Shown here: piece by piece, positions 1 through 30,117 of the stretch
How positions within the stretch are numbered: the stretch's first letter is position 1
Layout of the letters: the number at the start of each line of letters is the position of its first letter
IMG/VR virus record: IMGVR_UViG_3300047550_004491
Location: 1-30,117 of that record
Length of the DNA stretch: 30,117 nucleotides
Direction: 5' to 3' (one strand)
DNA from: a virus
Made by a program: the position numbers and the translations under genes
Notes under the pieces: model-generated
Seen by the model: only the letters and a program-made list of their open reading frames with translations
What the model was told of the DNA's origin: nothing
Database searches by the model: none

Positions 1-132
1 CTTGGACACACTGTTGTTAGGTTATACCCCCCAATCATCCAACAGAGCAGGGATTTGAGAAATCCTCTGTAAACAAATAAATACCCATAAAGAATAAAAA
101 GGATTTTTTTGTTTTCAATACTATTTATTTGT
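1..132. other. Left-edge intergenic stretch with a small hairpin
   Basis: No coding frame is convincing here. A bulged hairpin can be drawn on the plus strand: CAGA (43-46) and GGATTT (51-56) pair with AAATCC (60-65) and TCTG (66-69) around a three-base loop. There is no T-run after it, so it is a poor terminator. The rest is AT-rich leader of the plus-strand gene that starts at 133. The sequence TTATACCCCCC at 23-33 may be the edge of a promoter or of an upstream feature, but nothing decides this. Confidence 0.3.
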
Positions 133-528
133 ATGGAACAAAAATTTTGTAAGAAGTGTGAAAAGTTATTACCTATAACTTCATTCACAAAGAACGCCAA
201 TGCAAAAGACAAAATGAGTTATTCATGTCGCAAGTGTCAAAGAGAATACAATAATCCTGTCATGAGGAAGTATAGAGAAAAACTCAGAAAGGAAAAAGCA
301 ATGAAACTAAAATCATCAAAGGACCCAAATGATGTAACGCATATTAAACTCAGTTCCTTTGATTTCGATAGGGACTATTCTAATACCCTTAAATTCCTCG
401 AAAAAATGGGGTATGACATAACCCTTGATCTCCACGATCAGTTCCTTAAAAGGGTTCTAATGAAGTTTGGCAAGGTTTTAAAACCTAAGGGAAGACCACA
501 AGACAACATCACAAAATATTTTGAATAA
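133..528 (+). CDS. Small zinc-ribbon protein, possibly endonuclease VII-like N-terminal module
   Basis: The only convincing plus-strand gene. The ATG at 133 is preferred because the upstream extension to 109 begins with TTG and adds only hydrophobic residues. The 131-residue product begins with two Cys pairs (FCKKC and SCRKC), about 20 residues apart, separated by a basic and aromatic stretch. This is the usual zinc-ribbon layout of phage recombination endonuclease VII-like and HNH-type proteins. A Lys/Arg-rich helix follows, then an acidic-aromatic segment and a basic C-terminus. No catalytic HNH triad is visible after the zinc ribbon, so nuclease activity is not claimed. A nucleic-acid-binding role is inferred from the zinc ribbon and the basic helix. 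It faces the rest of the window and converges with the secreted-protein gene at 576-1136. Confidence 0.7.
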   Translation: MEQKFCKKCEKLLPITSFTKNANAKDKMSYSCRKCQREYNNPVMRKYREKLRKEKAMKLKSSKDPNDVTHIKLSSFDFDRDYSNTLKFLEKMGYDITLDLHDQFLKRVLMKFGKVLKPKGRPQDNITKYFE

Positions 529-553
529 AAAAAGGTCTCATTTCTGAGACCTT
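526..553 (-). terminator. Intrinsic terminator between convergent genes
   Basis: Perfect 9-bp inverted repeat AAGGTCTCA (532-540) and TGAGACCTT (545-553). Read on the minus strand it has a GAAA tetraloop and is followed by a run of T (complement of 526-533), so it is a textbook terminator for the gene at 576-1136. On the plus strand the tail is TATATGG, so it would work only weakly for the gene ending at 528. That gene's stop codon lies in the A/T tract. Confidence 0.9.
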
Positions 554-575
554 ATATGGAAAACCAACAACACAT

Positions 576-1136
576 TTACTTTTTATTATACGATTCCAAC
601 TGTTTAAAGAAGTTGACAAAATAGTTCTTCTCTTCAGGTTTCGTTAAAACCTTCTCAAATGAATCATAACTTCTTCCATTTACCAATTTAATGGCTTTGA
701 TTGATTTATTGAGTTCATCTTTATAATGTCCTTGTAGATCAAAACCTATTTCTCCAACACAGTTGAAATCTCTCCAAGATTCAAGTTCCAATTTGGATCC
801 ATCATCGAAAATGAAATATAACTTCTCATTCTCATAGCAACTACCAACACCTGCGGCTTTTCCTGCGATGGTCCCATAGATCCATACACCATTTTCTTTT
901 CTGAGTAATGGGTAAATTCTGAAACCCTTCTTACCATCGTTTGTAATAGTTAAATCTTTTTCCATATACAGAGTTTCCTTACCAGTGAATTCATCAACAT
1001 CGAGTTTGAGTTTATTCACAGCAGTAGTGACAACTTTAACAGGTGTTGTGGACTTGTAAGAAACTTGTTTGGCTTGACCAAAAGAGGTGTGACCTGCAAT
1101 TAAGGAGATTGCGACCATAACGATTGTTGATTTCAT
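576..1136 (-). CDS. Predicted secreted protein of unknown function (possible moron)
   Basis: A 186-residue protein with a clear N-terminal signal peptide: Lys at position 2, a hydrophobic core over residues 5-14, and a likely cleavage site after SFG near residue 20. There is no Cys at the cleavage site, so type I rather than lipoprotein processing is inferred. The mature part is mixed alpha/beta with a Cys pair (GSCYE and DFNCVG) that could form a disulfide, and the motif FRIYPLLRKENGVWIYGTI. I do not recognise the family. The gene stands alone, with a 5' leader of about 45 bases, a promoter-like TACCTTAGCAA at 1181-1191 and its own strong terminator. That layout fits an independently expressed cargo gene that alters the infected host's envelope, but this is inference. 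Confidence 0.75.
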   Translation of the reverse strand: MKSTIVMVAISLIAGHTSFGQAKQVSYKSTTPVKVVTTAVNKLKLDVDEFTGKETLYMEKDLTITNDGKKGFRIYPLLRKENGVWIYGTIAGKAAGVGSCYENEKLYFIFDDGSKLELESWRDFNCVGEIGFDLQGHYKDELNKSIKAIKLVNGRSYDSFEKVLTKPEEKNYFVNFFKQLESYNKK

Positions 1137-1180
1137 ATACTTGTTGTTCAGAACTCCTGTCCCCGACTTTGTTGTTAAGA

Positions 1181-1191
1181 TTGCTAAGGTA
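1181..1191 (-). promoter_or_regulatory. Promoter-like TACCTTAGCAA element
   Basis: On the minus strand this reads TACCTTAGCAA, 44 bases upstream of the secreted-protein start at 1136. The same core TAnnTTAGCAA occurs at 2322-2332 upstream of another start. It resembles the Bacteroidota -7 box TAnnTTTG with one change. The role is inferred from position and recurrence. Confidence 0.4.
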
Positions 1192-1196
1192 AGAAG

Positions 1197-1460
1197 TTAA
1201 AATAATTCTGCAAAATAAATTTCGTTCTCATCCCAAAAATCACAGAAGATCTCGAACGCTTTTTCGGGTTGGATCATAATTAGCACATCGGGTGTGTCTT
1301 CACCATCATAATGCTCAGCATCTGTCAGTTCTATGACCTGAGAAATAATTTCAGAGTATTCGTTCATTTCCAATGCAGAACCTCTACGACCATGTATTGA
1401 GATGCATAGGAAAGAATATAAAATATGTTGTCCGTAATTGAGAGCGAGTAACCTTTCCAT
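1197..1460 (-). CDS. Hypothetical small acidic protein
   Basis: 87 residues, strongly acidic toward the C-terminus (many Asp/Glu, ending in EIYFAELF). I do not recognise the family. The ATG at 1460 is preceded by AAAGGA at 1462-1467, one of the few Shine-Dalgarno-like leaders in this window, and lies 5 bases after the stop of the gene at 1466-1714. The two are therefore probably co-transcribed from the TAACTTTG element at 1730-1737. Short acidic proteins are common in early phage regions, but no specific role can be assigned. Confidence 0.6.
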   Translation of the reverse strand: MERLLALNYGQHILYSFLCISIHGRRGSALEMNEYSEIISQVIELTDAEHYDGEDTPDVLIMIQPEKAFEIFCDFWDENEIYFAELF

Positions 1461-1465
1461 GTCCT

Positions 1466-1714
1466 TTATTTTTTTGGAGTGAAATAATCTTCTGTTGTAA
1501 ATTCCGCCATCATCGCAACACCAACAAGCGAATAATAGGTTTTCTCATCACCAACCCAATCAACAAAACCGAGTTCCTTCTTGTCGAAGTCCAATGTGAT
1601 TTGACCCTTGTCACCACAATACCATTCAACAAAATTTTTTTGCTGAGTTCCAATAGTCTCATTCAAAAATGCGGAGATCCTTGAGATCATCCAAATGTCC
1701 AATTTGTTTTCCAT
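1466..1714 (-). CDS. Hypothetical small protein
   Basis: 82 residues, acidic overall, with several Trp (DIWMISR, VEWYCGDKG, FVDWVGDEK). Family not recognised. The ATG at 1714 follows an A-rich leader (AAAAAATAAACAAC), the usual Bacteroidota-type initiation context, with no Shine-Dalgarno sequence. A TAACTTTG element ends 15 bases upstream of the start, so transcription probably begins just in front of this gene. Confidence 0.65.
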   Translation of the reverse strand: MENKLDIWMISRISAFLNETIGTQQKNFVEWYCGDKGQITLDFDKKELGFVDWVGDEKTYYSLVGVAMMAEFTTEDYFTPKK

Positions 1715-1729
1715 GTTGTTTATTTTTTA

Positions 1730-1737
1730 CAAAGTTA
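1730..1737 (-). promoter_or_regulatory. Bacteroidota-type -7 promoter element TAACTTTG
   Basis: The minus strand reads TAACTTTG followed by TAAAAAATAA, 15 bases upstream of the ATG at 1714. The same 18 bases occur at 2024-2041, and a close variant at 2873-2890. It matches the published Bacteroidota -7 consensus TAnnTTTG. A clear -33 TTTG is not visible. Confidence 0.6.
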
Positions 1738-1742
1738 ATAAA

Positions 1743-2024
1743 TTATTCTGATTCGTTGAAATAATATTCTAATTTGATTGGAGTTGATGCTTCAGTGTCC
1801 AATAGGTAAGACCAAGTCATAAAATCACGAACATATAAAACATCGTATTCTTTAATCATCCACCAATACAGGCTTAACCAATCAGAGAACCCATCATCAT
1901 CCATCAATAGTTCTTCCACAGACATATAATGTCCTATGTCCATACGACCACTTTTGATTTCGTCTTCAATAATTTTTACTAAACGAGATTTGAGATTTTT
2001 AGCTAAATTGATTTTCATTGTCAT
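1743..2024 (-). CDS. Hypothetical small protein
   Basis: 93 residues. The N-terminal 30 residues are basic and helical (NLKSRLVKIIEDEIKSGRMD). The middle and C-terminal parts are acidic and aromatic (DWLSLYWWMIKEYDVLY). Family not recognised. The start is ATG at 2024; an in-frame ATG two codons later (2018) is also possible. A TAACTTTG element sits 9 bases upstream and overlaps the end of the preceding gene, so the gene could be transcribed on its own or by read-through. Confidence 0.65.
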   Translation of the reverse strand: MTMKINLAKNLKSRLVKIIEDEIKSGRMDIGHYMSVEELLMDDDGFSDWLSLYWWMIKEYDVLYVRDFMTWSYLLDTEASTPIKLEYYFNESE

Positions 2025-2030
2025 TATTTT

Positions 2031-2306
2031 TTACAAAGTTACGGAAATTTGTAATTCAAGCATCGAATCTTGAATTTTCATTTTGACAACAGATTCGATT
2101 ATTGAAGTGTAAAAACTTGCTTCATTTGAATTTAAACCATGAAGCATGGTATTAAAAGCATAGTGTTCATTACAAGAATCGTATTGATCAAATATTTTTT
2201 CTACAATTTCATCCATACAATCTTCTGTGAGGAAATCACCATAATCATGGCATAATGATTCTGTAATTGAAACGATGTCTTCGAGTGTAAGTTGTTTAAT
2301 GTTCAT
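2031..2306 (-). CDS. Hypothetical small acidic protein
   Basis: 91 residues, acidic and mostly helical by eye, with no Pro-rich or membrane segments. Family not recognised. It starts at ATG 2306, 15 bases after a TATTTTAGCAA element and downstream of the terminator at 2341-2375, so it is the first gene of a new transcription unit. Its last codons carry the next TAACTTTG element: the end of the reading frame and the promoter of the following gene share the same bases. Its 3' end begins ATGCTTGAA before that element, as does the 3' end of the gene at 2872-3030. Confidence 0.65.
   Translation of the reverse strand: MNIKQLTLEDIVSITESLCHDYGDFLTEDCMDEIVEKIFDQYDSCNEHYAFNTMLHGLNSNEASFYTSIIESVVKMKIQDSMLELQISVTL
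2034..2041 (-). promoter_or_regulatory. Bacteroidota-type -7 promoter element TAACTTTG
   Basis: TAACTTTG on the minus strand, then TAAAAAATAA, identical over 18 bases to the copy at 1720-1737. It lies within the last codons and stop of the gene at 2031-2306 and 9 bases upstream of the ATG at 2024. Confidence 0.6.
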
Positions 2307-2321
2307 AGTTGTTATGTTTTA

Positions 2322-2332
2322 GGTTGCTAAAA
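2322..2332 (-). promoter_or_regulatory. Promoter-like TATTTTAGCAA element
   Basis: On the minus strand TATTTTAGCAA lies 15 bases upstream of the ATG at 2306 and just after a terminator. It shares TAnnTTAGCAA with the element at 1181-1191. The position strongly suggests a promoter, but the match to the consensus is imperfect. Confidence 0.45.
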
Positions 2333-2340
2333 TACACCGC

Positions 2341-2375
2341 AAAAAAATAACCACCAAAATTAATTGATGGTTATT
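2341..2375 (-). terminator. Intrinsic terminator within the small-gene region
   Basis: Minus-strand stem AATAACCATCA (complement of 2365-2375) pairs over 11 positions, including one G-T pair, with TGGTGGTTATT (complement of 2346-2356). It is followed by a T-run (complement of 2341-2347). It closes the transcription unit that runs from 3030 to 2396. Confidence 0.75.
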
Positions 2376-2395
2376 AGAACATATGAACAACAAAA

Positions 2396-2668
2396 CTAAA
2401 ACACATCGAGATCAAGACAGTGCTTACCTAAAAGCACCATCTCTTGTCCCAAAGGAGTTTCAACTTCCATAAGTTTTGGATCAAGAAAAATCCCCGCATA
2501 TACATTGATTGGATCAACCTCAAAACCATTTTTCTTTCCATCCATAATGAAATCTCTAAATGAATCTTTTCTTCTGAGTGCTGCATATAGTGAGATGTCC
2601 CATATAACATACAACTCCTGTTGATTTGGCATTACGAATGTTAGAACAACCTCATATTTTTTTTCCAT
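2396..2668 (-). CDS. Hypothetical small protein
   Basis: 90 residues starting at the ATG at 2668 (MEKKYEVVLTF). The longer frame from 2680 would need a TTG start. Alternating hydrophobic residues at the N-terminus (EVVLTFVMPNQQELYVIWDI) suggest a beta-rich start; the C-terminus is acidic. Family not recognised. It overlaps the end of the gene at 2652-2867 by 17 bases, which suggests translational coupling, and is the last gene before the terminator at 2341-2375. Confidence 0.6.
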   Translation of the reverse strand: MEKKYEVVLTFVMPNQQELYVIWDISLYAALRRKDSFRDFIMDGKKNGFEVDPINVYAGIFLDPKLMEVETPLGQEMVLLGKHCLDLDVF

Positions 2669-2867
2669 ACTTCTCGTCAATATATTTTTTCATGTTATTC
2701 ATTCTTTCTTGAACCTCTTTTGTTGGTCCACTTTGACAGAATGCAACAAGGACATCTGTTACCAAGCAGATGTCAAATAGATCAGGACATCTACCACAAT
2801 CTGCAAACCATTGTCTGCTAAGGTGGCTTTGATTTTGCCACATAATTTGTTCTTCTTTTGTTCTCAT
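2652..2867 (-). CDS. Hypothetical Cys-containing small protein
   Basis: 71 residues from the ATG at 2867 (MRTKEEQIMW). The frame is open to 2885, but the inner ATG lies just after the stop of the preceding gene and 15 bases after a TAACTTTG element, so it is preferred. Four Cys residues occur within the first half (ADCGRCPDLFDICL, then FCQSG), which could bind metal or be structural. The C-terminus is a Lys-rich helix. Family not recognised. Confidence 0.6.
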   Translation of the reverse strand: MRTKEEQIMWQNQSHLSRQWFADCGRCPDLFDICLVTDVLVAFCQSGPTKEVQERMNNMKKYIDEKYGKKI

Positions 2868-2871
2868 AAAA

Positions 2872-3030
2872 TTATTTTTGTGCAAAGTTAGAGTTTATTT
2901 CAAGCATTTCCTCATAGGCTTCTTGCTCTTTTTGTTTTTGTTGTAACCATTGTTCGTATTCATCATCGAACATTAAGTCGAATTCTTCTGATGAAATGTA
3001 ATCATCAAACATTTGTTTTGTCATGCTCAT
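2872..3030 (-). CDS. Very small hypothetical acidic/Gln-rich protein
   Basis: A 52-residue frame beginning MSMTKQMFDDYISSEEFDLM, with a Gln/Lys/Glu-rich helix (WLQQKQKEQEAYEEMLE) in the middle. It is the first gene after the promoter-like TTGACT and TATATT pair at 3053-3081 and is followed directly by the gene starting at 2867. Composition and the A-rich leader resemble the neighbouring genes, which supports reality despite the length. Family not recognised. A TAACTTTG element lies inside its last codons. Confidence 0.55.
   Translation of the reverse strand: MSMTKQMFDDYISSEEFDLMFDDEYEQWLQQKQKEQEAYEEMLEINSNFAQK
2883..2890 (-). promoter_or_regulatory. Bacteroidota-type -7 promoter element TAACTTTG
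   Basis: Third copy of the TAACTTTG element on the minus strand, followed by CACAAAAATAA (against TAAAAAATAA in the other two). It is embedded in the last codons of the 52-residue gene and ends 15 bases upstream of the ATG at 2867. Confidence 0.5.
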
Positions 3031-3052
3031 ATTGTTTCGTTTTTATAAATAA

Positions 3053-3081
3053 AATATAGGGTATAGGGGGGTGTAAGTCAA
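3053..3081 (-). promoter_or_regulatory. Promoter-like TTGACT-N17-TATATT
   Basis: On the minus strand TTGACT (3076-3081) and TATATT (3053-3058) are separated by exactly 17 bases, upstream of the small-gene unit that starts at 3030. The spacer contains CCCTATACC, which also occurs in the equivalent position in front of the late operon (29263-29291). The sigma-70-like layout is unlike the typical Bacteroidota promoter, so a phage or modified factor may be involved. Confidence 0.5.
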
Positions 3082-3090
3082 GCAAAAGAC

Positions 3091-3129
3091 AAAAAAAAAA
3101 CCACTTGTAATGGGAGCAAAACAAGTGGT
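3091..3129 (-). terminator. Strong intrinsic terminator at the end of the late operon
   Basis: Perfect 9-bp stem: ACCACTTGT (3100-3108) and ACAAGTGGT (3121-3129), 12-base loop, followed on the minus strand by at least nine T (complement of 3091-3099). It lies about 95 bases after the stop of the HAD fusion gene and just before the promoter at 3053-3081, separating the structural operon from the small-gene region. The remainder of 3130-3222 shows nothing else. Confidence 0.92.
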
Positions 3130-3222
3130 GTATTTAAAAGAAAAAAATGTAGGGAAGCGATGGGTATAACAAAGTCCCTAATTAAAATATATGTTCGAGT
3201 TGCAAAAACTCAAGCACAACAA

Positions 3223-4014
3223 CTAAATTTTTTTGAACTTCACTGCTTCGATGTCTGTGTTTTCTTCGATTGCAGAAATTTCATCAGGGTTGTTGTCAAT
3301 ATGTTTGGTAATTCCAAGTTCTTCAAGTGTCTTCCATTTCAATTCCCCGTTCGTAAAATGGATCTTAGATTCGGGTATACCAACTTCCTTGGCAATCTTA
3401 TAAACCTCACCAGAATCGTTCCTATTGCGTCTGGTGACAATATGGAGATCAACACCTGAATCCAATAATTTTTTTGCAAGTTGCTGTCCCCTTTTTGTAG
3501 AAAGTGTGTCATCAAAATCTATTGATGTTGGTCCTTCAAAAATTACAGGTTCTTCAATCAAATCATCTTGAAATGAAATCGTTCCACTTGGTGAAACAGA
3601 TTTTGTTGCACATCTCGCATAGGCTTCTTGGTAACCAAGACCTCTTGCTTTTTCTTTTGTGATGCACATACCAAGAACTGAATCTTTTGGAATGTCACCA
3701 AACTCTTCAATCTTAGCCCAGTATTTGTAGTAAGCATTGAAAGCATTAAGACAATCGGCCATTCTTTCTTTAAGATTTGGGGCTTGTGCTTTCATCTTTG
3801 AGTTTCTTGAACATCTTGTTAAGAATGCTCCACGATTCTCATTCTTTCTTGGTGTTAAAACGAATTTCTCTTCTGATTGTGACATCTTCTGTCTTAGTTG
3901 AGAGTAACATATACCCAAGGCTTGATTTTGGTCATATTCGTCAATTATTGACCTTATACAACGAGGAATGAAATCCTGTTCTGACTCTCCTTCTTTTAAC
4001 TTCGGAATTGGCAT
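3223..4014 (-). CDS. Phage protein with C-terminal HAD-like phosphatase domain
   Basis: 263 residues. Residues 1-140 contain two Cys-containing repeats around the themes FIPRCIRSIIDEY and FLTRCSRNSKMKAQ, then DCLNAFNAYYKYW and LGMCITKEKARGLGYQEAYARC; this module of unknown function is seen in other tailed phages, usually near the end of the structural genes. Residues 160-263 look like a HAD hydrolase: motif I DFDDT (166-170), motif II Thr194 in HIVTRR, a Lys around 227-229, and an acidic motif IV DNNPDE (240-245). The key Asp residues are present, so phosphatase activity is plausible; the substrate is unknown. It is the last gene of the late operon, overlaps the preceding stop by one base (TAATG) and is followed by the strong terminator. 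Confidence 0.75.
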   Translation of the reverse strand: MPIPKLKEGESEQDFIPRCIRSIIDEYDQNQALGICYSQLRQKMSQSEEKFVLTPRKNENRGAFLTRCSRNSKMKAQAPNLKERMADCLNAFNAYYKYWAKIEEFGDIPKDSVLGMCITKEKARGLGYQEAYARCATKSVSPSGTISFQDDLIEEPVIFEGPTSIDFDDTLSTKRGQQLAKKLLDSGVDLHIVTRRNRNDSGEVYKIAKEVGIPESKIHFTNGELKWKTLEELGITKHIDNNPDEISAIEENTDIEAVKFKKI

Positions 4015-4268
4015 TATAAACCTGCTTTAAGTTTTTTATTTTCGGCATGAAGTTCATCGATCTTCTTCTCCAAATCTTGAATCTTAATATTAAGACCATG
4101 AATTTCCTCTTTCAGATCATCAATTATGGTCTTATAAAGATTAACAGACAGTTCCAAATTTCTAAGAACAGCATTGTCAGTTTCAACTTGTTGTCTTCTT
4201 TTTCCAACGAACCATCCTGCAATACCTGTAATTGCATTGGAAATTATAAGTAATAAATTAGCATCCAT
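4014..4268 (-). CDS. Membrane-anchored coiled-coil protein (possible inner-membrane spanin)
   Basis: 84 residues from the ATG at 4268 (MDANLLLIISNAITGIAGWF); upstream in-frame ATGs at 4280 and 4295 are less likely because they lie deeper in the connector gene. One transmembrane segment covers residues 4-19, followed by GKRRQQ and a long heptad-rich coiled coil that continues to the C-terminus (IDDLKEEIHGLNIKIQDLEK). An N-terminal anchor plus a coiled coil is the layout of inner-membrane spanins, but no outer-membrane partner lipoprotein or endolysin is visible nearby. A structural or adhesion role is therefore also possible. It overlaps the connector gene by 11 bases. Confidence 0.65.
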   Translation of the reverse strand: MDANLLLIISNAITGIAGWFVGKRRQQVETDNAVLRNLELSVNLYKTIIDDLKEEIHGLNIKIQDLEKKIDELHAENKKLKAGL

Positions 4269-4866
4269 AAATACAAGCATATTCAGGTCCCGCATAGTAT
4301 GTCATACCAGGAAAATTGAATCTGTTTATGTCCATAACTCCACCAGTTTCAGGTATTTGTAATCCTGAAAAATATTGCTTACCAAGATGAGGTCTAATAC
4401 CATCATTACTTGACCACTGCCAAACAAGTGGGTATAGATTTGAGTTCCATACAATTTGTTCAATAAGTCTTGCTTCAAAGAATTGTGCTCTGTCATCTGC
4501 TCTTTTTTGCATGTAGTCCATTTCTTTGATTGTAACGGTGTTTTCAGCACCTGTAACAATACCATTGTTTTTAATTCTCATGAATACAGATGGTAAACAT
4601 TCAGCATATGCCGCCCATATTAACATTGGGGCTGCATAATAATTCAAAAAATTTGAATTGATTGTTGTAAGAGTTGAGGCTGAAACTTGATCAAGCAATT
4701 CAACATAGTAACGAGAACCAATTATGTATTCAAGTTTTGTTTGCTGAACAACTTGAATAAAAGGTAATAGAACTGAACTCGTAACATTCTGATCTATGTC
4801 AGTAAAGTTTTTAAGTTTGTTCTCCGAGATTAAACATATGTTTTGTGGAACTATAAATTGACTCAT
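4258..4866 (-). CDS. Head-tail connector-like protein
   Basis: 202 residues. It lies directly after the portal gene and shares an ATGA overlap with its stop. The pattern LISENKLKNFTDIDQNVTSS followed by helices (LLPFIQVVQQTKLEYIIGSRYYVELL) and YYAAPMLIWAAYAECLP is typical of head-completion/adaptor proteins of Bacteroidota phages, a family often annotated as DUF6712-like. Residues after 150 are aromatic and glycine-rich. The product probably forms the ring joining portal and tail. Identification rests on pattern memory and position next to the portal. Confidence 0.65.
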   Translation of the reverse strand: MSQFIVPQNICLISENKLKNFTDIDQNVTSSVLLPFIQVVQQTKLEYIIGSRYYVELLDQVSASTLTTINSNFLNYYAAPMLIWAAYAECLPSVFMRIKNNGIVTGAENTVTIKEMDYMQKRADDRAQFFEARLIEQIVWNSNLYPLVWQWSSNDGIRPHLGKQYFSGLQIPETGGVMDINRFNFPGMTYYAGPEYACIYGC

Positions 4867-6071
4867 GGTTGTTGGATTGTTTCATCTTTTATTTCATCGA
4901 CTGCCACATCTCTTGTTTCATTGATGTCTTCAACTTTCACTGGTGCTTGATCTGCGATTGTGATCATTTGGAATTGATCAACAATAATTTCAGCAGGTCT
5001 TTTGTCTCTGAGTAATAACAACTTGTCAAAGATGTTAAGAAGTTCACGCTGAATTGGCTTAATAACCAAATTATGGAAGTGATCCTGTGCTTCCAAATGA
5101 TCAGGAGTTCCAAGTCCACCAGGAGTTATAATACCTAATAGTTCAGGTGATGAAATCTGATGTGAAGTGAGGATGGCCTGTTGAACCATGTCATTGAGTT
5201 CAGCCCACAACTTGTCAGAACCATTGGAAGGGATGGGTGTGATCTCAGGAGCAGTTTCTTTTGAATCAGAGAATGTTAAGAATAATTTTCCCGCTTGATT
5301 TGATCCACCATATTTTGCCATCATATTCTTATAGATCTCTTCTCTTTGCTCAGGTGCTGGCACTCCATGAAGAGACACGAATAATGATGGTGTAAGACCG
5401 TTAACGATGTTGTTATAATGCCAGTTGAATATTTCACACTGCGTCGCTATGCAAGTGCTTGATCCCCAATAACTTGGAGTCGGGTAATAGTTATTTCCTG
5501 CACTATGTGTTGTATAATAAAAAACTTGAGATGGTTCCTCTGTGTTTGCATTAAATGCAGGGATTCTCACAGGAACAAATTTCTTTGGGAAAGCCCAATC
5601 AGCAGAATAATAAAAGTTATGTATTCTGTCATGTAGATCGGATCTTTCGGCTCTTAATTTGGAGAAGTCCATATAATACATTTCAAATCCTTGATCACGA
5701 TCTCTTCTCCAAACTGTATTGATTGCAAAACCACCGTATAGAATAAAATCCAAAGCGGCTTTCATATAAATGTCATAAAGATTGTCTCCAAGAGAGTTTA
5801 CCATTACCAAACGATCATTCTCTCCTGAAGACAATTTAATACCTTCCCCACGAACTCCATACCATTTGGATGTAACTGCGGCACGATGAGTGGGGGATGA
5901 GTTGTATAAGCGAATCAACTCTTGAGGAGCCAAGTTTGCAGGTCCGTAATAGACATAAGGAGTTCTTGTATTAACGATTAAATTTTCTTCGATGATTGGA
6001 ACTTTGGCAACAGCACCGAAATCGAATACTTTTAACAAATCGTCTCCATCATATTTTATTTCTTGACTCAT
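4863..6071 (-). CDS. Portal protein
   Basis: 402 residues. The portal is the dodecameric ring at the capsid vertex through which DNA is packaged. Support: IRLYNSSPTHRAAVTSKWYG near residues 50-70 (the start of the portal core), the wing/stem-like central region, and the C-terminal block SHQISSPELLGIITPGGLG followed by FHNLVIKPIQRELLNIFDKL (about residues 305-355), a typical portal signature of PBSX/SPP1-like families. It is somewhat short for the family. The tail after residue 375 is acidic and probably flexible. Unusually it lies near the 3' end of the operon, about 20 kb from the terminase, next to its connector. Confidence 0.85.
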   Translation of the reverse strand: MSQEIKYDGDDLLKVFDFGAVAKVPIIEENLIVNTRTPYVYYGPANLAPQELIRLYNSSPTHRAAVTSKWYGVRGEGIKLSSGENDRLVMVNSLGDNLYDIYMKAALDFILYGGFAINTVWRRDRDQGFEMYYMDFSKLRAERSDLHDRIHNFYYSADWAFPKKFVPVRIPAFNANTEEPSQVFYYTTHSAGNNYYPTPSYWGSSTCIATQCEIFNWHYNNIVNGLTPSLFVSLHGVPAPEQREEIYKNMMAKYGGSNQAGKLFLTFSDSKETAPEITPIPSNGSDKLWAELNDMVQQAILTSHQISSPELLGIITPGGLGTPDHLEAQDHFHNLVIKPIQRELLNIFDKLLLLRDKRPAEIIVDQFQMITIADQAPVKVEDINETRDVAVDEIKDETIQQP

Positions 6072-6101
6072 ATTACTAAATATATTTTTTTATTCATTCA
6101 A

Positions 6102-6326
6102 TCACAAGGTTGATCCACTTGGAATAATCGTTGGATTGTATTCAATTAATGGCAAATCTTTGATCCACTCATGTTGAGTATAGATTGATGAATTTATTTC
6201 TTGTTCAGAAATTACCCAAGGCTCTGAGCCACCGCTTAAAATTGGATTAAAATACCAATCTGGTTGGACTAATTCTCCGATTAATGAATCTTTTTGATGT
6301 GTTGTCAAAATTGCTACATATTCCAT
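6102..6326 (-). CDS. Small protein associated with the tail fibre
   Basis: 74 residues with YFNPILSGGSEPWVISEQEI and a C-terminal ending PTIIPSGSTL. Family not firmly recognised; similar short proteins lie next to LamG-type fibre genes in other phages of this kind, so a role as a fibre accessory or attachment factor is inferred. It starts at the ATG at 6326, one base after the fibre stop, which suggests translational coupling. No signal peptide or membrane segment. Confidence 0.6.
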   Translation of the reverse strand: MEYVAILTTHQKDSLIGELVQPDWYFNPILSGGSEPWVISEQEINSSIYTQHEWIKDLPLIEYNPTIIPSGSTL

Positions 6327-6327
6327 C

Positions 6328-8325
6328 TTAATAAGTATTTCTTCCGAGTGTAGTATTAAATGTGTTTATAATTGAACTGAGTGTTTGAATATTTGTGCTA
6401 TTAACCAAATTTTTTCCAATGGTTGCAAAACTCAATGTTCTATTGGTAAATGCATCTGCAGTAGTATTATTGTTTCTTGCACATAAGTAAACATTTCTAT
6501 TAGCAGTATTAACTCTGTAAGTATTACCCGCACCTGACACAACCTGAGTTCCATTTCTCCAACCTGTTATTGGCGATGCACCACTTCCTGCAGATCTATT
6601 CATCAAATAATAACCTGAACCATCATTACTTGCATTTGACCATTGAACATACCCTGACTGTAAAAATGGTGATGAACCAAATGTAGTAGTTTGTCTTGTA
6701 TACATCAAAAATCTGTCTGATGAAACAATAACTCCAATGTCAGTTCCTGTAGATGAGGCAACAGAATTTGAATATACAGATGCATGACATTCGTTAGGAT
6801 TTATATTTTGCCAATTATAATTTGTATTAGCATAAGTATTGGTTCCATTTGGAATGATTCCTGTAGAACTAAAAGAAAATCCTCCATTGAATGTAATGTC
6901 ATATGTTCCAGGATTCTTACCATTCACTTTACATCCACCAGCATTTCCACCAATCATTGGGTAGAAAACATCCAAATAATCCCATAAATTATTTGCCATG
7001 AGGGCTTGAAACATTGTGATTGTTGCTCCAGAAATGGTTGCAGTTATGCCTGTTCCCCCACCAGCGAGAACTGCTGCCAAATAAGTTTCTGCTTCTGTAG
7101 TTCCGCTGATAAATGTAGTGGATGGTGTAATACTAGGCGTAGGCGTTACAGTTGCTGTTTGTGTATTAGTATTAGTTGGGGTCTGAGTTGGTGTTTCTGT
7201 ATTCGTTGGCGTTACAGAAGGAGTTTGTGAGTTAGTGGGAACAGGTGTATTACTTGGAGTTGCACTGTTAGTTGGAGTGACCGTATTAGTTGGTGTGTTG
7301 GTTGGCGTGGTAGTCGGAGTGTTGGATGCTGTAATACTTGGGGTTGGTGTGTTAGTTTGTGTTGATGTAACAGTCGGAGTCGGGGTCGGTGTATTTGACG
7401 CAGTAATACTTGGAGTTGGAGTCATTGTATTAGTTGCCGTAATACTCGGAGTTGGTGTTGCTGTATTTGAAGCAGTAATGCTTGGGGTAACACTTGCAGT
7501 ATTAGATGGCGTCACGGTTGCTGTATTTGAAGCAGTGATACTTGGCGTTGGAGTGTTTGTTCCTGTCGGAGATTGTGTTAAAGTTACAGTTGCAGAAGCC
7601 GTAATACTCGGCGTTGGAGTGTTAGTTGCGGTGACACTTGGAGTATTTGTCGGAGTCACGGTCGGAGTATTTGTTACTGTATTGGTAGGAGTAATTGATG
7701 GAGTATTTGTTGGAGTTCTTGTCGGTGTGTTTGTTGGAGTGCTTGTTTTGGTTGGAGTTACAGTTTGGGTTGGAGTGCATGTATTAGTTGGCGTAACAGT
7801 GGGAGTTGCTGTGTTCGATGCAGTAATACTCGGAGTTGGAGTTGCGCTCGGTGGTGGAGTTTGTGAAGGTGTTTGTGATGGAGTATTGGTTGGAGTAGCA
7901 GAAGGAGGGACAAGTTCACCAGGAGCAAAAATTATTGTTGCGTTGTCCTCATCATTTGAAATATACTCAATGTAATAATCATTTGTTGTCATTGCAGATC
8001 CTGCAACAAGAAGAGCCAAACCTGATTCAACTTTGTTATAAGCAAGCGCTGGATCCAAATTTGTTGATCCTGAATACTGCTCATAAATCCCATAGATGTA
8101 TTGACCTTCATATGGAAAGGCTATTTGACCAACACCTTGTCCTTCTGTGAATTCAAACTGATCATAACGGATTTGATGTGTGGAAAGATTGGGCAAAATA
8201 AATGTCACCCTCTCTTTGCTCATCTTGTGAGTAAAGGAGAATAACCATTCAGGTGTTGCCAGTTCTGCATTCTGTGAAACAGTGCAGATGATCTTATTAA
8301 GTTGATTGGTTTTGAGTAGAAGCAT
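6328..8325 (-). CDS. Tail fibre / appendage protein with long TNTPT repeat and C-terminal lectin-like domain
   Basis: 665 residues from the ATG at 8325 ([12 protein letters not shown]); the longer frame from 8343 would need GTG. Three parts are visible. Residues 1-135 form a virion-attachment-like domain ([20 protein letters not shown], then [15 protein letters not shown]) similar to small structural modules in phage fibre genes. Residues about 138-405 are an uninterrupted low-complexity Thr/Pro/Ser/Asn repeat ([18 protein letters not shown]). Residues about 410-665 form a globular region beginning [13 protein letters not shown], with [11 protein letters not shown] and many Asn/Gly/Tyr, like LamG/concanavalin-type tip domains of Bacteroidota phage fibres. 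It probably binds a host-surface receptor, the repeat acting as an extended stalk. It lies between the tail-tube-like gene and the portal. Confidence 0.75.
7105..7915 (-). repeat. Long TNTPT-type low-complexity repeat in the fibre gene
   Basis: Around 265 codons of Thr/Pro/Ser/Asn units, often [11 protein letters not shown] or VTPTNTPT. Synonymous codons differ from copy to copy, so the DNA is imperfectly repeated while the protein pattern is kept. This argues for selection on the protein rather than very recent slippage. Confidence 0.9.
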
Positions 8326-8338
8326 CTGAATATAAATA

Positions 8339-8369
8339 ATCACAAGAGGACAAAAAGTCCCCCTGTGAT
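8339..8369 (-). terminator. Hairpin after the tail-tube-like gene (weak terminator or processing site)
   Basis: ATCACAAGAGGAC (8339-8351) and GTCCCCCTGTGAT (8357-8369) form a 13-bp stem with two G-T pairs on the minus strand and a five-base loop. The sequence after it is AT-rich but has only short T-runs (TTATTTATATT), so read-through into the fibre gene is likely. It fills most of the 57-base gap between the two genes. Confidence 0.6.
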
Positions 8370-8382
8370 TTAATTTATTTGA

Positions 8383-8907
8383 TTACTGAACAGTAATTCC
8401 TGCCGCAACAGATGAAAGTGCTCCAGAGAGTTCATTCATCGGATTTGGTTCAAGGTATTGAAGAGTAATATTGTAACCGTTCTGATCACCAAGTGCCTTG
8501 CCTGTTACAGAAGAACCAGCAGAAACATACATTCCATAGGTTTGACCCAAATAGAAATATTGTCCTGTATTGTCTTCCATTACAACTGAAAGGTGTGGAG
8601 ATTGAGCCAAGGTCTTAAGAATATTTCTCTTGTCTTGATCCAACTTATTGAAGTAAAGAACTAACTCGCCAGTATAAAATACAGTTCCATTTTCAAGTGA
8701 CGCATTCACTGTCTCAGTAAACTGAGATGATGTTCTGATCAACTCGAATTTGTAATATGTTCCTGTTCCTGAAATTTGTGTGATTGTGTCACCAGTTGAT
8801 TGAGTAAGAGAAAGGACATTGTCGAAGTCTGTCATCCAAACTGTCTGAACGCCACCCACCGCATCTCTACAACCTAACGCAATTCCAGCATTTAAATTAC
8901 AAGCCAT
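8383..8907 (-). CDS. Probable major tail (tube) protein
   Basis: 174 residues. The N-terminus MACNLNAGIALGCRDAVGGV matches a phage family in which ALGCRD-VGG precedes a beta-rich domain (VWMTDFDNVLSLTQ), usually encoded near the capsid gene and annotated as tail tube or structural protein. The C-terminal half is beta-rich, ending in a Gly/Ala/Ser tail. Tail-tube monomers are commonly of this size and form the hexameric rings around the tape measure. The assignment is by resemblance and context. Both sides of the gene carry hairpins, which may allow it to be expressed at a different level from its neighbours. Confidence 0.6.
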   Translation of the reverse strand: MACNLNAGIALGCRDAVGGVQTVWMTDFDNVLSLTQSTGDTITQISGTGTYYKFELIRTSSQFTETVNASLENGTVFYTGELVLYFNKLDQDKRNILKTLAQSPHLSVVMEDNTGQYFYLGQTYGMYVSAGSSVTGKALGDQNGYNITLQYLEPNPMNELSGALSSVAAGITVQ

Positions 8908-8945
8908 TTTTATATTGATTTATTAGATTAGTTTATGTTTTATAA

Positions 8946-8972
8946 ATGATGGGGAGATGAACTCCCCACCAT
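8946..8972 (-). terminator. Hairpin directly after the major capsid gene
   Basis: ATGATGGGGAG (8946-8956) and CTCCCCACCAT (8962-8972) pair as an 11-bp stem with one G-T pair and a five-base loop, seven bases after the capsid stop. The minus-strand tail is TTATAAAAC, too poor in T for full termination, so a partial terminator or a 3'-end mRNA-stability element is inferred. Confidence 0.6.
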
Positions 8973-8978
8973 AAATTA

Positions 8979-9944
8979 TTAAAGACCGTTAGTTACAAAG
9001 AACTGAGGAAAAGCGATGCTTGTGCCCAGTTTCCAGTTAACTGCCATTCTTACTTCTTGGAAGTCTTGTGACCACCACATTCTGTAAGAATCCTCATCAG
9101 ACATTAAGTCTGTTCCAACAAGGAAATATTGTTGAGGAGCACCTGCGATCAAATTAGATCCGTTAAGACCAGGAACACCAACAACTTTAATGTTAGTTTG
9201 AGGATGGAATACTTCATAAACTTGACCCAATGTTGGTTCAGAGAAATGGAAGTTGTTCACATTTCTGATTGCAACCAAGTAACACTTGAATTGTTGCTGA
9301 CTCATGAAGATCACAAGATCTTCTCTACCATAGATGTTTCTGTCGAAACCATCGATGATTTTGTCGATTTGAGCTAAAGTGTTATAAGCCTTCTCAGTTA
9401 CAGAGGAACCTGTTACTGAACAAAGTGGTGTGAATGTAAATCCAGTTGGAGTCACAACACCAGCTGTGTTGTTTAAAAGTTCAATGAAACCAGAGAACGC
9501 TGAAGTAGCAGAAGATGCATTCCATAACAAATCTTCGTTATAACGCTTGATTTGCTTTGTTTGAAGATCAACAATTGCTTGTTCGAATGGAACATTTTCA
9601 TTGTAAGATCCTGCGTTTAGGTATTGACCTAACCAGAGGGTATTAAGTTCTTGCAAACAAAGTGATTGATTCACTTTAAGTGCTTGAACTGTAAGTGGTG
9701 CAACTTCGAATGTTACATCACCTTGATCAGACCATCCGCAAGTTGTGCCAGTCTGAACTGCGAGAGTTTCAGAAAGAAGGTTCACATTCATCGTGCCCTT
9801 AATTCCAGGGATCACATTAACATACTTCATTGTCTGAGGGGTAAGCACCGCTTCAGAGATGATGTCTGAGTTCAACTGATCCACATATGCACTCAACCCA
9901 CCTAAGTCGTAGTTGAATGACATTTTTGAAAGATTCTTTTTCAT
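8979..9944 (-). CDS. Major capsid protein
   Basis: 321 residues, HK97-fold type by pattern. Support: N-terminal SFNYDLGGLSAYVDQLNSDI, a long central alpha/beta region with ELNTLWLGQYLNAGSYNENVP and IDKIIDGFDRNIYGREDLVI, and a C-terminus with DLMSDEDSYRMWWSQDFQEV and KLGTSIAFPQFFVTNGL, typical of capsid proteins from Bacteroidota phages. The preceding scaffold-like gene and the prohead protease fusion upstream give the expected maturation set. The ATG at 9944 has a very A-rich leader and is the preferred start; a second ATG lies seven codons in (MSFNYD). A hairpin follows the stop. High expression is expected. Confidence 0.85.
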   Translation of the reverse strand: MKKNLSKMSFNYDLGGLSAYVDQLNSDIISEAVLTPQTMKYVNVIPGIKGTMNVNLLSETLAVQTGTTCGWSDQGDVTFEVAPLTVQALKVNQSLCLQELNTLWLGQYLNAGSYNENVPFEQAIVDLQTKQIKRYNEDLLWNASSATSAFSGFIELLNNTAGVVTPTGFTFTPLCSVTGSSVTEKAYNTLAQIDKIIDGFDRNIYGREDLVIFMSQQQFKCYLVAIRNVNNFHFSEPTLGQVYEVFHPQTNIKVVGVPGLNGSNLIAGAPQQYFLVGTDLMSDEDSYRMWWSQDFQEVRMAVNWKLGTSIAFPQFFVTNGL

Positions 9945-9965
9945 CTTATTTTTTTTATTTATTTA

Positions 9966-10994
9966 TTAGTTTTTATGAGACATTGCCTCTCTCAATCTCT
10001 TGAATTGATCCATACGATCGTATGAAGAGAATGATTCTGTTATGGTTTTTTGATTATAAACCTTTTCACCAGCAGGTTCTTTTGAGAACTTCTGGAATTT
10101 TGTGTCAAGTTCCGCTTGTTTTGTTGAGATTGCGTCGATCTTGTTTTCGAGTTTCTTAAGTGCTTGAGAGAAAATTTCTGCTATTTCAACAGCGCTCATC
10201 ATTTCATCTTCCCCTTCAGGTTGTGCTTCTTCAACATTTTCCCTCTCGGTGATTTTTCCGCCTTGAACTTTAACTCTTATTTTCACATCGTTGCCCTCAG
10301 AATCTTTTAGAATAATTTGGTGTTCGCCATCAGGTGCTGGTGACTTCTCTCCGTCTTTTACAACATCGATTGTTTCACCCACATCAAAAGTTGGGGATTC
10401 CAAAATTGCTCCATCATAAGATTTTGCTTCAACAAATTTACCAGCAGATGCTTCTTTGTCTTTGATTGATTGAACACCTTGAATTGCTCCACCAACAATG
10501 GAAATAACTTTTCCATTTTCAGTTTCGTATTCTCCGTCAGCGATGGCAGAAAGGGTTCCATCATAACTCACCACTTTTACATGGAGACCTGCTGCTGGCT
10601 CTTCACCACCAACTCTTATGATTTTTCCGTCTTTCAATTTAACATCGCCAAATTCCAATTCAACCTGAGACATAGTTTCGTCTTTGATGTCTTCTTCTTT
10701 TTTTTTGTCCTCGATTTTTTGATCTTCAGTTTTCTCCATCTCCATGTCACCCATTTTGATTTTGGAAACCTTTCCATCTTCATCGACTTCAATTTCAGAA
10801 CCGTCATCAAGTTTGTGGGTGCCTGCGGGAGCAGGGATCATACCCTCTTCAGTAGACACATAAATTGGTGCTCCAACTTCCAAGTCTCCATCGATCTTAA
10901 CAGCAATCCCTTGTTCAGTTTTTGCTTCATAGAACGATTGAGGTGCAAGTCCGAGAACCTTCATTATTCTGTCTATTGCTTGTTTACTATTCAT
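9966..10994 (-). CDS. Scaffold-like head protein with repeated beta motifs
   Basis: 342 residues, very acidic and charged. Residues about 40-250 contain several copies of a short beta motif built around PAPAGTHKLDDGSEIEVDEDG, IADGEYETENGKVISIVGG and PAPDGEHQIILKDSEGNDV. The C-terminal third is a predicted coiled coil (LKKLENKIDAISTKQAELDT) followed by a basic end. Repeated beta motifs plus a helical C-terminus directly upstream of the capsid gene fit a scaffold or internal head protein of Bacteroidota phages. It overlaps the protease fusion by 8 bases. It may be cut by that protease during maturation, which is inference. Confidence 0.65.
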   Translation of the reverse strand: MNSKQAIDRIMKVLGLAPQSFYEAKTEQGIAVKIDGDLEVGAPIYVSTEEGMIPAPAGTHKLDDGSEIEVDEDGKVSKIKMGDMEMEKTEDQKIEDKKKEEDIKDETMSQVELEFGDVKLKDGKIIRVGGEEPAAGLHVKVVSYDGTLSAIADGEYETENGKVISIVGGAIQGVQSIKDKEASAGKFVEAKSYDGAILESPTFDVGETIDVVKDGEKSPAPDGEHQIILKDSEGNDVKIRVKVQGGKITERENVEEAQPEGEDEMMSAVEIAEIFSQALKKLENKIDAISTKQAELDTKFQKFSKEPAGEKVYNQKTITESFSSYDRMDQFKRLREAMSHKN

Positions 10995-12606
10995 CTGTAA
11001 TTGATTTTAGTATTTGCTTTATTTGGTTTATTTTCTCATCTTGTTTTGAGAACACCGATTTTTCAGCGAAGAGACCTTCCACTGAATAACCAGTCAATTT
11101 ATTTTCTTTAACTGCTTTCCAAACCTGTGGATCATCCACTTTCATTTGAACAAACCATGATCCCGCAGGAAGTTCAAAACCATATAGGTTTGATTTGTCC
11201 TTGATCGGATCATCAGAAATCCATGATTCAGTTATGTATACTTTGTCTGATCCAAGTTTAATACCGTTGTGTTCTATTGATGTCTCATCAACCCTTTTTT
11301 GTTTCAAGAATTTGTCAGCGAGTTTTCTAATAGATTGCTTTGAAAAAAATACATAATACAGATTTCCAAGAGCATCATAACGATGAATCATTTTATTTGG
11401 AACCATTGCTGCACCAATGAGAATTCTTTTTTCTTCATCTGCAACAGCAAAGGTCATTTTCTCTTTTTCAAGTTGAGAAAGTTTTCTTTCAGCCCATCTA
11501 AGTCCGGCTTCTCCGCCCCAAGCATCATACATTAACTTTCCACAACCATCAGAATAATCTTTTGATGATGTGAGATCTGCCTTATGTCTCGACAGGTAAG
11601 AATACATGCGTTTCAAGGTGTCAACTGAAATGTTTTCACCTTTGCTGAGTTGAGATGCTCTCTGCTTCCCAACACCAGTTCCACATGATCCCCATCCATT
11701 CTTTTCTGCGTAAGAAACTGCTCTTTGTGCCGCTTCTTTAACTCCTTCGGGGTAATCAGAAATCACATCAGCAAAATCATCTTCCGTCATTTTGATTGGC
11801 ACACAATTCGGAACTGTTTTTCCATCAAGTTCTTTTGTTCCAATTGCTTCATAACCAGGCCAACAAGCATTTTCCAAACCATCTTCAGCAAATAAATTTG
11901 GTCCTGTTCTTGGCATTCCTGGCTTCCACTGCTTAGATGGATTTGGTGAGTTAATTGTTGCTTCTGGTCTTGTGTCAGGTTGAATTCCTGATGATTGTGA
12001 TTCAGGACCTCTTTCAAGACCTTTGGTTGATGAACCAGAGTTTCTAATCTTACCTGTTGGAGCATACCATAGTTTAACCCATGTATGTCTGCAGTTAAAT
12101 GATCCTCTCCAAAGAAATATATTGTAGAATCCAAAATCAGGATTTGCTACAGAATCAGTAAGATCATCAATGTCTTCTTGTCTGTATACTCTATTCTTTG
12201 CGAGCATGTCAGCACAGAACTTTCTATTCTTCTCATCTCTTGGTCCAACATACTTAAATCTTATTCTATATTGATCGTTGTCAAGGAATGAAGTTCCATT
12301 GGGATCTGAGAATCGTTCCTGAGCCATTTTCCTGACCATTGCAGGGGTTATTTTCTCAACCTTAAATACTTCCCAACCTTCATTGATCAGTTGAGAATAT
12401 GGTTCTCCCAATTCATTTAATTTGGGGTTGTGATCACAGAAGTCATCTTCCTTATAAATGTATTCGGGTTCCAACTTTTCAACATCATCATTGAAAGCAA
12501 CCCATTTTTCCTCATGTGCAGGGCGTGAAACAAGTGAGATTGCTTCAATCCCACTCTCATCGAATTCATCATCGATGAATAATTCAACAATTCTTGTTGG
12601 ATTCAT
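10987..12606 (-). CDS. Minor head protein / XkdF-like prohead protease fusion
   Basis: 539 residues with three visible parts. Residues about 85-182 resemble the C-terminal part of Mu-F-type minor head proteins: FCADMLAKNRVYRQEDIDD, NPDFGFYNIF, and NCRHTWVKLWY with Cys131, Cys172 and His174 possibly binding zinc. Residues 247-375 hold ACWPGYEAIG and a helical block (RAVSYAEKNGWGSCGTGVGK, SVDTLKRMYSYLSRH, DAWGGEAGLRWA) common next to phage proteases. Residues about 394-515 match the XkdF/S78_2 prohead-protease family (RILIGAAMVPNKMIHRYD, SIEHNGIK with His446, TGYSVEGLF with Ser508). The likely job is processing scaffold and capsid during head maturation. Gene order puts it two genes before the capsid, as expected. 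Confidence 0.8.
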   Translation of the reverse strand: MNPTRIVELFIDDEFDESGIEAISLVSRPAHEEKWVAFNDDVEKLEPEYIYKEDDFCDHNPKLNELGEPYSQLINEGWEVFKVEKITPAMVRKMAQERFSDPNGTSFLDNDQYRIRFKYVGPRDEKNRKFCADMLAKNRVYRQEDIDDLTDSVANPDFGFYNIFLWRGSFNCRHTWVKLWYAPTGKIRNSGSSTKGLERGPESQSSGIQPDTRPEATINSPNPSKQWKPGMPRTGPNLFAEDGLENACWPGYEAIGTKELDGKTVPNCVPIKMTEDDFADVISDYPEGVKEAAQRAVSYAEKNGWGSCGTGVGKQRASQLSKGENISVDTLKRMYSYLSRHKADLTSSKDYSDGCGKLMYDAWGGEAGLRWAERKLSQLEKEKMTFAVADEEKRILIGAAMVPNKMIHRYDALGNLYYVFFSKQSIRKLADKFLKQKRVDETSIEHNGIKLGSDKVYITESWISDDPIKDKSNLYGFELPAGSWFVQMKVDDPQVWKAVKENKLTGYSVEGLFAEKSVFSKQDEKINQIKQILKSITDE

Positions 12607-12644
12607 TAAAAATAAATATTAAAAAATTAATTTATTCCCACATT

Positions 12645-14942
12645 TTAAATCAGAGAACGAGATTTAATTACTCTGTCGAATTGTTGTTGGTTTGAAATGT
12701 CAGCCGCAGTTACATAAGTTCTGATCGGAGTTGTTCCAAATGCTTGTTCAACTGCTTGAGCAATTCTTTCTGAATTGTCAGGATCTTTTTTCATTCTACC
12801 ATTAACAAGACCACCCACAGCAAATTGAGGCATTCCTGCCGTTGCATTTATTGCTGAAAGGAGTGGTCTAAATAGTTGTGTTGATCTTGCATTAACAACA
12901 AATTCCCCATCACTCAGAAGTGCAGGAATTGAATCTGAGGTTGAGGTTCCTGGTCCTCTTACAAGTCCACCAGCAGCCTTTTTTGTTGGGGCAACTGCAT
13001 TGACCTGAATTGGCGGTGGAGATGTTTGTGTGTTACCAGGAGTTGTTGGAATGGATCCTGAAGCACCGCCAGGTCCACCAGGAACCTGAACTGCAACAAT
13101 CTTCTTAACTGTAGCAATACCTGAAGCGATAGCCGCTGCTGCGGCGATGGTTGCAAGTGTTGGACCGATTACAGGAATACCAACAAGAGATTTGTAGGCT
13201 GAAACTGCAGATTGGTAAGTGTCGATTGTTGCCTTCGCAACTGCAAACGCTTTACCAGCAACTGTGTCCTTACCAACAATGTTGGAAAGATTTCCAAGAG
13301 CATCAGAAATAAGACCAACTTTGTCTTGTTGTGATTTTACTTCAAGTTTGTCGAGTTCCCTTTTTGCTTTTGAGTTTGCTGCGGATCTCTTATTAAACTC
13401 ATCTTCAGAGATTGCATTATTCGCTCTGAGGGTTTTTAGTTGTTCATTTTGATTTTGAAGTGCATTTCTTTGTTCTTCATAAAATGCTGCGTCAAATCTT
13501 GCGAATTCACCATATTTGTTTTCAATCTTTAAGGTTTCAGCAGCAAATTGATTGTCAATAATGGCGAGAATCTGATCTGAATAACTCTTTCTTAATTGAA
13601 CTCTCTCTTGTTCAGAATACTCAGTTGAATTTGTAAGTTCTTGTTGGAGGGCTTGGTATGCTTTGAGTGATTCTTCATAGTTACCTTTTGCGTCATCAAG
13701 ACCTTTTTGTAACTCATCAAGTCTGTCCTTCTTTCTTTTCTCTGCATCAGCCTTTAATGCGTCTTCAAGTTGTTTTGCATATTTGGCTCTGATTACTTCC
13801 TTCTGTGCTTCTGTAAGTTCAGTATTGGAAAGTTCCTCTTGCATCCGAGCGTCAAGGAGAACTTTAAGTTCTTCTCTCCTCGTATTTTCTTTGTCGATTT
13901 CAAGTTGAATCTTTGCATCGAGATCCGCTTCCCTTTTCTTCTTTTCTTTTTCAGCATCTGCATTTAATGCATCTTCCAATTTCTTGGCATACTCTTGTCT
14001 TATAACCTCTTTTTCTGCTTCAGTAAGTTCTTTGTTTTGGAGTTCGAGATTCATTCTCTGATCCAAAAGTTTCTTGAGATTGTCTCGACTTGTATTTTCT
14101 TTGTCTGTTTCTAATTTGATTTTGGCATCAAGATCAGACTTTTGTTTTTCTAATTGTTGTTTTCTAAGTTCTTCTGCTTTCTTTGCTGCATCTTCAGCAT
14201 TCTTTTGTCTTTCAGCAGATTGTTCTTTCTCAATTTTCGTTTGTTCTTTCGTTCCCGCCTCGAATCTCTTCATCGAAGCACCATATGCTTCAGCAGTTTT
14301 TTGGAATGATCCTGCAATCTGATTGACACCTTCGCCAACTGTTGTGAAATCCAATGTCAATAAACCTTTCCAAAATTTGAATACACCAGTTCCTGCTTCC
14401 TTGATGTAAGTGAATAACCCAACAAGAGCAGAATAGAATATTCCAATACCTTTTGTTACATAAGGGAGAACAGCAGATGCAAATTCAACGAAAGCATCAA
14501 GGACTGGTTCAAGTGCTCTGAATATTCCACCAAGTATTCTTTGTAATTGAATGAAGATTGGTTGAAGTTTCTTCATTGCATTTTCATTCTGACTGAATGC
14601 TGCAACGAGACCTCCAAGAGCGGCAACAATAAGACCTATGATCGATGCTTTGAGAGCAGTATTGAATGAGGTGAATGCAACCTTCATCTGGTTGATTCCT
14701 CTTCCGACCATTCCAAGTGGACCACCAGCATTCTCAAGAGAATCAATCCAGTCTGTGGCTCCTTGTTTTGCTCCCTTGAGGGAGTCTTCCATGTCATCAA
14801 TCTGAGCGGTTAGTCTCTTGAAATCTTCAGATCCTGCCGCTGTTTCCTTAAGTTGTTTTTTTAATTCACGAAGTTGTTTAAGACTCGGTTCAAGTTCGAC
14901 TTGCACATCTACATCAACTTCAACTTTCTTTTTCGTAGCCAT
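12645..14942 (-). CDS. Tail tape measure protein
   Basis: 765 residues. Tape measure proteins set tail length and help DNA passage. Layout: charged N-terminal coiled coil (LKQLRELKKQLKETAAGSED), a hydrophobic segment at 98-116 (KASIIGLIVAALGGLVAAFS), an amphipathic region to about 230, a long Lys/Glu-rich coiled coil (230-545) containing a precise 70-residue duplication (270-339 and 340-409), a second hydrophobic stretch (VIGPTLATIAAAAAIASGIA) and a C-terminus with FAVGGLVNGR and YVTAADISNQQQFDRVIKS that matches tape measure C-termini of Bacteroidota phages. At about 1.5 angstrom per residue this suggests a tail around 115 nm. No frameshifted chaperone pair lies directly upstream; the candidate is far away at 25316-26067. 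Confidence 0.85.
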   Translation of the reverse strand: MATKKKVEVDVDVQVELEPSLKQLRELKKQLKETAAGSEDFKRLTAQIDDMEDSLKGAKQGATDWIDSLENAGGPLGMVGRGINQMKVAFTSFNTALKASIIGLIVAALGGLVAAFSQNENAMKKLQPIFIQLQRILGGIFRALEPVLDAFVEFASAVLPYVTKGIGIFYSALVGLFTYIKEAGTGVFKFWKGLLTLDFTTVGEGVNQIAGSFQKTAEAYGASMKRFEAGTKEQTKIEKEQSAERQKNAEDAAKKAEELRKQQLEKQKSDLDAKIKLETDKENTSRDNLKKLLDQRMNLELQNKELTEAEKEVIRQEYAKKLEDALNADAEKEKKKREADLDAKIQLEIDKENTRREELKVLLDARMQEELSNTELTEAQKEVIRAKYAKQLEDALKADAEKRKKDRLDELQKGLDDAKGNYEESLKAYQALQQELTNSTEYSEQERVQLRKSYSDQILAIIDNQFAAETLKIENKYGEFARFDAAFYEEQRNALQNQNEQLKTLRANNAISEDEFNKRSAANSKAKRELDKLEVKSQQDKVGLISDALGNLSNIVGKDTVAGKAFAVAKATIDTYQSAVSAYKSLVGIPVIGPTLATIAAAAAIASGIATVKKIVAVQVPGGPGGASGSIPTTPGNTQTSPPPIQVNAVAPTKKAAGGLVRGPGTSTSDSIPALLSDGEFVVNARSTQLFRPLLSAINATAGMPQFAVGGLVNGRMKKDPDNSERIAQAVEQAFGTTPIRTYVTAADISNQQQFDRVIKSRSLI
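13716..14135 (-). repeat. 70-residue tandem duplication in the tape measure
   Basis: Two adjacent 210-base units encode LDAKIKLETDKENTSRD with ELTEAEKEVIRQEYAKKLED, and LDAKIQLEIDKENTRRE with ELTEAQKEVIRAKYAKQLED. The period is exactly 70 residues, consistent with ten heptads of coiled coil. Confidence 0.85.
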
Positions 14943-15087
14943 CTTTTGTTAAATTCAAGAACTCAAAAAGATGTTTGTTGTCAACAAGGGTTGGAAACAA
15001 ATCTTTGAGATCCTCTATATTGAGGTTTATTGTTTTTGGCTCGGATGGAGTTATTACCTCTTCCCCATTTTCAAATATAAATTTCAT
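14920..15087 (-). CDS. Small acidic protein upstream of the tape measure
   Basis: 55 residues (MKFIFENGEEVITPSEPKTI and onward), acidic, with a helical middle (IEDLKDLFPTL). The frame is open to 15198, but residues upstream of this ATG overlap the preceding gene and look non-coding; an ATG one codon earlier (15090) is equally possible. The gene ends 23 bases inside the tape measure gene, so coupling is likely. Its place directly before the tape measure is where tail-assembly chaperones normally lie, but it is too small and has no frameshift site. Function unknown. Confidence 0.55.
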   Translation of the reverse strand: MKFIFENGEEVITPSEPKTINLNIEDLKDLFPTLVDNKHLFEFLNLTKDGYEKES

Positions 15088-15101
15088 CATGTGTATAATT
15101 T

Positions 15102-16247
15102 TTAACAACAATTTGATCCATCGACAGTAATATAGATGTATTGATTCCCACCAGGAAAAACATAATTCTGTGTGCAACTGAAACCAGTGTTCGGACAAGT
15201 AGAATTACTTTGTGCTAATACACAGGTTGATAGTGTAGTGAAATCAATGGAATCTCCATTTGTGAGTCCTGTTATTGTATAAAAATATTGACAGGTTAGA
15301 GAATCAATATTACCAATTTGTATAACTGAGCCTCCGTTCACTTGGTATTGTAAAATTTGTTCTGCATTTTGGTATTTTGCATAAACATAAAGATTGCCAC
15401 TTGATCCACTTGGTGTATTACTCGGAGTTATGCTTGGTGTTGCAGTTTTGGTCGGAGTGACTGTAGTTGTATTAGTAGGAGTTACGGTTGGTGTTGCACT
15501 ATTTTGCGGTGTTGCTGTATTTGATGGAGTGATGCTTGGTGTGTTCGTGTTAGTTGGAGTCATTGTTTGTGTAACTATTGGGTAACAGTTGTCATAAGTT
15601 ATTCCTGTTATAACACCTGCTTGACTTCCAGGTGCTGCTGGAAAAATTCCCGATGTTGGGTAAACCAAACCATTATAAGTGAAACCTGTTGGGATCGCTC
15701 CATACAATACCCCACCACAATTCCATGAGTAACCACAAGAACTAAAAGTTGGAAATTGCCAGAACCTAAATTTTCCGACTTGCTCATTATAAATTGCAAA
15801 GTAATTCGGATTTGTTTCATTTCTGAAAACAGCATATTGTGTTCCCGCAGAAGTTGCTGAGCAAACAAAAACACATGAAGCACTCAAACCTGTAAAACCA
15901 TTCCAAGATGTATAACCAGGAGTATACGGTTGATAAAGACTATAATATGCACTCGGTATTCCACCAGCAAAATCAACTCTAAATCTTTGACAGACATTTG
16001 GAGTTGTGCTCGGAGTCAAACTTGGCGTTTGCGTTGGAGTTCTTGTTGGGCTTGGGGTATTGGTTGGTGTGTTACAAGGTCCTTCAATCTTGAAATAATC
16101 ACAAGTGAATAAAGGTTGAGATGTGTCCATACATATGGAATCTCCAAAGTTCAAATAAAACCATCCTGTTGAACCCGCACAAGTTGTTCCTGAGATTTCT
16201 ATTGAACCTGAATAAGGACCATCATTTTTATAAACTACACAACTCAT
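15102..16247 (-). CDS. Cys-rich structural protein with two TNTPT stretches
   Basis: 381 residues built as modules. Residues 1-55 are a Cys-containing beta module (SCVVYKND, GTTCAGSTGW, FTCDYFKIEGPC) that runs straight into a first short TPT repeat (about 56-85). Residues 86-225 form a Cys/aromatic beta domain. A second repeat follows (about 226-282), and the last 100 residues form another Cys-rich beta domain (YFYTITGLTNGDSIDFTT, ending DGSNCC). I do not recognise a family. The repeats of the same style in the fibre and tail-tip genes and the position just after the tail-tip gene suggest a virion appendage. The start is ATG at 16247, 12 bases after the preceding stop. Confidence 0.65.
   Translation of the reverse strand: MSCVVYKNDGPYSGSIEISGTTCAGSTGWFYLNFGDSICMDTSQPLFTCDYFKIEGPCNTPTNTPSPTRTPTQTPSLTPSTTPNVCQRFRVDFAGGIPSAYYSLYQPYTPGYTSWNGFTGLSASCVFVCSATSAGTQYAVFRNETNPNYFAIYNEQVGKFRFWQFPTFSSCGYSWNCGGVLYGAIPTGFTYNGLVYPTSGIFPAAPGSQAGVITGITYDNCYPIVTQTMTPTNTNTPSITPSNTATPQNSATPTVTPTNTTTVTPTKTATPSITPSNTPSGSSGNLYVYAKYQNAEQILQYQVNGGSVIQIGNIDSLTCQYFYTITGLTNGDSIDFTTLSTCVLAQSNSTCPNTGFSCTQNYVFPGGNQYIYITVDGSNCC
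15400..15575 (-). repeat. TNTPT repeat (second stretch, Cys-rich protein)
   Basis: Codes for units such as [15 protein letters not shown] and TVTPTKTATPSITPSNT. Similar in pattern to the stretches at 7105-7915, 16505-16615, 22930-23340 and 24365-24555. Confidence 0.85.
15990..16078 (-). repeat. TNTPT repeat (first stretch, Cys-rich protein)
   Basis: Short stretch coding for TPTNTPSPTRTPTQTPSLT directly after the N-terminal Cys module (GPC). Confidence 0.8.
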
Positions 16248-16259
16248 ACTTTAAATATT

Positions 16260-19200
16260 TTATAGACTACAGGTTAGGTTACAGTTTACATTACCAGGTA
16301 AAATTAGATCCACAGCACTTCCTGGCGTTGCTGGTCCTGTGATCAAATAAACAAATCCTGAAACAGAGACATCGTTATAGTAATAACCAACTGTTAATGG
16401 GAATGCTGTTCCGATTCTTACCAAGACCCCACTTGTTACATATGAACAACCAGGCCACTGACATTGGTATTCATCTGCGTAATAATATAAATAATCTCCA
16501 CCTGCAGTTGGCGTCGGCGTCGGGGTGGGATTATTTGTTGGTGTTACTGATGGCGTAGGTTGATTTGTGGGGGTGGGTGTCGGAGTGACAGAAGTTTGAG
16601 TGGGTGTCGGTGTGATGCATCCATTGAAACAACTTGTTCCAACTGTTACATGACCATCTCCATAAACTGTTCCTTGTCTTGCACAACTGATGTTGTAAAA
16701 CTCACCTTGAGCAACATATGCATCAGAAACAATTCCATCACAATCCAACCATTCAACAAGTCCATTTGAATTTGCTGGTCCGAATGTATATGAGAAACAT
16801 TGAACACAAGCACATTCAGAACAATTTGTAAATCCTGACACAAGGTTATAATTCGTTATTGTGGTGTAATACGGTGTGATTCCTGACACGCAAACTTCTG
16901 TGAAGGTAAACGGGTCATAAATTTTATAAACCAAACCAGTGGTCTCTAATGACCCCACAGTTGAGTTGAGAATATATTGAGTTGATGTGTTACATCCTGT
17001 AGCCGCATAAACAAATTCTCTGTCCTCTCCTGGCTCTTCTTGAACAATAGTAAATGCTGTTCTTCCTGAACATCCGCAGTCAGAATAAACATTTACAAGA
17101 TTCGATGTAAAGGCTGATCCAATATAATACTGATTATATGTGTAACCTGAATTATATTCTCCAATTTGAACATTATAACAACCCAAATAATTGTTACTCA
17201 AATCAAAGAGTTTTACATAGTTACCTGCATAAGCATATAAATGGTAATTGAGGTCCGAATTGGAATGAAGTTCTGTTCCACCTGTGCAAGGGAGTAGATC
17301 ATAATATAAAACTCTGTGACCAGGGTAATCTTTGGTGAGTTTAATTAACTCAATGTCACAGATTGATGGTTCGGCAATATTGTAATTACTAATTCTATTG
17401 ATTCTAAAATAAGTGTTGTTGATTAGGATCTTTTCATCCCATCTCAAATCTTGAATCTCTTGTGGGTATAAATAAATCTTACAAGAATAGATCTTGTTTT
17501 CAGCAGAAATCAAATCTTCAACATAAGGCTTATAATAAATGTCATATAGATCCTCAGAAACGAATGAGAATTCACTTGGGGTAATGTCGGTCTTGTCCTC
17601 ACCTCTAAAATTGATGTAATGAGAAAATCCTGTATAGGCAAATGGGTAAGTTGTAAATCTATTGATGTTATTGAATCTGTCCTCTTGAACCCCATCCAAA
17701 TACCAATATTGGAATGGTGATCCAAATAATGTTCCGCCACAAGTTGTTCCTGTTGATGTAACTGTAACGGTTGGGTATGGGTAACAAACAAGTGCTGCTC
17801 GAATGGTTGAGGGATCACAACAATCGGTAATCGTATTTGATCCTACAGTTGGGTAGAATACTTGTTGAACACCATCACAATCATTATAATAAATTGGACA
17901 AGTTGTTGTGGTTGTGAAAGTTGCTCCCGAAGCACATGATGTTGATCCTGTTGTAATCCCTGATATAGCCAAGAATCCATAGTTGTCAACTGGAAGTGTT
18001 GGTCCTCTGAATATTAACTTTGGCAATACTTTGAATGGAACAAATGTTTGTTGTGATTGACCATCCTTGTCAACAGTTTTAACCTTTGACATTGAGTTAA
18101 GAGTAAGCAAAGGAATGTATGCATTTTGAATGGTAATGTCGACTGGTGAAGAGAACAAATAATCAAACTTTGTTATGGTGTCTTTGTATTCTAATCCCAA
18201 CTTGAATTTGTCTGTTCCAAATGTTCTATTGGTTTGTGTTTTGAAATCTTGATTTGCATAATCCTGATCCAATTTAAATTCATATTGAAGAGTTCCATTC
18301 AAAAGAGATGTTGTTGGGTATACAGATTGAAGTTGTGAGTTGTCCACCTTTGTTGTCCAATCAAGGACTCTACCTTTGCCTATGTAATCAATTATTGGTT
18401 CAACAATCAATGATCTTGGTTTGTCAGGACTTGGAACCATAACAAGGTTAAAATACTTGTTGATGGATGTTATAAAATCGAGTTGAGAATAATCATTGTC
18501 AGGAAATTCCAATCTATAATCAACTGTGGATCCTGATGGTATGAATCTTGGAGCAGAAATGATTTCAGCAGAGAAGTTATTAACAACCACCCCATCTCCA
18601 ATGAATAACATCTGCATGTTAGAGGTTCCCGTAAAAATAAATTGTCTGTCGAAGGAAGTAGTTGTTGCACCCGAGCAAAATATTGCAGAGTATAAGGTTG
18701 TATTTGCAATCCCATCAGAAAATACAACATATAGGTAAGGGTAGGTTATGGAAACACAAGTGAATTGAGGAACAACTTCGAATTGAAATCTCCATGTATA
18801 AGTTGCGGCATACTCACCTGGAATTTGTAGAGTTGTTGTATTTGCTGAGAATCCCAAACTATTACAAGTAACTCCTGATGATGGGTTTGAATACACTCCA
18901 AATAGATCAGGAACAATGGTGCCATTTGAATACTTGTAACATGGAATGATTGCATTTCTTGGGTAGATTGTTTCATCCAAATACTTCATCGGCATATAAA
19001 AATGTTCGAAGTAATTGGTGTCAAAGAATTCTGATTGAATTTCATAACCTGCTTGTTCACAAATCGCTTTGTAAAGTGCTTTGACTTGGATCGTTGGTTT
19101 GAAATAAAAAGAATTTACTGGTGTTCCTGAATAATCGAAGAATCCCGATTGGGGTTGGTAAGTTATTGTTCCACCTGTTTGTGTGATTGGGGTGAATTGA

Positions 19201-19784
19201 ACAAGGGGAGAAACTGAAGAGTTTACTGTTGTTCCTGATGTATACTCATAACCTATATTATAAAGACCCCACATGGTAGATCCTGATTGGTATGAATATG
19301 ATGTAACACCAGTTAGATTGAATAAATTCGGATCTAAAATTGATTCTTGTGTTACTTGTTCAGAAAAGGGATGGGTTAAACCTGACAGATCTGTATTGTA
19401 TAAATATTTGTCTCCAATATTTGCTGCCAGATCTCCGACTTGATTATAAAATGTAACTTGGTAGATTATTTCATCTTTGGCTATGGACACCCCATTCATT
19501 CTTATGTGTCCTTGCAATATTTCATAACCATCCCATAGAAGAACTGCATCGAATTTATTATTGGGGTCAAAATCTACAGGAACAGAATTTATGTCATAAA
19601 AGAAATTGAATATTTCATTGTTGTTCTTGGAACCAGGAACAGAGAATGCTTTTGAGAATGCTGAATTTTTTTTGGTAATGTCTTGAAGTTCAGCAAATGA
19701 AAGTGAGAGGAGCACTGGCTCATCTCTGTATAGATCTAAAAATCTGTATTCATCCTGAACTGTAACTCTAATTTGTAAAGCCAT
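16260..19784 (-). CDS. Large tail-tip / baseplate-like protein with C-terminal Cys modules and TPT repeat
   Basis: 1174 residues, the largest gene. The N-terminal 120 residues (FAELQDITKKNSAFSKAFSV, then PGSKNNNEIFNFFYDINSV) match a family of Bacteroidota phage tail proteins in which an FS-PGSK-NN-IF motif opens a long, beta-rich baseplate or tail-tip protein. The middle is beta-rich throughout. Near residue 800 a block (WDEKILINNTYFRINRISNY) ends this core. After that come Cys-rich modules (NVYSDCGCSG, FTNCSECACVQCFSY, SCARQG) and a TPT repeat at about 1056-1093, then a final Cys-containing domain ending NCNLTCSL. It probably forms the tail tip, with the C-terminus exposed for host contact. 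The start overlaps the stop of the previous gene by one base (TAATG). Confidence 0.7.
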   Translation of the reverse strand: MALQIRVTVQDEYRFLDLYRDEPVLLSLSFAELQDITKKNSAFSKAFSVPGSKNNNEIFNFFYDINSVPVDFDPNNKFDAVLLWDGYEILQGHIRMNGVSIAKDEIIYQVTFYNQVGDLAANIGDKYLYNTDLSGLTHPFSEQVTQESILDPNLFNLTGVTSYSYQSGSTMWGLYNIGYEYTSGTTVNSSVSPLVQFTPITQTGGTITYQPQSGFFDYSGTPVNSFYFKPTIQVKALYKAICEQAGYEIQSEFFDTNYFEHFYMPMKYLDETIYPRNAIIPCYKYSNGTIVPDLFGVYSNPSSGVTCNSLGFSANTTTLQIPGEYAATYTWRFQFEVVPQFTCVSITYPYLYVVFSDGIANTTLYSAIFCSGATTTSFDRQFIFTGTSNMQMLFIGDGVVVNNFSAEIISAPRFIPSGSTVDYRLEFPDNDYSQLDFITSINKYFNLVMVPSPDKPRSLIVEPIIDYIGKGRVLDWTTKVDNSQLQSVYPTTSLLNGTLQYEFKLDQDYANQDFKTQTNRTFGTDKFKLGLEYKDTITKFDYLFSSPVDITIQNAYIPLLTLNSMSKVKTVDKDGQSQQTFVPFKVLPKLIFRGPTLPVDNYGFLAISGITTGSTSCASGATFTTTTTCPIYYNDCDGVQQVFYPTVGSNTITDCCDPSTIRAALVCYPYPTVTVTSTGTTCGGTLFGSPFQYWYLDGVQEDRFNNINRFTTYPFAYTGFSHYINFRGEDKTDITPSEFSFVSEDLYDIYYKPYVEDLISAENKIYSCKIYLYPQEIQDLRWDEKILINNTYFRINRISNYNIAEPSICDIELIKLTKDYPGHRVLYYDLLPCTGGTELHSNSDLNYHLYAYAGNYVKLFDLSNNYLGCYNVQIGEYNSGYTYNQYYIGSAFTSNLVNVYSDCGCSGRTAFTIVQEEPGEDREFVYAATGCNTSTQYILNSTVGSLETTGLVYKIYDPFTFTEVCVSGITPYYTTITNYNLVSGFTNCSECACVQCFSYTFGPANSNGLVEWLDCDGIVSDAYVAQGEFYNISCARQGTVYGDGHVTVGTSCFNGCITPTPTQTSVTPTPTPTNQPTPSVTPTNNPTPTPTPTAGGDYLYYYADEYQCQWPGCSYVTSGVLVRIGTAFPLTVGYYYNDVSVSGFVYLITGPATPGSAVDLILPGNVNCNLTCSL
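16505..16615 (-). repeat. TPT repeat near the C-terminus of the tail-tip protein
   Basis: Codes for TPTPTQTSVTPTPTPTNQPT and onward, directly after a Cys module ending CFNGC. Confidence 0.85.
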
Positions 19785-21466
19785 TATATTGGTAATTCAA
19801 ATCTTCTATAAGGTGTTTGTTTAAGTTCGATTGTATATTGGAATATATGTTCGTATTTCTGTTCGAATACTTTCACCTCTTTATTCTGAACTGTGCAAGG
19901 AATCAAATATGGATGTATAATTGATTGACCATTGATTGGGGTCCAGTTGTCCATAATCATATAAACATATGGGGACAATAGAAGTTCTTCAATAACAACT
20001 GCATCGTTTTGTTGAACAAAGTTTGAATCAACTGTAATCAACTCATCTGCTTGTCCATAAAATACTGTTTCAAGTGAATCATATGATTGTCTGTTCCAAA
20101 CAGTTGTATTGAGGGTTTTATATTGAGAATATACTTTACGATCAGGAGCATATTTCTTCTCATTCTTCTTTGTGAATGTATAGGTGTCCCAAACTCCATT
20201 TCTATTCATAAACATGAAAGAGATTGGATCATTGAAACATTCTTCTCCGACCATTTTATATTGAACGATCTCTGAAACACCAGAGTAGTAATTGTAATCA
20301 CAGGATCCTGAACTCAGAAAAATTGCAACATCGGATTGTGTATAAACATTTGGATTCTGTTTCCAAATACCATAGGCTATTCTCTGATTTAGGTAGGAAT
20401 AATTACCATATGGTTTTGTAGTATATGTTATGTCAGCAGAAGTTGCAATCTCATAATTCATTTGATTGTTGTTGTTGAGTTTCTGCAAGAATGTAATGGA
20501 CTTGGCAACATTTGAGTTGTCATAAAGAGGGTTCTCCCCAAACATAAATCCAACAACAATGGGACATTTATAATAGTGCGTTCTATACCTTGTTTGGTAT
20601 ACAGATCCACCAGAAATTGTCATAGGTATTTTCTGATCCCCATATGCAGCCATGAATTGACCTTTAACATTATAAGGATTGAATCCTTGATCCATTGCAA
20701 AATCGAATACCTTATAATTCCAATAGTTATATTTTCCCGACAGATTATTTGGATCATAATAATAATCAAAGTTTGGATTGTTGTATGCATAACCGAATCT
20801 CTTATTGTCTTGAACACCAGGCCAAACCATTATTCCATAAGGTTGTGTTTGTGCTGAATAAGGTGAAATAATATTGGTTATTTCATTATAAGATGTATAT
20901 GCTGAATAGTCTGTGGGTATGATGATTTGTGTGGTCGTTCCTGTGGTATATTGCACCCCAAATATGAGTCTATATTCATTCACATGGTATATGTTCTGAA
21001 AACCTTCATAACCTCCGTTAAATCCATTAGAAAACGAAATATAACCAGGTCTTTCTGATGCTATGGTGGCTTGAGAAGTATTTGCTGTAATTGAGATGGT
21101 AGATGATGTATATGCATTAACCAAATAAGGATCATTGGATGCAGAACCAGTTGTTCCTGTCCAAATCATGTCCAAGTTTCTTGGGTTTGCATCAACAATA
21201 TTTCTTATAACAGTTTCAACATTAAAAATACAATTACCGTATTGATTTGAAGGTATAAGAAGTCTTCCGATCTTACCTGAATCTTGTGTTGTTCCTGATG
21301 AGTTATTCGGACCCATGTCATTCAAATATGGGTTCTTATAGATGTCGACAACGAGTCTTATGTCTGTATATGCTGAATAATCATTAAGAGCAACATTCCA
21401 TGTATGATCAGAATGTGATTCAGTTACAGAGAGAGGTTTTTGTAATATTTTTAGATCTAAACTCAT
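19784..21466 (-). CDS. Tail structural protein (tail-tip / distal-tail-like)
   Basis: 560 residues, beta-rich, with no membrane segments or signal peptide. It starts SLDLKILQKPLSVTESHSDH and TDIRLVVDIYKNPY and ends in a domain (NKEVKVFEQKYEHIFQYTIE) that resembles structural proteins found between neck and tail-tip genes in Bacteroidota phages. A region near residues 400-450 (VGEECFNDPISFMFMNRNGV, WDTYTFTKKNEKKY) is reminiscent of distal-tail modules. It overlaps the gp10-like gene by four bases (ATGA) and the tail-tip gene by one (TAATG). Its position between these suggests it links the tail tube to the tip. The family name is uncertain. Confidence 0.65.
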   Translation of the reverse strand: MSLDLKILQKPLSVTESHSDHTWNVALNDYSAYTDIRLVVDIYKNPYLNDMGPNNSSGTTQDSGKIGRLLIPSNQYGNCIFNVETVIRNIVDANPRNLDMIWTGTTGSASNDPYLVNAYTSSTISITANTSQATIASERPGYISFSNGFNGGYEGFQNIYHVNEYRLIFGVQYTTGTTTQIIIPTDYSAYTSYNEITNIISPYSAQTQPYGIMVWPGVQDNKRFGYAYNNPNFDYYYDPNNLSGKYNYWNYKVFDFAMDQGFNPYNVKGQFMAAYGDQKIPMTISGGSVYQTRYRTHYYKCPIVVGFMFGENPLYDNSNVAKSITFLQKLNNNNQMNYEIATSADITYTTKPYGNYSYLNQRIAYGIWKQNPNVYTQSDVAIFLSSGSCDYNYYSGVSEIVQYKMVGEECFNDPISFMFMNRNGVWDTYTFTKKNEKKYAPDRKVYSQYKTLNTTVWNRQSYDSLETVFYGQADELITVDSNFVQQNDAVVIEELLLSPYVYMIMDNWTPINGQSIIHPYLIPCTVQNKEVKVFEQKYEHIFQYTIELKQTPYRRFELPI

Positions 21467-22041
21467 ACTTCAATTATTGATGGAAATTCTTTTGTAACAA
21501 CTTTGTCGATGAGATTTTCAACATCACGACCAATTGCTTCATATAATGCATTGTATTCATCTTGGAACTCAGGTGGGGGATTTTCAAGTAACGCCTCAAA
21601 TGAGTCATACGCTTTGTCATAAATATTACTTGGAACAATACCATACTTGTATATGTTTTCTCTAATTGCGAATGCAAGTGACAAAGCGGGGATGAATCTT
21701 CCTCTTTTATTTCTTCCCTTGATTCCTTTTATGCTGATCCAATCAAGGAGTGCTGGAATTGGAACTCTTTTTCTTCTTGGTCTTCTTCCGAGATTGACAG
21801 CCTCGAAATAATCCATATATGTGATCACAAGTTCATATTGACCTTGTCCATTTTGAACAACGGTTGCTGTTAGTGAATTAAGTAACTGTCCTGACGCAAC
21901 TTTATTGTCCTTCCCCCTTGTTGGTTGTGTTCTATTATAACCAGGAGCATAGGGATAAATCTTCTCTTGTAATTTTTGTTTATAAAAATTTATAAAGAGA
22001 GTCCCCAATCGTTGAAGTGCTGCTGGTGTTAATTCCCACAT
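21463..22041 (-). CDS. HK97 gp10-like neck / tail-completion protein
   Basis: 192 residues. The motif ASGQLLNSL near residue 50, followed by YMDYFEAVNLGRRPRRKRVP and ALLDWISIKGIKGRNKRGRF, is typical of gp10-like neck proteins in phages (a GR-PR-P-ALL-WI core with a basic loop). These proteins sit at the joint of head and tail. The C-terminal third is helical and acidic. It is transcribed before the tail-tip genes and overlaps the next gene by ATGA. The N-terminal start MWELTPAALQR at 22041 is preferred because it lies right after the stop of the previous gene. Confidence 0.7.
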   Translation of the reverse strand: MWELTPAALQRLGTLFINFYKQKLQEKIYPYAPGYNRTQPTRGKDNKVASGQLLNSLTATVVQNGQGQYELVITYMDYFEAVNLGRRPRRKRVPIPALLDWISIKGIKGRNKRGRFIPALSLAFAIRENIYKYGIVPSNIYDKAYDSFEALLENPPPEFQDEYNALYEAIGRDVENLIDKVVTKEFPSIIEV

Positions 22042-22042
22042 A

Positions 22043-22846
22043 TTATTTAATACATTTTAATCCGAACCCAATTCTATATGGGTTCACACTTGTATTGATG
22101 TCTCCATCAGTTGTGGTGAATGTTGTTTTAAAACTTGTTGCTCCATTCATAATATATGGAAAAGTAAATGCATTGCTTCCAATACCTGCTACAAGTTGGT
22201 TACCAGACCTGTTTTTGGTCCAACCCAAATGATAAGGCACCATTTGTTGAGGTTGAACACCTGTTAGAATTATGTCATTATACCTAACTGTTGGTGTAAC
22301 TCCAGCATTACTGATTTTATAAACTACATAGAAATAACCACCACCATATGCAGAAAAGGAAAGAGTGGATGGGAAATTGGTTGTAACAAAACCACCACCA
22401 GTAGTTGTGGTTAAAGAAATACCTGACATAATCAATTCATAAGGAACATAACCCGTTCCATCCATATATTGAACTGTATAAAATGCTAAATCAACAACAT
22501 CAGAAGTTGTTGTTGATGTTCCGCAGACATAAGTTATACCTGAATAATTGTATATTCCTGAATCGTAAAACATATAGCAGTTCAATCTATTTTGTGTATT
22601 TGCGATCGGTGCAGATGTTGCTGAAGTGAAACCAGGTCCCATGTAATCAGGAATCCAACGACTTTGATTTTGCATTGGAAATACATTTGGATTTGAAAAG
22701 AAATTTGTAGCAATTCTTGTCCCTGTGTCATTTCCAAGACCATCTTGAATTTGCTGTGGGGTTGATGTGATCCCTGTTGTCGAATCTGTTAATTTTAATA
22801 GACCATCGTATGTGTCTTTGATCGCTTGGCCCGTAAGTGTAGACAT
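22043..22846 (-). CDS. Tail-fibre / appendage protein
   Basis: 267 residues. The N-terminal 45 residues (GQAIKDTYDGLLKLTDSTTG, then IQDGLGNDTGT) match a well-known phage appendage start found in many fibre proteins of Bacteroidota phages. The rest is beta-rich with Gly/Thr/Tyr, ending in RIGFGLKCIK, and is typical of surface-exposed beta-sandwich domains. There is no TNTPT repeat. It lies between the large appendage gene and the gp10-like gene. The leader is A-rich (AAAAAAAATATATT). A virion appendage that contacts the host is inferred. Confidence 0.65.
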   Translation of the reverse strand: MSTLTGQAIKDTYDGLLKLTDSTTGITSTPQQIQDGLGNDTGTRIATNFFSNPNVFPMQNQSRWIPDYMGPGFTSATSAPIANTQNRLNCYMFYDSGIYNYSGITYVCGTSTTTSDVVDLAFYTVQYMDGTGYVPYELIMSGISLTTTTGGGFVTTNFPSTLSFSAYGGGYFYVVYKISNAGVTPTVRYNDIILTGVQPQQMVPYHLGWTKNRSGNQLVAGIGSNAFTFPYIMNGATSFKTTFTTTDGDINTSVNPYRIGFGLKCIK

Positions 22847-22868
22847 AATATATTTTTTTTAATTTAAT

Positions 22869-25319
22869 TTATACTGTATTCCAAGCATCATTCTCACTAT
22901 TCCAATTTTTATCATTTGTATTCCATACAGCATGTGCTGCTGTGCTTGGTGTTATTGATGGGGTTGGAGTATTTGTTGGAGTGCTTGTATTGGTAGGAGT
23001 ATTTGTGTTGGTTGGTGTTATGCTTGGTGTTACAGATGGAGTATTACTTGGTGTAACAGAAGCGGTAGGGGTATTTGTATTGGTTGGCGTGACAGTCGGT
23101 GTGTTTGTTGCGGTGTTGGTTGGTGTTACCGTTGGAGTGCTTGTTTGTGTTACGCTTGGTGTGTTTGTTGTTGTATTCGTTGGTGTATTTGTAACCGTTT
23201 GGGTATTCGTATTAGTTGGCGTATTTGTGTTAGTTGGAGTAACGGTTGGAGTATTCGTATTTGTCGGAGTAATCGAAGGTGTCGGAGTATTCGTGTTTGT
23301 CGGAGTCTGCGTGGGGGTCGGTGTTGGATTCTGCGTTGGGAAGGGACCACTCATGTCATTGAATGCTGCATCACAACGATCAAGCGGTGTCATTATTTTG
23401 ATTTTAAATGTTCCTGACCAACCAGCAAGCATGTCTTGGTATTTCTCAATGAATGGAATGCATTCAACTGATTCATCCAAATAATAATTCTGATTGAAGT
23501 TACCAAGTGAATCTGTAACACTAAGTCTGAACTGTGAAATGATGTCATCAAGAATTTGATTGGTGTCAGAAAGAACATCAATCATGTTGTCAAGATCTCT
23601 TTCCAAAATGTCAGCAACCAAAACATTGAATTCATAACTCATGTATTGTAATTCCTGTGTTGCTTGATTTGGAATCACGAACATAAGTGGGTAATATGGT
23701 GCTTGATTGTCGACATTCACTTCCTTGTCTCTTGTGTCCGTTAAATAACCAAACTCTTCAGCATCCCCAAATCCAAATGAATTGATTTGTTTGTGATGAT
23801 CCGCAAGTAATCTAAAATCGTCTATAATTGATTTAAAGTTAATTCCTGCGTGGTATATTGGTGTTCCTGTGAATGTGTTGAAGGCTGCGGCACATCTGTC
23901 AAGTGGTGTCTTGGTTTTTATATTGATGAGTCCTGTCCATCCATTTGTCATGTCAGAATAGTGCTCCATAAATGGGGTGCAAACAACTGTGTCATCCAAA
24001 TAATACAAGTAATTGAAATTACCTTGAAGATTGGTAACAGAAAGTCTGAATTGACTTATAACATCATTAAGAATTTGTAGTGTGTCTGAAAGTGTGTCAA
24101 CTTCATTTGCAAGATCCCTATCAACAATGTCAAGTGAGACAACATTGAACTTCCATTCTTTGAACTGTAGATCATTGGTGATGTTACCAGGGACTATGAA
24201 TAGTAATGGGAAATAAGGTGACTGTGCATCAGGATTGTCTTGTTTGTCTCTTGATGTTGTTAAATAAGAAAGTTCATCAACATTACCAAGACCGAATGAA
24301 TTGATTTGTTTATGTGAATTGGCAAGGTATTTCAGATCATCAGCAATGGTCTTAAAATTGATTCCATAAACTGGTAGTGGTGTTGGGCTCGGTTGAGCAC
24401 TTGGGGTAATACTTGGGGTAATACTTGGGGTTGGTGTGTTCGTTGGAGTGTTGGTGGGTGTCTGTGTATTGGTTGGCGTATTTGTCGGAGTGTTGGTTGG
24501 AGTTTCAGTATTTGTTGGAGTAATCGATGGAGTGGGAGTGGGTGTCGGCGGAAGTCCAATATATTTCGAATAGAAATAATCATAAGTGTCCGTCATTTCT
24601 GTGTCAGAAAGTCTTCTGTCATAAACTAAAACTTCTGTCATAGCCAGACCTTGCTGTTGACCTAATATTTGGAATATAGGATTGGTAAATGTTACAAGTG
24701 TATTTGTTTGAACTGTCTGACTCACAAGAGCACCACTCAACCAAAATTCTGTTACTGCAGATGTTCCTGATTGGTAAACTCTTGTTGCTCCAATCACCCA
24801 TTGATTTGTATAACCACTAATACCTGGCTCAGGATTTACGGAAGTTCCGCCTGTATAGAATGTGTATGTTCTTCCACCATAACCTGCTCCAAAAGGTTCC
24901 AATGTGTCCACTTCAAAAAATCTATTTGGAGCATTTGTTTGACAGAGGTAGTTAGATTGTTGATCACAAGCAAGAATGACATTATAAGTTGATCCTGTAT
25001 TATTATACATGAACCAAGTTGTGTAGTCTTGGTATGATCCATAATCTCCTAATTGATTGGTCAAACCGAATACAAAACATCCTGGTGATGATGTTCCAAC
25101 ATCTGAAGTTGCAACTCCCGAATATTGTAATGTTGTTGGGTTTTGGTAACCTGAATAACTATATTGAGAAAGTCCACCAGTTACTCCTGAGAAGTATTTT
25201 GGTAATGATGCAAGGTTGTCTGCTTTTAATATTGCAACACCTGTTCCTCCACCTATGGTGAGAGATGATTGATTGGTAAAATCAACTTGAACGGTAAGAC
25301 CTGATGTTATAAAACTCAT
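22869..25319 (-). CDS. Large modular appendage protein with LamG-like domain, two tail-completion-like domains and two TNTPT stretches
   Basis: 816 residues in five parts. Residues 1-254 form a LamG/concanavalin-like domain ending with the hallmark [20 protein letters not shown]. Residues about 255-318 are a TNTPT repeat. Residues 320-492 and 493-662 are two copies of one domain with a 173-residue period: [10 protein letters not shown] and [10 protein letters not shown] against [10 protein letters not shown] and [10 protein letters not shown], both with ISQFRLSVT and TPLDRC. This domain resembles the stand-alone tail-completion proteins of Bacteroidota phages, in which a short helix and the motif HKQINSFG precede PLLFIVP. 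Residues about 663-795 are a second repeat, then a short tail. The start at 25319 shares ATGA with the frameshifted stop of the preceding gene. It probably sits at the neck or tail surface. Confidence 0.75.
22930..23340 (-). repeat. TNTPT repeat at the C-terminus of the large appendage protein
   Basis: About 135 codons of [17 protein letters not shown]-like units with mixed synonymous codons. Confidence 0.9.
23335..24362 (-). repeat. Internal duplication of a tail-completion-like domain
   Basis: Two copies, 24362-23844 and 23843-23335, with a 173-codon period. They share [33 protein letters not shown] and TPLDRC. The DNA has diverged between copies, so this is not a recent exact duplication. 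Confidence 0.85.
24365..24555 (-). repeat. TNTPT repeat after the LamG-like domain
   Basis: About 60 codons including [15 protein letters not shown]. At 24399-24430 the plus strand has two exact copies of the 12-mer ACTTGGGGTAAT and the start of a third, coding for ITPS units; this is the only near-exact short tandem DNA repeat seen in these regions. Confidence 0.9.
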
Positions 25320-26067
25320 CGTTGTTGTTCTTTCATTTGTTTTTCTTTCTCCTTATTGAGGTCAATAAGGAAAGAAAGATGATTAAGAGCAGCCAGAAGG
25401 GGGAGGTTAGTAACAGAATCAACTTGCCAAACTTTGTTTTCTGCAAGGAAACTAATTGCCGTATACCACTTCCAAAACCCTGCAAAACTATTCGGAGCCT
25501 CATCATCTGCCACAAAATCGGACTCTTCGAATAAACTTCCGAAAGTTGCGGTAATGCCCTTCCTGAATTCAACAAAAAAAAAACTGCTCCCTCAAGGTAT
25601 TTGATTGGAAGGTCTTTCATCGTTTCTATTCTTGCTTTAAAATCTGACTCCCCATACTTGATTCCATCTTCTGTATACAAATAGGCTGCGAGTTCCTGTA
25701 AGTTGGAAACTCTATATGATTCTTCTTTATTCAGGAATGTGTCAATGTCAACGAATTGACCAAATGAAATCTTTGTTACATCAACGAAGTTATATTTGAT
25801 CCCATTGAGTTCAATAGTTTTGAAGAGTTGTCTTTGATCTTGATTGATGAATTTATAGAGTTCATGTCCAACCTTTCTTATGGTTGTTGCATCCTGATCC
25901 ATGATCTCTGATTCTTTTATTCCTGTTACTTTGGAAATCATTCTCACATACATCTCTTGTTCATCCAAGATGTCTTTGAGTTTCATTATGTCCATCCACA
26001 TAGAAATGGTTGGTTCTTTAACCTCATATTTTTTTCCATCGTAATCAATGAATTTGGTCATACTCAT
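25316..26067 (-). CDS. Tail-assembly-chaperone-like protein made by a -1 frameshift
   Basis: The frame from the ATG at 26067 ([20 protein letters not shown]) codes for a helical domain up to KYLEGAV (residue 162) and then enters a T10 run. Staying in frame gives a 244-residue protein whose last 80 residues look unlike a folded domain and end in a hydrophobic segment and KKNK (stop at 25333). A -1 slip on the T-run gives [20 protein letters not shown], then [20 protein letters not shown] and a Lys/Glu-rich end, a 250-residue product stopping at 25316, where TGA overlaps the next ATG. The joined protein resembles Bacteroidota phage tail-assembly chaperones or T4 gp26-like proteins. Programmed shift and homopolymer sequencing error are both possible. 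Confidence 0.7.
25574..25583 (-). other. T10 slippery run (candidate -1 frameshift site)
   Basis: Minus strand reads GCA GTT TTT TTT TTG in the initial frame. Slipping back by one gives GTT TTT TTT TTT GTT and opens the frame that ends at 25316. The initial-frame sequence before the run is clearly protein-like, and so is the -1 frame after it. Confidence 0.7.
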
Positions 26068-26078
26068 AAATATTGTTT

Positions 26079-27218
26079 TTAGTATACATAAACTCCTGTG
26101 TCTCGGGCTACCTTCATCTCGAGGACATAACGAATGCCATCGAGCAAGTGGTTTGAATCATGCACCGGTTCATCAAGGTTGTTATTATTCTTGTCAATCT
26201 TCCAAACATATTGTTGAAGTTCAGATTGTAGATTAATTGAGTTTTTATGAACATAGAATTTTGATCTCTTGATTAGATCAATTCCATGTAAGATTGAATT
26301 TTTCTTTACTGGTTTTGCGTTGATTCCTTCTCTCTTGAGTTCCGCTATTGCTTGAGGATTTGCACTGTCACAAATAAAATCATCATATAAACTGACATCA
26401 AGATCTTTAATCTTATAAACAAGATCTGGTATGGTTACATTTTTGAGGTATAGTAGTTCCTCACAGTATATTGCTTCACCAAGTTTATAAACTTTGACAA
26501 GTGCTGATGGATGTGAATAACCCCAGTCCAATCCATAACCCAATAGTTTCGCTTCTTTTGGGAGATCCTCATAGATCTGTTGATGATTGAATACAACTCT
26601 TGTTGGAGTTCCTCTGAGTCCAAGACCAAATACTTTCCATAGGTTTTGATCTCTGTCTTTTAGTTTTTCGATCTCATCAATTTGTGCTTGTGGTAAAAAT
26701 GGATTGTCCTTATAAGTTACGATCCTATAGAATGTGTCCTCTTGTTTTTCCATGTCATATAGGTAAGAATTCCATAGAGACGGATTGAAGTCAAAGATCA
26801 TTTTCTCTGAAGTTCTTAGTGACAACTGAACATATTCATCATAGGTAATCTCTGTTGCTTCATTGACAAAACATACATCTCTCTTCCTACCTCTGATCTT
26901 TTCTTCTGAATCCAGTGAGAACCATTCAATGATGTTTGTTCCAAGTTGGTAATAACCATCAACAGAATGCCAGTCATCTTCTTTATAGAGATCTAACATC
27001 AGAAGAATTTCTTTAAGGTCACGAAGAACAGATCCTTTGAGGGCGGGTAGAGTTTTTCTCACAATGGAATATGTTTTATTCTCTTGTTTTAGAACATCAA
27101 TCACCATCCAGAGAATTATATTCCATGTTTTCCCCGCCCTCGAAGAACCCTGAAAAATGTAGTTTCTATAATTGGGGTTTAATAGATCCTCAAATACCTG
27201 TGTTGTTTGAACTTTCAA
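26079..27218 (-). CDS. terL: Terminase large subunit (PBSX/XtmB-like)
   Basis: 379 residues. It is the ATP-driven DNA-packaging motor and nuclease that cuts and fills the head. The ATPase part has Walker A GSSRAGKT (24-31) and a Walker B-like CFVNEATE preceded by a basic GRKRD. The nuclease part has LDWGYSHPSALVKVY, then FICDSANPQAIAELKREG and a final acidic segment SNHLLDGIRYVLE, the order seen in PBSX-type large subunits. No ATG lies between an upstream in-frame stop and the Walker A motif; the best start is TTG at 27218, inside the A-rich end of the small basic gene. The small subunit lies about 0.6 kb upstream. Confidence 0.9.
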   Translation of the reverse strand: MKVQTTQVFEDLLNPNYRNYIFQGSSRAGKTWNIILWMVIDVLKQENKTYSIVRKTLPALKGSVLRDLKEILLMLDLYKEDDWHSVDGYYQLGTNIIEWFSLDSEEKIRGRKRDVCFVNEATEITYDEYVQLSLRTSEKMIFDFNPSLWNSYLYDMEKQEDTFYRIVTYKDNPFLPQAQIDEIEKLKDRDQNLWKVFGLGLRGTPTRVVFNHQQIYEDLPKEAKLLGYGLDWGYSHPSALVKVYKLGEAIYCEELLYLKNVTIPDLVYKIKDLDVSLYDDFICDSANPQAIAELKREGINAKPVKKNSILHGIDLIKRSKFYVHKNSINLQSELQQYVWKIDKNNNNLDEPVHDSNHLLDGIRYVLEMKVARDTGVYVY

Positions 27219-27360
27219 GTTTCTTTTTTTCTTCTGCTTCTTTTAGGAGTCTATTAAACTCTTCTGTGATCCTTTTGGATTCGTATTTCTTAAATTGGTT
27301 TCTTGCAACTATTCTACGGTTATGGGCTTTTTTTCCTCCGCGCTTTCTTGATTCTGGCAT
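27190..27360 (-). CDS. Small highly basic protein upstream of the terminase
   Basis: 56 residues, rich in Lys and Arg (MPESRKRGGKKAHNRRIVAR and onward), with a Lys/Glu helix at the end. It is embedded between the preceding gene (52-base overlap) and the terminase start (29-base overlap). A short basic frame with a HNRR-like motif in front of the large terminase occurs in other Bacteroidota phages, so the gene is probably real. The overlap probably supplies translational coupling for the TTG-started terminase. A nucleic-acid-binding role is a guess from charge. Confidence 0.55.
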   Translation of the reverse strand: MPESRKRGGKKAHNRRIVARNQFKKYESKRITEEFNRLLKEAEEKKKLESSNNTGI

Positions 27361-27797
27361 GGTGTTAAAGTTTTTCTTACATACTTGCTCATCTTAAGTC
27401 TCTTTTCTGTTTCAAATACATTGTTCACATACTTGGAGATTTCGATGATTTTATTTTGCATTATTCTATAATTGGTTTCCCCGACAACATAGAAATTGAA
27501 TTCAATTCCATAGAAACAATAAAAGTTTCGGTAATATGATTCTTTGATCTGTGTGTCCATAATGTATTTAGAGTTCATTCCTTCCATCTTAAGTGCTTTT
27601 TCGATGGAGAACCTTAATCTTTGGAGAAAGTGTCTTAAATCGACTTTATGGTCGTTCTCATTTGATTCCATGAATCCCTTTATACCAAACCAAACAGATT
27701 TTATGTCATTTTTAGTAACTGATCCTGCATCAAGTTGAAAATCTTTGTAGTCAGGGGTTTTGAAGAAATAGAATTTTGGTTTCTTAGTCTTGCTCAT
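27309..27797 (-). CDS. Conserved-looking protein of unknown function between the terminase subunits
   Basis: 162 residues with a basic N-terminus (MSKTKKPKFYFFKTPDYKDF), a central helical region (RHFLQRLRFSIEKALKMEGM) and an aromatic stretch (YYRNFYCFYGIEFNFYVVGE). No membrane segment or catalytic motif is seen. Family not recognised. It overlaps the small-terminase gene by 14 bases and the small basic gene by 52, so it is part of the packaging cluster; a packaging-related role is inferred only from this position. Confidence 0.65.
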   Translation of the reverse strand: MSKTKKPKFYFFKTPDYKDFQLDAGSVTKNDIKSVWFGIKGFMESNENDHKVDLRHFLQRLRFSIEKALKMEGMNSKYIMDTQIKESYYRNFYCFYGIEFNFYVVGETNYRIMQNKIIEISKYVNNVFETEKRLKMSKYVRKTLTPCQNQESAEEKKPITVE

Positions 27798-28215
27798 TTT
27801 GTTCTTTTGATTTGATTATTTCGATTTCAATTTTCTTATTGGAGTCAATCTTTTCTCCCATTGAAGTTATGTCTACTTTCTTTTCTGCATTCCAATCATC
27901 TTTGAATCTGTTTCTCATGATCAGAGAATATAAGTTGGAGTTTAGATCTTTTGACTTCCCATCCTTGAATCCTTTTCTTGGTATTGAATTCCACCAATTA
28001 TGTGAAAGTTCTCTAAACTCATTGATGGTTTCTTGAAATTCGGGTTCATTTTGGAGTAATGAATAGAATGCCTCCTTTGAAATCCCAAGAGCAACTCTGA
28101 GATCGACATCAAAATGTCCTTCTCTTCCCATCTCGAGTGCTATGAGTTTCCAATTATGTGGAAGACTATTGAGCGTCGTTAGAGGTCTCCCCACTGGTCT
28201 TTTGCCATTGTTCAT
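27784..28215 (-). CDS. terS: Terminase small subunit (probable)
   Basis: 143 residues from the ATG at 28215 (MNNGKRPVGRP); the longer frame from 28224 would need TTG. The block KLIALEMGREGHFDVDLRVA and LGISKEAFYSLLQNEPEFQE is a helix-turn-helix-like DNA-binding region typical of small terminases, followed by WWNSIPRKGFKDG and a Lys/Glu-rich C-terminus that may form the oligomerisation part. It would recognise the packaging site and load the large subunit. It lies two genes upstream of the large subunit. Its 5' end overlaps the preceding gene by about 50 bases. Confidence 0.7.
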   Translation of the reverse strand: MNNGKRPVGRPLTTLNSLPHNWKLIALEMGREGHFDVDLRVALGISKEAFYSLLQNEPEFQETINEFRELSHNWWNSIPRKGFKDGKSKDLNSNLYSLIMRNRFKDDWNAEKKVDITSMGEKIDSNKKIEIEIIKSKEQNEQD

Positions 28216-28504
28216 ATTGTTCAAATCTTTTAATTAGATGATCCATTCTATTTTTCACTCTGATCCAACAATCTATACAGTTGATGGTAAGTTGCTCAGG
28301 GAAATGTTTATTATGGAAATTTATAACCCATTTTTTTTCTGTTAAGACATGAGAGTTTCTTATAAAGAATTCTTGAACTCTCATTATTTCTTCTTTTGAA
28401 TATTCAGGTTTTGGTGGTTCTTTTAATTGGACTGAGCCATCGGCTTTGTTGACAATCACTGGTTGAGATTGTTCTTTATTCTTTTGTTTACAATTACATC
28501 CCAT
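28166..28504 (-). CDS. Small Cys-containing protein preceding the terminase
   Basis: 112 residues beginning MGCNCKQKNKEQSQ (a CxC pair at positions 3-5), with a second Cys pair further on (INCIDCWIR) that could bind a metal. The middle is basic and helical (EEIMRVQEFFIRNSHVLTEK). Proteins beginning MGCNC occur next to packaging genes in Bacteroidota phages, but I cannot name a function. It overlaps the sigma-like gene by 11 bases and the small-terminase gene by about 50. Confidence 0.65.
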   Translation of the reverse strand: MGCNCKQKNKEQSQPVIVNKADGSVQLKEPPKPEYSKEEIMRVQEFFIRNSHVLTEKKWVINFHNKHFPEQLTINCIDCWIRVKNRMDHLIKRFEQYEQWQKTSGETSNDAQ

Positions 28505-29048
28505 TTGCTTTGTAGTGTTCTTCTCTAATTTTTTTTAATATTCTTCTGTATTTGTTTATGTCCCTTGAGACTGAATTTAATGGTATTGTTGTTCGTTTTG
28601 ACAACTTGCTAACTGAACAACCTTCTTCTATAAATAGTTCAAACAGACGAGCATAATACCACAGGTCTCCTTTCTTATGAAATCTAATCAAATCTTCTAC
28701 CCAATTCAAGTTAATTTCCGATTCTTCATATATTGAATCTTTTAGATCATGATCTGTTAATTCTGTGAACTTATATTTTGTGTATTGATGGAAATATTGA
28801 CTTGTCTTTGAATGAAAGTTATTTCTAACCATTCTTGCAAAAAAGAACAACCTCTCTTTGTCATTTAATTTTGGCGCTAAATTATTTGAGAGAAGTTGTT
28901 CAAGACAAGAGTGCAATAGATCATCAACATCTTTTAACTTGGAGATCTTTTGACATATTAAGTTCAGTTCCGAATAGTTATTCTGAATCCATTGATTCAG
29001 ACTTTGGGGTGTGTTTTCCCCTAAAGAGGATTCTGTTGTGGAACTCAT
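28494..29048 (-). CDS. Sigma-70-family-like transcription factor
   Basis: 184 residues. Residues 37-90 resemble sigma region 2 (KDVDDLLHSCLEQLLSN, then FFFARMVRNNFHSKTSQYF). The C-terminal residues 128-175 resemble region 4 (YARLFELFIEEGCSVSKLSK, then PLNSVSRDINKYRRILKKI), with a helix-turn-helix. The distance between them matches a two-domain ECF-type sigma. It could direct host RNA polymerase to phage late promoters. It is the second gene of the late operon, with a 71-base overlap with the winged-helix gene. No anti-sigma gene is visible. Related phage proteins are often annotated as sigma-70 factors; activity is not proven by the sequence. Confidence 0.65.
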   Translation of the reverse strand: MSSTTESSLGENTPQSLNQWIQNNYSELNLICQKISKLKDVDDLLHSCLEQLLSNNLAPKLNDKERLFFFARMVRNNFHSKTSQYFHQYTKYKFTELTDHDLKDSIYEESEINLNWVEDLIRFHKKGDLWYYARLFELFIEEGCSVSKLSKRTTIPLNSVSRDINKYRRILKKIREEHYKANGM

Positions 29049-29244
29049 TTTGTTCTGTCCAATGATTGTTTATTCTCTGCAAATAACCTCTCTTAACCAA
29101 AACAATCACATGATCTCTAACCGAAAATGGTGAGATGGTCATGTCCTTTGAGATTTCAGTATTTGTTATTGTTGAATAACCTTTTGGATTCTGATCAATG
29201 GATTCACAGATGATGTCATAAATTTTTTTGTGAATTGGATTCAT
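28978..29244 (-). CDS. Small winged-helix DNA-binding protein
   Basis: 88 residues. Residues about 22-60 form a winged helix-turn-helix: STITNTEISKDMTISPFSVR is the recognition helix region and DHVIVLVKRGYLQRI the following helix and wing. It is the first gene after the promoter-like sequence at 29263-29291, which makes it a candidate regulator of that promoter. The C-terminus (GKHTPKSESMDSE) is flexible and overlaps the sigma-like gene. Confidence 0.7.
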   Translation of the reverse strand: MNPIHKKIYDIICESIDQNPKGYSTITNTEISKDMTISPFSVRDHVIVLVKRGYLQRINNHWTEQNEFHNRILFRGKHTPKSESMDSE

Positions 29245-29262
29245 GGCTTTTTCTTTTTATAA

Positions 29263-29291
29263 ATATTAGGTATAGGGTGGTATAGAGTAAA
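29263..29291 (-). promoter_or_regulatory. Promoter-like region of the late operon
   Basis: On the minus strand TTTACT (29286-29291) and TAATAT (29263-29268) are separated by exactly 17 bases; the spacer contains two copies of CTATACC (CTATACCACCCTATACC). The element at 3053-3081 has the same arrangement (TTGACT, 17 bases, TATATT, with CCCTATACC in the spacer). The repeated CTATACC may be an activator or operator site. It ends about 18 bases upstream of the winged-helix start. Confidence 0.55.
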
Positions 29292-29317
29292 TAAAAAATC
29301 ATCAAAGTTTTTAAAAT

Positions 29318-29348
29318 AAAAAACCCCAACTTTTTTAGATTGGGGTTT
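29318..29348 (-). terminator. Intrinsic terminator upstream of the late operon
   Basis: AAACCCCAA (29321-29329) and TTGGGGTTT (29340-29348) form a perfect 9-bp stem, followed by T-rich sequence on the minus strand (complement of 29317-29323). It ends the transcript of the three genes to its right. Confidence 0.88.
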
Positions 29349-29350
29349 GA

Positions 29351-29662
29351 TTATATTGATTTGAATCTACCGAATTTTAATTCAAGACCAGTCATGGTTC
29401 TTGTGATGATGTCACATCTTTCATATTCTTCTTCTTCCTTTGCCTTTCTTAATTGATCTGTTAAGATTCCAATGTATAGATGAATCAGTCTTGGATCAAT
29501 GTCGAGATTGAATTTATAATATTGGAGAACAATGTCAACAATCTCTTGTTTTTCTTCTTCCTTGAGTGTGAAATATTTTTGAACAGGTATGTCATATTTT
29601 TCAGAAAGTAGTTCTTTAAACCTGTCAATCTGTCTCTCTCGGGAATCCTTGAACCGTTTCAT
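29351..29662 (-). CDS. Hypothetical helical protein
   Basis: 103 residues, almost wholly helical and charged (KRFKDSRERQIDRFKELLSE; later ILTDQLRKAKEEEEYERCD). Family not recognised. It ends two bases before the terminator stem at 29318-29348 and overlaps the gene at 29625-29831 by 38 bases, so the three genes at this edge form one unit. No catalytic motif is seen. Confidence 0.65.
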   Translation of the reverse strand: MKRFKDSRERQIDRFKELLSEKYDIPVQKYFTLKEEEKQEIVDIVLQYYKFNLDIDPRLIHLYIGILTDQLRKAKEEEEYERCDIITRTMTGLELKFGRFKSI

Positions 29663-29831
29663 CTGTTGGTAATTTTAAAGTCTTCAACATCGCCATCTTG
29701 ATCTGCCACTTATTATATTCTAAATATAAATCATGCATTCTTGCTCTTTCAAGACTGGTCATTGTTGAATTATTTCCTTTATTCCAATCAGAGTTAAATA
29801 ATGGTTTAAAGTGCTCTGGTAGATCATTCAT
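29625..29831 (-). CDS. Hypothetical small protein
   Basis: 68 residues (MNDLPEHFKPLFNSDWNKGN and onward) with a helical Arg/Met/Lys-rich middle. Family not recognised. It overlaps both neighbours (8 bases with the gene on its 5' side, 38 with the one on its 3' side), which supports it as part of one translationally coupled unit. Confidence 0.6.
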   Translation of the reverse strand: MNDLPEHFKPLFNSDWNKGNNSTMTSLERARMHDLYLEYNKWQIKMAMLKTLKLPTDETVQGFPRETD

Positions 29832-30117
29832 ACTTATAAATTTTAAAAAACTTACGAAAGTATTCTCTTGGAATCAAGAATCCTTTTGTCATTGAATCAG
29901 AATCACCAACATTGTCTTTAACATCGAATGGATGTGTTTCAACAATCTCTCTTAAGATTCTTGTTTCAATCATCCATACTTCATTCATTCTTTTGAGAAT
30001 GTGAATCCAGTAATCTGCTTTTGTTGTCATTATTCCACTTTGTTTTCCCCTGCATTCATATTCAATGAAAATGGTTCCATATAGATCTGGTTCAATAGTT
30101 ATATTCCTGTAATGAAT
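29824..30117 (-). CDS. Partial PD-(D/E)XK nuclease-like protein, cut by the window edge
   Basis: The frame is open to the right end of the window. An internal ATG at 30030 would give 68 residues, but the sequence upstream (NITIEPDLYGTIFIEYECRG, then KQSGI) is protein-like and joins TTKADYWIHILK in frame. IFIEYE-RGK-SGI-TTKADYW is the core of a phage family I associate with PD-(D/E)XK-fold nuclease-like proteins, where IEYE carries the acidic residue. The 5' part with the rest of the active site lies outside the window. Function as a phage DNA-metabolism nuclease is inferred. If the real start is 30030, this part would be a short unknown protein. Confidence 0.55.
   Translation of the reverse strand: MHYRNITIEPDLYGTIFIEYECRGKQSGIMTTKADYWIHILKRMNEVWMIETRILREIVETHPFDVKDNVGDSDSMTKGFLIPREYFRKFFKIYKYE

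Follow-up and report, generated by a model that had tools for sequence, protein, structure and literature searches.

Does the pair of regulator-like genes at the head of a phage late operon act on the promoter in front of it? This question is raised by the window analysed here, a whole IMG/VR virus record of 30,117 bases with nearly all genes on the minus strand, for which an earlier note had described a 26-kb structural operon opened by two transcription-regulator-like genes and had suggested a positive feedback switch for late expression.

Organization of the late operon

The two open reading frames, of 88 and 184 aa, were found where they had been placed (28978-29244 and 28494-29048, minus strand), in different frames and with an overlap of 71 bp. 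Since the chain of same-strand genes that they open reaches 3223 with no gap larger than 71 nt, "26-kb operon" is a fair description. They are not the first genes on the minus strand, as 29351-30117 lies upstream, separated from them by an intrinsic terminator. The main features are as follows.

29351-29662, minus strand: conserved 103-aa gene upstream of the terminator (U100, the name used here)
29321-29348, minus strand: intrinsic terminator that separates promoter S1 from the genes before it (folding, -13.1 kcal/mol, z -3.7)
3223-29244, minus strand: late operon with winged-helix, sigma-like, packaging and structural genes (from gene chain and gaps)
28978-29244, minus strand: 88-aa predicted winged-helix protein (wHTH), first gene after S1 (open reading frame, 20-member alignment, Pfam, PDB profile)
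28494-29048, minus strand: 184-aa predicted ECF-like sigma factor (region-2-like residues 17-90, region-4-like residues 114-181)
28166-28504, minus strand: 112-aa protein starting with MGCNCK
27784-28224, minus strand: terminase small subunit, TerS (phrog_309, E 4e-4)
26079-27218, minus strand: terminase large subunit, TerL (Terminase_3, 5.8e-16; phrog_2, 1e-35)
3088-3128, minus strand: intrinsic terminator at the late operon end, directly before promoter S2 (folding, -11.9 kcal/mol, z -5.1)
2872-3030, minus strand: 52-aa first gene of the S2 operon

Downstream of the sigma-like gene follow, without large gaps, the 112-aa cysteine protein, TerS, a 162-aa protein and TerL. The 112-aa protein has GCxCK at its N-terminus, followed further on by a CxxC or CxxxC pair; it might conceivably bind zinc and act as a small partner, perhaps as an anti-sigma factor. 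The terminator at the far end of the operon was found by folding, the terminator scan having missed this hairpin because its loop is too long. Beyond it, the small-gene operon headed by S2 spans 3030-576. Its 52-aa first gene had no Pfam match, and the S2 sites of relatives precede similar small proteins (MGQIK.., MGMTK..). When an anti-sigma factor or an inhibitor of host RNA polymerase was sought with Pfam, nothing was obtained for any of the 10 proteins of the small-gene region in this record, which may be incomplete. Within the structural module, the proteins encoded at 6328-8343, 15102-16247 and 22869-25319 (minus strand) contain long TPT/SIT/TNT repeats resembling Thr/Pro/Ser linkers.

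Conservation of the gene order

Relatives were found stepwise: 5 records at 78-100% identity, more through TerL neighbours, and then 60 through alignment A2. Because the sigma-like ORF has relatives in 60 viral_contigs records (31-100% identity over the best segment), the wHTH/sigma observation is more than chance. Gene order was counted over 61 distinct records with a sigma gene, each denominator being the records with enough sequence. The wHTH gene lay directly upstream of the sigma gene in 49/56 testable records; downstream, the cysteine protein was found in 53/54 (those with 500 nt downstream), TerS in 44/52 and TerL in 18/19. U100 was located upstream in 46/51 records, and a zinc-ribbon-like gene was present on the opposite strand in 29/30. 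Record L084 (G027), which is without the cassette, was the outlier in every count, and no wHTH was found in L020, L072, L074, L060, L063, L083 and L084. An unrelated-looking protein replaces TerS in the L027/L028 group (L027:4974-5330), with the rest of the cassette kept.

The zinc-ribbon-like gene of the window (CxxC...CxxC; 109-528, plus strand) is at the far end of the record, whereas in relatives it sits between the S2 operon and U100 (e.g., L019:275-685, minus strand). This position suggests a circularly permuted map of a genome that the record probably covers almost completely. No sigma relative was detected in two scans of genome_contigs nor, at E 1, among INPHARED phages, where at E 10 only 7 Aeromonas phage records appeared, with E 3-4 and not meaningful; the family is therefore one with no isolate in these collections.

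The winged-helix and sigma-like proteins

The 88-aa protein, which had been called a winged helix, is one by homology: among 20 members of its family, Pfam matched HTH_24 in 8 (best 2.1e-5), Fe_dep_repress in 9 (best 5.7e-6) and LexA_DNA_bind in 6, and a PDB profile search with the family returned the MarR-type repressor AdcR (1.4e-4).

The homology and structure models point to the 184-aa protein as a genuine, very divergent ECF-like sigma factor. Taken alone, it aligned to the NCBIfam sigma70-ECF model (TIGR02937) with E 0.01 over 3-163 of 165 model positions, at 15.5 bits and hence below the curated cut-off of 42.9 bits. In a 38-sequence alignment, whose other members are 28-79% identical to the window protein, TIGR02937 matched 35/38 members (best 2.4e-8) and the Bacteroidota sigma-70 model TIGR02985 matched 14/38 (best 5.6e-5). 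The conclusion "not a sigma factor", drawn from a Pfam search in which the window protein gave only HTH_20 (E 0.11), was thus rejected, because only the single sequence, and not the family, gives a weak signal. Profile searches against the sequences of solved structures returned no sigma factor, which counts against the sigma reading.

An AlphaFold model built on 38 homologues (pLDDT 83.5; pTM 0.42, so that the relative placement of the domains is uncertain) comprised helices at residues 17-90 and 114-181 joined by a loose linker, with no region 3. An earlier model from 6 near-identical sequences (pLDDT 42.3) was not counted as evidence. The top Foldseek matches in PDB were mostly sigma factors, none below E 0.001. 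The best over the whole chain was 9n9q chain C (E 2.3e-2, prob 0.98), the sigma chain of an RNA-guided transcription complex; the likeness is of fold only, and no Cas-like protein was recognised beside the sigma gene. In VIA-align, the model matched 3mzy (sigma-H region 4; Z 8.6, 70 residues, rmsd 2.4) and 6dv9_F, an ECF sigma in an initiation complex (Z 8.2, 165 residues), where an rmsd of 9.6 indicates that the domains are placed differently. Z values of 8.2-8.6 are middling for helical proteins, yet in agreement with the sequence result. Viral structure matches included phage proteins named sigma-70 family. Sigma-70/ECF homology thus extends over regions 2 and 4, in the two-domain layout with a linker and no region 3. 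The lack of regions 2 and 4, which would have spoken against the earlier description of a sigma-like regulator, was not observed, since the predicted fold has separate region-2 and region-4 domains.

Late regulators of the ArpU/RinA type in Firmicutes phages are encoded just before the terminase genes and are not known to have a sigma region 2. The 184-aa protein might be an activator of this sort, a region-4-like DNA binder that aids the host holoenzyme with no sigma replacement. Its gene occupies the same genomic place, directly before the packaging genes, and the region-4-like part is the best predicted (block pLDDT 95-97). We nevertheless consider this reading improbable, given that the model also contains a region-2-like domain (residues 21-90, with a block pLDDT of 82-93), that 5uxx_C matches this part over residues 11-93, and that TIGR02937 aligns over nearly all of its model positions.

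Promoters S1 and S2

A promoter motif was learned from the upstream regions of 28 non-redundant family loci. The best match to it in the window coincided with the promoter that the earlier note had named at 29263-29291 (S1), and the second-best place was S2.

29259-29291, minus strand: promoter S1, TTTACT (29291-29286), 17-nt spacer (29285-29269), TAATATTTAT (29268-29259)
3049-3081, minus strand: promoter S2, TTGACT, 17-nt spacer TACACCCCCCTATACCC, TATATT

Their cores are TTTACT-17-TAATAT and TTGACT-17-TATATT, respectively. S1 precedes the wHTH gene and S2 the small-gene operon, both directly after intrinsic terminators, and in the window no intergenic promoter candidate other than S1 was seen ahead of the late genes. 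A 22-nt S1 pattern was found once, and only once, per record in 13 related records, and the reversed pattern had 0 matches. A looser pattern had two matches in the window, S1 and S2 (expected 0.21), a number reached in 3/100 shuffles. A generic sigma-70 scan gave promoters no more numerous than in shuffles (16 vs 16.6; 5 vs 6.6). In most of the 22 fetched relatives S2 lies 2.1-6.8 kb upstream of the wHTH gene, wrap-around allowed; the G014 candidate lies at 0.9 kb. S-type promoters were also seen at the zinc-ribbon-like gene (L055:5046-5083, L027:2973), with divergent pairs in some relatives.

All family genomes are related, and the sigma and wHTH genes could accordingly be ordinary coding passengers, the promoter likeness reflecting shared ancestry without function. 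We judge this very improbable: S1 and S2 stand at different places yet have a common core and often a common spacer element, and the gene order is maintained among proteins only 38-50% identical to those of the window.

Two promoter classes in the family genomes

The family genomes hold two promoter classes, a distinction that is new here: a host-type class with TAnnTTTG, which is the sigma-A consensus of Flavobacterium psychrophilum (PMC9723704), and an S class, TTGAY-N-TA(T/C)(A/T)YTT. In the window, a host-type box precedes the small gene 1466-1714.

1730-1737, minus strand: host-type -7 box, TAACTTTG

Host-type boxes belong mainly to small early-region genes, between S2 and U100, and the S class to operon heads. 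Of the 23 family genomes, which comprise 22 relatives plus the window, 16 entered a strict count: S-type promoters were present in 19/203 of their upstream regions (expected 0.25) and in 0/146 upstream regions of 7 Bacteroidota phages in which no sigma relative was found (expected 0.13; Fisher 2.3e-5). The family members share ancestry and are not independent samples; moreover, the enrichment of a pattern in the very family that supplied it is in part circular, and only the contrast with the controls carries weight. The looser TT(G/T)AY form was present in 25/203 family regions (expected 1.55) and 3/146 control regions (expected 0.74). The host -7 box occurred in both sets, in 27/203 (expected 6.45) and 34/146 (expected 6.79), respectively. 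The controls were 7 of 8 fetched isolate records; ctOK67 (0 S-type, 1 host box of 28) was omitted because its host group is uncertain. By sequence, a putative phage-specific class, distinct from the host promoters, therefore lies upstream of the sigma gene and the late genes.

ATATTTA directly before ATG was also considered as a promoter. It is found at portal and other structural genes (window 4863-6071, minus strand; portal genes of relatives) and, adjoining the start codon, is more likely translational; the strict count for this reason omits the last 10 nt before ATG.

S1 and S2 might instead be read by host sigma-A through a relaxed -7 box. The real switch would then be the wHTH, as a repressor or activator in the spacer, and the sigma-like protein would act elsewhere or modify RNA polymerase with no part in promoter choice. 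The main difference between TATATTT and TAnnTTTG is the last base, and S2, with its TTGACT, fits the -35/-10 spacing and matches the E. coli sigma-70 consensus at 10/12 positions; host polymerase could thus read S2. Also, the inversion of the spacer element in some phages, described below, is more in keeping with an operator than with an element read by sigma. Against this, clear TAnnTTTG boxes stand elsewhere in the same genomes, the S class is absent from the sigma-less phages, and the S core is kept in the candidate S2 promoters of records with no wHTH found. We regard this alternative as unlikely, though not implausible.

A shared element in the promoter spacer

The spacer of S1 contains two CTATACC copies 10 bp apart, and similar elements, which from their arrangement look like operators, were found in many spacers of the family; neither these nor the second S-class operon, headed by S2, had been foreseen in the earlier description. 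TATACC/GGTATA was present in 6/18 S1 and 13/18 S2 sites (expected about 2% each), the latter count being inflated, as the S2 site of the window was found by a CTATACC search and the others were picked by eye and with regexes, one of which adds to the bias by demanding AC[CTA] one or more times within the element. The 18 S2 sites come from 23 genomes: G024, G028 and G029 were given no S2, G022 (no wHTH found) was placed in the other group, and G027 is the outlier. Within the set, the G014 site is a promoter divergent to the zinc-ribbon-like gene, that of G012 is on the other strand and that of G020 was chosen by eye. The element is inverted (GGTATAG) in S2 of G017, G021, G025 and G026. S1 and S2 were more alike within than between genomes (11.29 vs 9.74, n=17), with 81/20000 permutations as high, and 334/20000 in a reduced set of n=12.

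Among S2 sites of records with no wHTH found, the element occurred in 0/5 (3 clades; L083 gave no site) vs the 13/18 above (Fisher p 0.007 by site, 0.044 in the reduced set). In L020/L072, however, two of the records in which the wHTH search found nothing, CTATACC lies upstream of U100, and the wHTH-bearing G014, G015, G016, G019 and G023 have an S2 candidate without TATACC, so we put forward the link between wHTH and this operator-like element as a hypothesis only.

A model for late transcription

The reading that we favour, and consider somewhat probable, is that the phage sigma reads the S class, so that the sigma/late operon amplifies itself, and that a spacer-binding regulator, possibly the wHTH, acts on the same promoters. 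Its directly supported steps are the gene conservation, the sigma and winged-helix homology, the two promoter classes and the shared spacer element. The ECF-like sigma would take over host RNA polymerase and steer it to promoters with TTGAY or TTTAY, about 17 nt and TATAYTT, which head the sigma/late-gene operon (S1) and the small-gene operon (S2), while small early-region genes would use host TAnnTTTG promoters instead. The first sigma molecules might come from basal or read-through transcription; sigma would then boost its own operon, and hence virion production, by positive feedback. A DNA-binding regulator, possibly the wHTH, may tune these promoters through the CTATACC-like sites between -35 and -10 and, with such elements in many spacers, may repress or modulate transcription instead of activating it. 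We infer the reading of the S class by sigma, that of the spacer by the wHTH and the temporal order.

The positive feedback proposed in the earlier note is thereby favoured rather than demonstrated, as the class of S1 is distinct from host TAnnTTTG in the same genomes and absent from sigma-less controls. A more specific version appears rather unlikely as a whole: a self-amplifying late switch with two keys throughout this family of small Bacteroidota phages, in which sigma would read an E. coli-like TTGAC-N17-TATAYT normally unused by the host sigma (TAnnTTTG) and the wHTH a reversible CTATACC spacer operator co-varying between S1 and S2 in each phage.

If true, the favoured model would define a late-transcription switch for Bacteroidota phages, one that parallels phiEco32 but has a promoter class of its own and a partner regulator. 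Bacteroidota promoters are unusual, and the orthogonal core of such a phage sigma would make it a useful expression tool in Flavobacterium and Bacteroides, as well as a means of asking how sigma-70-like promoters are recognised by a divergent ECF-like sigma.

Comparison with known systems

Phage ECF-like sigma factors had been called poorly studied in Bacteroidota phages. This holds as far as the search went: in the literature listings covered, which include few subscription papers, we found no report of late genes controlled by a sigma factor of a Bacteroidota phage. It does not hold for phages at large, since ECF sigmas with promoters at their own genes are known in phiEco32 and Salmonella phage 7-11.

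The host ECF sigmas of Bacteroidota (TIGR02937, TIGR02985) have the same two-domain sigma-2/sigma-4 layout, although the window protein scores below the curated cut-off. In F. psychrophilum, an ECF-like motif, SM6, has a CGT box at -10 (PMC9723704). Unlike it, S1 and S2 carry no typical ECF CGT-type -10 element, which counts against an ECF-sigma reading of the S class and is pertinent only if S1 and S2 are the targets of the sigma. The window resembles ArpU/RinA systems in having a regulator gene just before the terminase genes and differs from them in its predicted sigma region 2.

The closest studied system is that of phiEco32 and 7-11. According to the published accounts (PMC4331800, PMC7881722), these phages have an ECF-type sigma whose promoters precede the sigma gene and structural genes, and the sigma gene is transcribed from host and phage promoters. 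They encode an anti-sigma factor, whereas none was recognised here; their promoters, in 7-11, have a TGATGT core in place of TTGAY-N17-TATAYTT; and the location of the sigma gene differs, lying here within the late operon near TerS, with the wHTH gene before it, in a 30 kb record. What the window would share with phiEco32 and 7-11 is a phage ECF-type sigma with phage-specific promoters upstream of both the sigma gene and the structural genes.
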